Source: Algimonas ampicilliniresistens (GTDB lineage Bacteria > Pseudomonadota > Alphaproteobacteria > Caulobacterales > Maricaulaceae). From it: a stretch of 64,000 nucleotides of DNA. Where the stretch lies: positions 558,001 to 622,000 of the forward strand of contig NZ_BSNK01000001.1 of assembly GCF_030159955.1 (NCBI RefSeq), written 5' to 3'. The notes under the pieces were generated by a model. That model made no database searches. It saw only the letters and a list, made by a program, of their open reading frames with translations, and was not told where the DNA came from. Positions within the stretch are counted from its first letter, which is position 1; each line of letters starts with the position of its first letter. Below, piece after piece: positions 1 through 64,000 of the stretch. Made by a program: the position numbers and the translations under genes.

Positions 1-11
1 GAGACGCCTCA

Positions 12-1691
12 ATGGCCATCAAAAAAGAAAAAGTCGCATCACAAGCGGCTGAAACGACGACCGCTGTGAATTCGCTCGTCGGCTTCCGGCGTAGCGAAGT
101 GGTCAAGTCATTAGGTATCATGGCGGGCTACATCGCCAAGCAACCTAAACCCTTCGCCAAACATGTCGGCGCTTATGGCAAGGAACTGCTCGACATTGTC
201 AAAGGCGATAGCGAATTGGCCCCGCATCCCAAAGACCGCCGCTTCCAGGATGATACCTGGTCCAAAAACCCAATCTATAAACGCGGCTTGCAAAGCTGGC
301 TCGCCATGCGGCGTGAACTGGATGGCTGGATCAATGATTCAAATATGCACCCCGCCGACAAGGCGCGCGCCAAGTTTGTGACCGACCTGATCGGTGACAC
401 GCTCGCGCCAACCAACTCACTCATGGGCAATCCGGCGGCGATGAAGAAGCTTTATGAGACAGGGGGTATGTCACTCGTCCGAGGCTTGAAGAATGCCTAT
501 GAGGATCTGAAAAATAATGGCGGTATGCCAAGCCAGGTTGATGGCCGTCCCTTTAAGGTAGGCGAGAATATCGCCAACACGCCGGGCGCTGTGGTCTATA
601 AAACCGAGATGTTGGAGCTGATCCAGTACAAGCCGCAAACGGATCAGGTGCGCAAAACGCCGTTGATGATCATCCCGCCGCAAATCAACAAATATTATGC
701 TGTGGACCTCGAACCTAATAAGTCGATGATCCGCTTCCTGCTCAAGTCCGGTTTTCAGGTGTTCGCCGTGTCTTGGCGCAATCCAAGCCGTCAGCACTCC
801 CATTGGGGGCTTGAGCAATATGTAGAGGAGCTCATTGCAGCGTCAGATGCAGTGCGCAAAATCACGCGCGAGCCGCGCCTTAATGTCACGGGCGCGTGTT
901 CCGGCGGGACGACGATGGCGCTGATGTTATCGGAACTGGCGGCCCGCGGGGATGACCGGATCAATGCCTTCACACTGATGGTGTCCGTACTCGACGGTAA
1001 GAAAACAGACTCAGAAGTCGGACTGTTCGTCACGGATACGGCGATTGAATCAGCCCGCAAACACTCTCAGAAAAAGGGTATTCTGGCGGGCGATGAGCTG
1101 GCGCGGTCCTTTGCGTGGATGCGGCCCAATGATTTAATCTGGAACTATGTCGTCAATAATTACCTGCTTGGCGAAAACCCACCGCCCTTTGATGTGTTGT
1201 TCTGGAATAATGATTCCACGAATCTACCTGCACAGCTACATTCTGACTATCTGGATATCTTCCAGTTGCGGAGTTTCCGTCCTGACAAATCTGAGGTCTT
1301 TATGGACCATGTCATCGACTTGTCCGCGATCACACAGGATTGTTTCATGATGGCCGGTATCACCGACCACATCACACCGTGGAAAGCTTGCTACCGCAAT
1401 GTGCGCCTGTTTGGCGGGGACGTGACGTTCGTCCTATCCAATTCGGGCCATATTCAGAGCTTGCTCAACCCGCCCGGTAATCCGAAGGCGCAATATTTCC
1501 ACAATGCCGACTTCCCCCCACGCGCCGATCGCTGGCTCGATGGGGCAGAAAGTTATGGCGAGAGCTGGTGGCTACGTTGGCGTGATTGGCTCGGAGAGCG
1601 ATCTGGCGAGATGAAGCCAGCGCCGAAGAAGCTTGGCAATAAAGCGAATCCACCCGTGGCAAAGTCCCCTGGGGAATATGTCTTTACCTAA
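12..1691 (+). CDS. phaC: Class I polyhydroxyalkanoate synthase (PhaC)
   Basis: Polymerises (R)-3-hydroxyacyl-CoA into polyhydroxyalkanoate storage granules in the cytoplasm. The 559-residue product matches class I PhaC length. It has a PhaC N-terminal region (about residues 30-210) followed by an alpha/beta-hydrolase core. The lipase-like box GACSGG places the nucleophile at Cys296 instead of Ser, the hallmark of the family. The expected catalytic Asp452 (ITDHITPW) and His480 (SGHIQ) are both present. The reading frame is open to the left edge of the window, so the ATG at 12 is plausible but an upstream start cannot be excluded, and no ribosome-binding site is visible in the 11 bases shown. 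The next gene, a GbsR-type regulator, is convergent. No phasin, phaR, phaA or phaB is adjacent within the window. Confidence 0.95.
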   Translation: MAIKKEKVASQAAETTTAVNSLVGFRRSEVVKSLGIMAGYIAKQPKPFAKHVGAYGKELLDIVKGDSELAPHPKDRRFQDDTWSKNPIYKRGLQSWLAMRRELDGWINDSNMHPADKARAKFVTDLIGDTLAPTNSLMGNPAAMKKLYETGGMSLVRGLKNAYEDLKNNGGMPSQVDGRPFKVGENIANTPGAVVYKTEMLELIQYKPQTDQVRKTPLMIIPPQINKYYAVDLEPNKSMIRFLLKSGFQVFAVSWRNPSRQHSHWGLEQYVEELIAASDAVRKITREPRLNVTGACSGGTTMALMLSELAARGDDRINAFTLMVSVLDGKKTDSEVGLFVTDTAIESARKHSQKKGILAGDELARSFAWMRPNDLIWNYVVNNYLLGENPPPFDVLFWNNDSTNLPAQLHSDYLDIFQLRSFRPDKSEVFMDHVIDLSAITQDCFMMAGITDHITPWKACYRNVRLFGGDVTFVLSNSGHIQSLLNPPGNPKAQYFHNADFPPRADRWLDGAESYGESWWLRWRDWLGERSGEMKPAPKKLGNKANPPVAKSPGEYVFT

Positions 1692-1732
1692 TCGGCTCTG
1701 TCTGGGCGCGGCTTAGCCGCGACCCGTCCTGC

Positions 1733-1760
1733 CGGTAGAAGATGGCGCGGTGTTCTACCG
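1733..1760. other. Inverted repeat between phaC and the GbsR-type gene
   Basis: CGGTAGAA and TTCTACCG form a perfect 8-bp inverted repeat around a 12-nt loop at the junction of two convergent genes; its right arm overlaps the regulator's stop codon. A smaller 6-bp GC-rich hairpin lies at 1707-1721. Neither is followed by a T-run on either strand, so these are at best weak or Rho-assisted transcript ends. The repeats are seen directly; the function is inferred. Confidence 0.35.
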
Positions 1761-2312
1761 AGCCGTCAAACCCAGCAGCGCGACGATCCGATCGCCAAGT
1801 CGCACAAGGCGGGTCAGTGTGCGTACGGGAACAGCCTGCATTTGCGTATACCATCGGTCCATATCGGCAGTGAAGGCATGCATTTCGCGCAAGCGCCGTC
1901 TCTGCTCATCCGTGACCTGCATGTCGCCATCCGCATCGCTTAAACAATGGGCGAGCGTCTCAAGCGCGGGATCGATCTCTCGCGCTTTACGAACGGCAGC
2001 GATCCGTCTTGCCAATTCCCAGACATCGGTCTCAGCGGTGAAGTGGTCGCGGCGTTCTCCGGCGACAGGCACGCGCTGAACAATTTTATAGCTCATCAAC
2101 TCTTTTAGCGAGTTACTGACATTACTGCGCGCGATGCCCAGTGAGTCACTAATTACGTCCGCCGGTAAGGGGCGTTCACTGATATAGAGGAGTGCGTGGA
2201 TCTGGGCGATGGAGCGATTAACGCCCCATTGCTGGCCCATATCGCCCCAATGAAGAATGAAACGCCGGACTGCTTCCGGCATAATTTCAATGGTTTTCGT
2301 TGTTTCTGTCAT
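1755..2312 (-). CDS. GbsR/MarR-family transcriptional regulator
   Basis: A 185-residue DNA-binding protein of the GbsR branch of the MarR superfamily. The N-terminal region carries the typical start of the fold (RFILHWGDMGQQWG, about residues 16-30) and a winged helix (about residues 35-95, including ADVISDSLGIARSNVSNSLK). A helical C-terminal dimerisation region follows. GbsR proteins in other bacteria control osmoprotectant and transport genes, but the target here is unknown. The gene converges on phaC and diverges from an ECF sigma gene. No Shine-Dalgarno is visible before the ATG, and a sigma70-type promoter ends only 6 nt upstream, suggesting a leaderless mRNA. A palindrome on the start codon suggests autoregulation. 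Confidence 0.85.
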   Translation of the reverse strand: MTETTKTIEIMPEAVRRFILHWGDMGQQWGVNRSIAQIHALLYISERPLPADVISDSLGIARSNVSNSLKELMSYKIVQRVPVAGERRDHFTAETDVWELARRIAAVRKAREIDPALETLAHCLSDADGDMQVTDEQRRRLREMHAFTADMDRWYTQMQAVPVRTLTRLVRLGDRIVALLGLTAR

Positions 2313-2347
2313 AACAGAAATATATGGAGTGTGACGGGTCGATACAA
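2303..2347 (-). promoter_or_regulatory. Promoter and palindromic operator of the GbsR-type gene
   Basis: On the minus strand a -35 TTGTAT (2347-2342) and a -10 TATATT (2324-2319) are separated by exactly 17 nt, with the ATG 6 nt after the -10. The predicted transcript would therefore begin at or next to the start codon. The inverted repeat TTTCTGT-CATA-ACAGAAA (2303-2320) straddles the start codon and abuts the -10. This placement suits a MarR-family repressor blocking its own promoter. Hexamers and palindrome are seen; binding is inferred. Confidence 0.55.
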
Positions 2348-2544
2348 CCTCGGATAAACGCTAAATAGGGATAGTTGGCAGTTCACATGTGATCAGGCCA
2401 TTTCTAGGTGCCGAATTTGTTTTAGATGACAGCGATAAGAAGGCGAATTATACAAACGCAGGTTTAGGCTATTATTAGCCGTCATGAGCCTCGCTAGATA
2501 GCTAAGGCCTTCCATCTTTGGAAGAAAGTGGGAGGGAGACAAAG

Positions 2545-3189
2545 TTGAGCGGCGCGCCTCCTGAGAACCCGGACTCAAACGAACCTGTCTCTAAGCCGCG
2601 ATCCGTGACGCAAAGCCCAAAATCGCTGTCGGCATCCAAGCGCGATGCAGCGTGGCTTAAGGTTATCTCTGAAGACCGAGATGCGAAAGCTTTGTCTGCC
2701 TTATTTGATATTTATACGCCCAAACTCAAAGGCTGGTTGATGGCGCGTGGCGCGGGCGATGCCACGGCCGAGGATGTCGTGCAGGATGTTATGCTCAAGG
2801 TCTGGACCGGGGCGCATATGTTTGATCCGGCGAAAGCCTCATTCGCGACATGGGTTTACCGCATGACCCGCAATCGTTGGATCGATCACCAGCGCAAACA
2901 TGGCCGCGTTGATGTCCGCGATCCGGAGCTGATGAAGACTATTGCTGACGATGAAGTGCCCAGCGCGGAAACGGGCTATATGGAGCAACAGGAAACGAGC
3001 TGGCTGCAGGAAGAGATCGCGCGACTGACGCCGTCGCAGCAAACGGCGATCCACATGGCCTATATGGAATTCAAAACCCATAAGGAAATTTCGGAAGAAA
3101 CGGGACTCCCGCTTGGCACGGTCAAAACTCGGATCCGCTCCGCCATGCAGGCTCTCAAATCCAATATGGGGGAGCGGCGGAGGAGCTAA
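2545..3189 (+). CDS. ECF-type RNA polymerase sigma factor
   Basis: A 214-residue sigma70-family factor with only region 2 (about residues 45-118, including LFDIYTPKLKGWL and the NRWIDHQRK motif) and region 4 (about 150-205, LTPSQQTAIHMAYMEF then an HTH ending GTVKTRIRSAM). It would redirect core RNA polymerase to a specialised regulon. I chose the TTG at 2545 because GGGAGG at 2530-2535 precedes it by 9 nt; an upstream TTG at 2518 has no such site. A 6-bp hairpin (CTTCCA/TGGAAG, 2509-2524) sits just before the ribosome-binding site. No anti-sigma gene (ChrR, NepR) is adjacent, so it is an orphan here. Region 4 resembles RpoE-like group proteins more than EcfG, but the subgroup is not certain. 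Confidence 0.88.
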   Translation: MSGAPPENPDSNEPVSKPRSVTQSPKSLSASKRDAAWLKVISEDRDAKALSALFDIYTPKLKGWLMARGAGDATAEDVVQDVMLKVWTGAHMFDPAKASFATWVYRMTRNRWIDHQRKHGRVDVRDPELMKTIADDEVPSAETGYMEQQETSWLQEEIARLTPSQQTAIHMAYMEFKTHKEISEETGLPLGTVKTRIRSAMQALKSNMGERRRS

Positions 3190-3222
3190 ATACCAACCGC
3201 GCCCCAGTTTTGGTCTGGCAGG

Positions 3223-5313
3223 CTAGTCGCCCGTCTCAGAATCTTCTTTCTTTTTCACATCATATTTCGCGAACCAGCCCATGATATTGTCTGTCTTGGC
3301 AATTAGTCGGCTGGGGCGGCTGGCAATATAATGGGGCGAGCCAGGTATGCGGATCAGGGCCGTGTCGACGCCGTTCATTTTCAAAGCCGTGTAGAACTGC
3401 TCCGCCTCCCAAGCCGGGGTGCGGAAGTCTGCCTCCCCAACCATTAAAAGCGTCGGCGTCGTGACATTTTCAACCAGCATGATCGGCGAGAAATCAAGAT
3501 AAGCACCTGGGTCTGTCCAGGGGTCTGCGCGGATCCAGTGTCGACGGACAAACTGACCAATATCAGCGGCCAGCGCCATGGTCATCCAATTGATAACGGG
3601 TTTGACGGATGCAGCCGCGGCAAACCGGTTCGTCTTGCCGACGGCCCATGCGGTCAAGATACCACCGCCAGAGCCCCCGGTTATAAATAACCGCTCGGAA
3701 TCGGCGTAGCGTCGCTCGACCAGATCATCGACCACATCCATGAGGTCTTGATAATCATCGCCCGGATAGGCCTTGTCGATCTGCTGAACGAAGTCGTCAC
3801 CATACCCTGTAGAGCCGCGTGGATTGACGTAGACAGTGACATAGCCTTCGGCTGCGAAGCGTTGAATCTCGCTCGAATAAAACGGACCATACATGGTCTG
3901 TGGTCCGCCGTGGATTTCCAAGATGAGTGGATAGCTGCCATCGGCTTTAAACCCGGGCGGCAGGGCGACCCACGCTTCAATCTCACGTCCATCGACGCTC
4001 GAAGTCACTTTGAACTCTTCGATAGGGGCCATGTCGAGATAGGGCAAAATGTCAGCATTCAGCTCTGTCAAAATACGCGGCTTGGCCGTGGCGCGCTGTA
4101 CAGCCACTTCGGCGGGTCTGTCGGTGAACCCGGCTGTGTATGCAAATGTCGGTGTCTCAGTCTTCGATGCGCTGAAACTACCGCTCGCATAGGGTCGTCC
4201 AATCGATGTGCCGCCAATGCCAGTCAATAGGGTGCGGACGCGATCTGTTCGTGTGTCGACAGATGCGACATCAATGACGCCGGCATTTTCGAACTGTGCG
4301 TAAAGTGTCTCGCTGTCGGAACCCCAAGCCAGTCTACCAAATGATCGATCTAGATCGGCAGCGAGGCGGCGAGAATTCCGGCCATCTACATCCATGATGT
4401 AAAGTTCGGATTGCTGGTAAGCCCGCAGCCGATCATCATAGCCGAGATAGGCAATCTTGCTGCCATCGGGAGAGACGGTGGGGTTGCCGTCAGGGCCATC
4501 GCGCTGTGTCAGCGGTGATATAGACAAATCATCCAAACGGACCGCGTAAATTTCGCTTTCGATCGGGTCCATTTCGCGGTCGTCAGCCATATTGCCGACC
4601 ACCAATAGTCGGTCATTCCCGAGCCAAGCGGGGCCAGAGAAATCAACATCGCCAGAGGTGATTTGACGCGGCGAGCCACCATCGGCTGAAATGGTGAAGG
4701 TATGAGTTGCGCCTTCGCGCAGATAACCGGCTCCGTCGAAGCGGAACGTCATATCGTCAAAAACCCGCACGGGTTCCGACCAAGTCGCGCCTTTGGGCGT
4801 CGCAATCGGTTTTGCAAAGGCAGGCGTTGAGCCGGGGACGAACATTGTGAAGGCGATGGTCTTGCCATCTGGTGACCAAGATGTGCTGCCGGGACCTTCG
4901 TAGAATTGGCCGAGTGACACGCTATTGCCGCTATCCATATAATGAATGCGTAGGTCAGGTCGATCGTCTGTAGACGTTGAATAGAGAAGCCGTGTGCCAT
5001 CTGGTGACCAACGCGGTGAGCCTTTAGAGGCTCCGCCAACGATCATAGGACGGTGAGCTCCGGTCGCGACATCTAGCGTCCAGAGATCACCTCGGTCCGT
5101 ATCCGTCTGTCGGTCCATGGAACGACGAACATAGACAATTGTTCGCCCGTCCGGTGAAATCTGTGGGTCACTGGCATATTCAATATCGAACACGCGTTCG
5201 GCGGTGAAGTGTTTGAATGCCTCGTCCGCGTCTTGCCCCAAAGCGGGGACCACGGACAGGCCGATTGCGCTGAGCGCAAGCAGGCTCACACCTGCTGTGA
5301 TGATGCGTTTCAT
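3223..5313 (-). CDS. Exported S9-family prolyl oligopeptidase-like serine peptidase
   Basis: A 696-residue peptidase with an N-terminal signal peptide (cleavage likely after VPALGQ, about residue 27). A seven-bladed TolB/WD-type beta-propeller follows (about residues 35-400, with repeated SPDG motifs), then a C-terminal alpha/beta-hydrolase domain. The catalytic triad is readable as Ser548 (GGSGGG), Asp629 (GEADFRTP) and His661 (GSPHYIAS). Family members cleave short peptides or acylated N termini; the export signal suggests periplasmic peptide scavenging. It converges on the sigma factor with a 33-nt gap and lies upstream of a CPA2 antiporter on the same strand with 66 nt between, so co-transcription is possible. 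Confidence 0.92.
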   Translation of the reverse strand: MKRIITAGVSLLALSAIGLSVVPALGQDADEAFKHFTAERVFDIEYASDPQISPDGRTIVYVRRSMDRQTDTDRGDLWTLDVATGAHRPMIVGGASKGSPRWSPDGTRLLYSTSTDDRPDLRIHYMDSGNSVSLGQFYEGPGSTSWSPDGKTIAFTMFVPGSTPAFAKPIATPKGATWSEPVRVFDDMTFRFDGAGYLREGATHTFTISADGGSPRQITSGDVDFSGPAWLGNDRLLVVGNMADDREMDPIESEIYAVRLDDLSISPLTQRDGPDGNPTVSPDGSKIAYLGYDDRLRAYQQSELYIMDVDGRNSRRLAADLDRSFGRLAWGSDSETLYAQFENAGVIDVASVDTRTDRVRTLLTGIGGTSIGRPYASGSFSASKTETPTFAYTAGFTDRPAEVAVQRATAKPRILTELNADILPYLDMAPIEEFKVTSSVDGREIEAWVALPPGFKADGSYPLILEIHGGPQTMYGPFYSSEIQRFAAEGYVTVYVNPRGSTGYGDDFVQQIDKAYPGDDYQDLMDVVDDLVERRYADSERLFITGGSGGGILTAWAVGKTNRFAAAASVKPVINWMTMALAADIGQFVRRHWIRADPWTDPGAYLDFSPIMLVENVTTPTLLMVGEADFRTPAWEAEQFYTALKMNGVDTALIRIPGSPHYIASRPSRLIAKTDNIMGWFAKYDVKKKEDSETGD

Positions 5314-5379
5314 GATACTCCCCTCAAATAATAATTCGCCGTGCGTTATGATCTAACCCGAGCGGTTATCGATACGACG

Positions 5380-7194
5380 CTAGAGTTTTCCGGTGCGACG
5401 TTGTTTCAGCTCTTCTTCCAGTGTTTCTTTCAATAGAGCGCGCGCTTTTTCAGATTGTTCGGCGAGAGCGCCCATGTCACCGCGCAGGTGATAGGTTTGC
5501 TGAATGTTCTCAAAGTCTAACTCAAGGAAACGTTGGGCGAGCATCTCGGCTTCTTCCTCATTTACGCCCATCGCCATCAGCACAGCCTCGCCCAGGGCTA
5601 AGGCGCCGCGCACTGTTTCGCGTTCAGCGAAGTGAACTTCTTCAGCCAGCAGGTCAAAGAGATGCGGACGGCCCCGGGCTCGAACGATCAGTTTGGCGTG
5701 CGGATATTCGGCTTTGATTTCGCGCACCAACTCGGTGTTGTTGGCGATGGCGACGACTATGATGCTCGCGTCTTTGGCACCGGCGAGCCGCAATAATTCC
5801 ATATCGGTCGCATCGCCATAAAAGACGCGGTGGTGAAACTGTTTCAGGAATTCGATGTGATCGCCATTATTGTCGATCAGCGTTGTGGGAATGCCCTGAG
5901 CTTCCAGTAGTCGGCCAATAATTTGTCCGATTCGGCCATAACCGAGAATGATCACAGGATGATGCTGGTTGACGGGGCTTTCACCCGTGGTGCTCGACGC
6001 GACGTTAAAACGCGGCAGGACCATGCGGTCAAATAAGAGCAAGATCAGCGGTGTCAGAGCCATAGACAGAGCAATCACGGCGGTCAGCACGCTGGCCGTT
6101 TCAGGGCGGATCGCGCCTTCTGTCGTGGCGAAGGTAAATATGACAAAGCCGAATTCACCCGCCTGACAGAGGAGCGCAGAGAAGAAGAGGCGTGGCTTGC
6201 GGGCCAGACCGAACATCTTACCGACCCCCATCAAGATGATGAACTTTAATGCCATCAATCCGATGACAAGCCCGATCACGAGAACGGGTTCTGACGCAAT
6301 GAAAAACAGGTCGAGGCTCATCCCGACCGAGATGAAGAATAAGCCAAGCAGTAGCGCTTTGAACGGCTCAATATCGCGCTCTAGCTGATGGCGATACTCG
6401 CTATCGGCCAGCACCATACCGGCAATGAAGGCGCCCAAGGCTGGCGATAGACCCAGCCAGTTCATGAGTAGGGCGGACCCGACGACGAGCAACAGCGAAA
6501 CGGCGGTGAACGTCTCGCGCACTTCGGATCTGGCGATGATACGGAATAGCGGCGTCAGTAGATATCGACCGCCGAGAAACATGCCGACAAAAACTCCGAT
6601 GGTCGCCACGCCGAGCCAGATGCCCGTTGGGCCGTGGGGCTCGCTGCCATAGTCACTCGCGACACCCTCAAATGGGGTCATGGTTGCAAGGATGGGCATC
6701 ATGGCGATCATCGCGATGACGATGACGTCCTGAAACAGCAGGACTGAGAATCCGTTCTGGCCTTCAGGTTCCGCCATCAGGCGCCGGTGCTGCAAGGTCT
6801 GCAGCGCTATCGCGGTTGAGGATAGGGCGAGCGCCATGCCGACGGCGAATGCTTCGCCAGTCGAGAACCCGGCTATCATCGCGATTCCGGCGATGGCAAT
6901 CATTGTCAGCCCAACTTGTGATCCGCCAAGTCCGAGCAGCTTGACGCGCATTGCCCAGAGCTTTCGCGGTTGCAATTCCAGCCCGATCAAAAACAGCATC
7001 ATGACGACGCCAAATTCTGCGAAGTGTAAGATCGTGATGGGGTCGGTAATCAGCCCCAATACGCTGGGGCCAATCAGGACGCCGGCAATAAGATAGCCAA
7101 TGACAGAGCCGAGACCCGACAGTTTGCTAATGGGGACGAGCACACAGGCGGCGCAGAGGAAGATAAAGACCGAAAGAAGGAAGCTGCCATCCAT
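5380..7194 (-). CDS. CPA2-family cation:proton antiporter with RCK/TrkA-N domain (KefB/KefC-like)
   Basis: A 604-residue inner-membrane antiporter that probably exchanges K+ or Na+ for H+. The N-terminal part (about residues 1-385) holds around 12-13 transmembrane segments of the Na/H-exchanger fold. A cytosolic RCK domain (about residues 400-520) opens with the Rossmann motif ILGYGRIGQIIG and is followed by an acidic helical tail. The length matches KefB/KefC. Two starts are possible, ATG at 7209 or ATG at 7194. I prefer 7194 because the protein then begins directly with the first membrane helix; neither has a strong ribosome-binding site. No KefF/KefG ancillary gene is adjacent. The ion specificity is not readable. 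Confidence 0.88.
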   Translation of the reverse strand: MDGSFLLSVFIFLCAACVLVPISKLSGLGSVIGYLIAGVLIGPSVLGLITDPITILHFAEFGVVMMLFLIGLELQPRKLWAMRVKLLGLGGSQVGLTMIAIAGIAMIAGFSTGEAFAVGMALALSSTAIALQTLQHRRLMAEPEGQNGFSVLLFQDVIVIAMIAMMPILATMTPFEGVASDYGSEPHGPTGIWLGVATIGVFVGMFLGGRYLLTPLFRIIARSEVRETFTAVSLLLVVGSALLMNWLGLSPALGAFIAGMVLADSEYRHQLERDIEPFKALLLGLFFISVGMSLDLFFIASEPVLVIGLVIGLMALKFIILMGVGKMFGLARKPRLFFSALLCQAGEFGFVIFTFATTEGAIRPETASVLTAVIALSMALTPLILLLFDRMVLPRFNVASSTTGESPVNQHHPVIILGYGRIGQIIGRLLEAQGIPTTLIDNNGDHIEFLKQFHHRVFYGDATDMELLRLAGAKDASIIVVAIANNTELVREIKAEYPHAKLIVRARGRPHLFDLLAEEVHFAERETVRGALALGEAVLMAMGVNEEEAEMLAQRFLELDFENIQQTYHLRGDMGALAEQSEKARALLKETLEEELKQRRTGKL

Positions 7195-7239
7195 AGCCCT
7201 GCCTAGCATGACGGCGTAATTTGGCTAGCGGAGTCTGGC

Positions 7240-7950
7240 TCAAATCGTCTTGAAGTAAATGGCGAGCTTGCCCAGTGTCTCGGTCTCCGTTCGCAGCGCC
7301 AGCCGGACGCGTTCGTCATCCTCGTCAACGCCCCATATTTCTGAGCGATAAAGCTCATCAATGCGCGACAGGTCGAACGCCTCAGCAGGATCAAGCGCCC
7401 CGTCTGTGACGGCCATGGCGAGGACGGCGGATCCATAAACGGCGACCAGATGCACGAACAGTGTCAGAGCGAAATCGGACAAGGGCGTGGCATAGTCTGC
7501 GACCGCATCGAGACTGGTCGGATCCTGTTCAATCGCGCGAATAGAGTCCGTTGTTTCAAGCGCGACCCCGCGCGCTCGCGCCCAATCGAGCCATGGATTC
7601 CAGGCCGCCGCTTGGCGCGCGACAAAATCCTGCGGATCCGGCGCGCGGTAGGACAGTAAGTCTGATCCGGCATATTTTCGGGCTTCAGCGATTAGCTCGT
7701 CGCGTCGCTGGCTGACACCTTCGCTGGCGACATTAGCGAGCCGAGTGACCGGCATGACGGTTGGATCAATATCCCCGTCTATCGCCTGTGGGACGGCGCT
7801 CCATTCTGCTTTAATTTGCGCAGCGATCGCGGCGTGAGGCACGCGGATTGGCTGCTTGCCCGGCGTTTTGAGTTCGCGCCCATCAAGCCGCACGAAATGA
7901 CCGTCCGCGTCGTGATCGACCGTGACGTCGGTGTAAAACCGCTTCGCCAT
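7240..7950 (-). CDS. ATP12-family F1-ATPase assembly chaperone
   Basis: A 236-residue protein of the ATP12 family, which binds the F1 alpha subunit during ATP synthase assembly in mitochondria and alphaproteobacteria. Recognisable stretches are KRFYTDVTV at the N terminus, the LDGRELKTPGKQP motif (about residues 21-33) and PVTRLANVA. The start is the ATG at 7950, which overlaps the stop of the upstream pseudouridine synthase in a TAATG arrangement typical of translational coupling; a longer reading frame beginning at 7968 would lie inside that gene. Location between an RluA-type enzyme and the antiporter is a housekeeping operon context. No atp genes are in the window. Confidence 0.9.
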   Translation of the reverse strand: MAKRFYTDVTVDHDADGHFVRLDGRELKTPGKQPIRVPHAAIAAQIKAEWSAVPQAIDGDIDPTVMPVTRLANVASEGVSQRRDELIAEARKYAGSDLLSYRAPDPQDFVARQAAAWNPWLDWARARGVALETTDSIRAIEQDPTSLDAVADYATPLSDFALTLFVHLVAVYGSAVLAMAVTDGALDPAEAFDLSRIDELYRSEIWGVDEDDERVRLALRTETETLGKLAIYFKTI

Positions 7951-8924
7951 TAGCGCAGTGCGTCCCAATCGACTTTGGCTTCGCTCTCAGAAAAACCGAA
8001 GAGTTTGAACGCGCCTTTCATGTGGGACGGCATCGGCGCGGTTATAGAGACCGGATCGCGACCTTCACGCGGAATGGTCAGCGACCGAGCGTGGAGGTGG
8101 AGGCGTTTATCCAATCCCCCGGGCAGGGGGCGATCCGTCATATATTTTGGATCTCCCGCGAGAGGCGCGCCGAGGATTTGCATATGTAGGCGGAGCTGAT
8201 GTGTCCGTCCGGTCATAGGCATCATGGCAACGAAGGCCGCTTTGGCGCCCGCAGTGGCAACGACCTCATACAAGGTCCGGGCATATTTGGAATCTTTAGT
8301 GCCATGACGCACGGCCATCATCACTTCCTTGCCCATGTGAATATTGCCGAAGCGGTTATCGAGCTCGCCCTTGGCCATATAGCCCGCGATCTCGCCGGAG
8401 AGCGGCCGCGGAACACCATTGGTCACGCCCCAATAGACTTTCTCTGCGCGGCGGCTTTGAAACGCCCGTCCGGCCCATTTGGCGGCCGCGGCGGATTTGG
8501 CGATCAACAATACACCGGAGGTGTCGCGGTCGAGCCGGTGCACCAATCGGTATCCGTCCGGCAACATGCCGTCGATATGTTCGGTTGTCTTTGACCCGCC
8601 CTGAACAGCGAGGCCCGACGGCTTATCAATGGCGATCAGTTCATCATCTTCATAGATGACGAGCCGACTGAGCCGATCTTGATCACGTTCACTGGCTTCG
8701 CGTTTGACCTCGGACGGATCGGGCAGGGGTGGGATCCGTACGATCTGACCGGCTTCAATGCGTAGATTACCTTTGGCGCGCTTGCCGTCGACGCGGAGTT
8801 GTCCAGTGCGCATGAGCTTTTCGACTTTGCCATGCGGAACATGCGGAAAGAGCCGTTTGAACCAGCGGTCCAATCGTTGCCCCGCATCATGCTCGGGGAC
8901 TTCAAGTTGCTGAACACCGCTCAT
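7950..8924 (-). CDS. rluC: RluA-family 23S rRNA pseudouridine synthase (RluC-like)
   Basis: A 324-residue enzyme that isomerises uridines to pseudouridine in rRNA. An N-terminal S4 RNA-binding domain (about residues 12-75) is followed by the RluA catalytic domain (about 85-305). The HRLDRDTSG motif gives the catalytic Asp132. The C-terminal RTHQLRLH motif (about residue 242-249) is also typical of the family. The gene overlaps crcB upstream by 4 nt (ATGA) and the ATP12 gene downstream by one base. RluC is the commonest assignment for a protein of this architecture in alphaproteobacteria, but RluD-type specificity cannot be excluded from sequence alone. Confidence 0.9.
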   Translation of the reverse strand: MSGVQQLEVPEHDAGQRLDRWFKRLFPHVPHGKVEKLMRTGQLRVDGKRAKGNLRIEAGQIVRIPPLPDPSEVKREASERDQDRLSRLVIYEDDELIAIDKPSGLAVQGGSKTTEHIDGMLPDGYRLVHRLDRDTSGVLLIAKSAAAAKWAGRAFQSRRAEKVYWGVTNGVPRPLSGEIAGYMAKGELDNRFGNIHMGKEVMMAVRHGTKDSKYARTLYEVVATAGAKAAFVAMMPMTGRTHQLRLHMQILGAPLAGDPKYMTDRPLPGGLDKRLHLHARSLTIPREGRDPVSITAPMPSHMKGAFKLFGFSESEAKVDWDALR

Positions 8925-9298
8925 GCGAACATCTTTCGGGCTAGAATGAGACCCATAGCTAAGGCGAGAATCGCCAAGATGACAGAGCCGCCGACATAAG
9001 CCAGAAACGATCCATAACGACCTTTTTCCAGCATTAGCCAGGCATCAAGGGAAAAGGCTGAGAAGGTTGTAAAGCCGCCAAGCAGGCCGACGCCGAGAAA
9101 CAGTCGAAGATTATTCCCGCCATCCTTTGTCGCCAGCCATCCCGCTAGCAGACCCATCAAAAGACCGCCGATGAGGTTCGCAGCGAGCGTGCCGACAGGA
9201 AATCCCGGTCCAAAGGCGCGTAGTGTAATCTGGCCAAGACCATGACGACTCACCGCGCCAATCCCCCCACCGAGAGCGACTAATAGATAGGCTTGCAT
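8921..9298 (-). CDS. crcB: CrcB/Fluc fluoride channel
   Basis: A 125-residue membrane protein with four transmembrane segments, matching the dual-topology Fluc fluoride exporter. Signature elements are GGGIGAVSRHGL near the N terminus, NLIGGLLMG (about residues 41-49) and GFTTFSAFS (about 75-83). It protects cells against fluoride accumulated in acidic surroundings. The stop overlaps the start of the downstream pseudouridine synthase by 4 nt, so the two are translationally coupled. The 64 nt upstream do not show the conserved fluoride riboswitch pattern. A GGCGCGCC octamer touches the start codon. Confidence 0.94.
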   Translation of the reverse strand: MQAYLLVALGGGIGAVSRHGLGQITLRAFGPGFPVGTLAANLIGGLLMGLLAGWLATKDGGNNLRLFLGVGLLGGFTTFSAFSLDAWLMLEKGRYGSFLAYVGGSVILAILALAMGLILARKMFA

Positions 9299-9362
9299 GG
9301 GCGCGCCTATACGCGTCCCGCTGACAGGTTCAAGTTAGGGTGTTCAGCGCTAGCTGTCCTGA

Positions 9363-10787
9363 TCAGGTCGGGTTGGGCAGGGCGCGAACAGGCAAAAGAC
9401 CAATTCGGCCTTGCCGCTCGATCTCGATTTCCCACAGATCTGTGCCATCTTCTGCCGCGAGCGATCGGTCGACATCCTGCGTCGTGTCCGCAATGCGGTT
9501 ATTGACGCTGATGATAAAATCTCCCGGACGAAGCCGATTGACATAGGCGGCTGAGCGACGCGGAACTTTCAGAACCATGACGCCGGACAGATAAGGATCA
9601 AACCCCATCTCTTCGCCCAAGGCGGGACTCATATTGACCACGGTGGCGCCGTCGAGCGGGTGGATACCGAGGAGCTGGCGTTCGTCCCGGTCCGGATTTT
9701 CCTGCGGGATATCAATGCGTATTGTCGCTGTGCGCTCGCGGCCATCGCGAACATAACGCACCCGCGGCCTATCGCCGACTTTCATCGTCGCCAGTTTAAA
9801 GCGCAGGCCACTATCATCATTCACTTCGGTCGCATCGACGGACAGAATGACATCGCCTTTTTCAAGGCCGGCTTGGTCTGCTGGGCCACCGTCTAGTAAT
9901 TCATTGATGACCGCACCGCGCGCCCGGTCGAGCCCGAGGGCTGAAGCCATTGTTGCATCGACCGCATCGGTCCGTGCGCCGATCCAAGGGCGAACAATCT
10001 CACCGGTTGACAAGGCGCTATCCACGGCGCGTCCGACCAATTCAGCCGGAATAGCAAATCCGATCCCATTGGACCCGCCGGAGCGTGAGAAGATCGCCGT
10101 GTTCACCCCGATGAGCTCACCCGAGAGGTTGACCAGCGCACCGCCGGAATTACCGGGGTTCACTGCGGCGTCTGTTTGGATGAAAGAGCTGACGTTAGAC
10201 ACATTGGTGCGGCCAAGAGCGGAGATGATTCCGCTGGTCACGGTCTGGCCAACGCCAAACGGGTTGCCGATGGCCAGTACAATATCGCCAATTTCCCGGT
10301 CGCTATCGGTTTGCAGCCGCAAGGTTGGCAATTGTTCGCCTTTCGTGTCGATGGAAAGGACAGCAATGTCGATTTCGTCGTCTTGGGCGACGACGGTGGC
10401 ATCAAATTCACGGCGGTCATTGAGTACGACGCGGAGCTCATCCGCGCCGCGAATGACGTGCGCGTTGGTAACGACCGTGCCGTTGGAGCGAACAATCACA
10501 CCAGAGCCAAGCGAGTTTTCTACCCGCTCCTGTGGGGCGCGACCCATACCGAACATACGGTCGAAGAAATCCGATCCAGTTGTCTGGCGGCGACTAACCG
10601 TCCGTGACGTGAAAATATTGACCACGGCAGGGGCCGTCTCGGCGACCACGGGCGCGTAGGAGAGCTGCACCTCCATTTGCGAGGTCGGGACCTCTCGAAT
10701 AGTAGAGAGGAGCGATGATTGCGCCAAAGCGGGTGCGGAAAACCCGAATGCCGTGGCGGCGAGCGCCGAAATAAATGCCTGTTTCAT
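9363..10787 (-). CDS. Periplasmic HtrA/Do-like serine protease with two PDZ domains
   Basis: A 474-residue DegP/DegQ-type protease-chaperone. A signal peptide (cleavage after SAPALAQ, about residue 23) is followed by a trypsin-like domain with a readable triad: His110 (NAHVIRG), Asp140 (DEIDIAVLS) and Ser214 (NPGNSGGAL). Two PDZ domains occupy about residues 265-355 and 375-470. The family degrades or refolds misfolded periplasmic proteins. The length is usual for a Do-type protease. A strong hairpin lies 15 nt before the start, between this gene and the M56 peptidase gene on the same strand. It heads a minus-strand series with crcB 64 nt downstream. Confidence 0.95.
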   Translation of the reverse strand: MKQAFISALAATAFGFSAPALAQSSLLSTIREVPTSQMEVQLSYAPVVAETAPAVVNIFTSRTVSRRQTTGSDFFDRMFGMGRAPQERVENSLGSGVIVRSNGTVVTNAHVIRGADELRVVLNDRREFDATVVAQDDEIDIAVLSIDTKGEQLPTLRLQTDSDREIGDIVLAIGNPFGVGQTVTSGIISALGRTNVSNVSSFIQTDAAVNPGNSGGALVNLSGELIGVNTAIFSRSGGSNGIGFAIPAELVGRAVDSALSTGEIVRPWIGARTDAVDATMASALGLDRARGAVINELLDGGPADQAGLEKGDVILSVDATEVNDDSGLRFKLATMKVGDRPRVRYVRDGRERTATIRIDIPQENPDRDERQLLGIHPLDGATVVNMSPALGEEMGFDPYLSGVMVLKVPRRSAAYVNRLRPGDFIISVNNRIADTTQDVDRSLAAEDGTDLWEIEIERQGRIGLLPVRALPNPT

Positions 10788-10801
10788 ACACCCTACATAG
10801 C

Positions 10802-10832
10802 GACGCCCCGCTCAGGTACAAAGCGGGGCGTC
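10802..10832 (-). terminator. GC-rich hairpin between the M56 peptidase and htrA
   Basis: GACGCCCCGCT and AGCGGGGCGTC form a perfect 11-bp stem around a 9-nt loop. It lies 52 nt after the M56 stop and 15 nt before the htrA start. There is no T-run after it on the minus strand, so it is not a textbook intrinsic terminator; it may limit read-through or shape the htrA leader. The hairpin is seen; its role is inferred. Confidence 0.5.
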
Positions 10833-10884
10833 ATCTTGTGACCAAGGTTTAAGAGAAAACCTCAGTAATTATTGTGGATTGTAC

Positions 10885-12705
10885 TTAGCGCTCTTCGCTT
10901 TTCCTGACCGCTTCCATCGCCTTTTCGAGCGCCTTGCGAGCTTTTTCCAATTCACGCTCGGCATTGCGGAGGTCCTTATCGGCTGCCCCGTCCGCATCTT
11001 CGCGCATAGATGCGATCATGCGGTCCGTTGCTTCGATCATGGATTTCGCAGAACGTAATCTGGCTTCGGATCCGCCGATTCCAGTTGCATTAAAGGTAAA
11101 GATATTCTCGCCCGTCTCGTCCCCATCTACCCAGAAACTCATGTCTTCGTCTGAATTAAGGAAGAGCCGTTTTTGTCCATCCGGTAGGGCTGGGAAGGCA
11201 AAGGCATGCGCGCCGCCCATCACTTCGACGTCAATATCAGCGATTTGGCCAATCTCGTCGATATCAACTTCGGTTCTCGTCCCGTCCTCATCAATGCGGA
11301 AGGCGCGTTTTACGTCATTTTCGATTTTGATCTCGTAGGAGCCGTCTTCAGCATCATCGGATTTACGGACAATGACCGTTTTTTGGATGTTCCGCGGCAG
11401 GTGAGGGGCCACCATAGCTCTCAGACCCGGTTCACCGTCTAGACGGAGTGGGAGTGGCGGATGTGGCGGATTGGCTATCTTGTCGAAATCAACGCCATAT
11501 TCCGCTTCTAGCTCTTCTTTGGTTAGCGTCTCAGTTGTTCCGTCACGGCTGACGCGCAGATAGGTTTTGACGCCATTCACTTCGCGAACTTCATAGCCTT
11601 TGCTGTCCGCATCGGTGCTGACAAAAACGCGCATCGTTTTATTGGTTGTTATCTTCGGTTCACTTGGGGCCTCTGCAGCGGTTGGGGGCGTTGGGGCGAC
11701 CTGATCATCCGCCATGCTGAGCGGTGCGCTGATCGCGGTTCCGGCGAGCAAGAGGCTGGCGAGCGCCCATCGTGTTGCACCGTGTTTTTTATTCGTATTC
11801 GATCCCAAAGTCATAAGTCTCTCCTTTATGGGGTGATGGAGGGACAAGGTTAGACCTGTCCCGGGAACTCGGGCGGCACGCCCGGTCGTTTTGATGTCCG
11901 TTTTCGCAGCCGTGAGCAGCGTTTCCGCATAGTCAGCGCGGGCTGTTTCTCCGACCCGGCGCAAGACGCTGGCATCGCACGCCGCTTCCTGATCAGCGCG
12001 AAAGCGTGGCCAAGCCCAATGGATGAGCGGGTTCGGCCAGCTCACTAATCGGAAAGCCAGCATGGCTGTGGCCGTCCACAAATCACCGCGACGAAGGTGA
12101 GTCATTTCGTGCAGTAGCGCGAGGCGTCTCTGTGTCGGTGTGAACTGGGTCATGAAGTCTTTTGGCAGAACAATAACAGGGCGGACTAATCCACCGACGA
12201 GCGGGCCGTCATTCTGTGTGCTCATTCTGATATTAGGGGTCTTGGATAGGCCTGACAGGCGCGCAGCCCGGTCGATATCACTCCGTAACTCATCAGGTAC
12301 TGTGACTGTGGTTTGGCGGATATGACGGGCTTGCATGCGCTGTGATCTGAGCGCCCAGATTAAACCCACGGCGATGCCGATTATCCAGATGGAAATGAGC
12401 ACAGGCAGAATGATGTCGGGCGCTTCGGCCGCCGTTACAAAAGCTGAAGGCGTGTCGGGCGGAACTGCGACCGCTCTCCACACCCCTGTGGGCATCGGCG
12501 GCGCAGGTTGTGTGGCGGGCGTGAGGTTTGGAAACCATCCTGACGGAAGGGCAATTGAAGGCATAAACAGGCGCGCCGCTGGCAGGAGCCAAAGCGCATA
12601 GGCAGCACGTGGCCCGAAATGTCGGGCGACGGCGCGGCGGGTTAAGAGAACCATTGCCAGCAAAACACTGACAGCAATCACTGTGGTGGCGAAGGTTTCA
12701 GTCAT
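10885..12705 (-). CDS. M56-family (BlaR1/MecR1-type) membrane zinc peptidase with novel acidic sensor region
   Basis: A 606-residue integral-membrane metallopeptidase of the BlaR1/MecR1 group. Membrane segments lie at about residues 7-25, 35-55, 95-115 and 305-325. The zinc motif HEMTH is at residues 199-203 on the cytoplasmic loop. In BlaR1 this domain cleaves its partner repressor BlaI; here a BlaI-type gene overlaps its start by 8 nt. Instead of the penicillin-binding domain of BlaR1, the part after the last membrane helix (about 335-606) is acidic. It contains two similar segments with V-x-T/E-x-G-x-R/K-x-Y-like content and ends in a charged helix likely to form a coiled coil (about 535-606). 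The ligand is therefore unknown and need not be a beta-lactam. Confidence 0.88.
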   Translation of the reverse strand: MTETFATTVIAVSVLLAMVLLTRRAVARHFGPRAAYALWLLPAARLFMPSIALPSGWFPNLTPATQPAPPMPTGVWRAVAVPPDTPSAFVTAAEAPDIILPVLISIWIIGIAVGLIWALRSQRMQARHIRQTTVTVPDELRSDIDRAARLSGLSKTPNIRMSTQNDGPLVGGLVRPVIVLPKDFMTQFTPTQRRLALLHEMTHLRRGDLWTATAMLAFRLVSWPNPLIHWAWPRFRADQEAACDASVLRRVGETARADYAETLLTAAKTDIKTTGRAARVPGTGLTLSLHHPIKERLMTLGSNTNKKHGATRWALASLLLAGTAISAPLSMADDQVAPTPPTAAEAPSEPKITTNKTMRVFVSTDADSKGYEVREVNGVKTYLRVSRDGTTETLTKEELEAEYGVDFDKIANPPHPPLPLRLDGEPGLRAMVAPHLPRNIQKTVIVRKSDDAEDGSYEIKIENDVKRAFRIDEDGTRTEVDIDEIGQIADIDVEVMGGAHAFAFPALPDGQKRLFLNSDEDMSFWVDGDETGENIFTFNATGIGGSEARLRSAKSMIEATDRMIASMREDADGAADKDLRNAERELEKARKALEKAMEAVRKSEER

Positions 12706-13075
12706 CGCCTTTTAGCTCCCGAATGATCGCTTCAAGTTCCGCGATGTCGGTATCTGAGAGCCCGTCTCCTTTCGCGAGATGAGCAACGATCGGCGCGGCG
12801 CGTCCGCCAAAAAGACGCTCTGAAAAGCGTCGAGTGGCACTGGCAGTATATTCGTCGCGCGTGATCAAGGGGTGATAGAGAAAGCGCCGACCGTCGGGCT
12901 CGGACCGCAAGGCGCCTTTCTCAACAAGCCGGGATAGTAGAGTTTTGACGGTCTGCAATGACCGCGCATCGCCTTCTGGTAACGCGCTATGGACGGCACT
13001 AGCCGCGAGGCCGGGTCGCACCCAAAGCACTTCCATCACATCCAGTTCGGATTTGGCAATTCGCCGCTGCATCAT
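12698..13075 (-). CDS. BlaI/MecI-family transcriptional repressor
   Basis: A 125-residue winged-helix repressor of the BlaI/MecI/CopY (Penicillinase_R) family. Typical features are AKSELDVMEVLW at the N terminus, the recognition region LQTVKTLLSRLVEKGAL (about residues 39-55) and a helical dimerisation tail that would hold the protease site. Start codons ATG 13075 and ATG 13072 are adjacent; GAGGG just upstream fits either. The 3' end overlaps the M56 peptidase gene by 8 nt, so the pair is one operon with coupled translation. Two family-type operators lie 19-55 nt upstream, so negative autoregulation released by the partner peptidase is the likely control circuit. Confidence 0.93.
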   Translation of the reverse strand: MMQRRIAKSELDVMEVLWVRPGLAASAVHSALPEGDARSLQTVKTLLSRLVEKGALRSEPDGRRFLYHPLITRDEYTASATRRFSERLFGGRAAPIVAHLAKGDGLSDTDIAELEAIIRELKGDD

Positions 13076-13085
13076 ATGCCCTCAA

Positions 13086-13130
13086 ATTATCGACTACACC
13101 TGTAGCCGTTAAGGGCGATTACATCTGTAG
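13086..13130 (-). promoter_or_regulatory. Twin BlaI-type operators and promoter of the blaI-M56 operon
   Basis: Two copies of the BlaI/MecI operator core TACA-N2-TGTA are visible: CTACACCTGTAG (13094-13105) and TTACATCTGTAG (13119-13130), with centres 25 bp apart. A -10-like GATAAT (13091-13086 on the minus strand) adjoins the proximal operator, placing that operator in the -35/-10 spacer. A TTGACT hexamer overlaps the distal one. Known BlaI and MecI dimers bind this TACA/TGTA dyad; occupancy here is inferred. Confidence 0.75.
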
Positions 13131-13197
13131 TCAATCAGGATTCAGGCAAGATAGATTGAAAATTGGCAAGGTAAGTAAGGGAGTACGCCGTCGCGCG

Positions 13198-13674
13198 TTA
13201 GTTGTTGAGCGCTGCTGCGTGAGGCATACCCTCGAAAATTGGGTCGAGATAAATAGAGCGATTACCTGCTTCCCATTCTGAAACGCCTTTGATGCAGAAA
13301 TGAGTAATGGTCGGCATCTGGCTTTCGTCGCGCGCTTCAGCCTCATCGAGCTGATAGGCCTCAATCTCTTCTAAAGTTGTGGCCGGACCATTGAGGCACG
13401 CCTGGATCAGCGTGTCTGGAGTCGTGTCGGGGACCTGAATGAATTCAGCGCGGTTATAGGCTTTGTAAGCAACAGTTACGGCGTTGCCGGAGATATATTT
13501 GACGAACACCATCCGCCGATAGTCGGCATTGTCGCTCGGCCCTGTCTCAATCAGCAGTATGGGCGATATGTCGGCTGTCTGTGGGGAAGACTGTGCGAAT
13601 ATAGGGGTCGCCATAGACGCGCTGACCATAAGGCCAAAACCCGCAGCGACTGACGTTATTTTGCCAAAATTCAT
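13198..13674 (-). CDS. Secreted protein of unknown function
   Basis: A 158-residue protein that I do not recognise. The ATG at 13674 is chosen because GGAGG precedes it by 7 nt and because it begins a clean signal peptide (residues 1-28, ending SMATPIFAQ); a longer frame upstream has no ribosome-binding site. The mature part contains two cysteines (in QACLNG and THFCIKG) that could form a disulfide, and an acidic stretch around EEIEAYQLDEAEARDE. It lies on the same strand between a beta-lactamase-fold hydrolase upstream and the blaI operon downstream, with 122 nt before blaI. Periplasmic location is inferred from the signal peptide. Confidence 0.7.
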   Translation of the reverse strand: MNFGKITSVAAGFGLMVSASMATPIFAQSSPQTADISPILLIETGPSDNADYRRMVFVKYISGNAVTVAYKAYNRAEFIQVPDTTPDTLIQACLNGPATTLEEIEAYQLDEAEARDESQMPTITHFCIKGVSEWEAGNRSIYLDPIFEGMPHAAALNN

Positions 13675-13750
13675 GCTGGCCTCCATCCTCGCCCCGACCT
13701 CTCGCATATCACGGATGAACACAGGATGGCATTACGGTTTCAGCAAGGAT

Positions 13751-14917
13751 CTAGGGCTGATCAAGGACGGCACCAATGTCTTGGCCAAGCTTGAACAGAG
13801 TGTTCCAATTGTCCGTCGTATCGGTCATCAGCCCAACCCGCACGAAAACGAGGTCGCGCGATGGCACGATCCAAATGATCTGACCCGCCAGCCCTCCGGC
13901 ATGAAACGCATCTAATGGGGCTGGGAAGATCAGCTCAGCATTGTCCGGTTGTTCGGGGGATGGCCAGAACCCACCCCCATAGCCATTATCATCACTGCTT
14001 TCAGGATTAGTACGGGCGAAGTCGACCCAGCCTACTGGCAGCAAACGCTCTGTGTTCCAGATACCGTCGCGCAAAAAGAGCAAGCCGAATTTCGCATAGT
14101 CACGGGCGCTCATATAGATGCTGGATCCGCCGAGCATCGTGCCCGCCGCGTCATACTCCTCCACTGCGTCCACTCCCAGAGGCTGGAATAAAACTTGATC
14201 GACCCAATCGCTCATAATGCTTGGGTTCGCTTTGCAGGTGCGCGGATTTTGCCCCGCTGTCAGGCACGTATTCGGGAGTTCAGCCTGCATAGCGCGCGCG
14301 ATGAGGTGGAAGGCCACTGTGGAATAATTCCAATGCTCTCCAGGCGTATGGGCGGCTGGAAAATGTTTACGGGCATGGGCCGCCACATCAAATTTTCCGG
14401 GACCAAAGATCATCTGTGTCGCGTCATTATCGAGCCCTGGGACGCCATATTCGGCATAGTCGAGACCATCGAGCATTTGTATCCAATGGCGCCAGCTAAT
14501 ATCGCCGCGAGGATCGCCATTCTCAAACGCAGCGGGCATCGGATCGTCGATTGATTCGATCAGGCCCGTCATGACCGCGCGACCGACAAGGGCTTGAGTC
14601 ACGGATTTGGCGATGGACCAACTGACGTGGCGGGTCTCAGGCGTTATCCCGTCGCGATACCGTTCATGAACAACGGCTCCTGCTTTGATGATGACAACGG
14701 CGCGTGTTTCGCCGAGGCCCTCTCCAATCTCAGTGGCGAAGACAGGATCTAGCAGAGCGTCGATCCCGGCTTGTTGTTCTGACGAGGGGGGTGAGCTTGA
14801 CCATTGCTGCGTTGGCCAGTCGACGTCTGCAGACTGGTTTGGGAGCGGCACAAGATCGCTGGCAAAAGCGGGCATCGCCAGCATTAGGAGACAACATATA
14901 AGACTCGACCTGATCAT
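13751..14917 (-). CDS. Beta-lactamase-fold serine hydrolase (S12 / class C-like esterase)
   Basis: A 388-residue exported hydrolase with a signal peptide (residues 1-19, ending MPAFAS). The catalytic SxxK motif is Ser101-Ile-Ala-Lys104 within SWSIAKS. A Tyr-Ser-Thr motif (HWNYSTVAF, about residue 191) and an HAGGLAG motif near the C terminus (about residue 342) complete an S12 layout similar to 6-aminohexanoate-dimer hydrolases and EstB-type esterases. Substrate is not predictable; it may act on peptides, esters or amides in the periplasm. It diverges from the gene at 14941 with only 23 nt between starts. It lies upstream of, and collinear with, a blaI-type operon, but no BlaI operator is visible near its own start. 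Confidence 0.82.
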   Translation of the reverse strand: MIRSSLICCLLMLAMPAFASDLVPLPNQSADVDWPTQQWSSSPPSSEQQAGIDALLDPVFATEIGEGLGETRAVVIIKAGAVVHERYRDGITPETRHVSWSIAKSVTQALVGRAVMTGLIESIDDPMPAAFENGDPRGDISWRHWIQMLDGLDYAEYGVPGLDNDATQMIFGPGKFDVAAHARKHFPAAHTPGEHWNYSTVAFHLIARAMQAELPNTCLTAGQNPRTCKANPSIMSDWVDQVLFQPLGVDAVEEYDAAGTMLGGSSIYMSARDYAKFGLLFLRDGIWNTERLLPVGWVDFARTNPESSDDNGYGGGFWPSPEQPDNAELIFPAPLDAFHAGGLAGQIIWIVPSRDLVFVRVGLMTDTTDNWNTLFKLGQDIGAVLDQP

Positions 14918-14940
14918 AGGGCAGTCTTTAGAAAGCCTAT

Positions 14941-15261
14941 ATGAGCGCCGTCAAAGTTATAATTACAATCCTCGCCTTACTGTTTGCTGCCGTAGGGGCC
15001 GCCTATCAGTTCTGGCTCAAGCCGCAGATTGAGTTTGCGCAGATTGGCACCGCTTATGGGGCCAAGAAAATGTGCTCTTGTCTGAACGTGTCGGAATTAT
15101 CGCTGGATCAATGCAAAGCTGACTTTACCGAAGACATATCAATGGTGACGTTCATCCCGGACAAGAATGCCGTCACAGTCGAAGTTCTCGGCGGGCGTAT
15201 TTCTAACCGCGCAATATATCGCCCCGGGCTGGGCTGTACGCTGGTTACAGAAAAGACCTAG
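14941..15261 (+). CDS. Membrane-anchored hypothetical protein with four cysteines
   Basis: A 106-residue protein with one N-terminal membrane segment (about residues 5-25) that would anchor or export a small extracytoplasmic domain. The domain has four cysteines (MCSCLNVS, DQCKADF, LGCTLV), so two disulfides are possible. I do not recognise the family. The start is the ATG at 14941, 23 nt from a divergent serine hydrolase start; the two may share a promoter region. The stop TAG lies in the tetramer CTAG, which also provides the stop of a minus-strand miniprotein gene. No transcription terminator separates them. Confidence 0.65.
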   Translation: MSAVKVIITILALLFAAVGAAYQFWLKPQIEFAQIGTAYGAKKMCSCLNVSELSLDQCKADFTEDISMVTFIPDKNAVTVEVLGGRISNRAIYRPGLGCTLVTEKT

Positions 15262-15392
15262 GTCAGCACCAAAATTGCAGCGATGACCGCCACTAAGACG
15301 GCGCCGATCACGATGCTTTTTAATCCAAAGCGAGAGCTGCTGCTCTGACCTTTGTGCATGTCGCCGGTTCTACTTTGCAAATGATTTGGCAT
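15258..15392 (-). CDS. 44-residue single-span membrane miniprotein (copy A)
   Basis: A short gene encoding 44 residues, with a polar Ser/Gly/His-containing N terminus (begins MPNHLQS) and one C-terminal membrane span of about 20 residues ending VAVIAAILVLT. GGAGG lies 5 nt before the ATG. A perfect EcfG-type promoter (GGAAC-N16-CGTT) ends 20 nt before the ATG. A second gene of identical length with the same organisation lies at 16772-16906. The products share M-x-N-H-(L/V)-(Q/E)-S at the start and VAVIAAIL at the end, so they are paralogues. The stop overlaps the stop of the convergent upstream gene by 4 nt. Function unknown; small membrane proteins are common members of the alphaproteobacterial general stress regulon. 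Confidence 0.72.
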   Translation of the reverse strand: MPNHLQSRTGDMHKGQSSSSRFGLKSIVIGAVLVAVIAAILVLT

Positions 15393-15412
15393 AATCTCCT
15401 CCAGATCATTCA

Positions 15413-15437
15413 AACGGTTGCGGGCGAGGGTGGTTCC
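15413..15437 (-). promoter_or_regulatory. EcfG-type general stress promoter of miniprotein A
   Basis: On the minus strand GGAAC (15437-15433) and CGTT (15416-15413) are separated by exactly 16 nt, the published consensus for EcfG (SigT in Caulobacter). The -10 lies 20 nt before the miniprotein ATG, giving a short leader that contains the ribosome-binding site. It is in the 81-nt gap divergent from the NhaP antiporter gene. Confidence 0.72.
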
Positions 15438-15473
15438 TGAAATGACACTCGTTTTCCGGCTCAGGACTTTGAC

Positions 15474-16775
15474 ATGATAAGTAGTTTGATCGAGTCGTTA
15501 CTCTCCAACCCGGTTGCGAGTGTTTATGCGCTCGTCGGATTCGCGCTATTCGGTTTGACTCTGCAGCCGGGTCTCGCTCGGCGCTATCACATCAATCTAC
15601 CCGCTGTTTATATTGCGCTAGGTGCCATCGCGACCTTGCTCGGATTTCCAAGTATTTCGCCGCTCGGCTCCGAATTGCAAGCCGGGATCATCACCCATGC
15701 CTCAGAAATGATCGTTATTGTTAGCCTTACGGCGGCGGGGCTTGCGATTGATTTGAAAGCAGGTTGGCGGCGTTGGAACGCGACGTGGCGATTGCTGGCG
15801 ATTACCATGCCTTTGACGATTATTGCCTTGATCATTTTGGGCCAATGGGCCGGACTCGGACTGGCGGGTGCGGTTTTGCTCGGAGCCGCGTTGGCACCAA
15901 CCGATCCTGTACTCGCCCGATCCGTACAAGTTGGCGGTCCAGGGGAGGATGAGGACCCCACGCGGGTTGCTCTTACATCTGAAGCCGGCCTGAATGATGG
16001 TCTCGCTTTTCCATTTGTCTGGGCTGCGATCGCACTGGCTGCCGGGACGTTCGATTGGACCCACGTTATTGCCTATGATGGTCTCTATCGGGTCGGAATG
16101 GGTATTGCGATTGGTTGGGGTGTCGGCTGGATTTTGACCCGCATTCTGTATTCAACATTGGGTGATGCCCGGAACGATCGGAGTAGTCCGCTAATCGTCG
16201 TTTTGGCCGCCACCTTTATCGCTTACGGTTTAGCGGAATTTGTTCATGCCTACGGATTTTTGTCCGTGTTCATCGCCGCAAGATCTGGACGAAAGCATAG
16301 TCCTGACACCAAGATGCGCAAAGCCGACGAGCCTGCCTATGCCAGCGCCGCCCATGAGTCTGCGGACCAGTTCGAAGGCATTTTAATGGTGGTTCTGCTC
16401 TTATGGTTTGGGTCATTTGTTGCGGCAGAGCTTTGGCATCAATGGCAATGGACGGATCTAGTCATTGCGCTTGCCCTGCTACTAATTGTGCGCCCCGTCG
16501 CAGGTTACATCGCCATGATCGGGTTAGGCTGTCCGAACAGTGAACGCATGAAAATGGCTTTTTTCGGTATTCGCGGAATGGGCACAATTTTCTATATCGC
16601 CTATGCTCAGACCCATGCGTCGTTCGATGATATCGATGCTGTATGGCGGATCGCCGGGCTTTGCATCCTGATCTCAGTGCTCATGCATGAAAGCTTGGCC
16701 GGGTGGATGTTTAATCGATCCCGGGTCGCGATTCCAACAGGCGCGCCCGAAACTGCGGATAATCATCCAGTTTAA
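15474..16775 (+). CDS. CPA1/NhaP-type Na+/H+ antiporter
   Basis: A 433-residue inner-membrane antiporter of the NhaP (CPA1) family that exchanges Na+ (or K+) for H+. About 12-13 transmembrane segments span the whole protein. The diagnostic EAGLNDGLAFP motif places the conserved Asn174-Asp175 pair in the ion-binding core, and the preceding ALAPTDPVLA motif (about residues 141-150) is also typical. Only a short polar tail follows the last helix. The ATG at 15474 has no strong ribosome-binding site. The gene is flanked on both sides by minus-strand copies of a 44-residue miniprotein gene, and its stop shares the TTAA tetramer with the right-hand copy. Confidence 0.92.
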   Translation: MISSLIESLLSNPVASVYALVGFALFGLTLQPGLARRYHINLPAVYIALGAIATLLGFPSISPLGSELQAGIITHASEMIVIVSLTAAGLAIDLKAGWRRWNATWRLLAITMPLTIIALIILGQWAGLGLAGAVLLGAALAPTDPVLARSVQVGGPGEDEDPTRVALTSEAGLNDGLAFPFVWAAIALAAGTFDWTHVIAYDGLYRVGMGIAIGWGVGWILTRILYSTLGDARNDRSSPLIVVLAATFIAYGLAEFVHAYGFLSVFIAARSGRKHSPDTKMRKADEPAYASAAHESADQFEGILMVVLLLWFGSFVAAELWHQWQWTDLVIALALLLIVRPVAGYIAMIGLGCPNSERMKMAFFGIRGMGTIFYIAYAQTHASFDDIDAVWRIAGLCILISVLMHESLAGWMFNRSRVAIPTGAPETADNHPV

Positions 16776-16906
16776 ATGACCATCAAGATGGCGGCGATTA
16801 CGGCGACCGTATTGCCCATGATCGCGAGACTGACATAGCCGAACGTCGAAATCTCACCGTTCCGGCTATCCGTGTTGTTTGATGTGCTTTCTACATGATT
16901 ATACAT
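16772..16906 (-). CDS. 44-residue single-span membrane miniprotein (copy B)
   Basis: A paralogue of the gene at 15258-15392, again exactly 135 nt. The product begins MYNHVES, has a polar Asn/Ser-rich stretch and ends in one membrane span with VAVIAAILMVI. GGAGG lies 5 nt before the ATG, the same spacing as copy A, and the leader aligns without gaps back to the EcfG-type promoter. The 3' end overlaps the stop codon of the antiporter gene by 4 nt (TTAA). Sequence between the shared ends has diverged, so the duplication is not recent. Function unknown; a role linked to the antiporter is only a neighbourhood inference. Confidence 0.72.
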   Translation of the reverse strand: MYNHVESTSNNTDSRNGEISTFGYVSLAIMGNTVAVIAAILMVI

Positions 16907-16926
16907 TGTGTCCTCCGAACCAACCT

Positions 16927-16951
16927 AACGGTTGCTCAAGAAGGTCGTTCC
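16927..16951 (-). promoter_or_regulatory. EcfG-type general stress promoter of miniprotein B
   Basis: GGAAC (16951-16947) and CGTT (16930-16927) on the minus strand, separated by exactly 16 nt and ending 20 nt before the ATG, as in copy A. The bases GCAAC immediately before CGTT and the ACC/TC positions inside the spacer are also shared with copy A, pointing to common descent of promoter and gene. Confidence 0.72.
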
Positions 16952-17033
16952 AATGGATGCCGGGATTGGCGCGTTTTCATGCCAACAGGGTTAACAATTT
17001 GCGTCCATCTAACTGCGATCAAACTTCTCTAGG

Positions 17034-17252
17034 TTAGCGGCGACCACCTGTCTCAAACCCGAATATATTCACAAGATGCACGAATAGCATGAAGCCGACA
17101 GCGATGGAGAATAGAGCGATGATCATCCACGGTATGCGATAGGGCCGGATATCTTGTTTCTCCGTGAAACGCTTCCGAATACCTATAAAAGCCAATCCAG
17201 CGCACACCACAATCGCTGAAAGTGTCAGGATGAGATCAGTATTTAGGTCCAT
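17034..17252 (-). CDS. Small two-span membrane protein
   Basis: A 72-residue protein with two predicted membrane helices (about residues 5-24 and 43-64) joined by a basic loop (RKRFTEKQDIRPYR), suggesting both ends face outside or the loop faces the cytoplasm. I do not recognise a family. The start overlaps the 3' end of the glycosyltransferase gene by 17 nt on the same strand, so it is probably co-translated with that enzyme and could be a small partner subunit. About 127 nt of non-coding DNA, with no further gene visible, separate its stop from miniprotein B's start. Confidence 0.6.
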   Translation of the reverse strand: MDLNTDLILTLSAIVVCAGLAFIGIRKRFTEKQDIRPYRIPWMIIALFSIAVGFMLFVHLVNIFGFETGGRR

Positions 17253-18657
17253 TGATCAAGCACGCATCTTTGTCCGGTGGGTCAGGCGGCGCGCCCGTAA
17301 CACCATGTTCCGTCTTGTGCCAGTGAAAGGGTCGGGTCTGCAGTTCGGCTAGGGCCTGCATCAGTGGCGCGAATAGCAGCATCCAATAGACTGGCATGAG
17401 CGGGACATGGCGCAGAAGATGGGGCTGACCTGCGCGGATGGCGCCTAGAGCGCCAACCGCCATGCCGCAGATTAGGCTGAAGCCCAAAGTCCAGAGATAG
17501 ATGGCAGGAATGACTGCATCCGTAATGCCTAAAAGCTTTGCAGCGCTGACTAAGCCAAGCAAAACCATGATGGGCGCGAAGAACAAGACGGAGAGGAGCG
17601 AGAGTCCGAGCGTGAGTTGCAACATGACAACCCTTCGCCAACCGCCCGATAAAGGCGCATTCATATGGACCATCCAGGTCTGAATATAGCCTTTGAGCCA
17701 TCGAGAGCGCTGCCGGTGCCAAGGACGGATGCGAGAGACGGCTTCTTCTTGAGTGGGCGCGCTGATCCATCCGATGCCGCCGCCATAGGCAGCCAGACGA
17801 AAGGCCAGATCGGCATCTTCCGTCACATTATAAGCGTCCCAACCGCCAACCGCATCAAGCGCCTCTCGGCGCATATGGTTGGACGTTCCGCCGAGCGGGA
17901 AAGGCAAACCCGTTTTGTCGAAAAACGGCAATAGCACTTGGAACAAACCCGCATATTCCAGTCCGAATTGTGCCGCCAACAAGCTATCTTGCGTGTTGAA
18001 ATAATGCAGCGGTGCTTGCAGAGCCATCCATTGGGGGTGAGCGGCGAATGCGCTCGCAGCTTGCCGCAACTGCTGCGGGTGGGGGCGGTCTTCTGCATCG
18101 AAAATAGTGACAAGCTCGCCATGGGACCGGGCTAAGGCATAGTTGAGCGCACGCGGCTTCGTTTGTGGCTCTCCATCGGGAATCGTCGGCGGGACGACAA
18201 GGACGCGAAAGGGCGGTTGCGCGAGAGCCTCCGCAGCGGCGACCGTTCCTAGATCACCACTCTCACAGGCAAAGATAATATCGAGTTTTTCTGTCGGATA
18301 ATCGAGGCTGGACAGGGTGGAGATCAATCCCGACACCATATGTGCCTCGTGAAATAATGGCACGATCACGGTGTAAGTGGGTAGCTGCGCATGAGGCAGA
18401 AGCGTTGACGGTTGGCGCTGTGGCGTGACGCACGCTAGTAGTCGAAGAACAGCCAAGGCGACGCTGATCCAAGCCACGATCATGGTCATAACTTGTATAA
18501 GCGACATGAAGTCGAAGTCTGTCGACACCTCCACACCGATCAATAGAGCGATGATTGAGGCGACTCCACTGCTTGCGAGTATAGAGGCTGGGCGTAACCG
18601 ATCGGCGCGGCCGAGCGACAAATTTCTAACGCGACCGCGATCCGGTGATGTAGTCAT
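17236..18657 (-). CDS. Membrane glycosyltransferase, GT2 family (processive type)
   Basis: A 473-residue polysaccharide or glycolipid glycosyltransferase. Two N-terminal membrane segments (about residues 30-75) precede a cytoplasmic GT-A domain (about 95-330) and further helices at the C terminus. The active-site series is intact: TVIVPLFHEA, the DAEDRP motif (D,D), TEDADL and the QRSRW (QxxRW) motif of processive synthases such as cellulose or GlcNAc-polymer enzymes. The ATG at 18657 is preferred over a TTG at 18702 because GGGGG lies 6 nt upstream. Substrate unknown. It overlaps a 72-residue membrane protein gene downstream; no bcsB- or bcsZ-like gene is near. Confidence 0.88.
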   Translation of the reverse strand: MTTSPDRGRVRNLSLGRADRLRPASILASSGVASIIALLIGVEVSTDFDFMSLIQVMTMIVAWISVALAVLRLLACVTPQRQPSTLLPHAQLPTYTVIVPLFHEAHMVSGLISTLSSLDYPTEKLDIIFACESGDLGTVAAAEALAQPPFRVLVVPPTIPDGEPQTKPRALNYALARSHGELVTIFDAEDRPHPQQLRQAASAFAAHPQWMALQAPLHYFNTQDSLLAAQFGLEYAGLFQVLLPFFDKTGLPFPLGGTSNHMRREALDAVGGWDAYNVTEDADLAFRLAAYGGGIGWISAPTQEEAVSRIRPWHRQRSRWLKGYIQTWMVHMNAPLSGGWRRVVMLQLTLGLSLLSVLFFAPIMVLLGLVSAAKLLGITDAVIPAIYLWTLGFSLICGMAVGALGAIRAGQPHLLRHVPLMPVYWMLLFAPLMQALAELQTRPFHWHKTEHGVTGAPPDPPDKDACLINGPKY

Positions 18658-18717
18658 GGCTGCCCCCGGAAAGACTAAACCTGACCGTGTAGATCTTCGC
18701 AAGTCATTGTTAACGTT

Positions 18718-19755
18718 TTACAGCCTCTGCAGACACCACTGAGCTGCGCTACTTATAGTAGAATCTCTATGATCGACATAGATGGCCGCAATATCCCGCA
18801 ACTCAGAATTTCCGGAATTACCAATGGCGTAAAGTACGTTGCGTAGAAAACGAAGCCACCCGATCCGTTTGATTGGGGACCCTGAAAAATGTGTCCGAAA
18901 GCCGTTCTCGCCGAGGGTGGCGAGGTCCGCCAAAGACGGCGCATTGAGATCATCGCGAGCAGCGAGTTTGGCCTCTCGGCCGACTTGCGCAAATTTATTC
19001 CACGGGCAGACGGCGAGACAATCATCGCAGCCATAAATGCGATTGCCCATTTTCTCCCGCAGTTCGATCTCAATGGGACCGTCATGTTCGATGGTCAGGT
19101 AGGAGATGCAGCGCCGAGCATCCAGCTGGTAAGGGGCCGGAAAAGCATTGGTCGGGCAGGCATCAAGGCAGTCACGGCATGATCCGCAATGATCCGTCTC
19201 TGGCGCAGTTGGTGTCAGGTCTGCCGCACTAAGTATCGTCCCGATGAAGAGCCAGTTTCCATAGTCGCGGGACAAGAGATTGGTATGTTTCCCCTGCCAA
19301 CCGAGCCCCGCTGCTGCGGCTAGAGGTTTCTCCATCAAAGGCGCTGTATCGACGAAAACTTTTACCTCTGCATCCGTATCGCGCGCCAGCAGACCGGCGA
19401 GTTCTTTTAGCCGCCCTTTCATCACGTCGTGATAGTCGCGACCCCGGGCGTAGACGGAAATCGTCGCGCGATCCGGTTGGTTTAGTGTGATGAGTGGATC
19501 GGTTTCCGGGCCATAATTCATACCAAAAATGATCGCTGATTTGGCCTGCGGCCACAAAGACTTGGGATGGGCGCGCCGATCCAGCGTCGTCTCCATCCAC
19601 TCCATGCTGGCATGACGGTCTTGAGCAACAAAGTCTCGCAGACGATCCCCTGCACCATCGCCATAGCTGTCGAGATCAACAATATGCGGAGCGGTAAAGC
19701 CAAGCGCCTCGGCGCGTCCGGTCAATCGCGCCAGCGGATTACGCGGCGGTGACAT
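18718..19755 (-). CDS. queG: Epoxyqueuosine reductase QueG
   Basis: A 345-residue cobalamin- and Fe-S-dependent enzyme that performs the last step of queuosine synthesis on tRNA. The two 4Fe-4S motifs are CGSCRDCLDACP (about residues 187-198) and CDDCLAVCPWNKF (about 237-249). The N-terminal catalytic region contains YARGRDYHDVMKGRL (about residues 99-113). The ATG at 19755 is 2 nt after the stop of the upstream GST gene, so the two genes are probably one transcription unit. Length is typical for the family. Confidence 0.96.
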   Translation of the reverse strand: MSPPRNPLARLTGRAEALGFTAPHIVDLDSYGDGAGDRLRDFVAQDRHASMEWMETTLDRRAHPKSLWPQAKSAIIFGMNYGPETDPLITLNQPDRATISVYARGRDYHDVMKGRLKELAGLLARDTDAEVKVFVDTAPLMEKPLAAAAGLGWQGKHTNLLSRDYGNWLFIGTILSAADLTPTAPETDHCGSCRDCLDACPTNAFPAPYQLDARRCISYLTIEHDGPIEIELREKMGNRIYGCDDCLAVCPWNKFAQVGREAKLAARDDLNAPSLADLATLGENGFRTHFSGSPIKRIGWLRFLRNVLYAIGNSGNSELRDIAAIYVDHRDSTISSAAQWCLQRL

Positions 19756-19757
19756 GA

Positions 19758-20432
19758 TCAAAAATCGAGATCGCCATAATGCTGGGGTGGGCGAATGCCC
19801 GGAAGTCGGTCGGCGAGCAAGGGGCGGAAGGATGGTCGGGATTTAATTGTCTGATACCATTCCTTCACGGCCGGAAATTCGCGCCACGAGACTTCGCCGA
19901 GATAGTCAAGGCAAGATAGATGTGCCGAGGCCATAATGTCTGCCAAGGTAAAGGCGGGGCCAGCCAGACCATCACGAATGCTCAGCAGCCACGTCATATA
20001 ACTCATATGATCTCGCAAAGCGGCGCGACCTTCACGCAGCGCATCCGGGTCAGGTGTGCCGCCGATAAACACCGTCTCCAGCTTTTCGGGTAAGATCAGC
20101 GCATTGACTTCATGGTCGAACCGTTGCCCGAACCATGTGGTCAGACGGCGCACTTCCGCCCGGTCATGACGTTCGCCAGGCATGAGCGGATTGCGACCAC
20201 TGGACTCATCCGCATATTCACACAGAGTCTGAGTGCCGACAATCGTGACCGAGCCCGACTTTGTCAGATCGGTTAGTATGGGCGGGACATCTTCGGCGGA
20301 GAGCGATTGGAATTTTTCGTCTGGATTCCACGGATCGATGACGATCTCGCGCAATTTGAGCTTTTTTTCGGCAAAGCAAAGCCGCACGGCGCGGCAGCCT
20401 GGATGCATCGGGTAATGGTACAGCGTCCGCAT
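19758..20432 (-). CDS. Glutathione S-transferase family protein
   Basis: A 224-residue cytosolic GST-like protein. The N-terminal thioredoxin-fold domain (about residues 1-80) begins TLYHYPMHPGCRAVRL, with VPPILTD forming the cis-Pro loop; the C-terminal helical domain covers about 92-215. Substrate is unknown. It lies directly upstream of queG, with 2 nt between stop and start, and downstream of a CDF transporter gene on the same strand with a 48-nt gap that includes several TTAA tetramers. GST-queG pairing is mainly a transcriptional arrangement; a functional link is not evident. Confidence 0.88.
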   Translation of the reverse strand: MRTLYHYPMHPGCRAVRLCFAEKKLKLREIVIDPWNPDEKFQSLSAEDVPPILTDLTKSGSVTIVGTQTLCEYADESSGRNPLMPGERHDRAEVRRLTTWFGQRFDHEVNALILPEKLETVFIGGTPDPDALREGRAALRDHMSYMTWLLSIRDGLAGPAFTLADIMASAHLSCLDYLGEVSWREFPAVKEWYQTIKSRPSFRPLLADRLPGIRPPQHYGDLDF

Positions 20433-20480
20433 CCGATCCGTCTAACCCAGACATGGCAAACGAAGCTTTAAGTTTAAGGG

Positions 20481-21530
20481 TTAAGACCCGTTTTTTGCTG
20501 TATCAAATCGCACATTCCCATGGGTCTGCGCACAGCCCGCCGGATGTGGGTGGATTAAGATGTCTGCCGCAGGAAAAGCGGCCATGACGCGCTTTTCTGC
20601 ACCGACAACAATGTCGTGACTCTCAGCCAATGAGAGGTGTGGATCGAGATTTAGCTGCATTTGTATATGAAGATGAGGTCCAGAGGCGCGCGTGCGCAAA
20701 TGTGTGACGGCCCGGATTTTTGGGTCTGACATGACGCGATTGACGATCAGTTTGCGCTCTGACGGGTTGAGTTCCTGATCCATGAGTTGCGCCCACGCCA
20801 GACGGGCCACACGGAAGCCTGTGAACATCAGCCACAGCGCCATAACCACGCCAACCGCCGCATCTGCCCAATGAGCGTCGGTCATAGTCGCAATCGCCAG
20901 CCCCATAATCACGAACAGATTACCGAACAAATCCGCCGTATAATGCGCGCGGTCTCCCCGAACGGCGATCGATCCCGTCGCTCGAATGGCCCAACTTTGT
21001 GCAATCAATAACCAGACTGTGAGGACAACAAACCCGCTCATGACGACAATCGCGATGGTCGAACCATCAATGGCGTGACCGTGGGACGCATGGTCATGAC
21101 CAATCCCGCCTGATCCCATCAACGCTTCGATGGCCGCTCCCATCAGATAGAAAGCGGCAAGCCCGATCAAACAGACTTGGAAGACGGCTGAAAAACTCTC
21201 GGCTTTGCCAAACCCGAACCGATATTGATCCGTTGGCGCGCGCGCCGCGAAGCGCACGGCGATGAAAGAGCTGGCCGCAGCGACCATATCCAAGCCGCTA
21301 TGGACGAGGGAGGACAGCACGCCGACTGACCCCGTCAGGGTGAGCAACCAGAGCTTACCCGCGGCCATAAAGACACCCAAAGCGAGGGCCAGAGCTGTTA
21401 TGCGGCGTGTGATAACAGACGAGCCTTCAGGCGGAAGACGTCCGGGCCGACCTTTACGGTCGGGCAGGTCGAACCTGTCATCTCTGCCTGCTTTTGCAAG
21501 CGGATCGTCTGTTAAGCCATAGGCGGACAT
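20481..21530 (-). CDS. Cation diffusion facilitator (CDF) metal exporter
   Basis: A 349-residue divalent-metal/H+ antiporter of the FieF/CzcD family, exporting Zn2+, Fe2+ or related ions from the cytosol. An unusually long hydrophilic N terminus (about 40 residues) precedes six membrane helices. The metal-site motifs HSGLD (about residue 82) and HYTAD (about 200) are in the expected helices II and V. A C-terminal cytosolic ferredoxin-like domain (about 255-345) contains histidines typical of regulatory metal binding. It diverges from the M1 aminopeptidase gene with about 115 nt between. Confidence 0.92.
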   Translation of the reverse strand: MSAYGLTDDPLAKAGRDDRFDLPDRKGRPGRLPPEGSSVITRRITALALALGVFMAAGKLWLLTLTGSVGVLSSLVHSGLDMVAAASSFIAVRFAARAPTDQYRFGFGKAESFSAVFQVCLIGLAAFYLMGAAIEALMGSGGIGHDHASHGHAIDGSTIAIVVMSGFVVLTVWLLIAQSWAIRATGSIAVRGDRAHYTADLFGNLFVIMGLAIATMTDAHWADAAVGVVMALWLMFTGFRVARLAWAQLMDQELNPSERKLIVNRVMSDPKIRAVTHLRTRASGPHLHIQMQLNLDPHLSLAESHDIVVGAEKRVMAAFPAADILIHPHPAGCAQTHGNVRFDTAKNGS

Positions 21531-21645
21531 TGAGTTAGTTTATCATGGCTGCACCGTTATACCATAACTTTAACATGTGAGTTGGCGGTGTGAGGATCAG
21601 GCGGCTATGAACCCCTCAAATTCGAACTATTTAGAATGTCGCCCC

Positions 21646-24387
21646 ATGAAACATGCTCTTCTGCTTGCCGCCGCTACGCTCACATTGACGGCTTGTAATC
21701 CTGCCACGGACAGTGATCCGGTGAACGAAACGACGCCGAATATAGTCGAAGCTGTTGAGACGATAGCCAACGTGTCACGCGACGTCATTCCTCACGCCCA
21801 ACTTCCCGAAACAGTGACGCCACTGGAGTATCGGATTGATCTAGAGATTGACCCGCACGCGGACGGAATGAGTGGACAGGTCGATATTGATACGATGATT
21901 AATGCTGTCACGTCCGGTTTCTGGATGCACGCGAAAGAAATGACGGTGAGTGCGGCGTCCATTGAGATCGGTGGAGAGACCTTTCCTCTGAGCTTTGATG
22001 CTGTCCCCGAAGCGGATGCCCCTTCAGGTTTAGCATGGCTAGAGGCTGGCACGATGCTGCCTGCTGGTAACGGCGTCATCCGCATCAGTTTTGAGACCCC
22101 GTTCAACCAGAACCTCAATTCCGCCTATAAGGTCGTACGCGGCGATGATGCCTATATCGTGACGCAGATGGAACCGATGGCGGCCCGAGAAGCATTCCCG
22201 TCCTTTGATGAGCCGAAATATAAACAGCCCTTCACCCTGTCGATCACAGCGCCCGAAGGCAATGTCGTGGTCTCGAACACCACGAAGTCTTCAGAAACCC
22301 CGATGGAAGGCGGCCTGATCAAACACCAGTTTGCGCAGACGCGTCCGCTGCCGACTTATCTGATCGCCTTTGCCGTCGGCCCCTATGATGTGGTGGACTA
22401 TGGCGATATTCCGCCAAATGACGTCCGGACTCGTCCATTGGCCCTGCGGGGTTTGGCGGCCCGCGGCGAAGGGAAGCGCTTGGCCTATGCGCTCGATAAT
22501 ACGGATGGGTTGCTCTCGGCGCTCGAAGGCTATTTCGGCCGCGAATATCCCTACGAGAAACTCGATCTGATTGCGGCCCCGGATTATGCGTTTGGCGCGA
22601 TGGAGAATCCCGGCCTCATCGTCTACCGCGAATTTCTGCTGTTGCTGGATGAAGACGCTCCGCTGGCGCAAAAACGGGCCTATGCCCGCGTCCACAGTCA
22701 TGAATTGGCGCACCAATGGTTCGGCAATCTCGTCACGCCCGTCTGGTGGGAAGACATCTGGCTGAACGAAGCCTTCGCCACGTGGATGGGCAATAAGGGC
22801 CTGACCCTGTGGCAATCAGACGGTAATTTTGAGAATGTCACGCTCAACGCCTCGCTCGACGCGATGAATATCGACACGTTGTCGACAACGCGCAAAGTCC
22901 GGGAACCGCTGGAGCGCTCCGAGAAGGTGATGGATCAGTTTGATGGCATTACTTACCGCAAAGGCGGCGGTGTGCTGGATATGTTCGAAAGCTATGTCGG
23001 CAAAGACGCTTTCCAGACCGGCGTTCAGCTGCACATGGACCGCTATGCAGATGATGTTGCGTCGGCGGATGATTTCTTCCAGTCGATTGCGGACGGATCG
23101 GATAATCCAAAAGTTGTCGCGGCCATGAAGAGCTTCGTTGATCAGCCGGGCCTGCCTCTCGTGACCGCTAAGCTGACTTGTGAGCGTAAAGGCAATACGA
23201 CCCTGTCGCTGTCGCAGTCGCGCTATGCACCGCTTGGCTCCAAGGTCGAACAAGGACAGAGCTGGCAGATCCCAGTGTGCGCTAACTTCATCAAGGATGG
23301 TGAGGTGACCAAGCAATGTAACTTGATGATAGACCGCAGTGGTGCGCTGAAGGCCCCGATCGATTGTGCCGATGCGGTTATGCCCAACGCTGACGGCGCG
23401 GGCTATTACCGCTTCACGATGAACGGTGAAGCGTGGGGCAAGTTGATGGCCAATCTCGAGCACCTTTCAACCAAGGAAGCGCTGTCAGCACAAGACAGTC
23501 TCGTGGCCGCCTTCCGGGCCGGTGAGGTTGACGGGGAAACCTATCTCTCCGGCATGCGCGCGTTTGCGCAACATCCAGACTATGATGTGGCGTCGGGCTC
23601 AACCAAATTATTGAACTTCATCTATGAAGAACTGCCGGATGTCCGCCCTGGATTGGCGCAGCATATTGGGGATACGTATGGGGATCGGTATCGTCGCATA
23701 CGCGGCGAGGATTCCATCGAAGGGGACCTGCTAGCCCCGACCCTCGGGGATCTCCTTGCGACGAAAGGTAATGACGCGGACGCTAAGAACTACCTCTTGC
23801 GCCAAGGCACACTTTATCTGGGGCTGGGTGTTCTGGAGCAAGATGAAGAGAAACGCGCCAACGTACCGACAAATATTCTGAGGTCAGCCTTTAGTGAAAC
23901 TATCCGCCGCGTTCCGGCTGCTGCGTTCGAGCCTTTGATTGAGTTGGCCGCAGACGGTTCTCCGCTTGAAAAAACCGCCGCTCTGAATGCACTGACAAAA
24001 ACACCGGATGGAGATCAGGCGCAGCGTCTGCTTGCGTTGGCTCTGGCTGACGATAGCCCATTCACCGGACGTCAAAGCGGGACGATTGTTGCCGGGCTGC
24101 TCGGGAATGAACGTCATGAAGCGATGGCTTGGGATTGGTATAAGACGAATTTCGACGATTATGTCGCGCGTAAGGTGCCAGATGTTCGCCTTGGCGGGAC
24201 ACCATCTGCAGCCAACGGCTTTTGCTCAACCGAAGAACGCGATGATGTCGAGAGTTTCTATCTCTCAAAGGCCGACATTATTCCGGGCTATGAACGGAGC
24301 TTGATGCAGGCGATCGAACGCATTGAACTCTGTGCGGCCCTTAAAGCTGAACAAGGGCCTTCGCTCAATGCGGCGCTTAGCGATTAA
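21646..24387 (+). CDS. M1-family zinc aminopeptidase lipoprotein
   Basis: A 913-residue aminopeptidase that trims N-terminal residues from peptides outside the cytoplasm. The ATG at 21646 is preferred because it begins a lipoprotein signal (lipobox LTAC, Cys at about residue 18); a GTG at 21577 would bury it. The substrate motif GAMENPG (about residue 318) is followed by the zinc motif HELAH (His352-Glu353-His356), with the third ligand Glu in NEAFATW (about residue 375). An ERAP1-like helical C-terminal domain covers about 520-900. The stop shares a TTAA tetramer with the stop of the convergent SDR gene. Confidence 0.93.
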   Translation: MKHALLLAAATLTLTACNPATDSDPVNETTPNIVEAVETIANVSRDVIPHAQLPETVTPLEYRIDLEIDPHADGMSGQVDIDTMINAVTSGFWMHAKEMTVSAASIEIGGETFPLSFDAVPEADAPSGLAWLEAGTMLPAGNGVIRISFETPFNQNLNSAYKVVRGDDAYIVTQMEPMAAREAFPSFDEPKYKQPFTLSITAPEGNVVVSNTTKSSETPMEGGLIKHQFAQTRPLPTYLIAFAVGPYDVVDYGDIPPNDVRTRPLALRGLAARGEGKRLAYALDNTDGLLSALEGYFGREYPYEKLDLIAAPDYAFGAMENPGLIVYREFLLLLDEDAPLAQKRAYARVHSHELAHQWFGNLVTPVWWEDIWLNEAFATWMGNKGLTLWQSDGNFENVTLNASLDAMNIDTLSTTRKVREPLERSEKVMDQFDGITYRKGGGVLDMFESYVGKDAFQTGVQLHMDRYADDVASADDFFQSIADGSDNPKVVAAMKSFVDQPGLPLVTAKLTCERKGNTTLSLSQSRYAPLGSKVEQGQSWQIPVCANFIKDGEVTKQCNLMIDRSGALKAPIDCADAVMPNADGAGYYRFTMNGEAWGKLMANLEHLSTKEALSAQDSLVAAFRAGEVDGETYLSGMRAFAQHPDYDVASGSTKLLNFIYEELPDVRPGLAQHIGDTYGDRYRRIRGEDSIEGDLLAPTLGDLLATKGNDADAKNYLLRQGTLYLGLGVLEQDEEKRANVPTNILRSAFSETIRRVPAAAFEPLIELAADGSPLEKTAALNALTKTPDGDQAQRLLALALADDSPFTGRQSGTIVAGLLGNERHEAMAWDWYKTNFDDYVARKVPDVRLGGTPSAANGFCSTEERDDVESFYLSKADIIPGYERSLMQAIERIELCAALKAEQGPSLNAALSD

Positions 24388-25001
24388 TAACGCGAGGCTA
24401 TGAGGGGCTGTTCGCGCTGGATCGGCCGTCGTGGCGGCGCGCCATTTAGTGTTCGGGCGATCCGGCCGGCCATCTGCTTGGGTCCGTCCAACCCGTGCGG
24501 TTCGACAAGGCTGATCCGGATGGGATACTCCTCCCAATCCTGCTCCAAAGCATCGACGATCACTTTCGAGGCTTGGCGGGCCACGGTCTGCATCGCGCCG
24601 CCCATGCTGCGTTGACCACCGCGAACGCCTGCAATGACCAAATGACCTTCTGATCGGGTTAGAAATGGGCGGGCTGCTTCGCTCACCACCGCTAGCGAGA
24701 GAATTCCGCTATCAAGCGTCCGTCGCCAGCCAACCCGCTTGGCACGACTATTGACCAATATGGCGTCGATCGAACCGAACCGATCCTCGCCGTCTTCCAA
24801 CACAGGAACGACATTGCCGATATCGGTCGGGACACATCGGCTGGGTAACGTCGCCGTGTCGGGCAATTCCCCGCATATATCTTCAAGGCTGGAGAGGGAG
24901 GAGGCACCCATAATTACATTCCAGCCAGCTCGACCAAGTCGCACTGCACAGGCCCGTCCCAGCGGGGAGGCGGCGTCGGTGATGAATATCGTGCGTGGCA
25001 T
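24384..25001 (-). CDS. Degenerate short-chain dehydrogenase/reductase-like protein
   Basis: A 205-residue SDR-fold protein, shorter than the usual 245-260. The N-terminal nucleotide-binding turn is altered (TDAASPLGRA instead of TGxxxGxG). At the catalytic YxxxK position the Tyr is replaced: the aligned stretch is RQASK, with Arg where Tyr is expected. The upstream catalytic Ser region also looks altered (GVRGGQRS). It may bind a nucleotide without acting as a dehydrogenase, or be decaying. The stop overlaps the convergent M1 gene by 4 nt. It diverges from uppP, with 83 nt between starts. Confidence 0.78.
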   Translation of the reverse strand: MPRTIFITDAASPLGRACAVRLGRAGWNVIMGASSLSSLEDICGELPDTATLPSRCVPTDIGNVVPVLEDGEDRFGSIDAILVNSRAKRVGWRRTLDSGILSLAVVSEAARPFLTRSEGHLVIAGVRGGQRSMGGAMQTVARQASKVIVDALEQDWEEYPIRISLVEPHGLDGPKQMAGRIARTLNGAPPRRPIQREQPLIASRY

Positions 25002-25084
25002 ACTAACCTAACCCGTCGTGCATCGCCTTCGTTCCGCCTTATCTGGATTGCACCCGTGCTTATTTACGGAGGCAACGTAACGCT

Positions 25085-25924
25085 ATGCTAACGCTGTCCG
25101 GCCTAATCGCGCTCATGACTTGGTGGCAGGCACTTTTACTCGCTCTGATACAAGGGCTGACCGAATTTCTTCCGGTGTCGAGTTCCGCCCACCTCATCCT
25201 GCCTGAAGCTGTGTTCGGTTGGACCGAGCAAGGCGTCTTGATTGACGTGATGGCTCATTTCGGGACGCTGTTCTCCGTCCTGCTTTATTTTCGCAAAGAT
25301 GTGGCTGAAATGATCTTGGGGGTACGCGATCTCGTCCAGCGCAAACTGACGCGGGGCTCGGTCTTGGCGCTCAATTTGATCGTGGCGACGCCACCAGCGC
25401 TGATTATTGGTGTACTGCTCGCGAGCGGGGGCTGGGACGAAGCGCTCCGTAACCCAGCAATCATTGCTGCCGCGACCATCATTTTTGGCGTTGTACTATG
25501 GTTGTCCGATATTTGGGCCAAAGACGCGCGGGACATGGACACACTCAGCTGGCGCGGGGCCTTCGGCATGGGTCTGGCGCAAGTCATTGCCTTTATTCCG
25601 GGCACGTCGCGTTCGGGTATCACTATGAGCGCGGGTCGGGTTATCGGTCTGTCGCGTGAGGCGGCAGCCCGCTTTTCGATGTTGATGAGCCTGCCGGTCA
25701 TCGGTGCCGGAGGCGCTTATGCCCTGCTCAAGCTCGCGTCGGGAGAGAATACGGGAAGCGCAACATTGGGGCAAGGACTGGGGGTCGCAGCCCTCTCTTT
25801 TGTGGTCGCTTACGCTGCCATCGCTCTATTTTTACGCTTTGTGACCCGCATCGGCTTTCTACCCTTCATGATTTATCGTTTAGGCCTGGGTTTTGCATTG
25901 ATCGGGTGGATCCTGTTGACCTGA
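25085..25924 (+). CDS. uppP: Undecaprenyl-diphosphate phosphatase UppP (BacA)
   Basis: A 279-residue inner-membrane enzyme that recycles undecaprenyl diphosphate to the monophosphate carrier used in peptidoglycan and polysaccharide synthesis. The two signature regions are present: QGLTEFLPVSSSAHLIL (about residues 19-35) and PGTSRSGITMSAG (about 173-185). Eight or so membrane helices fill the protein. An alternative start at the internal MTWWQALLL (about residue 12) cannot be excluded. The next gene, a serine hydrolase, is 69 nt downstream on the same strand. Confidence 0.95.
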   Translation: MLTLSGLIALMTWWQALLLALIQGLTEFLPVSSSAHLILPEAVFGWTEQGVLIDVMAHFGTLFSVLLYFRKDVAEMILGVRDLVQRKLTRGSVLALNLIVATPPALIIGVLLASGGWDEALRNPAIIAAATIIFGVVLWLSDIWAKDARDMDTLSWRGAFGMGLAQVIAFIPGTSRSGITMSAGRVIGLSREAAARFSMLMSLPVIGAGGAYALLKLASGENTGSATLGQGLGVAALSFVVAYAAIALFLRFVTRIGFLPFMIYRLGLGFALIGWILLT

Positions 25925-25993
25925 GGGGAATGGAATGCGCCCAATAAGCGAACCGTCTCGACATTGACCAAGCAATCCCCCTATGCCGTGTTC

Positions 25994-27163
25994 ATGAAGT
26001 TTTGGCTGGCACTTCTTTTCTCGATGACCTTCTGCGCGGTCGCGTCGGCGCAAACCGCTCGTGTGCCAGGCATCAATGCCAATGAAATTGATCGGCGGGC
26101 GACCGCCATGATGCAAAAATCCGACATGACCGGGATGGCGATCGCCATTGTTGAGAATGGTCGTGTCACCTTCGCCAAAGGCTATGGCGAGCAAGTGCGT
26201 GGCAGCGGTAAAGCGGTTGATCAGAACACAATTTTCCGGTGGGCGTCCGTGTCCAAAGGGGTTGCCGCCTCGACCTTGCTTGGCTTGGTTGAAGAACGCC
26301 GTGTCGATGCCAGACTGCCCATCGAAGCGCTGGCGCCGTCACTTCACTTGCCGCCAACTAGCGAAAAGCACGATATCGTTGACCTTCTGTCTCACCGGAT
26401 TGGCATTACACGCAACGCCTATGATGGTCGGATTGAGGACGGACGAGACGCCAAAATGCTGCGCACGCAGTTAGGTGGCCTTAATTATGTTTGCCCGCCG
26501 CGGACCTGCCACACCTATCAAAATGTTGCGTTCGACGCAGCAGCAGAAATCGTCGAAGAAGCGACAGAACTTCCCTACAAAACGGTTGTGCAGCGCGAAG
26601 TTTTTGATCCGCTAGGTATGAGCACGGCCAGCCTGACGCTCGACGCGATGGTTCACAGTCGGAATTGGGCGCGTCCGCATAATCGTAAAGGACGCCTCAT
26701 CCGGCATATTAAATCTAGTTATTATCATGTTCCGGCAGCGGCTGGGGTCAACAGTTCCGTGGTCGATTTAGCCCGCTGGATGACCGCCCTCATGCCGAAC
26801 AAGCCCGGTATGATGCCGACAACGCCGTTTCCAACCGAGCGGTTAATGGCCATGCAGACCCGTGTCGTCGCGACCCCAGGTGAGCAGCGCATGATGGACC
26901 GAAGCTATGGCGCGCTCGATAATAGCCATTACGGGCTCGGGCTGCGTATTTATGACTATCATGGCCATAAAGTCGTCGGGCACCGGGGTGGTGTCGAAGG
27001 CTATCGGTCGCTCATTCTATTCGATCCCGAAAAACAATCCGGGATCGCGATTATGTGGAACAGCCCGCACGGCCAACCCATTGGTCTGCAGATGGAGTTT
27101 ATGGATCAACTCTATGGTCTGCCCAAGCGGGACTGGCTTCGTTTAGGTCAGCGTCGCAGCTAA
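25994..27163 (+). CDS. Exported beta-lactamase-fold serine hydrolase
   Basis: A 389-residue S12-type hydrolase of the beta-lactamase/EstB/PBP-like family. The ATG at 25994 starts a signal peptide ending VASAQ (about residue 19); a TTG at 25964 would extend it with a polar stretch. The catalytic motif is Ser85-Val-Ser-Lys88 (WASVSKG). A Tyr-x-Asn motif (TYQNVAFD, about residue 179) and GHRGGVEG (about residue 330) are in family positions. It may hydrolyse cell-wall peptides or esters. Together with uppP upstream it suggests envelope metabolism. Its stop codon abuts the stop of dps with no intervening base. Confidence 0.85.
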   Translation: MKFWLALLFSMTFCAVASAQTARVPGINANEIDRRATAMMQKSDMTGMAIAIVENGRVTFAKGYGEQVRGSGKAVDQNTIFRWASVSKGVAASTLLGLVEERRVDARLPIEALAPSLHLPPTSEKHDIVDLLSHRIGITRNAYDGRIEDGRDAKMLRTQLGGLNYVCPPRTCHTYQNVAFDAAAEIVEEATELPYKTVVQREVFDPLGMSTASLTLDAMVHSRNWARPHNRKGRLIRHIKSSYYHVPAAAGVNSSVVDLARWMTALMPNKPGMMPTTPFPTERLMAMQTRVVATPGEQRMMDRSYGALDNSHYGLGLRIYDYHGHKVVGHRGGVEGYRSLILFDPEKQSGIAIMWNSPHGQPIGLQMEFMDQLYGLPKRDWLRLGQRRS

Positions 27164-27634
27164 TTAGCTCGCGGTTGCACGCAGCATCCACGCCGTTTTT
27201 TCATGCAGCGTCACACGCGGAGCAACCACGTCTGAGGTCGCATCGTCACCAGTTTCTTCAGCGATCCGTAGAACCTCTCGTGCGGTTTTCGCAACTTGCT
27301 CGTGACCTTTGGCCAGCGTTTGAACCATGCTCTTCCAGTCTGGCGGCGTGCTATCTTCTTCTTGTAGCGACGCCAGTTCGGCCATCTGAGTGTAGGAACC
27401 CGGCGCATAAAAACCTAACGCCCGAATACGTTCGGCTAGGTCGTCCGATGCGGTCCACATCTCCGTATATTGTTCCATGAACAAGGCGTGGAGTTGTTGG
27501 AAATGCGGGCCTTCCACGTTCCAGTGGTAACCATGCGTTTTCAGATAGAGCGTGTAGGTGTCTGCCAGTAGTCGCGTCAGGGCGTTGGCTGAGGCTTCGC
27601 GGTCTGCCGCTTTAATGCCGATATCAATATCCAT
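27164..27634 (-). CDS. dps: Dps-family DNA-binding ferritin-like protein
   Basis: A 156-residue Dps protein that forms dodecamers, oxidises and stores iron, and shields DNA in starvation and oxidative stress. The ferroxidase-site signature is clear: KTHGYHWNVEGPHF (about residues 31-44) then LHALFMEQYTEMW with the conserved acidic residues. The ATG at 27634 is chosen because AAGGAGATTTC lies directly before it; a longer frame from 27649 runs through that ribosome-binding site. The basic N-terminal tail is short. No EcfG-type promoter is visible in the 43 nt upstream. Confidence 0.94.
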   Translation of the reverse strand: MDIDIGIKAADREASANALTRLLADTYTLYLKTHGYHWNVEGPHFQQLHALFMEQYTEMWTASDDLAERIRALGFYAPGSYTQMAELASLQEEDSTPPDWKSMVQTLAKGHEQVAKTAREVLRIAEETGDDATSDVVAPRVTLHEKTAWMLRATAS

Positions 27635-27677
27635 GAAATCTCCTTCCAAATAAGTAGGGCCAGCACTTTATATGGGG

Positions 27678-28847
27678 TCAGAGTTCGCAAAATTCCATGA
27701 TCCTAGAACACGCCTGTTCAATCTCTTCGGTCGCAGCTGCGTAGGACAGGCGGATATGTCCGGGCGCGTGAAAAGCCGACCCTGGCACGGTGGCGACATC
27801 CGCGTCATTCAGCAAAGCCATCGCGAAGTCCGCATCCGATTGGAAGCCCAGTTTCTCCATAACAACCTCGCAATTTGCGAACACATAAAAGGCGCCATCC
27901 GGCAAAGCACAGCTGAGGCCAGCAGCATTGAGCGCCTCAGTCATGATCTTGCCACGCGTCCGATATTGCGTGCGCCAATCATTCAGGAAATCTTGCGGGC
28001 CGTTCAGGGCCGCGACCGCCGCCCACTGGCTGATCGAGGTTGGGTTCGACGTCGTCTGCCCCATGAATTTGCGCATCGCGGCGATTAGCCATTCGGGCCC
28101 CGTGCCGTATCCGATACGAAAGCCTGTCATAGAATAGGCTTTGGACACGCCGTTCATGGTCAGCACGCGGTCCGACAAATCCGGAGCCACACTTGCCATC
28201 GTCGCAAACGTCGCGTCTCCAAACACCAGTGCTTCGTAGATATCGTCGGATAAAACCATGACTTGAGGGTGATTACGCAACACGTCCGCTAGGGCGTGGA
28301 GTTCAGCCTTCGAGTAGACCGCCCCTGTTGGGTTGCTCGGCGAATTGAGCATGAGCCAGCGTGTTGCGGGCGTGATCGCGGCACTCAGCTGTTCAGCTGT
28401 AATTTTGAAGTCGGGACCGCCGGGCAACATGATGGGTGTGGCCCCGGTCAGTTTGACCATTTCCGGATAGCTGACCCAACAGGGTGTTGGCACGATCACC
28501 TCATCACCCGGACCGACCGTGACGGCCAGGGCGTTCCAAAGCACGGCCTTGCCGCCCGGTGAGACATTGATCTGTGCGGGCGTGACTGAAAGATCATTGT
28601 CGCGCGCGAACTTGGCGACAATGGCCTGCTTCAACTCGGCAATACCGTCGACCGCAGTGTAGCCCGTTTTTCCGTCCAGCATCGCGCGTCGAGCAGCCTC
28701 TAGAATGTGGTCCGGGGTCGCAAAGTCGGGTTCGCCAGCGCTCAGCGAGATGACAGGGTGGCCTGCCTTGAGCCGATCACGCGCCGCCTGTGTCATGGCC
28801 ATGGTCGCACTGGTGGCGACGCGTTGAATCTGTTCGGACAGTTGCAT
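27678..28847 (-). CDS. Class I aspartate aminotransferase (PLP-dependent)
   Basis: A 389-residue fold-type I aminotransferase, probably aspartate:2-oxoglutarate (or prephenate) aminotransferase of the alphaproteobacterial Igamma group. Typical motifs are LSAGEPDFATPDHI (about residues 35-48), NSPSNPTGAVYSK (about 168-180), the PLP lysine Lys236 in VSKAYSMTGFRIGYG, and RLSYA near the C terminus. It diverges from an EamA transporter gene with 40 nt between chosen starts. Downstream lies dps on the same strand, 43 nt away. Confidence 0.93.
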   Translation of the reverse strand: MQLSEQIQRVATSATMAMTQAARDRLKAGHPVISLSAGEPDFATPDHILEAARRAMLDGKTGYTAVDGIAELKQAIVAKFARDNDLSVTPAQINVSPGGKAVLWNALAVTVGPGDEVIVPTPCWVSYPEMVKLTGATPIMLPGGPDFKITAEQLSAAITPATRWLMLNSPSNPTGAVYSKAELHALADVLRNHPQVMVLSDDIYEALVFGDATFATMASVAPDLSDRVLTMNGVSKAYSMTGFRIGYGTGPEWLIAAMRKFMGQTTSNPTSISQWAAVAALNGPQDFLNDWRTQYRTRGKIMTEALNAAGLSCALPDGAFYVFANCEVVMEKLGFQSDADFAMALLNDADVATVPGSAFHAPGHIRLSYAAATEEIEQACSRIMEFCEL

Positions 28848-28887
28848 AATGATGGCGCTGCTAACCCGCTCTTGCTACCGCGACAAT

Positions 28888-29796
28888 ATGAACGTGCGCG
28901 AAACATTAGTGTTGCTGATGATCTGCACGATCTGGGGTTTGCATTTTTCTGTCATGCGTACAGCGATTGGCGACTTTGGTATGCCGCCGCTTTTCTATGC
29001 TGCGATGCGGATGAGTTTGGTCGCGATCCTGATGTCCCCCTTTCTTCGTTGGCATAAAGGGCAGATGCGCGCGGTCTTTATCGGTGGGCTTGGCTTCGGC
29101 GCGCTAAACTACGCTTTCATGTTCCCAGCGATGGGCATGACAACAGCGAGCGCGGCGGCTGTAGCGATTGAGTTATATATGCCGTTTTCCGTTCTGCTGG
29201 GCGTCTTACTGCTAGGTGAGCGAATTCGCGGTTGGTCATCGCTCGGTATCGCCTTGGCGTTTTTGGGCGTGATTATCATTGCGATTGCTGGACCGCGTGA
29301 AGCGGTTGGGCCGCTTTTCATAGTCGGTCTGGCTTTGATCGCTTGCGGTGCGCTCAGCGAAGCCTTCGCCGCCATCGCCGTCAAACGAACTAAAGGGATC
29401 AAGCCATCACAGCTCGTCGCGTGGTTCGCGGTGATCGGTACAATCATACTCTGGCCGCTAACCTTGGTTTTGGAAACGAACCAGACGGCCGTTTTTGCGC
29501 CGGATTTGCGTTGGATGTTTCTCGCCGCGCTCGCCTATTCAACATTACTGGTGAGCATCCTCGCGCATGGGTCCTATTATTGGTTGTTATCGCGCCTGCC
29601 GATCCAAGTCGTCGCGCCGAGCGGCTTATTAAACACGGTGATTGGTGTCGCCGGGGGCTTAATCATATTGCGAGAGCCGCTCTCGCTTGGGCTCATCCTC
29701 GGTGTGGCTGTCACCATGAGCGGCGTCGGCATCGTCATTTGGCGAAGCACGCACCGAAAAAAAATCGAGACTGAAATGGTCACGCCGACGCCATAA
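28888..29796 (+). CDS. EamA/DMT-superfamily transporter
   Basis: A 302-residue inner-membrane protein with ten predicted helices in two five-helix EamA repeats (about residues 5-135 and 148-285), typical of drug/metabolite or amino-acid exporters. The ATG at 28888 is chosen because the preceding 13 residues of the longer frame are polar and the first helix begins at RETLVLLMICTIWG. The C terminus is a short basic and polar tail. Substrate unknown; the divergent neighbour is an aminotransferase, which is weak support for amino-acid export. Confidence 0.88.
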   Translation: MNVRETLVLLMICTIWGLHFSVMRTAIGDFGMPPLFYAAMRMSLVAILMSPFLRWHKGQMRAVFIGGLGFGALNYAFMFPAMGMTTASAAAVAIELYMPFSVLLGVLLLGERIRGWSSLGIALAFLGVIIIAIAGPREAVGPLFIVGLALIACGALSEAFAAIAVKRTKGIKPSQLVAWFAVIGTIILWPLTLVLETNQTAVFAPDLRWMFLAALAYSTLLVSILAHGSYYWLLSRLPIQVVAPSGLLNTVIGVAGGLIILREPLSLGLILGVAVTMSGVGIVIWRSTHRKKIETEMVTPTP

Positions 29797-29827
29797 AGCG
29801 GACATAAGGCGGGAGCATCCCGACCGC

Positions 29828-29932
29828 ATGAACCATTATTTCCATATGCACCGCCGAGACGGTGGACGCTTTGAACGGACTGTATTTTGGGCGACGCTGG
29901 TACTCTGTGGGCTCGTGCTGATCGCGAGCTAA
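29828..29932 (+). CDS. Candidate 34-residue membrane miniprotein
   Basis: An ATG-initiated frame of 34 residues begins MNHYFHMHRRDGGRFERT and ends with a membrane segment of about 16 residues (FWATLVLCGLVLIAS). The His/Arg-rich N terminus and hydrophobic C terminus give a plausible single-span protein. GGGAG lies 13 nt before the ATG, too far to be convincing. It is not alignable with the two 44-residue miniproteins beyond the general layout. It occupies the 249-nt gap between the EamA gene and the TonB-like gene; no other gene is visible there. Confidence 0.4.
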   Translation: MNHYFHMHRRDGGRFERTVFWATLVLCGLVLIAS

Positions 29933-30045
29933 GGCTAAACTCTCTTTGTCGAGCCCTTATCGAAGCGTGACAAAGCCGTAAACGATGCAGGGCGCGCCTT
30001 GGCCTGCGCGTGAACCCTGCTAAGCGGACTCTATTATGAGCGAAC

Positions 30046-31815
30046 ATGCTGTCGCGTTCAAAGGAGAGTCAGCCACGCGTGACCGCGTACGTCCCATATG
30101 ATCAGGGTCTTTATACGCCGCGCGGTGGTGGGTTTTCGCCCTACCATGATCCCGACCGGCTGGCGGACTTCTTCGAAGATGATGCGCAGCGCGGCACCGG
30201 AACCGTTGTCCTTGCGATAGCGGTTCACGCTTTCTTGTTCTTTGCGCTCTCCACTAATTTCATTGTTCCGGATTTGAAGCCGGATGAGCCCGAGGTGATT
30301 CCAGTTCAGATTGTCGCCTTTGAGGCCCCGCAACCTGAGCCTGAGCCTGTCGCTGAACCTGTGGCAGCCCCTGTCATTCCCGTGCCCGCGCGCGCGCCGC
30401 GTCCACAGCCGAGACCGACACCGCCGCCCGTTCGCGAACCCGAACCGACTCCCCCTCCGCCCGCGCCTCTACCTGAACCTGAGCCAGAACCAGATCCTGA
30501 GCCAACCCCAATACCGCCGCCTCCTGAAATTCTGGCGGAGCCTGTGGTCGAGCCAGAACCCGAAGCCATCCCGGCGCCTGAGCCAGACCCTATTCCAGAG
30601 CCAATCGAGCCGGAACCCGAGCCGGAGCTTATCCCTGAACCCATTGTGTTGGACCCTGAGCCAGAATCTGAACCCGTCATCGAGCTGGACCCAATTGTTC
30701 CTGAGCCTGTCATTTCAGAGCCGGAACCGATCCTAGAGCCTGAACCCGTGATCGAGCCCGTCGTGGAACCTGAGCCCGAACTGGTGATTGAGCCCGAGCC
30801 TGTGGTTGAGCCTGATCCTGAGCTTGAGCTTGAGATCGAGCCTGCCCCTTTTGTCACGCCAACCCCGGCGGAAGAGGTGCCCGCCCCTGGTATTATGACG
30901 CCTGAGCTTGAGCCGCGGCCTCTCGAAGAACTGCCGCCTGTTGAGGCATTGGAGATCGTAGAACCGGAGATTGTCGAACCACAGACCGTCGAACCTGAAC
31001 CTGAAATTGTTCTGGAACCGGAGCCGCAAGCTGAGCCGATTGTGATCGAGCCAGAGATTATTACAGCCCCGCCGACGATCCTAGCTTCGCCTGAAGCGCC
31101 CGAAACGATTGTCGAAGAACGCCGCGCTGTGCCACAGGAGCAATCCGATCCGTTTATTGATTTGATGCGTCAGGATCGTCCGTTAGGTCCTGCGAATACG
31201 GCAGATCCCGGTCAGATTCGTCGTCCGTCCAGTAATCCTCTATCGGGACCGACCACGGGCGGCGGGAACATCGGTGCGCCGCCCAGTGGCGGGACTCAGC
31301 GTGCGGCACCCGGCACCGGCGGCTGGACCTTAGCGCCCGGTAGCTACGGCAATTCGCCCGGCGAAGGGTTTGAGGGGATCGTTCTGGATATTCGCTGTCG
31401 CGAGGCCGGCAAGACCCATCTCGATTGTCCGGAATATCTCCGCACCTTCCAGGGCCGCAACTCGGACGGGTTTGAGAGTTTCGATCAGTATAAATCTAGA
31501 GGCGTGAGAACGACCGGAACGCCCGGAGCCCCGGCGGGATTCCGCCGCGGTAATTCTACGGGGGCCAATATTGCGGGCGGCGGCGACCCGTGGAGCACCG
31601 GGATTGGCAACAATTCGATCAATGCGGGGGGGGCGTCGAGCACGTTGTTAGATGACGGTCCTGAAGTCGGTTTCTCACGCGAGTTTCTGAGCAATCCGAT
31701 CCGTATCGAAGACGATTCTCGCCGTCTACGTGACCTATTCCGCGAACCAGATCCGGATGAAAGCCGGCTGAAAATTGACGAATTGGTTCAGCCAGAGCCA
31801 GAAAAAGACCCTTAA
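30046..31815 (+). CDS. TonB-like envelope protein with long acidic Pro-Glu spacer
   Basis: A 589-residue envelope protein with a cytoplasmic N terminus, one membrane helix (about residues 50-70, [17 protein letters not shown]) and a roughly 250-residue periplasmic Pro/Glu repeat region (about 90-345). A Gly/Ser/Pro linker follows, then a C-terminal domain with the motif [18 protein letters not shown] (about 450-467), whose two cysteines could pair. The layout is that of TonB-type energy transducers, but the spacer is strongly acidic (EP repeats) instead of the usual Lys-Pro/Glu-Pro mix, and the C-terminal domain is not a recognisable TonB_C. No exbB, exbD or receptor gene is nearby. GTG at 30079, preceded by AAGGAG, is an alternative start. 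Function unknown. Confidence 0.75.
30331..31062 (+). repeat. Degenerate Pro-Glu codon repeat within the TonB-like gene
   Basis: The coding DNA is a degenerate short-period repeat of CCTGAG/CCCGAA-like codons encoding alternating Glu-Pro units, interrupted by short hydrophobic residues (Ile, Val, Leu). It explains the long antisense frame rich in Ser and Gly on the other strand, which is not a gene. Codon choice varies along the tract, so it is an old, selected protein repeat and not a recent slippage expansion. Confidence 0.85.
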
Positions 31816-32333
31816 TTTTCCGTCTGCTTTGCAACTTGGCCCAGACGCACGAGTGAGGCGTCCATTTGGGCGGCAGTTCGGGCTTCACCGATTTTGGCGC
31901 GAAGTCGATGCAAATAGGGAAAGCCGCCAAGATCACGGTCTGATCTTAATAAGACGATTGTACCTGTATCTTCCGCGGCGAGCACATAAGTCAGCACATG
32001 ACTCGACCGTCCGACATGCACTGAGGTCAAGACAAGTGAAGAGTCGATTGTCTGCTGAATTTCAATCGATCCGACCGAACCTTCCTGACTCCAAGCCGCG
32101 CTCGCCCCTGTGCCGCTCATCTGACCATAGGCGAGGGCCGTGCTTTCCGGAACGAGGTGGGACCAAGATGAATGGGTTCTCAGATTCACAACTGTGTCGA
32201 AAATAGTCTCTACACTTAGGTCGAAAACCTGTGAGCGCTCTATGGTCTGTGTCTGTGGCAGCAGCGCACTAAATCCGACTAAAAGCGCGAACATTAAGAA
32301 AATGAGCCCGGTGATCCGGAAAAACCATCTCAT
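31812..32333 (-). CDS. Membrane-anchored SRPBCC-family protein
   Basis: A 173-residue protein with an N-terminal membrane helix (about residues 5-26) followed by an SRPBCC (START/polyketide-cyclase-like) lipid-binding domain (about 33-170). Diagnostic positions are the opening strand [16 protein letters not shown], the S/W pair in HSSWSHLVP and the internal [12 protein letters not shown] strand. Such proteins bind hydrophobic ligands, but no specific ligand can be named. The stop shares a TTAA tetramer with the stop of the TonB-like gene. It diverges from a thioesterase gene with about 96 nt between starts. Confidence 0.82.
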
Positions 32334-32429
32334 GGTTGACCTCTTTCACGCTCAACTCTGGCAGGCTGTTGCAGCCCCGTCCAGCACTCGCGCTATAAAG
32401 CGCGGTTGTGCCATCCGTATCGCGACAGT

Positions 32430-32897
32430 ATGGCCGCGCGCATGACCGATTACCCTTCCGGACAAAGGATCGACCCCCATTGGCTCGACCGTGACCTCTA
32501 TCCTGAGACGGTTGACGTGCGGCCACGGTTTCAAGATCTCGACCCGCTGAACCATGTCAATAATGTCGCAATGGCGGCCTTGTTCGAAGATGCGCGGGTG
32601 CGGTTCAATCATCCTATGAAAGATTATTTTCAGACCGATACTGTGCGGACTTTGGTGGGTGGGCAGACGCTGACTTACGTCAATGAATGCCATCTTCGTC
32701 CCGAGCTGATTTTCCATATTGGTATCGGCCGGATCGGTGGATCCTCATGGGTGACCCAGGCTGTTGCCTATCAGGACGAAACCCCGGTTCTGCTGGCTTT
32801 GGCGACGTTGGTCTCGACACAGGGCGGACAGGTCTGCCCCATTCCTGAAGGGTTGCGGCATATGCTTGAAGCCCGGCGCTTGAGACTGCCCGCATGA
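32430..32897 (+). CDS. Acyl-CoA thioesterase family protein (4HBT hotdog fold)
   Basis: A 155-residue hotdog-fold thioesterase of the YbgC/4-hydroxybenzoyl-CoA type, predicted to hydrolyse acyl-CoA thioesters. The family pattern RFQDLDPLNHVNNVAMAALFEDAR (about residues 27-50) carries the usual catalytic Asp and the N-H-V-N-N core. ATG 32430 and ATG 32442 are both possible; neither has a clear ribosome-binding site. The stop overlaps the start of the next membrane protein gene by 4 nt (ATGA), so the two are co-translated. Confidence 0.87.
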   Translation: MAARMTDYPSGQRIDPHWLDRDLYPETVDVRPRFQDLDPLNHVNNVAMAALFEDARVRFNHPMKDYFQTDTVRTLVGGQTLTYVNECHLRPELIFHIGIGRIGGSSWVTQAVAYQDETPVLLALATLVSTQGGQVCPIPEGLRHMLEARRLRLPA

Positions 32898-33460
32898 AGA
32901 CGCTCTACGGAGTTTTTGGTGCTGTCGGTCGTTGGGCCGATTGGCGACGCTTTTTCGATTTATCTAAAGCCGGGGTGATTTGCGCTTTTGTGGCGCTTCT
33001 GGTCTGTTTTCCGGCGCTTTGGCTCGTCATGGTGGGTTTGGAAACGGAGCGCGCTACGTTGGCCGGGACTGATGTGCCAGACTTTCAGCTGGGGCCTTTC
33101 GCTCTGATTATCGGACTTTGGTTGCTCAGTTTTCCCGTCACATCTGGCTTAGTCGCGATCTTGATGAGCCGGACGGATAGACTTGCTGAGTGGTGGGTGG
33201 TGCGCAACTGGGCGCTCGTCTGGCTATGTGTTGCCTTGGGCGTCATTTTCATAGGCGTCGTCTATCTCGGCGTGCCGACGATCATTGGCTACGGGGCCTT
33301 GCTCGCTGCCTATTTGGGTCTGCTACCGATCGATATCCGTTTAGCCCAACGGGCAGCAGGCTTTCCGCTTGGAAGCGCGGTCTTGGTCGGATGCGTCATA
33401 GTCTCGACGGGTATGATGGTTCTGTTGACGGGTCTGCTTCAGGTGATCGGTCCCGCTTAG
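32894..33460 (+). CDS. Four-helix membrane protein of unknown function
   Basis: A 188-residue hydrophobic protein with four predicted membrane helices (about residues 27-50, 70-92, 105-140 as one or two, and 160-184) and a cytoplasmic Arg-rich N terminus (RWADWRRFF). No family is recognised. The start overlaps the thioesterase stop by 4 nt. The stop TAG lies in TTAG, which also gives the TAA stop of the convergent truA, so the two transcription units meet without a terminator. Confidence 0.7.
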
Positions 33461-34203
33461 TTGTCAGGGTAGGTCACTTTGATGAGGTAAAGACCGTCCG
33501 GTGGGCTGACGGGTCCGCAGGCAGTTCTGTCTTTTGCATCCAATGCCGCCTGTAGATCTCGCGCTGTCCATTTTCCGAGACCCACTTCGACTAAACTGCC
33601 GACCATGCTGCGGACTTGCTTGTGCAAGAAAGATCGGGCGGAAAATTCGCAATGAATTTCGTCGCCGACACGCGTGACCCGAACCAGATCAAGCGTCTTT
33701 TCCGGGCTATTCGCCTGGCATTGCGTGTCGCGGAAAGTCGAAAAATCATGCCGCCCGACAAAGACTTGTGCGGCGTGATCCATCGCTTCGGCATCAAGTT
33801 TGACGGGGATACGCCAGACGCGACCTCGATCAAGCGCCAGTCGTGGGCGGCGGTCGATAATCCGAAACAGGTAGCGCCGTTCCCGCGCGTCGAACCGGGC
33901 GTGAAACTCATCATCGACCTTTTGCGCGTCCAAAACGCTGATCGGATGGTCGCCAAGATGAAAGTTGATCGCGTCGCGGACCTTATCGGCGCGCAAATCT
34001 TTGGTCAGGTCAACATGCGCGACCTGCGCTAGCGCATGTACGCCGCTATCAGTGCGGCCGGACCCGTAGACATCGCGACGTCCGCCATCGAGCCGTTCGA
34101 CCGCGTCCTCAACAGCCCCTTGAACCGAAGGTCCATGGTCCTGCCATTGCCAGCCCATATAGGGCCCGCCATCATATTCGATTGTAAGTTTGTAGCGCGG
34201 CAT
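33457..34203 (-). CDS. truA: tRNA pseudouridine(38-40) synthase TruA
   Basis: A 248-residue enzyme that isomerises uridines 38-40 in the anticodon stem of many tRNAs. The catalytic Asp52 lies in [12 protein letters not shown], and the N-terminal [15 protein letters not shown] is equally diagnostic. A second conserved element, [21 protein letters not shown] split over about residues 186-210, is present. It is the last gene of the def-fmt-unknown-truA run, with 27 nt between it and the preceding unknown gene. Confidence 0.96.
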
Positions 34204-34230
34204 TAGATGCCCGGAAGCGTCAGAAAACGC

Positions 34231-34743
34231 CTAGCGGATTTTAAGCTGCTCAACCGCTTGGGCCAATTCCTCATGCATGATCCACTCACTTGTGGCGTCA
34301 TCATATTCGCCGATCGTGCGGGTCCAGGCATGGTTATTGTCTTCAGAAATTTCCAAGTTGAGCTGTTCAGCAAAGCGTTTGCCCAATTTACCGTAATGCG
34401 TGTTGGCCGACGAATAGCGTTTCCAGCCAGCGACATCGGCGAGTTGCTGAGGCGTCATGCGTCGATCCGGCGCAACAGCGTGAGCGGCCAGCATCTTGCC
34501 TTCATGCTTGCTCGGTCCTTGCGTCGTCAGCGCGTCAACATAGCCGTCTACTGTGCCAATATGGGCAGCGCGGCGGTCGCCCTTAAGGTCCTTTAGTCGA
34601 TCGTCGATCCACTGTTTGGCGCCATCCAGACTTTTAAAGGTCTCAGGATTGGCGAGCGATCCATCGCCGGTCAGTAAACGGGCCCCGGACTTGTTATGGA
34701 CTATTGTATAGCCATGATAATCTTCGAATTGTCGTGCGGTCAT
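34231..34743 (-). CDS. Hypothetical protein inserted between fmt and truA
   Basis: A 170-residue soluble protein. The N-terminal half (about residues 1-55) looks like a small alpha/beta module with YHGYTIVHNKSG and AKQWIDDRLKDL. A middle segment (about 85-130, MTPQQLADVAGWKRYSSAN then THYGKLGKRFAEQL) resembles, from memory, a helical module seen next to HNH endonuclease domains in larger proteins; no HNH motif is present here. The function is unknown. It starts 9 nt after fmt and ends 27 nt before truA, so it is in the same operon as translation genes, interrupting the usual def-fmt-truA order. Base composition looks like its neighbours. Confidence 0.65.
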   Translation of the reverse strand: MTARQFEDYHGYTIVHNKSGARLLTGDGSLANPETFKSLDGAKQWIDDRLKDLKGDRRAAHIGTVDGYVDALTTQGPSKHEGKMLAAHAVAPDRRMTPQQLADVAGWKRYSSANTHYGKLGKRFAEQLNLEISEDNNHAWTRTIGEYDDATSEWIMHEELAQAVEQLKIR

Positions 34744-34752
34744 CAGGGTTTC

Positions 34753-35670
34753 CTAAAGTAAAACAAGCGCTTTGGCCACCGGTGTTCCTTTTAGAAAGGC
34801 CTCGGCGTCCATTTTCGGCTTTCCAGCGGGTTGGACTTGAAGAAGCCGTAGCGCGCTTTTGCCGCAGGCGATCAACAGATTGTCGTCCAGCACAGTCCCA
34901 GGTGCGCCCGATCCGTTTTCGGGCGTCGCCAAGTGGACTTTGACCCGCTTACCATCAATTTCACACCAAGCACCGGGGAAGGGGGCAAGGCCGCGAATAT
35001 GGCAATCAAGTTCATCGGCCGAGCGGGACCAGTCGATCCGACTCTCCGCCTTGTCGATTTTATGGGCGTAAGTGGGGTCACCTGCTTGAGGTGTCGGCGT
35101 GAGGGCACCGCGCTCGACTGCGCCTAGAATGCGGGGCCACATTTCAGCGCCAGTCTGCGCTAACCGGTTGGATAAGCTCGCCGCCGTGTCGGTCGGGCGG
35201 ATATCAACGGTCTCGGATAGCAATATATCGCCTGTATCCAATCCTTTGGCCATTTGCATGATCTGCACACCCGTTTGTGTATCCCCGGCCATAATGGCCC
35301 GTTGAACCGGAGCGGCCCCGCGCCAACGCGGTAAAAGCGATCCGTGCAAGTTCAGGCAGCCATCCTTTGGTGCATCGAGGGCCCGTTGCGGCAGGATTTG
35401 ACCATAGGCCACCACGCAGGCGACGTCCGCGTCTAGGGCTTCAAGTGCATCAATGACGGATGGCTTGCGAAAACTCTCTGGCGTCTCGACCGGAATACCC
35501 ATGATCTCTGCAAATTGATGGACGGGCGATTTGGTCAGCTTTTGTCCACGACCTGATTTGCGCGGCGGTTGCGTGTAAACGCGTAAGACATTGTGCCCAT
35601 TCGCGACGATTTCCGCGAGGCTCGGCACTGCGAAATCGGGCGTGCCCATAAAGACAAGATTGAGCGGCAA
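34753..35670 (-). CDS. fmt: Methionyl-tRNA formyltransferase
   Basis: A 305-residue enzyme that formylates the initiator Met-tRNA. The start MPLNLVFMGTPDFAVPSL and the motif NLHGSLLPRWRGAAPVQRAI (as LHGSLLPRWRG, about residues 108-118, plus the conserved His and Asp of the catalytic loop further on) are diagnostic, and the C-terminal tRNA-binding domain covers about 205-300. It follows def by 67 nt and precedes an unknown gene by 9 nt, all on the minus strand. Confidence 0.97.
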   Translation of the reverse strand: MPLNLVFMGTPDFAVPSLAEIVANGHNVLRVYTQPPRKSGRGQKLTKSPVHQFAEIMGIPVETPESFRKPSVIDALEALDADVACVVAYGQILPQRALDAPKDGCLNLHGSLLPRWRGAAPVQRAIMAGDTQTGVQIMQMAKGLDTGDILLSETVDIRPTDTAASLSNRLAQTGAEMWPRILGAVERGALTPTPQAGDPTYAHKIDKAESRIDWSRSADELDCHIRGLAPFPGAWCEIDGKRVKVHLATPENGSGAPGTVLDDNLLIACGKSALRLLQVQPAGKPKMDAEAFLKGTPVAKALVLL

Positions 35671-35737
35671 GGAAAGGCCTCGAATAGTTGGTGACTGTCT
35701 GTCATCGGGAACGACAGGGTGCAGTGGATAACAGCTG

Positions 35738-36268
35738 TTAGCTTGCAGCCTTAAGCTTTTCGGCTTTCATCACCTTCTTGATCGCGCGGTCACGTTTCAA
35801 ACGTGAGAGGTGATCGAGGAAGACGATGCCTTCAAGATGATCCATTTCGTGCTGGATACAGACAGCGTAAAGGCCTTCGCAATCTTCCGTCACGCGTTCG
35901 CCATTATAATCCAGATAAGTGACACGGCAGGTTTTAGGGCGATCTACATCGTCATAAATGTCCGGCACCGACAAGCAGCCCTCTTGATAGGGGATGGTTT
36001 CGACGTCTGGATCAAGGATTTCTGGATTGACGAAATATTTCGGGTTCGGGTCTTCGCCGTCCTTGGCCAAGTCCATCACGATAACGCGCTTTGGAACACC
36101 CACCTGAATTGCCGCGAGGCCAATGCCCGGCGCGGCATACATGGTCGTCAACATATCATCCATGAGCGTGCGAAGGGCGTCATCGACGCGCTCAACAGGC
36201 TCACTGATCTGCTTAAGGCGCGGATCAGGCACGGTCAGGATCGGTCGGATGTTGCCGGGTTTCATCAT
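35738..36268 (-). CDS. def: Peptide deformylase
   Basis: A 176-residue metalloenzyme that removes the formyl group from nascent proteins. All three motifs are intact: [10 protein letters not shown] (motif 1, about residues 50-59), EGCLSVP (motif 2, about 97-103) and HEMDH (motif 3, His140-Glu141-His144). Two adjacent ATG codons, 36268 and 36265, are possible starts; a TTG three codons further upstream is unnecessary. The C-terminal tail is Lys-rich. It heads the operon with fmt, an unknown gene and truA. Confidence 0.97.
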
Positions 36269-36316
36269 AGTCAAAAGATAGGTCCGACGCCCCTTATCGT
36301 CAACCGGAGCACGCGG

Positions 36317-37825
36317 TTAGCGTTCCTCAGTCGATAAGTAGCGACCTGGATTCCAGACTTTGTTGAACGGCCGCGTGCGACCCGATGATTGCATCACCAG
36401 TAAATGGCTGCGAGTGAGGTCGCGCGGACTGTCGACACCGCAGGCGTGAGCGATCATTTCAACTTCACTATGAAGCGTTTTGACAAAATTGCGTACGCGT
36501 ACGGCTTTGTTGCTCGGATCGAGGCCCTTCTGCAGGCGTTTATCATGCGTTGTAATGCCAGTTGGGCAGGTGTTCTTGTCGCATTTAAGCGCCTGAATAC
36601 AGCCCAATGCGAACATGAAGCCGCGCGCATTATTGATCATATCAGCGCCGACACAGAGCGCCCAAGCCACGTCAGCCGAGGTAATGAGCTTTCCGGCGGC
36701 GATGATCTTAATGCGGTCCCGTAGGCCTGCGGCGCGCAACATATCGTCGAGCAAAGGCAGGCTATCTTCGATCAGCATGCCGGTATTGTCGATCAGAGGC
36801 ATGGGCGCTGCGCCTGTGCCGCCGTCGCCACTATCAAGGGCAATATAATCGGGGGCTGATGCGGCACCGCGCTTAAGGATCGTGTCGATCAGGTCCTGCA
36901 CCGGCTCCACCTGACCCATGCAAAATTTGATTCCGGTCGGACGTTTGGACACGCGCCGGACTTGGTCAATCAGGTCGAGCAATTCCTCAGAATTACTGGC
37001 ATCAACGTGGCGGTTGGGCGACAGGGCGCTCTCGCCTTCTGGAATGCCGCGAATATCGGCAATTTCCTTGTTCACTTTAGCCGCCGGGAGAATGCCGCCC
37101 TTGCCGGGTTTTGCTCCTTGGCTCAGCTTGATCTCAATCATTTTAATGTGTGGGTTTTCGCAGATTTTGGCGAGTTTCTCTTCGTTCAGCGTGCCGTCTT
37201 CGTTACGCGCGCCAAATTTGGCTGTGCCCAGTTGATAAACGACGTCGCATCCGCCTTCGAGATGGTAGGGCGAGACCCCGCCTTCACCTGTATTAAGATA
37301 GCATCCCGCCATCTGCGCGCCGAGACTTAACGCCCGCACGGCAGGCGCGGATATGGAGCCATAACTCATGGCCGAAATATTGAAAAAGCTGGACGGGTGA
37401 TAGGGGTTGGGCGTGCCTGGTCCGATCACGAAGGGCGGTTTGATCGTCTCGTCTTCATCCAGTTTCGGAAACAGACCATTGGCGAATATCGGCATGCCGG
37501 GGGCAAACACCTTCGTCGACCCGAATGGCACCACATCTTTCCCGTCCTCGCAGACATGTTTAACCCAATCACGCTCGGCTCGGTTAAACGGCATTTCCTC
37601 TCGGTCTTGAGCGAAGAAATATTGACGAAAAAACTCGCCGAGTATCTGAAACAGATTCCGGAAGTGACCGATGACTGGATAGTTCCGCCAGATCGTATTT
37701 TTACGCTGCGTCTTGTCGAAGATGAACAGGCCAATCGCCGCAACCAACAACAGGGCGACTAACAGCAGAAAGAGAGAGCCTAGAAGGTCTAAGCCCCTCG
37801 CAGCAAATTTTGCGAATGTATCCAT
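36317..37825 (-). CDS. FMN-binding glutamate synthase family protein
   Basis: A 502-residue protein related to the FMN/3Fe-4S synthase domain of the glutamate synthase large subunit, with no amidotransferase or GXGXG domains. An N-terminal membrane helix (about residues 12-32, LLGSLFLLLVALLLVAAIGL) anchors it. The TIM-barrel part includes SYGSISAPAVRALSLGA (about 154-170) and DSGDGGTGAAPMP (about 330-342), and the cysteine cluster CDKNTCPTGI (about 416-425) would hold an Fe-S cluster. The electron donor and substrate are not known for such stand-alone forms. It starts 53 nt after a YgjP-type gene on the same strand and ends 48 nt before def. Confidence 0.88.
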   Translation of the reverse strand: MDTFAKFAARGLDLLGSLFLLLVALLLVAAIGLFIFDKTQRKNTIWRNYPVIGHFRNLFQILGEFFRQYFFAQDREEMPFNRAERDWVKHVCEDGKDVVPFGSTKVFAPGMPIFANGLFPKLDEDETIKPPFVIGPGTPNPYHPSSFFNISAMSYGSISAPAVRALSLGAQMAGCYLNTGEGGVSPYHLEGGCDVVYQLGTAKFGARNEDGTLNEEKLAKICENPHIKMIEIKLSQGAKPGKGGILPAAKVNKEIADIRGIPEGESALSPNRHVDASNSEELLDLIDQVRRVSKRPTGIKFCMGQVEPVQDLIDTILKRGAASAPDYIALDSGDGGTGAAPMPLIDNTGMLIEDSLPLLDDMLRAAGLRDRIKIIAAGKLITSADVAWALCVGADMINNARGFMFALGCIQALKCDKNTCPTGITTHDKRLQKGLDPSNKAVRVRNFVKTLHSEVEMIAHACGVDSPRDLTRSHLLVMQSSGRTRPFNKVWNPGRYLSTEER

Positions 37826-37878
37826 TGTAGAGTTATGCGGGGCGGCCCGATTGGTTGCAAGCTGTGCCGCCTATTTGC

Positions 37879-38649
37879 TCAGACGTCAGCGCCGACCGCG
37901 TGCAGGTCACCGCCATGTTTGGTGAGCCAACGTTTGGCGCGCTTCGTCTCGGGAAATAGCTGCTCACACACGGCCCAGAAGGCCGCGCTATGATTGGCTT
38001 CTACCAAATGCGCGCATTCGTGAGCGCAGACATATTCGAGAATGTCGGGCGGGGCGCAGATCAGACGCCAACTATAGCTGATATGGCCTTCTCCTTGCCG
38101 CGTGATGGCGCTGCCCCACCGGCTAGCTTGGTCGCGCACACTCACTTTGCCGACCCGTTTGCCGAGCTCGCTGGCATAGTGATGCGTGGCGGCTTCTAGC
38201 TCCGCCCGGGCTTCGCGAATCAATAGGCGCCGGACGCGACCGGCAAAACTCTCTGGATCAGGGGAGGGCACGATGATCCGACGACCGGCACGGTCAATCT
38301 TGGCTCGACCTTTTCCGGGCGGACTGACGAGGCGGTAGAGATCGCCTTGAAACAAAATATCTTCGCCCGGCACAAAGGGCTGCGGTGGCGGCAACCCTTC
38401 TAGTTGTACATCAATCCAGTCGCGCTGGGTTTGAGCGAAAGCCTGCGCCTGAGCAAAAGCGCGCAGATTGGGGACGATGACGTGGACCTGCCGCTCTGCC
38501 GCTTTGACCTTGAGCGAGACGCGCCGTGCGCGGTTTGACAGCACATAAAGGATGCGCGGGTCTGCGCTGTCGCGCAACGGGAATTCCGCCTTGTCAGGTT
38601 TTGCGCCACCGCTAGAGTTGCGCTTTAATTTCGACAGGACCCCTGACAT
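37879..38649 (-). CDS. YgjP-like (DUF45/SprT-type) zinc metallopeptidase
   Basis: A 256-residue putative metalloprotease of the YgjP/WLM group. The zinc motif is His210-Glu211-x-x-His214 in CAHECAHLVEANHS, with a further conserved His in the same stretch and the upstream RWGSAITRQG segment (about 180-189). The reading frame is open upstream to 38790, but the ATG at 38649 is chosen because a longer protein would lie fully inside the divergent lipoprotein gene. Even so its ATG overlaps that gene's ATG head to head (CATG at 38647-38650), leaving no intergenic DNA. A GGGG 8 nt upstream could serve as a ribosome-binding site. Physiological substrate unknown. Confidence 0.82.
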   Translation of the reverse strand: MSGVLSKLKRNSSGGAKPDKAEFPLRDSADPRILYVLSNRARRVSLKVKAAERQVHVIVPNLRAFAQAQAFAQTQRDWIDVQLEGLPPPQPFVPGEDILFQGDLYRLVSPPGKGRAKIDRAGRRIIVPSPDPESFAGRVRRLLIREARAELEAATHHYASELGKRVGKVSVRDQASRWGSAITRQGEGHISYSWRLICAPPDILEYVCAHECAHLVEANHSAAFWAVCEQLFPETKRAKRWLTKHGGDLHAVGADV

Positions 38650-40369
38650 GTTCGCTACCCCGGTCTCCTTGCGCCGAACTCTGATGGTGGGCTTCGCTGC
38701 CTCTGCCTTATTGATGGGGGCTTGTTCGAGCGGGGACAAGGCCGACATTCCCGAAATCTCAGTCGAAGCGGCGTCTCTTGAGCTGAGCAAGGCCGATCAA
38801 ACGGCCTTATCACGCTATTTCGAGGTTAAACCGCGTTCGGGGTCCGAAGCCACGACGATGGACCTTCTTACTGCGCTGGAGTTGGACAGCGAGACGTCAA
38901 CTCAAGCGGCACGTGAGATCGATGGGTCGAACGTGACTTATACCAATTGGTCCGCCGAGCATCACGGTAGCGTCGTCAAGGCCGACCAAGTCAGACTGAT
39001 CGGCCTACATGAAGTCGATGGTCGTCCAACCTTCGACAAAATGATCGTCAATGATTTGCGCGCGGAGGATTTTGAAGATGAGGGCCAAGTCAAAACGGTT
39101 GAGGCAAGTTTGGGCGAAATGACGGTCGTCTCGCCGTCACCTGATCTGGCTCAGAGCTTGGCCCGCTTGCTGCGCGGCGAAGCCGGGGCAGATGTCACCA
39201 ATAACGACACTGTGTCTGACATGTCTGATAATCAGAGCTTTGGCGCGCTTCATCTGCAAGACCTGACAGCGACGGCTTTCGAAGATGGTCAAGAAGGCAC
39301 GCTGAGCATCGCGCAGGTCGTGGTAGGGAATAACAAGTCAGACGAACGGCTCGATCTCATCATCGAAACTGTCGATTTTGACTGGCTGGACGGCGGGCCC
39401 GGCGGGTCATTTGATTTGGAAATGGACGGTTTGACCCTCTTGGGCCTGAATACATCGTCTGATGCGAAGAATAGTCTGCCGACGCCGAATATGGGGATTA
39501 TCGGCACCTATATGCAGGTTCTATCGCCCTCAGGAACGATGCCTTACCGCCAGATCGATCTTGGGAAACTCAATTTGAAATCCCGTATCTTCGATCTGAC
39601 AACAGAAGGGTTTGAGGGCGATAGCGAGACAACAGGCTCCAAAACCACCATGCGCTCTGTGCTTTCACCGATGGTCATAACCTTCAAAGACGCGGCAGGG
39701 ACACCCGTTGCGCCTTACATGGACGTGCTACGCGAAAACGGCTTGGCCGAAATCACGATGAAAGGGTCGCAGACCATGACGCTCGACCGCAAGGACGACA
39801 GAATGGTTGTCAGCGATGCGCGATTGGAAATTGATGAGGGGCTGCGCACCCGTTGCGATTATGCCGTGCAAGGCATGATGGCGTCTGCAGAGTATATGAA
39901 GGCGCAGGGTCTGAGCACGCCGACGCTCCACATTGATGGCAACAAGGCTCAAGAGGCTGATTTCGATAGATATATGGCCGATATGGAAGCCTTCCGGCTT
40001 GCGCAGACTGAAGCAAATAAACGCATCAAAATCGAAAGCCTGAATTGTGACATACAGGATGTCGCCGGTAACAGCCTCGTTGACCGAGGCTACAAAGTGG
40101 CTGCTGAGGTCACGGGCAAGCCAGTTGCCGTGTTGAAAGGTGCGGCGAAGACGATGATCGCGCTCGGCTCGCTGACCGCACGGAGTGAGTTCGAACGCGA
40201 CATGATGGACACGGTCGGGAGCGGTTTGATCGACTTTATCGACACACCGGGTCAGACCATGACGGTCACGATGGCCCCTGAAAGGCCTGTCTCGATCACG
40301 GCTTTGACTGGCCAGGACGGATCAGAACCGACAATCAAGCCACTCGGTTTGAGTGTTAAGGTCCAGTAG
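38648..40369 (+). CDS. Large hypothetical lipoprotein
   Basis: A 573-residue protein with a lipoprotein signal (Arg-Arg at about residues 9-10, hydrophobic core, lipobox LMGAC with Cys at about residue 25). The mature part is acidic, with many Asp/Glu/Thr and beta-rich alternation. At least two segments share the phrase pattern D-L-x-x-x-x-F-E-D-x-x-(E/Q)-G (residues about 140-150 and 220-232), suggesting internal repeats of a beta domain. No enzyme motif is visible. AGGA lies about 9 nt before the ATG. An internal ATG at 38684 would shorten the signal. The next gene, a TMEM175-like channel, starts 5 nt after the stop. Surface or periplasmic location is inferred. Confidence 0.7.
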   Translation: MFATPVSLRRTLMVGFAASALLMGACSSGDKADIPEISVEAASLELSKADQTALSRYFEVKPRSGSEATTMDLLTALELDSETSTQAAREIDGSNVTYTNWSAEHHGSVVKADQVRLIGLHEVDGRPTFDKMIVNDLRAEDFEDEGQVKTVEASLGEMTVVSPSPDLAQSLARLLRGEAGADVTNNDTVSDMSDNQSFGALHLQDLTATAFEDGQEGTLSIAQVVVGNNKSDERLDLIIETVDFDWLDGGPGGSFDLEMDGLTLLGLNTSSDAKNSLPTPNMGIIGTYMQVLSPSGTMPYRQIDLGKLNLKSRIFDLTTEGFEGDSETTGSKTTMRSVLSPMVITFKDAAGTPVAPYMDVLRENGLAEITMKGSQTMTLDRKDDRMVVSDARLEIDEGLRTRCDYAVQGMMASAEYMKAQGLSTPTLHIDGNKAQEADFDRYMADMEAFRLAQTEANKRIKIESLNCDIQDVAGNSLVDRGYKVAAEVTGKPVAVLKGAAKTMIALGSLTARSEFERDMMDTVGSGLIDFIDTPGQTMTVTMAPERPVSITALTGQDGSEPTIKPLGLSVKVQ

Positions 40370-40374
40370 CCGAC

Positions 40375-41106
40375 ATGTTGCGTAAAGCAATCGGCAAACA
40401 GCTGGACCATGATCCGAATTTTCGCTGGCGCGGTGAAGCCGTAACGCGGATTGAAAACCTATCGGATATCGCCTTTGCTGTCGCCCTTGGCATGATTATC
40501 TCAGGCGTTGATGCGCCTCGGACCTATGATCAGCTCATTCATTTTCTGATTTTCAGTATTCCCGCGGCCGCCTGTTTTGCGGTTTTGCTGGGTGTTTGGA
40601 TTGCGCATTACACCTTCTTTCGGCGCTACGGCGTGGCGGACCAACGGGTGATTTTTTACAATGCAGTTCTGATTTTCCTCGTTCTTTATATGGCTTATCC
40701 CTTGCGGTTTGCCTTCGACTCCCTGTTTGCTTTCATCATCGGACTTTCGACGGGGGATCCATCCCGAAATATTGAAATTGGGATATCAAGTTTTGAAGTG
40801 TCTGGCCGCGTCATTGCAATTTTCGGCCTGATTTACGGTCTGCTCTTCAGCGTGATCAGCCTCATGTATGGCTATGCCGTCAAAAAGGCTGAGCTGCTTG
40901 ATCTCAATGCTTATGAGTTAGCGCTGACGAAACAGTCGCGATTCACGAAATGGAGCGAAGCCTTGTTGGCCTTCCTCGTCGCGGGATTGGGCTGGTTTAC
41001 GTCGTTGAATGGCTTTGCAGGGTGTTTGTTGTTTTTCACCTGGTTACCCTACATCATAGCGCAGAGGCTGTACCCTGCTGTCCCTGAGGAGCCATCGCAT
41101 GCGTAA
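40375..41106 (+). CDS. TMEM175-like potassium channel subunit
   Basis: A 243-residue membrane protein with about six helices. The first helix carries [15 protein letters not shown] (about residues 22-36), the R-x-E-x-x-S-D signature of the TMEM175/DUF1211 family of K+ channels; bacterial members have one six-helix repeat and assemble as tetramers. Unlike typical members, Phe of the F-S-D core is Leu here (NLSD), so selectivity may differ. The start is 5 nt after the lipoprotein stop, so both are likely one operon. Confidence 0.72.
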
Positions 41107-41204
41107 TCTTCGGGCCGGACAACACGACTGAAGCGCTTTGTCGCCTTGAAACTCTGGCCCGGCCCGCGCATATGGCCGCCAAACCCACTCTTTCGGAGCT
41201 CTCC

Positions 41205-41954
41205 ATGAAAGTTCTCGTCCCGGTCAAGCGTGTGCTTGATTACAACGTCAAGGCCCGGGTCAAACCCGACCAGAGCGGCGTTGACCTCTCTAATGTTAAG
41301 ATGAGCATGAACCCGTTCGACGAAATCGCCGTCGAAGAGGCTGTGCGTATGCAAGAAGCCGGCACGGCCACTGAGACCATCGCTGTCTCTGTCGGTCCCG
41401 CTAAAGCGCAAGAAACTATTCGGACGGCTTTGGCTATGGGCATGGACCGAGGTGTGCACGTCACGACTGACGAAGATTTGGAGCCGCTCGCGGTTGCCAA
41501 GATTCTCAAAGCTGTCGCTGAAGCTGAGGGCGCAGAGCTGATCCTGATGGGTAAACAAGCTATCGACAATGATTACGGCGCGACTGGTGGCATGCTGGCG
41601 GCCATACTGGACTGGCCGATTGGTCAATATGCCAACACGTTGGCGGCTGGCGACGGCACGATTGAAGTCAAGCGCGAGATTGATGGTGGTCTGCAGACTG
41701 TGAATCTCAAATTGCCAGCGGTCGTGACGACCGATCTACGCCTGAACGAGCCACGTTATGCGTCTTTGCCGAACATCATGAAGGCGAAACGTAAGCCGAT
41801 TGACGCCAAAACACCTGAAGATTTCAGCGTCGATACCACGCCGCGTCTGACGGTTGTGAAAGTCACGGAGCCGAAGGCGCGTGAAGCCGGCATTAAGGTC
41901 GAAGACGTTGCGACGCTGGTCGACAAACTCAAGAACGAAGCGGGAGTGATCTAA
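41205..41954 (+). CDS. etfB: Electron transfer flavoprotein beta subunit
   Basis: A 249-residue ETF beta subunit that forms a heterodimer with EtfA, carrying electrons from acyl-CoA and related dehydrogenases to ETF:quinone oxidoreductase. It begins [16 protein letters not shown]; the AMP-binding region [14 protein letters not shown] (about residues 36-49) and [19 protein letters not shown] (split at about 112-130) are diagnostic. The ATG at 41205 is preceded by GGAG 6 nt upstream; an earlier ATG at 41172 adds 11 polar residues with no ribosome-binding site. The stop overlaps the etfA start (TAATG). Confidence 0.97.
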
Positions 41955-42892
41955 TGGCGACCCTTGTTGTTGCAGAACATAATAATGCGTCCTTGAATGA
42001 CGCGACGTCTAAAACCGTCTCGGCGGCTAAAGCTTTGGGCGGAGACATTGATATTCTTGTGGCTGGTCAAGGCGCAAGCGCGGCGGCTGAAGCGGCGGCT
42101 AAGATTGACGGCGTTCGCGCAGTCATCAATGTCGAACATGATTTGCTCGCCCGGCAAATGCCCGAAGCGATGGAAGCGACGATTGTTGCTTTGATGGATG
42201 GTTATGACACGGTCATGGCGGCCGATACGACAACCCACAAAGCCTATATGCCGCGTGTAGCGGCCAAGCTCGACACGCAGCAAATCAGCTCTGTCACAGG
42301 CATTGAGGGCGATACATTTGAGCGTCCAATTTATGCGGGCAATGCGCTCGCTTATGTCAAATCGACCGACGCCAAAAAAGTCGTCACTGTCCGCACAACG
42401 GCCTTTCCGTTGGCAGGCGAGGGTGGCTCAGCGTCGTCTGAATCCAAATCGGCCGAGATTGGTGATACCGGCTCAACATTCGTGTCTGAGGAATTGACCA
42501 AATCGGATCGTCCTGAACTGACAGGCGCGAAAATCGTTATCTCTGGCGGTCGCGGTATGGGCTCTGGTGAGAACTTCGCTCTGATCGAAACGATTGCCGA
42601 CCAGCTTGGCGCTGCCGTTGGCGCGTCGCGTGCCGCAGTTGATGCGGGTTATGTCCCCAATGACTATCAGGTTGGCCAGACGGGTAAGGCTGTTGCGCCG
42701 GAACTTTACATCGCAGTCGGTATTTCTGGCGCGATCCAGCACTTGGCTGGCATGAAGGATTCCAAAGTCATCGCCGCGATCAACAAGGATGAGGAAGCCC
42801 CGATCTTCCAAGTTGCCGATTACGGTCTTGTGGCAGACCTGTTCAAGGCACTGCCTGAACTGGAAGCCGAACTGAAAAAGGTCGGCTACTAG
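41954..42892 (+). CDS. etfA: Electron transfer flavoprotein alpha subunit
   Basis: A 312-residue ETF alpha subunit. The C-terminal FAD-binding domain (about residues 190-312) contains [33 protein letters not shown] and [15 protein letters not shown], all family signatures. It overlaps etfB by one base, so the subunits are translated in equal amounts. An intrinsic terminator lies 24-51 nt after the stop. No ETF:quinone oxidoreductase or acyl-CoA dehydrogenase gene is in the window. Confidence 0.97.
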
Positions 42893-42915
42893 CCGCGCCG
42901 TTCAATACATAAAAG

Positions 42916-42943
42916 AAAGCCCGCCAATTTGGCGGGCTTTTTT
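42916..42943 (+). terminator. Intrinsic terminator of etfBA
   Basis: AAAGCCCGCC and GGCGGGCTTT pair around a short AATTT loop and run into six consecutive T residues. The symmetric A-run on the left could also serve the convergent histidine kinase transcript. This is the clearest bidirectional intrinsic terminator in the window. Confidence 0.92.
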
Positions 42944-42963
42944 GTTGGCGGAACCTGATGGGG

Positions 42964-45714
42964 TTACGCGACTTTGGAAATATCGCTTTCGACGGCGCGG
43001 CCGGAATAATGTTCCAGAACTTCCAGAAGCTCAGTCTGTTTAACCGGCTTGGTCAGATAATGCGTCATGCCCGCATCTAGGCATTCCTGACGGTCATTCT
43101 TGAGCGCGTGCCCTGTCAGAGCAATGATCGGCACATTCCGGTGTCCGCGCTCAGCTTCCCAGTCGCGAATAGCTTTTGTCGCTTGAAATCCGTCCATAAC
43201 GGGCATGGATACGTCCATAAGTACAAGGGGGAAGCGCTCGGACTCGGCCATATAGAGGTCGGACGCGATCTTGCCATTTTCCGCAAACACAGGCTCGAAA
43301 GCAGATTCGACCAACATCAACCGGACAACATCGCGGTTGAGAGGGAAGTCTTCGGCGACGAGGATTTCCTGCTTGCCGGGATTAATCGGTTTCGCTTCCG
43401 CCACGGGTGCGGGTGCGGGTGCGGGTGCGGGTGCGGGTGCGGGTGCGGGTGCGGGTGACGGCACCGCAGCTTGAACAGGAGTAGGGGCCACTGCGGGCAT
43501 AGGTAGCGGTGTCGCAGCTTGAACAGGGGTAGGCGCGACCTCGGGCATAGGCGGCGGTGTCGCGACAATAGGCATCGGTCGAACAGATGAAACTGGCGCC
43601 TCGGCCGGTGCCGATATAATGTCGGACACAAGGTCTAATGCGCTGGGTTCCGGTGCGGCTTGAATCGGTTGGTAGTCACTGGCTGGGTCTGCGGTCACAG
43701 TGACGGGCGGTGTGTCAGCCTGAGCTCGTCGTGACAGAACGCGGCCTAATGTTTCAAATAGACGCCGCTCGCGCACAGGTTTGACGAGATAGGTCTCAAT
43801 TCCGATTTCAACGAGATCCGTGCTTGAAACCGACTGATCGCATGAAGACAGCATCACAATCGGCGGGACGTCGATGCTGGTTTGTTTGGTGAGGAGTGAG
43901 GCCAACTCTCGGCCATTCACGCCTGGCATGAGATAGTCGAGTAAGATGACGTCATAAGGCTGTGCGTCAGGTGTTTCTGCAGCGGTTTTGAGCGCTTCGG
44001 CAGCCTCAACACCGTTCACGACGGCATGACTTGTCATTCCCCACCCGGCGATTTGGTCATGAAGCACCATACGATTGACGTCGATATCGTCGACAATGAG
44101 GGCATGTTTTCCAGAGATCGCGGCCACATCGAATGTTTCAGCGCGAGCATTACGATCTATCTTGAGCGGGATACTGACGCCAAAGGTCGAGCCGACGCCG
44201 ACTTCCGACGTCACATTGACAGTTCCGCCCATCATTTCGACGATGCGTTTGGTGATCGCCAAGCCAAGCCCTGTGCCGCCATAGACACGGGTGGTCGACC
44301 CATCTGCCTGAGTGAACTTGTCGAATACGGCTTGCAGGTTGTCTGCCGCAATACCGATTCCCGTATCAATAACGTCCAGCGTCACCATAGGTTGATCCGG
44401 ATTGTCGTCCGATGCCTCGACTTTTACGTCTATTCTGACGTGCCCATCGGCGGTGAACTTAATAGCGTTGCCAAGCAAATTGGTCAGGATCTGACGAATT
44501 CGGCCTGCGTCACCGATAAAATGTTTAGGCAACTCGCTGGGATAATTGATGATCAGTTCCAAACCCTTATCCTGAGCATTGGCCACAAGCAGGGAAGTCA
44601 CGTCGCTGACGGATGATTTCAGATCGAACGGCGTTGGGTCGAGTTTCATGGCGCCGGCTTCGATTTTTGAGAAATCGAGAATATCATTGATGATGCAGAG
44701 CAGCGCACTCGCCGAATTGGTGATGACATCGACATATTCGCGTTGGCGATCATCGATGCTGGATAGAGCCAACAATCCCGCCATCCCCAGAATGCCGTTC
44801 ATTGGAGTGCGGATTTCATGGCTCATATTGGCCAAGAATTCAGATTTGGCCTTGCTGGCCATGACTGCTTCTTCTGTTGCGCTTTCTAAAGCGGCTTGCT
44901 GGCGGTGCTCTCGATCGACATCTTTGACAAAAGCCCGCAGGCGCAGTGGCCGTCCGTTTGGATCATAAACGATCTCAGCATTGGTCCGAGACCAGCGTAG
45001 TGACCCGTCCCGCGCTTTGGTGCGAGTTTCAATCTCGAATCTAGATTTCTCTCGAGTTAGACCCCCAATCGCCGATTTGACGATCTCCCGGTCCTCCGGC
45101 GGCACAATGCTAACAATGCCCTGAGTATAGACATTTTTCAGCGTATCTTGATCGAGATAGTCCTGCAGAGATTTCGACAGCGTGTAGGTCTTTGTTCCGA
45201 AATCATAAATCCAATAGCCCGCATTGCCGAGATAAAGCGCTGCGTCGAGTAATCGGTCTTTTTCAACCAGTTCCGTGACGTCCGAGGCAACAGACATAGT
45301 GTAGCCATTGCCCAAGACTTGACGACAGAATCGGTGGGTGGTGCCGTCACCGAGTTTGACCAATCGAGATGTGTTCTCTTCGTCAGCGCCGCTTAGCGCT
45401 TTTTTACGTTGCTCATCTTCAGACAATGCATTCTGAGCCATGATTTCAGGCGTCATCATACCTTTTTCAGCCATGACGGCGTGCATCTTTGAAAGAGGGT
45501 CTCCGAGTTGGATATCCCCTTCACCGAGTTTAAGTTGGCGAATAGAGGCGTTGGATAAAAGTCGGTAGCGCATGTCCTCGTCGAGGATCGCGACGCCGAC
45601 ATCCAAGTTCTGCAATATCATGTTCAGGAACTCGCGTTCCTGCCCAGGCTCCACGATCGTCGGTTTCGTTGCGGACGCTTCGTCATTGAAGGCGCCACTG
45701 GCGATATCGTTCAT
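42964..45714 (-). CDS. Hybrid sensor histidine kinase with two receiver domains
   Basis: A 916-residue cytoplasmic signalling kinase with no membrane helix. Order of domains: two PAS-type sensors (about residues 20-130 and 155-275), HisKA with the phospho-acceptor His299 ([12 protein letters not shown]), an HATPase domain (about 405-525, including the DTGIGIA and GTGLGLAI motifs), a receiver with Asp593 (LLDYLMPG), a Pro/Ala-rich linker (about 680-780), and a second receiver with Asp834 (LMDVSMPV). No HPt domain is present, so a separate phosphotransfer protein is expected. The ATG at 45714 is chosen because AGGGACAGG adjoins it and the upstream extension is low-complexity. Signal unknown. 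Confidence 0.9.
43405..43457. repeat. (GGGTGC)n tandem repeat in the histidine kinase linker
   Basis: Eight perfect GGGTGC units and a partial ninth encode alternating Pro-Ala on the minus strand. The unit is six bases, so gain or loss of copies changes linker length without shifting the frame. The purity of the repeat suggests recent slippage. Confidence 0.95.
43466..43561. repeat. Two imperfect 48-bp tandem units in the kinase linker
   Basis: Two adjacent 48-bp units each start GCAGCTTGAACAGG and encode a 16-residue Pro/Ala/Val/Thr block (APTPVQAA core). They differ at several bases. Together with the neighbouring hexamer tract they build the flexible linker between the two receiver domains. 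Confidence 0.8.
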
Positions 45715-45785
45715 CCTGTCCCTACCCGTCCGCGGTACTGTCACGCTCGGGATATTCTGTCGGCCAAAGGGGTTAAGATTTCGGC

Positions 45786-45823
45786 AAAAAAAAGCCGGAC
45801 GCTTGCGAGGCAAGGTCCGGCTT
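45786..45823 (-). terminator. Strong minus-strand intrinsic terminator upstream of the kinase
   Basis: Read on the minus strand, AAGCCGGAC / GTCCGGCTT form a 9-bp stem continued by CTTGC/GCAAG (apart from one bulged base) around a 3-nt loop, followed by a run of eight T residues. The structure lies 175 nt after the LysR stop and 72 nt before the kinase start, so it isolates the kinase gene from transcription entering from LysR. Confidence 0.88.
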
Positions 45824-45866
45824 AAGTCTTCGCAATTCAGTCGGGGAGAGTGACTTGCGGTATAAA
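45786..45866 (-). ncRNA. Candidate small RNA ending at the intrinsic terminator
   Basis: The segment before the terminator folds on the minus strand into a small hairpin, AGTC-(9 nt)-GACT at 45839-45855, whose loop reads ACTCTCCCC, a potential anti-Shine-Dalgarno sequence. With the terminator stem this gives a two-hairpin RNA of about 70-80 nt. A TTTATA/TATACC element at 45859-45866 might be a -10, but no convincing -35 is present; the RNA could instead be processed from the LysR 3' UTR. An overlapping 46-codon frame has no ribosome-binding site and runs through the terminator. The rest of the 283-nt gap shows no gene. Confidence 0.35.
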
Positions 45867-45997
45867 ACACAGCAGCGGCAAAAGGGAGGACGTCGCTGTG
45901 TGTTGGATTGCATTTAAGAAGTTGCGGGTCTGGTTAGAACCGTTAGCGGTGCAACCAACCTATGCTTTTCTGCATGACTTAGAGAACCGCTCTGCGG

Positions 45998-46912
45998 TCA
46001 CCCGGTAATTAGGGGCGACGTTCGAGTGACTTTTTGCAGAAATTCTCGGAAGACTTTCGCCTTTGCTGAGCCGCGAAGTTCAGTCGGATAAACGAAGTAT
46101 AAGTCGAAACTTTCACCGCGCACTTCCGGCAAAATACGTACCAACCGGCGCGTCGCCGCCGTCATGTAATCCGGTAATCCAGCAAGCCCGATGCCAGCTT
46201 CTGCAGCTCGCATAATGCCGTGGAGGTTATTGATGCTCATCACGGGTTTGCGCGGTTCTTCTGATGGTTCTCGTCCGACGGTTAGCGCCCAGTTAGAGCT
46301 TTGCAGTTTTGAGGGCAGTAACCCGCCAAAGGCGACAATCTTATGGTTGTCGAGATCCTTCGCTGATGTCGGCGCGCCGAATTCAGCAAGGTAACTCGGC
46401 GCGGCGTAGAGGGACTGCGTGATCTGGCCAAGTTTTCTTTCGATGAGATCGCCTTGGGTCGACGGCCATGGCCGGAGGGCACAATCCACGTCAAACGCCA
46501 TCAGGTCATGTTCAGAATCTTCCAAAATTAGCTGAACTTCAATCTCTGGATAGGCTTTCATGAATTCGGGCAGCACGGTCGTCAGCCAGTTTGAGCCCAA
46601 AGAAATAGGGGAGCTAACCCGTAAAACGCCCTGCGGTAGCTGACGGATATTCTGCACACTTGCCAAGCTCATGGCGATGCGACCGTGGACATCGTTGGCT
46701 GTTTTAAACAGCATTGCGCCTTCTTCGGTCAGGGTGAGGCCGCGTGCATGACGGTGAAAGAGTGGCAGGTTCATTGCGTCTTCAAGCGCGGCGATCTGGC
46801 GCGAGACCGCACTTTGGGAAATACCCAAATCTTCAGCCGCGCGGGTCAGCGATCCAGACCGTGCCGCCGCGTGGAAGGTCTTAAGTTTGTCCCAGTCGAT
46901 TGAATCTGGCAT
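45998..46912 (-). CDS. LysR-family transcriptional regulator
   Basis: A 304-residue LysR-type regulator with an N-terminal winged helix (about residues 8-66, FHAAARSGSLTRAAEDLGISQSAVSRQIA in two parts) and a periplasmic-binding-like effector domain (about 92-296). AGGAGA lies 6 nt before the ATG. The gene diverges from a membrane protein gene with only 40 nt between starts; LysR proteins often control the divergent neighbour, so the gene at 46953 is the first candidate target. The effector is not known. Confidence 0.92.
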   Translation of the reverse strand: MPDSIDWDKLKTFHAAARSGSLTRAAEDLGISQSAVSRQIAALEDAMNLPLFHRHARGLTLTEEGAMLFKTANDVHGRIAMSLASVQNIRQLPQGVLRVSSPISLGSNWLTTVLPEFMKAYPEIEVQLILEDSEHDLMAFDVDCALRPWPSTQGDLIERKLGQITQSLYAAPSYLAEFGAPTSAKDLDNHKIVAFGGLLPSKLQSSNWALTVGREPSEEPRKPVMSINNLHGIMRAAEAGIGLAGLPDYMTAATRRLVRILPEVRGESFDLYFVYPTELRGSAKAKVFREFLQKVTRTSPLITG

Positions 46913-46952
46913 GGCGTTCTCCTAACGAAATTCTAGCTAACGGAAAGTGTCA

Positions 46953-47666
46953 ATGGCTCCCCGTACCTTCTGGATCGTCTGTGCTCTGTTGGGCATGGCG
47001 ACGATCATTGTCGCTTTGGCGATCTTTCCGATGTTTCCGAGCGACTCTGCTAGCGATGTGAGTGGTTATGGCGGCGTGGTTTATGCCTTTGAATTTGCGA
47101 GGGTTCCGAAAGATTTAACAGACATTTTCGGTTTGGTTGACGATCCGGATCGGGCGCGTCGAATTACTATGATGGATGCGGGCAATCGCTGGGATTTCTT
47201 GTTTATGACAGTTTACGGGCTCTTCGGCGTGTTCTTTGGTATTGCTGCGATGCGGAGTGTGTCAAAAATTTGGGCATGGATCGCCATCTTGGCTGTCATA
47301 GCGAGCGTCGCTGATCTTATAGAAACAGGAACTTTATTGTCACTTACTGAAGAAATGGCCGATGGAGGCACCTTGTTTCCAGGCCTTCATTATCTCTGGA
47401 TTCCCGTGACAATCAAGTTCGCCGCCTTAGCCGCGAGTGTGATGGGGGCGGGCCTCTTTATTGCGACGCGACGCGGGATCGTCTGGAACGTTCTCGGCGC
47501 GTTGACCGTGCTGGCATCAGTTTTGGTGATTCCGGGACTCATAGTCCCGTCGGCTTATGGTGGGCTACTTGGCCCTGCCGTTGGCGTCGGCTGGATCGTC
47601 ATGCTCGCCTACGCCATCAGTGTCGCAATTCGTAGACCTACTCAACTGGCTGGATCGCCGCGCTAA
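46953..47666 (+). CDS. Multi-span membrane protein of unknown function
   Basis: A 237-residue protein with about six membrane helices (roughly residues 5-25, 75-100, 105-125, 145-170, 175-195 and 205-228). A polar, possibly extracytoplasmic, segment of about 45 residues follows the first helix (SDSASDVSGYGG to DAGNRWD). No family is recognised. ATG 46953 is preferred over GTG 46947, both with GGAAAG upstream. The 3' end overlaps the convergent trxB gene by 29 nt, an unusually long convergent overlap. It is divergent from a LysR regulator. Confidence 0.7.
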   Translation: MAPRTFWIVCALLGMATIIVALAIFPMFPSDSASDVSGYGGVVYAFEFARVPKDLTDIFGLVDDPDRARRITMMDAGNRWDFLFMTVYGLFGVFFGIAAMRSVSKIWAWIAILAVIASVADLIETGTLLSLTEEMADGGTLFPGLHYLWIPVTIKFAALAASVMGAGLFIATRRGIVWNVLGALTVLASVLVIPGLIVPSAYGGLLGPAVGVGWIVMLAYAISVAIRRPTQLAGSPR

Positions 47667-48693
47667 GCGTTTCGATGTCCTTAGCTTTCATCTCAAGGTC
47701 ATTCGCCATCTCCTGACTGACATTGTCGGTCGCGGCTTCTGTTCCAAGTGCCTCTTCGGTTGCGAGCCAGCGTTCGGCTTCCAGCGCAGCCATACAGCCT
47801 AGACCTGCTGCCGTTACAGCCTGCCGATAGGTTTCATCGGACACATCGCCAGCCGCGAAAACGCCTGGCACATTGGTCCGTGTGCTATCGGGCGCGCTAA
47901 TGATGTAGCCGCCTTCATTCATCTCGACATGACCTTTGAAAACTTCGGTCGCGGGTTTGTGGCCGATGGCGATGAATACGCCATGCGTTGATAAAATCCG
48001 CTCTTCACCAGTTTCAACATTCTTAATCCGCGCACCGGTGACGTTGGGCATAGGCTTCGTGTCGCCGACAATCTCTTCCAGCGTGTGATTCCAAAGGATT
48101 TCGACATTGGCCTTGTTAAAGAGACGTTCCTGCAAGATTTTCTCGGCGCGAAGGCTATCGCGGCGATGAACCAGTGTGACTTTGCTTGCCAGTCCAGAGA
48201 GATAGAGCGCTTCTTCGACGGCTGTATTCCCGCCACCGACGACGACGACTTCTTTGCCGCGATAGAAAAACCCATCGCAAGTGGCGCAGGCCGAAACGCC
48301 AAACCCGCCAAAGGTTTGTTCCGATTCCAAGCCAAGCCACTTAGCTTGGGCGCCTGTTGCAATGATAATCGAGTCGGCTGTGTAGACCTTGCCGCCATCC
48401 CCGATCGCCTTGAATGGTCGGGACGAAAAATCGACATCGACGATCATATCTTCATAAAATTCGGTGCCAAATTTCAGCGCATGCTCTTTGAATTTCTCCA
48501 TCAGCTCAGGGCCCAGAATCTCAGGGAACCCTGGATAGTTCTCGACATCCGTCGTGATGGTCAATTGACCACCAGGCTGAAGACCCGCGACAATCGCCGG
48601 TTTCAGTAGAGCACGAGCCGCATAGACGGCTGCCGTATAGCCTGCGGGACCAGAGCCGATGATCAGGACGGGATGATGAACGGTGTCGCTCAT
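47638..48693 (-). CDS. trxB: Thioredoxin reductase (TrxB)
   Basis: A 351-residue FAD/NADPH enzyme that keeps thioredoxin reduced. FAD motif GSGPAGYTAAVYAARA (about residues 13-28), redox pair Cys136-Ala-Thr-Cys139 (SACATCDG), NADPH motif VVGGGNTAVEEALYLS (about 153-168) and GVFAAGDV (about 287-294) are all present. The ATG at 48693 is chosen because AAGG precedes it and it begins at the conserved N terminus. The C terminus carries about 30 extra acidic residues beyond the usual end (after LEAERWL), which is uncommon for the low-molecular-weight class. The final 29 nt overlap the convergent membrane gene. Confidence 0.95.
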   Translation of the reverse strand: MSDTVHHPVLIIGSGPAGYTAAVYAARALLKPAIVAGLQPGGQLTITTDVENYPGFPEILGPELMEKFKEHALKFGTEFYEDMIVDVDFSSRPFKAIGDGGKVYTADSIIIATGAQAKWLGLESEQTFGGFGVSACATCDGFFYRGKEVVVVGGGNTAVEEALYLSGLASKVTLVHRRDSLRAEKILQERLFNKANVEILWNHTLEEIVGDTKPMPNVTGARIKNVETGEERILSTHGVFIAIGHKPATEVFKGHVEMNEGGYIISAPDSTRTNVPGVFAAGDVSDETYRQAVTAAGLGCMAALEAERWLATEEALGTEAATDNVSQEMANDLEMKAKDIETLSAAIQPVE

Positions 48694-48824
48694 GGAAAGG
48701 GCCTTACGTTGATGAAGGTTTGAAATAGGGTGCGCAGCGAGGCGTCGCAAGCGCAGGGCAGGGTTGAGCTGTCACCTTCCTGTGAGTGGTTGCGTGACCA
48801 AGGGGGTTTTGGGTAGGGTATGGT

Positions 48825-49679
48825 ATGCGCCCATTCAATCCGACCCTTCTAATCGCCACGCTCCTGCTGATGGGATGTGCCACAAGCGTAAGCTCTGCCC
48901 CAATGGTTTCTAAGCCAGCGCCCATCCCGACGGAGCATATGCCGCAACCTGCCATGCTGATCTATTCAGACACGGCTGGGTGGCGTCACGAAGAGGGGAT
49001 TGCCGGGGGCAACGTTGCGCTCATGGAAATCGCTGGAGACAAAGGTCTCGGTTATTTTACGACACAGCACTCAGAAATATTCAATGCAGAGACATTGTCT
49101 CGCTTTGATCTCATTGTTTTCAACAGTGCGACGGGCGACTCATTGAGCGCGGATCAAAAAGCCGCTTTTGAAGCATGGCTGGCCGATGATGGCGCGGTCA
49201 TCTTGATCCATGGCAGCATCGATGCCAGCCAGAGCGACTGGTCATTCTATCAGGACGAGATGGTCGGCCCACACTTTATCTCGCACCCGATGGCGCCACA
49301 GTTTCAGGCCGCCGACATTGTCGTTCTGAATACGGGTCACCCCGTGATGGCGGGTTTGCCCGATCGGTTTTCCGCGACGGATGAATGGTATTCGTTTGAT
49401 GGTGTTCCAGATGATCGTTTCGTTACACTCGCGGGTCTGGACGAGACGACCTATGATCCGCGCAACACGGTCTATGGGGTCGAAGATTTGCGCATGGGCG
49501 ATCAGCCGGAAGACCATGCGATTATTTGGGCGCGCTGCCTACCAGATGGCGGTCGTGTCGTCGCCAGCGCACTGGGTCATACGATTGAGAGTTTTAAGGC
49601 AACCGAGCATCGTCAACTCTTGAGCAACGCCATCGACTGGACCCGGCGGGCCGGCGAAGATGCTGTGGGTTGTGAATAG
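48825..49679 (+). CDS. ThuA-domain lipoprotein
   Basis: A 284-residue lipoprotein (lipobox LLMGC, Cys at about residue 18) with a ThuA domain of the class I glutamine amidotransferase-like fold (about residues 45-280). Recognisable elements are YSDTAGWRHEEG at the start, the LIVFNSATGDSLS strand and the ATDEWYSF segment. ThuA proteins are linked to trehalose and other sugar metabolism; the specific role is unknown. The ATG at 48825 has GGG/GGTA upstream but no clean ribosome-binding site. The stop lies 3 nt from the stop of the convergent ELM1-type gene. Confidence 0.85.
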   Translation: MRPFNPTLLIATLLLMGCATSVSSAPMVSKPAPIPTEHMPQPAMLIYSDTAGWRHEEGIAGGNVALMEIAGDKGLGYFTTQHSEIFNAETLSRFDLIVFNSATGDSLSADQKAAFEAWLADDGAVILIHGSIDASQSDWSFYQDEMVGPHFISHPMAPQFQAADIVVLNTGHPVMAGLPDRFSATDEWYSFDGVPDDRFVTLAGLDETTYDPRNTVYGVEDLRMGDQPEDHAIIWARCLPDGGRVVASALGHTIESFKATEHRQLLSNAIDWTRRAGEDAVGCE

Positions 49680-49682
49680 GCG

Positions 49683-50624
49683 CTAGCGCATTCGTTCTAG
49701 GACTTTTTCTGCAATCCGACTGGTTTCGTCCAGGGCTGGATAGGGCTCAATGTCGAGCTTGTTGTCCCATCGTTTGACCCCGCACCGCGCCCCAAGCGCA
49801 TCATAGAGTTGCTGGAATTTGCCGGGCTTGCCGTCCATGGGTAGCCGGTAGACAGGTTTCCCTGTCGCGCAGGCTTCCGTCAGCATATTGGTGCTGTCTT
49901 CCGTCACAAACAAGACGTCGGCGGCACCGAGAAAGGCGAAATACGGGTTCGCCCCCGCGCTATCAGGCGTGTGAAGCCAAGTAGAAGCGTCGTCGCTCGC
50001 GAACTTTTCCCAAGCCACGCGGGCCGTATCCGGCGTGCGGCGCGATGTTGTGATCAGAAGGTTGTAACCCCGATCCCTTAGAGTTTTTGCGGCGCTCAGA
50101 TGGGTTTGGATGATCTCAGTGCCCATAGCGTGGGTCTGGCTAGGTCCACCGATTGCAAACAGGGCGCGCGGCATTGGCAGGCGTTTGAGATGGTCAGTCT
50201 CGACCAGCGTGCCCGTGATAATCCGGTCCCGCGTAATACGGTTGGGCGACCCGATCATGGTTTCGACACAAGGGTCGCTTAACTCATCATGTTCCGGCGC
50301 AATGACCAGGTCAAAGCGCGATGGATCCGTCCGGGGGTCTTGAATGAAAGTTGTGAAAGCGGGGCGGCCGCTACGGCGCAACGCGATCAGCGGTGCAATT
50401 GCCTGCCGCCCACATCCGATAACAAGATCGGCTTCCGGTAATCCGAAGTCCCGGGTCAGAGCAAGCTGTAGCGATGGCGGTAGGGCGGCGAAAACCGAAT
50501 TGTGCGACAGTGTATGGGTCGCGACTTCGCAATGATCCTGAGCCAGCCTAGCGATGGCTTCCGCCAACCCCAGCGCCTGATTCTCGATCCCGCGCCGACC
50601 ATCAGTGACGACGAGGATTCGCAT
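49683..50624 (-). CDS. ELM1-family (DUF1022) protein
   Basis: A 313-residue protein of the mitochondrial fission ELM1 family (DUF1022), which is shared by plants and alphaproteobacteria. It begins RILVVTDGRRGIENQALGLAEA, and family phrases GCGRQAIAPLIALRR, FTTFIQDPRTDPSRFDLVIAPEHDE (in two parts) and TEDSTNMLTEA follow. The fold resembles GT-B glycosyltransferases. The bacterial function is not established; a glycosyltransferase-like role in the envelope is possible. It starts 9 nt after greA on the same strand. Confidence 0.9.
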   Translation of the reverse strand: MRILVVTDGRRGIENQALGLAEAIARLAQDHCEVATHTLSHNSVFAALPPSLQLALTRDFGLPEADLVIGCGRQAIAPLIALRRSGRPAFTTFIQDPRTDPSRFDLVIAPEHDELSDPCVETMIGSPNRITRDRIITGTLVETDHLKRLPMPRALFAIGGPSQTHAMGTEIIQTHLSAAKTLRDRGYNLLITTSRRTPDTARVAWEKFASDDASTWLHTPDSAGANPYFAFLGAADVLFVTEDSTNMLTEACATGKPVYRLPMDGKPGKFQQLYDALGARCGVKRWDNKLDIEPYPALDETSRIAEKVLERMR

Positions 50625-50633
50625 GCTCAGAGT

Positions 50634-51116
50634 TTATCCAGCTTTCGGGTAACTGATATCGAGGATTTCGTAGCCTTTGGCACCGCCGGGCGCGACAACC
50701 TCGAATGGATCACCGACTTCCTTGCCAATCATGGCGCGTGCAATCGGGCTGGTGTTGGAAATCTTGCCGTTTTTTACGTTGGCCTCGTCTTCGCCCACAA
50801 TCTGGTAGGCAGACTCTTCATCCGTATCTTCGTTGACGATTTTGACGACGGCCCCGAATGTCACCCGATCACCCTTCAGGTTTGACGTGTCGATGACTTG
50901 AGCCAAGGAGAGCTTTAGCTCGAGTTCTTGAATACGGCCTTCAATGAAGCCCTGCTTTTCTTTGGCGGCATGGTATTCCGCGTTCTCAGACAGATCACCG
51001 TGATCGCGCGCGACAGAGATCGCTTGGATTATTTCCGGACGTTCTGTTGATTTGAGATGCTTTAGTTCCACTTCCAGTGCGGCGTGGCCCTCAGGTGTCA
51101 TCGGATATTTCTGCAT
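50634..51116 (-). CDS. greA: Transcription elongation factor GreA
   Basis: A 160-residue factor that rescues backtracked RNA polymerase by stimulating transcript cleavage. The N-terminal coiled coil (about residues 1-75) contains [16 protein letters not shown] with the catalytic acidic tip; the C-terminal domain (about 80-158) ends [16 protein letters not shown]. The ATG at 51116 matches the conserved N terminus [10 protein letters not shown]; a longer frame from 51185 is not needed. Its leader holds a short hairpin (GTGTCC-3 nt-GGACAC at 51152-51166). An ELM1-type gene follows 9 nt downstream. Confidence 0.96.
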
Positions 51117-51310
51117 AATCGGGTCTCTCGGACGGTGAATTGGCAGAGCAAGTGTCCAACGGACACCAATGCAAGCCGAAGACATTTAGAAGATTTTAGA
51201 AGCGAATCAAGACTTTGCCTCCGCAATAAAAGGAGATCACGCAAACATTATCGTTTTTCAATAAATCTTTTATTGCTTAACGACGGTTGTCGTCGTAATC
51301 ATAGGGCAGA

Positions 51311-51338
51311 CATCAGGGACGGTGCCACGATCCTGATG
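51311..51338 (+). promoter_or_regulatory. Leader hairpin before the UrcA-family gene
   Basis: CATCAGG and CCTGATG (7 bp, 14-nt loop) form a stem that ends 28 nt before the ATG and 16 nt before the ribosome-binding site. A further 5-bp stem, ACGAC/GTCGT, lies at 51280-51293. The 250-nt gap between divergent greA and the UrcA gene has no other gene; it holds an A/T-rich stretch around 51243-51280 suitable for a promoter. Regulatory role inferred only. Confidence 0.4.
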
Positions 51339-51366
51339 CCACGTGGAGACGAGAAAAGGAGACCCT

Positions 51367-51726
51367 ATGTCCCGCATTAATACCCAGAAAACTTTATCCC
51401 GTAGTGCGTTTGCGCTTGCTGCAGCCCTCAGCTTGGCTGTTGTGCCAATCGCGGCCCAAGCAGCGGCTACGACTGTTGAAGTCAGCGCTCGCTCTTACGG
51501 CGAAAAAGTGACGTTTACCTACGTTATGGACGAAATGGATACCGATGAAGCTGCAGCCGAAATGTACAAGGCGATGGCGCGCAAAGCGGACGTCGCATGC
51601 AAAAAAGATATTCCGCGCAGTCTCGGCCGGACAGTGAATAAGAAACGCTGCACAAAACAGATTCTCAACGGATTTGTGAAGGACCTCGATAATGATCGGA
51701 TCTCTGGTTTGCACAAAGCAAGCTAG
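51367..51726 (+). CDS. UrcA-family secreted protein
   Basis: A 119-residue protein with a signal peptide (residues 1-30, ending AAQAAA) and a small UrcA-type domain with two conserved cysteines, Cys in DVACKKDI and in KKRCTKQI, probably disulfide-bonded. UrcA is named for a uracil-induced CtrA-linked protein of Caulobacter; the function is unknown. AAGGAG lies 7 nt before the ATG at 51367. A hairpin follows the stop. The bases around the start (GGAGACGAGAAAA at 51345-51357) recur after the gene at 51809-51821. Confidence 0.85.
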   Translation: MSRINTQKTLSRSAFALAAALSLAVVPIAAQAAATTVEVSARSYGEKVTFTYVMDEMDTDEAAAEMYKAMARKADVACKKDIPRSLGRTVNKKRCTKQILNGFVKDLDNDRISGLHKAS

Positions 51727-51758
51727 TCACCGGAACGTCTAAGGTCTGAAAAAGCGAA

Positions 51759-51782
51759 GCGGCGGGAGTGCCATCCCGCCGC
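51759..51782. terminator. Hairpin after the UrcA-family gene
   Basis: GCGGCGGGA and TCCCGCCGC form a 9-bp perfect stem around a 6-nt loop, 33 nt after the stop. On the plus strand no T-run follows; on the minus strand TTCGCTTTTT follows. It is probably a transcript end or stability element for the UrcA mRNA, but the better T-run points the other way, so polarity is uncertain. Confidence 0.6.
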
Positions 51783-51913
51783 CTCATGTTCGGTTCCATT
51801 CTTCGAAAGGAGACGAGAAAAAGAGACGAACGCTTCTTTTGTGAAAATTCTGACATGAAGAGTCAAGGTTAGACCGCGTTGCGCGCAAGCGACTGCGCGC
51901 TTACACCGCATGA

Positions 51914-52873
51914 ATGACGACCGCGACACACACGATACTGCCTATATCCGGTCTGCGGATCGGACACGCCCATGATGAGACCGTTCGCACGGGTGTCACC
52001 GTTATCGTTCCGGATGCGCCGTCGCTCTGTGCCGTCGATGTTCGGGGCGGAGGTCCCGGAACCCGAGAAACCGACACACTGGCGCTTGGCGGACTTGTCG
52101 ATCGCGTTCACGCCATCGTTCTATCAGGCGGGTCAGTCTATGGTCTTGCCGCAGCCGATGCTGTGTGTGCCGAATTAGGCGCAAAAGGCGTTGGTTTCGT
52201 CGCTGGTCCACCACCTATTCCCGTGTCGCCAATCGTCCCGTCTGCTATTCTATTCGATAACGCCAATGGCGGAGACAAGAGTTGGGGACGGACACCGCCT
52301 TACCGGTCACTAGGGCAGACAGCGCTCGAATCTCTGTCACAGGATACGGCCGAAGGTCGTATTGGGGCAGGATATGGCGCGACAGCGGGCCTACATCCGG
52401 GCGGTTTTGGCATTGCTACTGAGGTCGTTGATGGAACGACTATCTGTGCCTTGATCGCGGCGAATCCCGTTGGATCGCCCTATTTGCCGGGTACGGACGT
52501 ACCGCAGGCGTGGATATATGAACAAGATGAAGAGTTTGGCGGTACGCAGCCCCCTATAGATTATCGTTGGGGCGCCCCGACGGATACGAAACTAGCCCGC
52601 TTCGCGGCACCGGGACAGAATACGGTCATCGGTGCAGTCGTTACAGATGCGGCTCTTTCGCCGTCGGATCTTAAGCGTCTCGCGATTATGGCCCAGGACG
52701 GGCTCGCTCTGTCAGTACAGCCTTCGCATACGCCGCTCGATGGCGACACGCTCTTTGCGCTTTCTGTCGGCGACCGTTCCGTCGATGGCCCGGCAGATCT
52801 GTCCTGGCTGGGGGCTGCGGCTGCTCGCGCTGTTGCGCGAGCTTTGACGCGAGGCGTGCTGGCAGCGCGATGA
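51914..52873 (+). CDS. P1-family aminopeptidase/esterase (DmpA-like, S58)
   Basis: A 319-residue Ntn-hydrolase-like protein of the P1 family (L-aminopeptidase/D-esterase). The N-terminal motif GLRIGHAHD, the GGSVYGLAAADAV stretch (about residues 74-86) and the likely self-cleavage site before Thr237 in GQNTVIGAVVTDA are family features. HTPLDGDTLFALSVG (about 275-289) closes the active site. Precursor cleavage would yield alpha and beta chains. No signal peptide is visible. The stop overlaps the next gene's start by 4 nt. Confidence 0.9.
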   Translation: MTTATHTILPISGLRIGHAHDETVRTGVTVIVPDAPSLCAVDVRGGGPGTRETDTLALGGLVDRVHAIVLSGGSVYGLAAADAVCAELGAKGVGFVAGPPPIPVSPIVPSAILFDNANGGDKSWGRTPPYRSLGQTALESLSQDTAEGRIGAGYGATAGLHPGGFGIATEVVDGTTICALIAANPVGSPYLPGTDVPQAWIYEQDEEFGGTQPPIDYRWGAPTDTKLARFAAPGQNTVIGAVVTDAALSPSDLKRLAIMAQDGLALSVQPSHTPLDGDTLFALSVGDRSVDGPADLSWLGAAAARAVARALTRGVLAAR

Positions 52874-53349
52874 CGCCGGCAGAGATTAAACCTCGGCACT
52901 ACCCGGCCATCCTGCGCAGTAATGCGCGCTTCGTTCATTGGCTTTCGCCATTGGATGAGGGCGACCTGTCCGAATTGCAAAATCGCTCAGATTATGCCCG
53001 TCAGTTATATGAAGGTGAGGCGGCCATGTTCGCCTATGACGGCGGCTCCGATTATCGCCATAAACATGTCGAATGGTTATCCGCTCACCTTGATCGCTAC
53101 CTTTATATAGATCGCATCATTGTCGGTGAAAGCGCACAAGGGCGCGGCGCCGGCCGAGCACTCTATAGCGATCTGGAGAATTTTGCACGCCAGGCTGGCC
53201 ACATCCATCTCGCTTGCGAGGTCAATACCGCCCCTAATAATCCGGGAAGCCACACTTTCCATCTCAATATAGGCTTCACGCCGCTCGGCGACGCCGATTA
53301 CGCTGACGGCCTATCCGTGCGGTACTATGTGCGAAAGCTGCAGGATTGA
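52870..53349 (+). CDS. GNAT-family acetyltransferase
   Basis: A 159-residue GCN5-type N-acetyltransferase. The acetyl-CoA loop is VGESAQGRGAGRALYSDLENFAR (as Q-G-R-G-A-G-R, about residues 93-99), and the C-terminal HTFHLNIGF motif (about 134-142) is typical. The start overlaps the P1 peptidase stop by 4 nt (ATGA), so the two are translationally coupled. The substrate is not predictable. The tRNA-Arg gene follows 75 nt downstream. Confidence 0.88.
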   Translation: MTPAEIKPRHYPAILRSNARFVHWLSPLDEGDLSELQNRSDYARQLYEGEAAMFAYDGGSDYRHKHVEWLSAHLDRYLYIDRIIVGESAQGRGAGRALYSDLENFARQAGHIHLACEVNTAPNNPGSHTFHLNIGFTPLGDADYADGLSVRYYVRKLQD

Positions 53350-53424
53350 GGCGAAAACCCCTTGCAGCGCGCAAGCGAGCCGCTTAATGCCCCCCACTTC
53401 AAGCCCTGCACGTCAGGGTCGGAT

Positions 53425-53501
53425 GCACTGGTAGCTCAGTTGGATAGAGCACTAGACTACGAATCTAGGGGTCGGGGGTTCGAATCCTCCCCAGTGCGCC
53501 A
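53425..53501 (+). tRNA. tRNA-Arg (anticodon ACG)
   Basis: A complete 77-nt cloverleaf. The acceptor arms are GCACTGG/CCAGTGC, the D stem is GCTC/GAGC, the anticodon stem CTAGA/TCTAG holds the loop CTACGAA giving anticodon ACG, and the T arm is GGGGG-TTCGAAT-CCTCC with one G-T pair. The terminal CCA is encoded. The ACG anticodon is expected to be deaminated to ICG and read CGU, CGC and CGA. No integrase gene or attachment-site repeat is seen nearby. Confidence 0.97.
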
Positions 53502-53666
53502 TTCTCCAAATCCTCAGATAAATTGGAATCTTGTTCCGTTGTTCTTCGTGGGCGCGATCTGGTTGTTCCGGTTTCGTGTTTCGCAAGATCGGCAGGGTGC
53601 TGAGATTTTGTCTCACTACGATGTTTGGGCATGCGTGAGTCTAAATTAGCAGCTGAAACATAAACA

Positions 53667-53683
53667 AGTTTACAATATAAACT
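53667..53683. promoter_or_regulatory. Candidate operator of the acyltransferase/winged-helix operon
   Basis: AGTTTA-CAATA-TAAACT is a perfect 6-bp inverted repeat with a 5-nt spacer, 40 nt before the acyltransferase start and overlapping a TACAAT -10-like hexamer. Since the third gene of the operon encodes a winged-helix repressor, this is a natural autoregulatory site. The remaining 53502-53722 stretch holds no gene. Confidence 0.4.
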
Positions 53684-53722
53684 ACTTTGGTTATGACGCC
53701 TCTTCAATTTGGAGGGGCAGTT

Positions 53723-54931
53723 ATGTCTTATGTTTCATCAGCTCGTTTGCATGGCTTGGATGCCCTGCGTGGCGGGGCGCTTCTTTTAGGTGTCTTTTTC
53801 CACGCCGCTTTTTCCTTTTTGCCCGGGGATCAATTGTGGTTGGTGATGGATGTTCAGCGCTCCGCCAGCGTGAGTGGCGGGGCTTATGTCTTGCACATTT
53901 TTCGGATGACGATCTTCTTCGTGCTGGCCGGGTATTTCGGTCGTATGCAGACCTTTCGTTTGGGAACGGGGGCATTTTTGCGTGACCGATTGCAACGGAT
54001 CGGAGTTCCGTTGATCGTGTTCTGGCCGATGATCATGGCCTGCATTATCGCTCTCTCTATCTGGGGCATGATCATGGCCAATGGCGGATCAATGCCAGAA
54101 AATCCGCCAGCCCCTCCGCCGCTGACACTCAAGACACTTCCGCTGACACACTTATGGTTCCTGTATGTCTTACTCCTTTTATACGGTGCTATGTTGGCGG
54201 GTCGTGGCCTTCTGTCCCTCTTGCGGATGAAAAGTGGGTTGGGAAAACTCAGCGACACTGTGCTGCGGTGGGTTGCGCCGATTGGCCTCTTGCCGCTCTT
54301 AATGGCGATGCCGACAGCTCTCGCGCTTATGAACCATCCGAACTGGCATCCTTTCTTTGGGATCCCGACGCCGGATTATGGTTTCGTTCCGGTCCGGGCA
54401 ACGGTCATCGCCTATGGCGGCGCCTTCTGGCTTGGCTGGTTGATGCAGAGAGACCCCCAGCATCTAAGCAGGGCAACGAAGCTTTGGCCGGTTTTCCTCA
54501 TCGGTGCTGTAGCGCTGAGTGGCTATTGCCTATCGGTGGTGGGGACGACCATCTCCTATTATCAGCCTCTGCCTGAAGAAGCGCAGCAGCTTTACCCGGT
54601 CGCTTATGCACTCTCTGTCTGGCTTTGGACCTTTGGTTTGACCGGACTATGTATGAAGATCTGGTCGAAGGAGAGCCCGGTTCGCCGATACGTAGCGGAT
54701 GCCTCATATTGGCTCTACATAATCCATCTTCCGATCGTCATGGCGCTGCAGATCTGGGTATCGAAATGGGCATGGCCAGCTGAGCTGAAATACGTCACAA
54801 TATTGGGACTCTCGATTCCCTTGATGTTGGTGAGTTACGAACTCCTCGTGCGTTACACCTTCGTTGGCGGATTACTGAACGGGCGAAAACGGACCCGTAA
54901 AAAGCGCAAAATCACGGAGCAGCCAGTATGA
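53723..54931 (+). CDS. Acyltransferase-3 / OpgC-type membrane acyltransferase
   Basis: A 402-residue membrane protein with about ten helices and the acyltransferase-3 (OpgC/OafB-like) signature: ARLHGLDALRGGALLLGVFFHAAFSF in the first helices with the catalytic His (about residue 27), and the loop RDRLQRIGVPLIVFW (about 93-107). These enzymes transfer acyl or succinyl groups onto periplasmic glucans or surface glycans. GGAGGGG 5 nt before ATG 53723 fixes the start. The C-terminal tail is very basic. The stop overlaps the next gene by 4 nt. Confidence 0.88.
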   Translation: MSYVSSARLHGLDALRGGALLLGVFFHAAFSFLPGDQLWLVMDVQRSASVSGGAYVLHIFRMTIFFVLAGYFGRMQTFRLGTGAFLRDRLQRIGVPLIVFWPMIMACIIALSIWGMIMANGGSMPENPPAPPPLTLKTLPLTHLWFLYVLLLLYGAMLAGRGLLSLLRMKSGLGKLSDTVLRWVAPIGLLPLLMAMPTALALMNHPNWHPFFGIPTPDYGFVPVRATVIAYGGAFWLGWLMQRDPQHLSRATKLWPVFLIGAVALSGYCLSVVGTTISYYQPLPEEAQQLYPVAYALSVWLWTFGLTGLCMKIWSKESPVRRYVADASYWLYIIHLPIVMALQIWVSKWAWPAELKYVTILGLSIPLMLVSYELLVRYTFVGGLLNGRKRTRKKRKITEQPV

Positions 54932-55560
54932 CCCTTGATCCAAAAACGGCTGAAGCAGACCTCGCCTTTATGCGGGCACTCGTTGAAGATGACGGATCTC
55001 ACAGTCGTGATTTTGGACTCATCTACATGTTCGCAGGAGTCCTCTATGGTCTTCAATGTTTTGCGAACTGGGCGCTTATGGTCTCAGCGACCGAGGTGTC
55101 GCCCCTTATTTGGATGGCGGTCGGTTGGGGTCCGACCGTCCTGTTCATAATCGTAATCAGCCACAATTCTTGGAAGAACCGGGCCGATCCATATGGATCA
55201 GGAACGACCAAACGGGCCGTGGGTGCGGCGTTTACAGGGGCAGGAATCGCCAATTTGATATTGGCGCTGATTTTTGGCTGGGTCGCCTACCAGAAGCGTG
55301 ACTGGTCGATTTGGCTGTTGTTTCCCGTGGTTGTTTGTGCGCTTCAGGGCGCGATCTGGTTTGCAACGGCCATATTACGTCGTCACTTTTGGTACGGCGT
55401 GACAGCCATTGGCTGGTTTGTGTCGGCTATGGGTTTGGGTGTTTTGGTCGACCAAACACTCGACTATATCCTGGTGCTCGGTTTGGCATTGTTCGCTTGG
55501 ATGGCTCTACCCGGATTTCTTATCTTGCGCTCAACCCAGCAGAGGACATCAAAACCATAA
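54928..55560 (+). CDS. Membrane protein of the acyltransferase operon
   Basis: A 210-residue membrane protein with a hydrophilic N terminus of about 30 residues, then roughly six helices (about 33-55, 60-85, 110-130, 135-155, 160-180 and 183-200). No family can be named with confidence. It overlaps the acyltransferase stop by 4 nt and is followed 5 nt later by a winged-helix regulator, so it is the middle gene of a tight three-gene unit. Membrane proteins next to this type of regulator are common, but the shared function is not known. Confidence 0.7.
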   Translation: MTLDPKTAEADLAFMRALVEDDGSHSRDFGLIYMFAGVLYGLQCFANWALMVSATEVSPLIWMAVGWGPTVLFIIVISHNSWKNRADPYGSGTTKRAVGAAFTGAGIANLILALIFGWVAYQKRDWSIWLLFPVVVCALQGAIWFATAILRRHFWYGVTAIGWFVSAMGLGVLVDQTLDYILVLGLALFAWMALPGFLILRSTQQRTSKP

Positions 55561-55565
55561 CCTCT

Positions 55566-55874
55566 ATGTCTGACCACGGGATCGACAAAATCAGCGACAT
55601 TATCCACGGGCGGCTGCGTCTTGGGGTCATGGCTTTTCTAGCCAATGCCGAAGCTGCGTCTTTTACCGAGTTGAAAACGGCTCTGAGCGTGACCTCAGGA
55701 AATCTTTCGATCCAAATGCGCAAGCTTGAAGAGGCCGGCTACATCAAAATCGACAAATCGATTGTGGGTCGCAAACCTCTCACGACGATCCGGATGACCG
55801 CGGCCGGACGGAAGGCATTCGCAATCTATATCGAAGCCTTGTCCGACGTGCTGGGTGGTGCATTAAAGGGATAA
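55566..55874 (+). CDS. Winged-helix DNA-binding regulator (HTH_34 type)
   Basis: A 102-residue winged-helix protein with the pattern SFTELKTALSVTSGNLSIQMRKLEEAGYI (about residues 34-62) and the wing KSIVGRKPLTTIRMTAAGRKAF. This is the compact HTH_34/MarR-like architecture often found in operons with membrane proteins. The ATG at 55566 is 5 nt after the upstream stop; a longer frame on the same strand starts inside the upstream gene and is not used. It may repress its own operon from the palindrome at 53667-53683. Confidence 0.82.
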   Translation: MSDHGIDKISDIIHGRLRLGVMAFLANAEAASFTELKTALSVTSGNLSIQMRKLEEAGYIKIDKSIVGRKPLTTIRMTAAGRKAFAIYIEALSDVLGGALKG

Positions 55875-55914
55875 GGCCCGTGCTATTCAGGCGCGTCGTT
55901 TGAGAGAGATCCGC

Positions 55915-56925
55915 ATGAGAGCCATCATCTATCTGGCCGCGCTATCCATCATCCTTTCACTCAGCGGATGCATAACGCTCGATGCGGGGCCAGCGGACAG
56001 ACCTAGTAGTGCTGATGACAGTCTCAATGACAGAGACTGGGCTTTGGTTTGGGCAGATGAATTTGACGGCAATACACTCGACCGGACTAAATGGGCGCCG
56101 GAAGTGTCCTGCTGGGGCGGCGGCAATCAGGAACGTCAGTGTTATGTGGATCGCCTAGAGAATGTCAGAGTGGAAGACGGCTATCTGCGCCTCAAAGCCG
56201 TTCCAGGTGAGCATTCCGGACCTAGTGTGCATATGGAGCATCCCGACTATCCGGGGGAGACGGTCAGGCAGCCCTATACGTCTGGAAAAGTGCGCACGCG
56301 CGACCTCGCTTCTTGGACCTATGGTCGGATTGAAGGTCGGATAAAGCTACCGACTGGGCAGGGTGCTTGGCCCGCTTTCTGGATGATGCCGCAATCTTCC
56401 GTCTATGGAGGATGGCCGCTTTCGGGCGAAATCGATATTATGGAAGCCGTCAATCTAGGTGCTCGCTGTGATGATTGCGTAGGCACGTCTCAAGAGAACC
56501 GATCTTCTGGTGCCATTCATTTCGGTCAGCGTTCTCCCAATAATCGCTATGTTGATAAACGTCGCCCGCTGGCGGCGCAGGCCGGACAGGCGGGTATACC
56601 GCGCGATCAGTTCCATATCTATGCTGTGGAATGGGGCGAGGGCCGTATCGACTGGTTTGTCGATGGGGAGCGGTTTTATAGCGTGAGTTCGGACCAGTGG
56701 TTCACCGATACTGTATCTAAATCGGACGACCCGAATGCGCCATTTAACCAAGACTTCTATGTCATGTTAAATTTTGCGGTTGGCGGCGCTTGGCCAGAAG
56801 GTGCGAATGAAGGCGGTATCGATGCCTCTACGTTCCCGGCCGAAATGGTTGTGGACTATGTGCGGGTTTATCAATGCCGTCAGGATCCTGACACGGGACG
56901 CGCGTGCATGGCCGCCGACATATGA
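55915..56925 (+). CDS. GH16-family glycoside hydrolase lipoprotein (laminarinase-like)
   Basis: A 336-residue lipoprotein (lipobox LSGC, Cys at about residue 19) with a GH16 jelly-roll domain (about 40-330). The catalytic ExDxxE motif is Glu172-Ile-Asp174-Ile-Met-Glu177, with the preceding substrate strand WPAFWMMP and the closing VDYVRVYQC. Beta-1,3- or beta-1,3/1,4-glucanase activity on algal or fungal glucans is the usual role. The ATG at 55915 is preceded by GAGAGA. The stop overlaps the next gene's ATG (ATGA). A marine polysaccharide-degrading lifestyle is suggested, not proven. Confidence 0.92.
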   Translation: MRAIIYLAALSIILSLSGCITLDAGPADRPSSADDSLNDRDWALVWADEFDGNTLDRTKWAPEVSCWGGGNQERQCYVDRLENVRVEDGYLRLKAVPGEHSGPSVHMEHPDYPGETVRQPYTSGKVRTRDLASWTYGRIEGRIKLPTGQGAWPAFWMMPQSSVYGGWPLSGEIDIMEAVNLGARCDDCVGTSQENRSSGAIHFGQRSPNNRYVDKRRPLAAQAGQAGIPRDQFHIYAVEWGEGRIDWFVDGERFYSVSSDQWFTDTVSKSDDPNAPFNQDFYVMLNFAVGGAWPEGANEGGIDASTFPAEMVVDYVRVYQCRQDPDTGRACMAADI

Positions 56926-58115
56926 AAGTTCTGATCGTTGGCGGCGGTATTGGCGGTCTGACAGCCGCGCTGTGCTGCGCGCATTTTGGACATGAGGTCA
57001 TTGTGCTGGAACAAGCAGACGCCTTTGGCGAGGTGGGTGCGGGTATTCAGATACCGCCCAATGCGATGAAGGTTTTCGCCGCGCTCGGCCTCCAAGACCG
57101 TATCGCTCGCGATGCCGTTGAACCGGCCGCTATCCAAGCCCGAATGGGGAGAAGCGGTCGAGAGGTATTTACGGTGCCACTCGCGGCAGAGAGCCGTAAA
57201 AGCTGGGGTGCGCCTTATCTGCACATCCACCGCGCGGATTATATTGCCGCATTGTTCGAGAGCCTGCCGACCGCACCCTCTGTGCAAGTCAGGCTGGGCG
57301 AAGCCGTCACCAAGATTAATCAGGACGCCGCCGCTGTCACCATCACGCTCAGCGATGGATCGACCGAAACCGGCGATGTTTTAATTGGGGCGGACGGAAT
57401 CCATTCGACAGTGCGAGGCTGGCTGCTGGGACCGGATCAACCTGTCTTTACGGGCAATGTGGCGTGGCGCGCGACTGTGCCAATGGAGGCGTTGGGCGAT
57501 GCTGCGCCGGAGCGCACGGCTTGTGTCTGGATGGGGCCGGGGCGTCACGCCGTCACCTACCAATTGCGGCGTGGGAACATGGCGAATTTCGTGGGCGTGG
57601 TTGAACGTGATGAGCTCGTTGCGGAGGGCTGGTCAGAGCAAGGCAGTCAGGCAGAGGCGTTATCGGATTTCGCGGGCTGGCACCCGACGATCATGCGATT
57701 GATTGAAGCTGTTTCCGACGACGCGCTGTTCCGCTGGGCGCTTTATGATCGTCCGCCGCTTTCGTGTTGGACCGACGGACGCGTGGCACTGCTCGGCGAT
57801 GCGGCACATCCGATGTTGCCCTTCTTGGCTCAAGGCGCGGCTATGGCGGTCGAGGATGCGTGGGTGCTGGCAGAGGCAATCAGCGATCCAGATCGGCCTG
57901 TTTTAGAGTCTTTAAAGGCCTACCAAGCGCAGCGCTTACCGCGAACATCGCGCGTCCAAGCAGGCTCCCGCGCCAATGCCAAGACTTTCCACAAGCGGAC
58001 GCTACCAGCTCAGCTTATGGCATATGGTCCGATGTGGTTGGCGGGCCAGATCGGGCCGTCAATTGTCCGGGGTCGGCTAGACTGGCTCTATGGCCACGAC
58101 GTCACGGGTGATTAG
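56922..58115 (+). CDS. FAD-dependent aromatic monooxygenase
   Basis: A 397-residue group A flavoprotein monooxygenase of the salicylate/3-hydroxybenzoate hydroxylase type. FAD motifs are VGGGIGGLTAAL (about residues 5-16), the DG motif VLIGADGIHSTVR (about 150-162) and GDAAHPMLPFLAQGA (about 290-304). It would insert one oxygen atom into an aromatic ring with NAD(P)H; the substrate is unknown. The start overlaps the GH16 stop by 4 nt, an odd pairing of functions. The stop TAG shares TTAG with the convergent membrane gene. Confidence 0.9.
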   Translation: MKVLIVGGGIGGLTAALCCAHFGHEVIVLEQADAFGEVGAGIQIPPNAMKVFAALGLQDRIARDAVEPAAIQARMGRSGREVFTVPLAAESRKSWGAPYLHIHRADYIAALFESLPTAPSVQVRLGEAVTKINQDAAAVTITLSDGSTETGDVLIGADGIHSTVRGWLLGPDQPVFTGNVAWRATVPMEALGDAAPERTACVWMGPGRHAVTYQLRRGNMANFVGVVERDELVAEGWSEQGSQAEALSDFAGWHPTIMRLIEAVSDDALFRWALYDRPPLSCWTDGRVALLGDAAHPMLPFLAQGAAMAVEDAWVLAEAISDPDRPVLESLKAYQAQRLPRTSRVQAGSRANAKTFHKRTLPAQLMAYGPMWLAGQIGPSIVRGRLDWLYGHDVTGD

Positions 58116-58492
58116 GTCGATTTGGAACTCCGCATAGCGAACAGGATCAGGCCGCAAGTCACGATCTCGATCAGGATAGGCTGTGCCGCGCCTACGCCGA
58201 AGCCTGACATCAGTCCATGAATGACCCGCACAATGCCTGTGATGCCGAATAGGCCGAGCGGAGCCCACAGCCAGGTCCGCTTACCCGCGAACAAAGCCGC
58301 GCCCACACCGATCGTGAAGACTGTGAAATAGGCTGTAAAATCAGCGTGTAATGTGGCTGCGCCGACCGGGCCTGTCGCAGTAACACCGCCAAGGACCTCC
58401 GCAATTTTCGTAGGGGCGAACAAGGCCATCGCTGACATGACAAGGCCGAGTAGGAAGGGCGGCACCAGCGCAAGCTTCTGAAGGTTTGTCAT
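58112..58492 (-). CDS. Four-helix membrane protein (DUF4345-like)
   Basis: A 126-residue membrane protein with four helices (about residues 5-27, 50-68, 75-95 and 103-121). The general pattern, with a small polar loop AKPTK-like after helix 1 and Gly-rich helix 2, resembles DUF4345 proteins from memory; this is not certain. No function is known. It is on the minus strand and ends in the stop tetramer shared with the monooxygenase. 96 nt of non-coding DNA separate it from the next minus-strand gene upstream. Confidence 0.65.
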   Translation of the reverse strand: MTNLQKLALVPPFLLGLVMSAMALFAPTKIAEVLGGVTATGPVGAATLHADFTAYFTVFTIGVGAALFAGKRTWLWAPLGLFGITGIVRVIHGLMSGFGVGAAQPILIEIVTCGLILFAMRSSKST

Positions 58493-58588
58493 TATGTTCC
58501 CCGTTTGAGTAGTTCAGGGAACGCTAGCTAGCATGTTCTACTCTGACAATCATGGATCGGCCATTTCTAATGGATTGAAACATTGATG

Positions 58589-59245
58589 TCAGTCGGACGT
58601 CGACACCCGCTTCTTTTTCCAAGGATAGAACATGAGAGCGATTAAGGTTGGTGCGAGAATATTCAGCGGAACTGCAATCACGTCTGTCGCACCGTGAGTT
58701 GGCCCGGTCCATTCCAGTATCGTGACCCCAACGAGGTAAAGGGCAAACAATATGACTAGGCGTGTATTTGTTTTGGTCCATGCTGGGGTTTGGTCTTGCG
58801 GGCTCCCCGTCCTTCTATCGTAAATGATCCAACTGATAACTCCAAAGAATGTGATGCCGGTGACGAGGGGCGCAATCCAAGTTAAGTCCCAGCGGATCCC
58901 GCCTGTATCGCCGTGAAAGATAATTTTCTGCCCAGCGATGAAAGGCAGATAGAGCGCGTTTGCAAAAGGTATGGCATGCCAAATTACGAGGAGCGCTTTA
59001 AAAGGCGCGCGCGGATTTCGAAATCCCATCCATAAGATCGTGACGCCCAACGCGGCCTGATAAATTAGAAACAGATAGTCCCCGCTCCATCCAACGCCGC
59101 GATACATGGTATTGAAATATTCGTTTCCCCAAGCGTAAGAATTCTGCCCGGACAGTGTCCGCATCATTGGCAGCCACGTCGTCCAAAGGCCGAGCGCCGT
59201 CACGAACATGACAGTATTCCGAAAAATCAGTTTTCGACCTGTCAT
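58589..59245 (-). CDS. Multi-span membrane protein of the MerR-TPR operon
   Basis: A 218-residue membrane protein with about six helices and short loops; the C terminus is basic (PWKKKRVSTSD). No family is recognised. The ATG at 59245 is chosen because AGGAGA lies 6 nt upstream, within the end of the TPR gene; the longer frame starting at 59368 would lie wholly inside that gene. It starts one base after the TPR stop, so it is the last gene of a MerR-TPR-membrane operon. Confidence 0.7.
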   Translation of the reverse strand: MTGRKLIFRNTVMFVTALGLWTTWLPMMRTLSGQNSYAWGNEYFNTMYRGVGWSGDYLFLIYQAALGVTILWMGFRNPRAPFKALLVIWHAIPFANALYLPFIAGQKIIFHGDTGGIRWDLTWIAPLVTGITFFGVISWIIYDRRTGSPQDQTPAWTKTNTRLVILFALYLVGVTILEWTGPTHGATDVIAVPLNILAPTLIALMFYPWKKKRVSTSD

Positions 59246-59246
59246 T

Positions 59247-60179
59247 CTATTCTCCTCTTCTTTCGCTGATCCGGGCAAGACCATCCTGCGCGCGCCGATT
59301 GTCTGGATCATCGCGAAGTGTGGCTTGGTACGCGTCGCTCGCTTTGTCGAAATCGCCACGACCCTCATATGTGCTGCCTATGAGAGCATTGGCTTTCGCA
59401 ATCGACGGCAACCTCGGATGGTCGAGATGGCCACGGGCTTCAATAAACTGACGTAGCAAAGCTTCGGCTATGTCGAGTTCAAAGCCCCCATAAACACGTG
59501 TTGCTGCGCGCAGATATTGATGTTCAAGGACGACCCAAGCGTCAGGAGATAGATCCGGTGCCCAACTTGAAAGCTCTCGGTCAGCCTCATCCGTTCGGCC
59601 TGCTAGGATGAGGCGACGGGCTAGCTCTGATCGGGGCCCGTAATCGCTGTGGGCCATGTTTACGAGAGTTTGTAAGCTGGAAATGACGGCGTCCGGATCA
59701 TTGCCAGAACGCGACAATGACAGCTGCATTTGCGCGGCGGCGAGTGGATCAATAGTCCGTAATTCCGCAATCCGGACGGCAGCCTTTTCGCGGCTACCAC
59801 CGGCAATGCTTGGCGCAGCGATGAGGTACCCGATTTCTTCCGTTCGGGCGTCAACATTGTCTGGGTCAATGTCGAGCGCCGCCGCAATAGCGCGGCGGTA
59901 TTTTTTCGACACTGATAGGGCCTTGAGGCCGCCGACCATATCGAGGCGGGCATTCAGAGTGGTCGCGAGAAGGAGTTGTGCTTCGACGCAATCGACTTCG
60001 CGCTCCGCAAGTTTTTCGGCTTGTTTGACGGCCGACTTCGTGTCTCCTGCCGCAATTATTTGACCAATTTCAACTGCATCGTTTCCAATTCGGTCGCAGT
60101 CGGCCGCAACCGCGAGGCTACTTGCCAAGAGGTAGAGAGTAGTCGTCAACGCTGTGGTTCTTAGGGTGGTTCTTAACAT
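59247..60179 (-). CDS. Exported TPR-repeat protein
   Basis: A 310-residue protein with a signal peptide (residues 1-25, ending SLAVAA) and helical TPR-like repeats over most of the mature part. The clearest units are near the C terminus (IGSTYEGRGDFDKASDAYQATLRDD in two pieces, about 270-294) and around SELARRLILAGRTDEADREL. It probably mediates protein contacts in the periplasm. It starts 2 nt after the MerR stop and ends one base before the membrane gene, so all three are co-transcribed. No ligand or partner is identified. Confidence 0.82.
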   Translation of the reverse strand: MLRTTLRTTALTTTLYLLASSLAVAADCDRIGNDAVEIGQIIAAGDTKSAVKQAEKLAEREVDCVEAQLLLATTLNARLDMVGGLKALSVSKKYRRAIAAALDIDPDNVDARTEEIGYLIAAPSIAGGSREKAAVRIAELRTIDPLAAAQMQLSLSRSGNDPDAVISSLQTLVNMAHSDYGPRSELARRLILAGRTDEADRELSSWAPDLSPDAWVVLEHQYLRAATRVYGGFELDIAEALLRQFIEARGHLDHPRLPSIAKANALIGSTYEGRGDFDKASDAYQATLRDDPDNRRAQDGLARISERRGE

Positions 60180-60181
60180 GT

Positions 60182-60901
60182 CTAACTCTCCTCAGTCTTG
60201 GCGCTGTCTTTAAGAGTCTCGCCAAGTCCGTGCCGGGCAATGTCTTGCAGACGGAGCCGTGCAAACAGGTAAGCGTGCCAGAAATTACCCCACTCCTGCA
60301 TTTGATGGCTAATCAGGGCGGCTTGATCCGGACTTAGGCCAGATGAGACTGTATTGCGGATTTCCATCTCGCGTGCGGAGGCCCTGCGAAGTAAATCCGC
60401 GACATCTGATAGTGCCGCCACGCCGTTCGGAACTATCGATATGACCGATGCGAGACCGCGAACGACCTGTAAGTCCACCTCATTGAATAGTCGGTCGGCG
60501 CCCGACTGTAGTGGGACAAGAATGCTGGCGTCGATTAAGCGCTCTACAAGATCGGGCTCTACGTCTGCGGCTCTGGCTAACTCGCTAAGCGTGAGTGTGT
60601 GGTTTGAGATCGATCCGCCTTGTGCGACCGCACGATGAAGAGACAGGGCGACTTCCGGTTCGACGCCTTGATCAACTAACTCCAGAACACGTTTTAACTG
60701 TATGAGGGGTAGTTCGGGGGCCAGAGCCTTAATGCGTTTTAGCGCTTTCAGAGCATCAATATGATCGTGTCCGTAGAGCGCGGAGTTGGGCGTGGGCCGA
60801 TGTGGCTCGGGTAGAAGTCCCATCTTTAGATAGAAGCGTATCGCACTGGCTGGAAGGTCGCAGGCCTTTTCAAGGTCACGCATTCGCAGTTTGTAATTCA
60901 T
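60182..60901 (-). CDS. MerR-family transcriptional regulator
   Basis: A 239-residue MerR-type regulator with an N-terminal winged helix (about residues 6-75, including SAIRFYLKMGLLPEPHR) and a long C-terminal effector/dimer region without the cysteine metal motif of the metal sensors. Start ATG 60901 or ATG 60883: the conserved fold begins at the second, and the candidate promoter would leave almost no leader for the first. Two nt separate its stop from the TPR gene. Inducer unknown. Confidence 0.85.
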   Translation of the reverse strand: MNYKLRMRDLEKACDLPASAIRFYLKMGLLPEPHRPTPNSALYGHDHIDALKALKRIKALAPELPLIQLKRVLELVDQGVEPEVALSLHRAVAQGGSISNHTLTLSELARAADVEPDLVERLIDASILVPLQSGADRLFNEVDLQVVRGLASVISIVPNGVAALSDVADLLRRASAREMEIRNTVSSGLSPDQAALISHQMQEWGNFWHAYLFARLRLQDIARHGLGETLKDSAKTEES

Positions 60902-60935
60902 AAAGTATGAATTACAGCTTTATACTTTATGTCAA
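60899..60935 (-). promoter_or_regulatory. MerR-type promoter with inverted repeat
   Basis: Minus strand: TTGACA (60935-60930), 20-nt spacer, CATACT (60909-60904). The long 20-nt spacer is the hallmark of MerR-controlled promoters. CATAAAGTAT (60899-60908) and ATACTTTATG (60922-60931) form a perfect 10-bp inverted repeat across the element, 13 nt apart, and the left arm includes the MerR ATG at 60901. Binding is inferred. Confidence 0.6.
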
Positions 60936-60958
60936 GCCTTTCCGTGATCCGATCACAA

Positions 60959-62080
60959 CTAGAAATCGTTTCGGAGAGCCTTCTCGACTACCCAAAGCCG
61001 ATCTTGCCCCCAAGTCACGACGTCGCCAACGCGAAAGCTGGGGACGCCCCAAACGCCGTGGGACGTCATGTCCTGCCGGTTGGATTCGGCAACGGTACGC
61101 CAAGTGTTATTATCGAGTTGCGCTTTGGCGTCCGTCCAGTCGATGTCCGCCGCTTCGACAATACGTTTCAATCCGCGGTCACTTCCGGCGTCGATCCCTT
61201 CTGCCCAAACCATTCGTAGGAATGAGCGCGTGAACTCGAGACCGCGACCCTGCTCGATAGCCCAGTTCAGAACCGAATAACCGCGTTCCACTGGACGTCC
61301 GACGGGATCACTGACGCGACCGAACAAAATGCCGAGTCGGTCGGCTTCACGGGCCGTGTCTTGAACAATATATTGCCGCTTCTGTTTCGGGACGGGCAGG
61401 CTGCGCATCACCATCGGCAGAACGAAACGTAGACGAAGCTCAGCATCATAGGCTTTGGCCAGCTCTGCCACGCGCGATGCGACGATGGCCGTGTAAGGCG
61501 AGCGGAACGAGAGATACCAGTGCAGAACCTGACCGGACTGCCCCGACCCACTCGGCGTTACAGGTGGAGCGAATATCGGAGCCTTAGGCGCGCCGTCGCG
61601 GCGTACTCCAATGCCTGCCAACCGATCTTCAAGATAGTGCAGGCGGTCTAAGCCCCAATACCATTCACCGCCATAGTGGATCATTCCGCCCTGATAGTGA
61701 CCCAATTCGCGTAAGCGCGCGTCTGCGGCTTCTGTACCAGTTGCGGCGGAGTGCGGGGTTAGATCGGCCTCAATTTCGGCTCGGCTTGCCAAGCGCAGCG
61801 CATCGATGGTGGCATAAGCGGCGAGGGCGTCTCGTTCCGGCGCGGCCCCATCATCAGGTGGGCTGACACTATGGGTGATGAGGTCGATATCATACCGCGC
61901 TTCTAGCTGTGGCAAAACAGCGCTCAAGAGTTGCGAGTAGGGATCGCTGGGGTCGAGAAAGGCTTCAATTTGTGGGCGGCCCTGCCGTTTGGCTTCGAAG
62001 CGGGCGCGATTTCGCGTGACCCGCGCCGGGCTCAATATCCGTTCCGCTATGCGGGGGACGATGTAGGATTTTAGGCTCAC
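60959..62080 (-). CDS. Tandem DsbA-like protein (HCCA isomerase/GST-kappa type)
   Basis: A 373-residue protein with two DsbA-type thioredoxin-fold halves. The C-terminal half (about residues 190-373) opens with LHWYLSFRSPYTA, the Ser-containing motif of 2-hydroxychromene-2-carboxylate isomerase and kappa GST, and ends GVWGVPSFRVGD, with a cis-Pro loop. The N-terminal half (about 35-185) begins IEAFLDPSDPYSQLL, a degenerate copy. Neither half has a CxxC pair, so it is not a disulfide oxidase. A glutathione-dependent isomerase is possible. It lies 57 nt upstream of the MerR gene on the same strand. Confidence 0.78.
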   Translation of the reverse strand: MSLKSYIVPRIAERILSPARVTRNRARFEAKRQGRPQIEAFLDPSDPYSQLLSAVLPQLEARYDIDLITHSVSPPDDGAAPERDALAAYATIDALRLASRAEIEADLTPHSAATGTEAADARLRELGHYQGGMIHYGGEWYWGLDRLHYLEDRLAGIGVRRDGAPKAPIFAPPVTPSGSGQSGQVLHWYLSFRSPYTAIVASRVAELAKAYDAELRLRFVLPMVMRSLPVPKQKRQYIVQDTAREADRLGILFGRVSDPVGRPVERGYSVLNWAIEQGRGLEFTRSFLRMVWAEGIDAGSDRGLKRIVEAADIDWTDAKAQLDNNTWRTVAESNRQDMTSHGVWGVPSFRVGDVVTWGQDRLWVVEKALRNDF

Positions 62081-62186
62081 AACTCATCCATGACCGCTGG
62101 CAATGCGCAGGACAAGGGTAGAGGCGAGGCTCGCAAACCGCTAGGCGCAAGGCTGAATAGTTTAAAAGAGCCCCTAAGGAGCCCCC

Positions 62187-63308
62187 ATGAGCCTGCCTAA
62201 AACCTACAAGACCCTGATCTCAACCGTCACAGAAGACGGTCAATTACGTATGGAAATGGTCGAAAAACCCATGCCTGTGCCTAAATCCGATCAGGTTCTG
62301 ATCCGGGTTGAGGCTGCGCCGATCAATCCGTCCGATCACGGCGTCATGTTTGGCTACTCCGATATGTCCAAGGCCAGCAATGAGGACGGTGCGCTCGTCG
62401 CGCCTATACCGCCTATGGGCATGCGCATGATGAAAGGTCGTCTTGGCCAAGCGCTGCCGATTGGCAATGAGGGCGCAGGTACGGTTGTTGCGGCGGGCGA
62501 TAGCGATGCAGCACAATCCCTGATGGGTCGTACAGTCGCAGCTATGGGCGGCGGTATGTACACTCAATACCGTGTCGTTCCAGTGATGCAGGTTCTTCCG
62601 ATCAATGAGGGCAATACGGCGCGCGACGGTGCGTCTTCCTTCGTCAATCCGCTCACGGCTCTTTGCTTTCCAGAAACGATGCGCAATGAAGGCCATACGG
62701 CGATCGTGCATACGGCGGCGGCGTCTAATCTCGGTCAAATGCTGGTTAAGATATGTAAGGCCGACGGCGTGCCGTTGGTCAATATCGTCCGCAAGGACGA
62801 ACAGGTGGCTCTGCTGAAAAGCATTGGCGCGACCCATGTGATCAATTCGTCCGACGATGATTTCATCCCGCAGTTGATCGACGCCGTCCATGAAACCGGC
62901 GCAACGCTCGCCTTTGACGCCACAGGCGGCGGACGTCTCGCTTCCGATATTCTGACCGCGATGGAAGGCGCTGCAGCGCGTACGCCAGGGGCTTATTCAA
63001 TCTATGGCTCGATCCATCACAAACAAGTCTATCTCTACGGCTCGCTTGATCCGTCACCAACGATGCTGACGCGTGGCTATGGTATGGCTTGGGGTGTCGG
63101 CGGCTGGCTGCTGCCAAACTTCCTCGCCAAGGCCGGCATGGAAACAGCGATCCGTCTACGCCAACGGGTGGCGAATGAGCTGACCACTACTTTCGCCAGC
63201 ACCTATACGGATGAAATCAGCCTCGCCGATGCGCTCAATGCTGACATCGTCGCACGCTATAATGCGAAGAAGACCGGCGAAAAATTCCTGGTCAATCCGC
63301 AGCTCTAG
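62187..63308 (+). CDS. MDR-superfamily NAD(P)H-dependent oxidoreductase
   Basis: A 373-residue zinc-independent medium-chain dehydrogenase/reductase. The N-terminal catalytic domain (about residues 1-160) begins TYKTLISTVTEDGQL with VEAAPINPSDHG (about 45-56); the nucleotide-binding fold starts HTAAASNLGQMLVKICKAD (about 182-200). No cysteine/histidine zinc ligands of alcohol dehydrogenases are visible. Family members act as quinone or enoyl reductases; the substrate is unknown. AAGGAGCC lies 5-10 nt before the ATG. A partial SDR gene follows 4 nt downstream. Confidence 0.88.
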   Translation: MSLPKTYKTLISTVTEDGQLRMEMVEKPMPVPKSDQVLIRVEAAPINPSDHGVMFGYSDMSKASNEDGALVAPIPPMGMRMMKGRLGQALPIGNEGAGTVVAAGDSDAAQSLMGRTVAAMGGGMYTQYRVVPVMQVLPINEGNTARDGASSFVNPLTALCFPETMRNEGHTAIVHTAAASNLGQMLVKICKADGVPLVNIVRKDEQVALLKSIGATHVINSSDDDFIPQLIDAVHETGATLAFDATGGGRLASDILTAMEGAAARTPGAYSIYGSIHHKQVYLYGSLDPSPTMLTRGYGMAWGVGGWLLPNFLAKAGMETAIRLRQRVANELTTTFASTYTDEISLADALNADIVARYNAKKTGEKFLVNPQL

Positions 63309-63312
63309 CTCT

Positions 63313-64000
63313 GTGAAACCACTCGCTGATCAACGCATCCTCGTGACGGGCGCAAGCTCGGGGCTGGGGCGTGCGTTGGCAGTGAAGCTGGCCAGTGAGG
63401 GCGCGCAGGTTATCGCCACGGCGCGGCGTGAGGATCGTTTGCGCGACCTCGCAGACGCACATACGGGCATAGAGCCGCGCGTGCTCGATTTGATGAATGC
63501 GGATGCGATTGCCGCGTTTTGTGCCTCCGTCGGTTCATTAGACGGTGCGGTGTTGAATGCTGGTGTCACGGCGGTTGAGCGGTTTCTAGATGGTGCAGAC
63601 ATATCTGATGCCGCGATGGTGGACACCAATATCATGGCGAATGTGCGGTTGGCGCGCGCCTTGGCCGAACCGCTAAATGGCGGACGGCTTGTCCTTGTTG
63701 GCTCGCTCGCAGGTCTGGTCGCGCTGCCCTATCAAGCCGTCTATTCAGGCACGAAAGCCTTCATTCAGAATTTCGGCTTGGCTCTGCGCGCAGAATGGGC
63801 GGGTCGGGTCAACGTTGGTGTGTTTGCGCCCGGCGGAATCAAGACAGAAATGACTGAAATCGAGGCGCTGTCTAAATTGCAGGGCGCTCTCGCCGATGTA
63901 GACACGGTCGCAGGGGATTTGTTCCGCTTCTATTGTTCGGGCAAAGCGCTCCGCGTACCGGGCGCATCAAACCGTGCCGCGGTCATGGCGGCAAAATTCC
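63313..64000 (+). CDS. Short-chain dehydrogenase/reductase (partial, runs off the window)
   Basis: At least 229 residues of a classical SDR, truncated by the window edge. The GTG at 63313 is 4 nt after the upstream stop, suggesting an operon with the MDR gene; a GTG start is unusual but the cofactor motif VTGASSGLGRALA begins at residue 11. NAG (LNAGVTAVE, about residue 82), the catalytic Ser (VGSLAGLV) and Tyr-x-x-x-Lys (YSGTKAF, about 147-153) are intact. It reduces or oxidises an unknown carbonyl/alcohol with NAD(P)H. Confidence 0.88.
   Translation, partial: MKPLADQRILVTGASSGLGRALAVKLASEGAQVIATARREDRLRDLADAHTGIEPRVLDLMNADAIAAFCASVGSLDGAVLNAGVTAVERFLDGADISDAAMVDTNIMANVRLARALAEPLNGGRLVLVGSLAGLVALPYQAVYSGTKAFIQNFGLALRAEWAGRVNVGVFAPGGIKTEMTEIEALSKLQGALADVDTVAGDLFRFYCSGKALRVPGASNRAAVMAAKF

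Follow-up and report, generated by a model that had tools for sequence, protein, structure and literature searches.

Beside a CPA1-type cation/proton antiporter, Algimonas ampicilliniresistens carries a gene for a 44-residue single-span membrane protein. This mini-gene is a real, conserved gene that is linked one to one with the antiporter and preceded by an EcfG-type promoter sequence. Because of this promoter signature, and because the same antiporter adjoins the gene in every genome in which it was found, the mini-protein is probably a partner of the antiporter at times of stress. We consider it rather probable that it is a stress-induced accessory protein that would bind and modulate an antiporter with a complete NHE/NhaP fold.

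Two mini-protein genes in the window

The stretch analysed here (the window, 64,000 nucleotides) contains two copies of the gene on the minus strand. Both are exactly as first described, 135 nt from ATG to stop, each encoding 44 residues. Copy 1 (15258..15392) occupies the ancestral position, divergent from the antiporter gene (15474..16775, plus strand, 433 aa), while copy 2 (16772..16906) is a diverged duplicate that is convergent with it. A GGAGG Shine-Dalgarno motif, read from the sequence, lies 5 nt upstream of both start codons (15398..15402 and 16912..16916, minus strand), also as reported. The two proteins are identical at 17 of 44 residues without gaps, a likeness reached by none of 20,000 shuffles in which the compositions of tail and span were each preserved. 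Each stop codon shares a 4-nt overlap with the stop of a convergent plus-strand gene (CTAG at 15257-15262; TTAA at 16771-16776), an arrangement seen in some relatives too. For copy 1 the overlapping gene encodes 106 aa (14941..15261, plus strand; cluster F20); it lies outside the system and recurs only in G015 among the 18 genomes compared.

A small membrane protein family with full-length members found only in the host family

A first search of 60 relatives with copy 2 gave weak matches, two of which, on inspection by eye, shared the start motif and carried an EcfG box. Iterated searching yielded 19 proteins, comprising copies 1 and 2 and 17 more, each the single copy of another genome. The resulting 19-row profile matches 22 of 138 host-family genomes at E ≤ 0.01. 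In 18 of these the divergent copy is full-length (E ≤ 3e-17; 1.9e-19 for copy 1, itself part of the profile), and the other four (G093, G110, G142, G151) give partial matches only. Outside the host family, only partial matches were obtained in 399 genomes of the order (profile A2) and 385 of the class (profile A4); the order set was drawn from a larger group and has host-family members among it, and the weak partial matches of the order and class sets were read in part. The search originally proposed was one of Caulobacterales/Maricaulales genomes; the family is much narrower than these groups, full-length members having been found in the host family only. A 47-aa one-span protein starting MTNNEKTRIDE in G014 (G014:C2:473859-473978; L099, ~4860-4979, minus strand), encoded about 2.5 kb from nepR, matches the profile at E 7e-4 and is possibly, judging by its sequence, a distant relative in another setting.

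Family members are 41-44 residues long. A polar tail of ~22 residues comes first, and a single hydrophobic span then runs to the C-terminus or close to it. The best 17-residue Kyte-Doolittle mean is 2.4-3.55 in all 19, and in size (under 60 aa) and in having one span they agree with small single-span regulators. The consensus reads M-P/V-D/N-H/N-x-Q/A-x-R-T, then a polar middle and the C-terminal span; R8 is present in 18 of 19 proteins, the exception being copy 2. Each of the three clades of the family shows purifying selection on the frame. Mean pS/pN is 0.73/0.20 in clade B, 0.66/0.30 in A1 and 0.79/0.38 in A2, and pairwise ratios are 0.09-0.59 where dS is unsaturated, in line with the conserved frame and low dN/dS foreseen for relatives.

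Curated collections returned nothing specific. In Pfam, one of the 19 members matches N_methyl (5e-4, a generic span match), P0001 matches nothing at E ≤ 1, and P0002 gives only TMEM171 at 0.028, below the cut-off. No match above cut-off was found in NCBIfam for the three members scanned, and none at E ≤ 0.1 in PHROGs for four. Comparison with solved structures gave no credible match, the one hit (E 0.072) being a pilin-type protein. Since there is no curated-family or credible structural match, and no such CPA1 partner is named in the literature searched, we regard the mini-proteins as a new family that resembles small transporter regulators in role; the proposal of a new small membrane protein family is borne out by these searches and by the conserved frame in 18 genomes. 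That the genes are merely chance open frames with similar leaders might be suggested by their shortness and the same lack of Pfam, NCBIfam or PHROGs matches, but it is exceedingly improbable given the family profile matches, the purifying selection, the antiporter linkage, the shuffle tests and the promoter controls. For copy 1, chance is refuted by the family matches and the selection on the frame.

The antiporter and its linkage to the mini-gene

The 433-aa protein matches Pfam PF00999 (E 3e-27, 95.9 bits, cut-off 26.2) and is a CPA1 antiporter of the NhaP/NHE type. NCBIfam K+/H+ models score far under their cut-off on it (66 of 355 bits). Residues N174-D175, which we take to be the ND pair of CPA1 proteins, are invariant (alignment A3). 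In the structure model the fold is complete and spans the whole PaNhaP/NHE fold (mean pLDDT 74.4; residues ~145-169 below 50). The idea that the mini-protein stands in for a missing antiporter helix is disfavoured by this model.

Antiporter matches at E ≤ 1e-40 occur in 19 of the 138 host-family genomes, namely the 18 with a mini-gene and G005. In all 18 the mini-gene lies directly upstream of the antiporter and divergent from it, and family members were found nowhere else. The genes on either side define about seven contexts, namely A1 (six genomes), clade B (six genomes), G035 together with G128, and G016, G063, G073 and G130 singly, so that the unit that persists is the mini-gene-antiporter pair; a few flanking clusters cross between contexts (F19 in G006, G007 and G010; F23 in G063 and G017). 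The proposed link to an NhaP-type antiporter and its recurring neighbourhood thus hold throughout the family. In a genome scan for mini-genes near antiporters, seven of the best 80 loci carried the family by profile and 73 did not; the seven are not independent, because they come from the same genomes as G012, G014, G016, G017, G018, G035 and G073.

Trees of the mini-protein and the antiporter recover the same three clades, with supports of 0.81, 0.90 and 0.96 for the mini-protein and of 0.62 (A1), 0.98 (A2) and 1.00 (B) for the antiporter. Across the 17 genomes with all three proteins, the distance correlation is 0.83 for mini-protein and antiporter against 0.16 for antiporter and EcfG, which we treat as supporting evidence only because the EcfG tree, our species proxy, is poorly resolved.

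A small hydrophobic stress peptide could also act like a type I toxin that depolarizes the membrane, its place near the antiporter being accidental and the two genes being inherited together. The small size, the single strongly hydrophobic span and the stress promoter would suit such a role, but the pair is kept across about seven gene contexts, the polar tail is conserved together with R8, and Rfam finds one tRNA and no antitoxin RNA in the window. We regard this explanation as very improbable.

Antiporters without a mini-protein

At the same locus, G005 encodes an antiporter that shares 91.5% identity with its G014 counterpart, with 99 bp in place of the mini-gene and the 53-bp spacer; the profile finds no mini-gene remnant there. 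Neither NepR nor PhyR was detected in this genome, which is 78% complete. NepR is present in all 18 mini-bearing genomes, as against one of the five mini-less congeners searched. The nearest mini-less outgroup consists of Rhodobacteraceae antiporters 53% (L125, Jannaschia sp.) and 47% (L130) identical to that of the window. Since G005 and Jannaschia sp. L125 keep the antiporter without a mini-gene, the mini-protein is not an obligate antiporter subunit. Nine antiporter columns that are invariant in the 18 genomes are changed in the mini-less Jannaschia/Rhodobacteraceae proteins (N12, A15, I47, G154, W183, N234, W321, W324 and K360). Based on these two negatives, they are possible candidate sites of contact with the mini-protein.

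An EcfG-type promoter sequence precedes the mini-gene in two of three clades

The 60-nt leaders of the two copies are identical at 32 positions, a value matched by none of 20,000 shuffles. With the boxes GGAAC, CGTT and GGAGG removed, 18 of 46 positions are identical and 638 of 20,000 shuffles reach 18. Because so little is shared outside the boxes, the likeness is mostly that of promoter and ribosome-binding site; the ungapped leader alignment originally described is therefore real, but what it captures is for the most part an EcfG-type promoter together with the Shine-Dalgarno site. GGAAC-N16-CGTT occurs with all nine letters at 15413..15437 (copy 1) and 16927..16951 (copy 2), both on the minus strand, ending 20 nt upstream of the ATG. 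By its letters, the motif in both leaders is the consensus of EcfG promoters in the general stress response of Alphaproteobacteria. For the EcfG regulon of Sphingopyxis granuli TFA the consensus is reported as GGAAC-N16-CGTT, and its -10 box is flexible, CATT, GGTT and TGTT being among the forms (PMC7083833); for Sphingomonas melonis Fr1 the similar GGAAC-N17-20-GTT is reported (PMC6599016). The targets described include several hypothetical and small proteins; the word antiporter is absent from the main text of both papers.

The window holds three GGAAC/CGTT sites with spacers of 15-18, against 2.1 expected by chance. Genome-wide, the exact motif with spacers of 16-17 is not enriched (54 sites, whereas the reversed control gives 83), so that a lone site is little proof and the motif a poor finder of the regulon. 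Among 30 of the 54 sites inspected, several lie 33-60 nt upstream of frames that we presume, naming them by eye, to be stress-related: a small lipoprotein, superoxide-dismutase-like, hemerythrin-like and YciF-like proteins, and a 54-aa DUF1328-like membrane protein. We surveyed the 80 nt upstream of all 19 mini-gene copies, with 229 other genes of the same loci as controls. An EcfG box precedes all 13 copies of the two A clades, matching nine of nine letters in ten and eight in three (AGTT in G130, CATT in G128 and G035), as opposed to 12 of the 229 control genes (nine letters in three, eight in nine). Clear Shine-Dalgarno sites were not found for the copies of G007 and G012. The window genome has the phyR-nepR-ecfG core (L245: PhyR 489-1259, minus strand; NepR; EcfG-type sigma factor 1623-2243, plus strand). 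Here phyR and nepR-ecfG diverge from a short common spacer (L245:1259-1440) in which EcfG-like boxes overlap; each departs from the consensus at one letter, and the nepR-side box was identified by eye.

None of the six clade B copies has an EcfG box (best seven of nine letters), although NepR is present in those genomes. As the mini-gene promoter there is without the box, its control may have been swapped in this clade. In clade B (L093-L098) the pair adjoins an operon encoding an EF-hand protein, an ECF sigma factor (by Pfam) and a small one-span protein without a Pfam match, which may be the anti-sigma factor of the ECF sigma. Comparison by eye of clade B mini-gene promoters with those of the sigma operon revealed no common motif.

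On the antiporter strand, the spacer scores eight or nine of nine letters for the EcfG motif in six A-clade genomes and G130. In six genomes (G006, G007, G012, G015, G018 and G063; loci L014 to L019) it contains a nearly palindromic GGAAC...GTTCC, which suggests, from the arrangement of the boxes, a two-sided stress promoter serving both genes. Divergent neighbours may be linked via such a common regulatory region instead of through their proteins. Mini-protein and antiporter would then answer the same stress (pH, salt or membrane energization) without contact, the former acting on the bilayer or another target, and the genes would be kept together by a common, sometimes two-sided, EcfG control region. 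The antiporter-strand motifs and the mini-less antiporter of G005 speak for this account. A free-standing stress protein would, however, be expected elsewhere too, and the family occurs only beside this antiporter; the two proteins diverge in step; and the window, G016, G035, G073 and G128 have no good antiporter-strand motif, the box in the window not being two-sided. We consider joint control without contact unlikely, though it carries the most weight among the alternatives to an accessory protein.

Copy 2 as a duplicated cassette

In five A1 relatives the antiporter stop abuts F13, a cluster represented in the window by a 72-aa membrane-type gene outside the mini-protein family (17034..17252, minus strand); the gap is 0 bp in G015 and G018 and 15 bp in G006, and for G007 and G012 the junction was taken from their frames. 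In the window the two are 258 bp apart, with copy 2 and its promoter in between, and F13 marks where copy 2 was inserted. Because the five relatives have no such insert, we interpret copy 2 as a duplicate of the whole cassette, gene and promoter. It is nested in A1 (tree support 0.70) and has lost P2, Q6 and R8, leaving its tail net negative. Its match to the protein profile is weak (10.2 bits, E 0.068, rank 2 of 1,876 window segments, with 64 of 5,000 shuffles as high), and its membership accordingly rests on likeness to copy 1, promoter and place. A copy at this place is absent from the other 17 genomes. The pair of genes flanking the antiporter is thus a feature of the window, whereas elsewhere a single copy, divergent from the antiporter, is the rule. 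Between copies 1 and 2 synonymous sites are saturated, with 19, 16 and 29 differences at the three codon positions. Selection on the family, as claimed, is evident in its three clades but could not be demonstrated for copy 2, a recent cassette duplicate that may be specializing or decaying.

The convergent orientation of copy 2, pointing into the antiporter 3' end with a 4-nt overlap, also raises the question of whether the transcript acts and not the peptide, divergent or antisense transcription from EcfG promoters tuning the antiporter mRNA. In favour of this, no terminator-like site beyond chance lies between copy 2 and the antiporter (three found in 14900-17300, 2.6 expected). Purifying selection on the reading frame in all three clades argues against it, as do the orientation of the conserved copy 1, which points away from the antiporter, and the restriction of copy 2 to the window genome. 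Such a role of the transcript is improbable.

Comparison with known regulators

KdpF is an example of a small membrane regulator of a transporter. Others, as described in parts of PMC10710835, are AcrZ (49 aa, which binds the RND pump AcrB), MgtS, MntS, MgtR/MgtU and WatS1. Like the mini-protein, these have fewer than ~55 aa and one span and are tied to one transporter, and several are stress-induced. By their descriptions in those parts (PMC10710835), they differ from it in that none partners a CPA1 Na+(K+)/H+ antiporter or is described under EcfG. Its putative likeness in role to AcrZ-type proteins rests on genetic linkage to the transporter. The open-access literature searched yielded no paper that connects EcfG with an antiporter and a small protein.

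CHP1, which is soluble and binds calcium, sits on the cytosolic tail of its exchanger. According to PDB entry titles it is an accessory subunit of mammalian NHE1/NHE3, which share the exchanger fold of the window antiporter. In contrast, the mini-protein spans the membrane and its antiporter is almost without a C-terminal domain. The NhaP-type CPA1 proteins PaNhaP and MjNhaP1 (PDB 4cz8-4czb) are 15-18% identical to the window antiporter over aligned residues.

Proposed function

In the accessory-protein model, stress would switch EcfG on, the EcfG promoter would drive transcription of the mini-gene in two of the three clades, including the window genome, and the mini-protein so made would modulate the CPA1 antiporter encoded by its divergent neighbour. 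The span would pack against the antiporter within the membrane. We infer from the positive charges that precede the span that the tail is cytoplasmic, where its M-P/V-D/N-H/N-x-Q/A-x-R motif could touch the cytoplasmic face of the antiporter. This contact would alter the activity or stability of the antiporter or shift its pH set-point. Physical binding, the sign of its effect and expression during stress are likewise inferred.

Small membrane proteins are readily missed in annotation and their partners are mostly unknown. Here, comparative genomics supplies one antiporter as the partner and the EcfG promoter as the trigger, providing a testable case of how a stress sigma factor could act on ion exchange via a peptide. 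G005 represents a natural deletion of the mini-gene, and the family, whose motif is constant across 18 genomes, offers a model for tagging in culturable relatives of Algimonas, Litorimonas and Robiginitomaculum. Tentatively, and with slightly more doubt than confidence, we propose that the mini-protein may be the first case of a small transmembrane accessory subunit for a bacterial CPA1 (NhaP/NHE/SLC9-fold) exchanger, produced solely while the general stress response is active. A 44-residue peptide would then couple EcfG to cytoplasmic pH and cation homeostasis, and in this species a second, diverged cassette may have given rise to an antiporter with two regulators.
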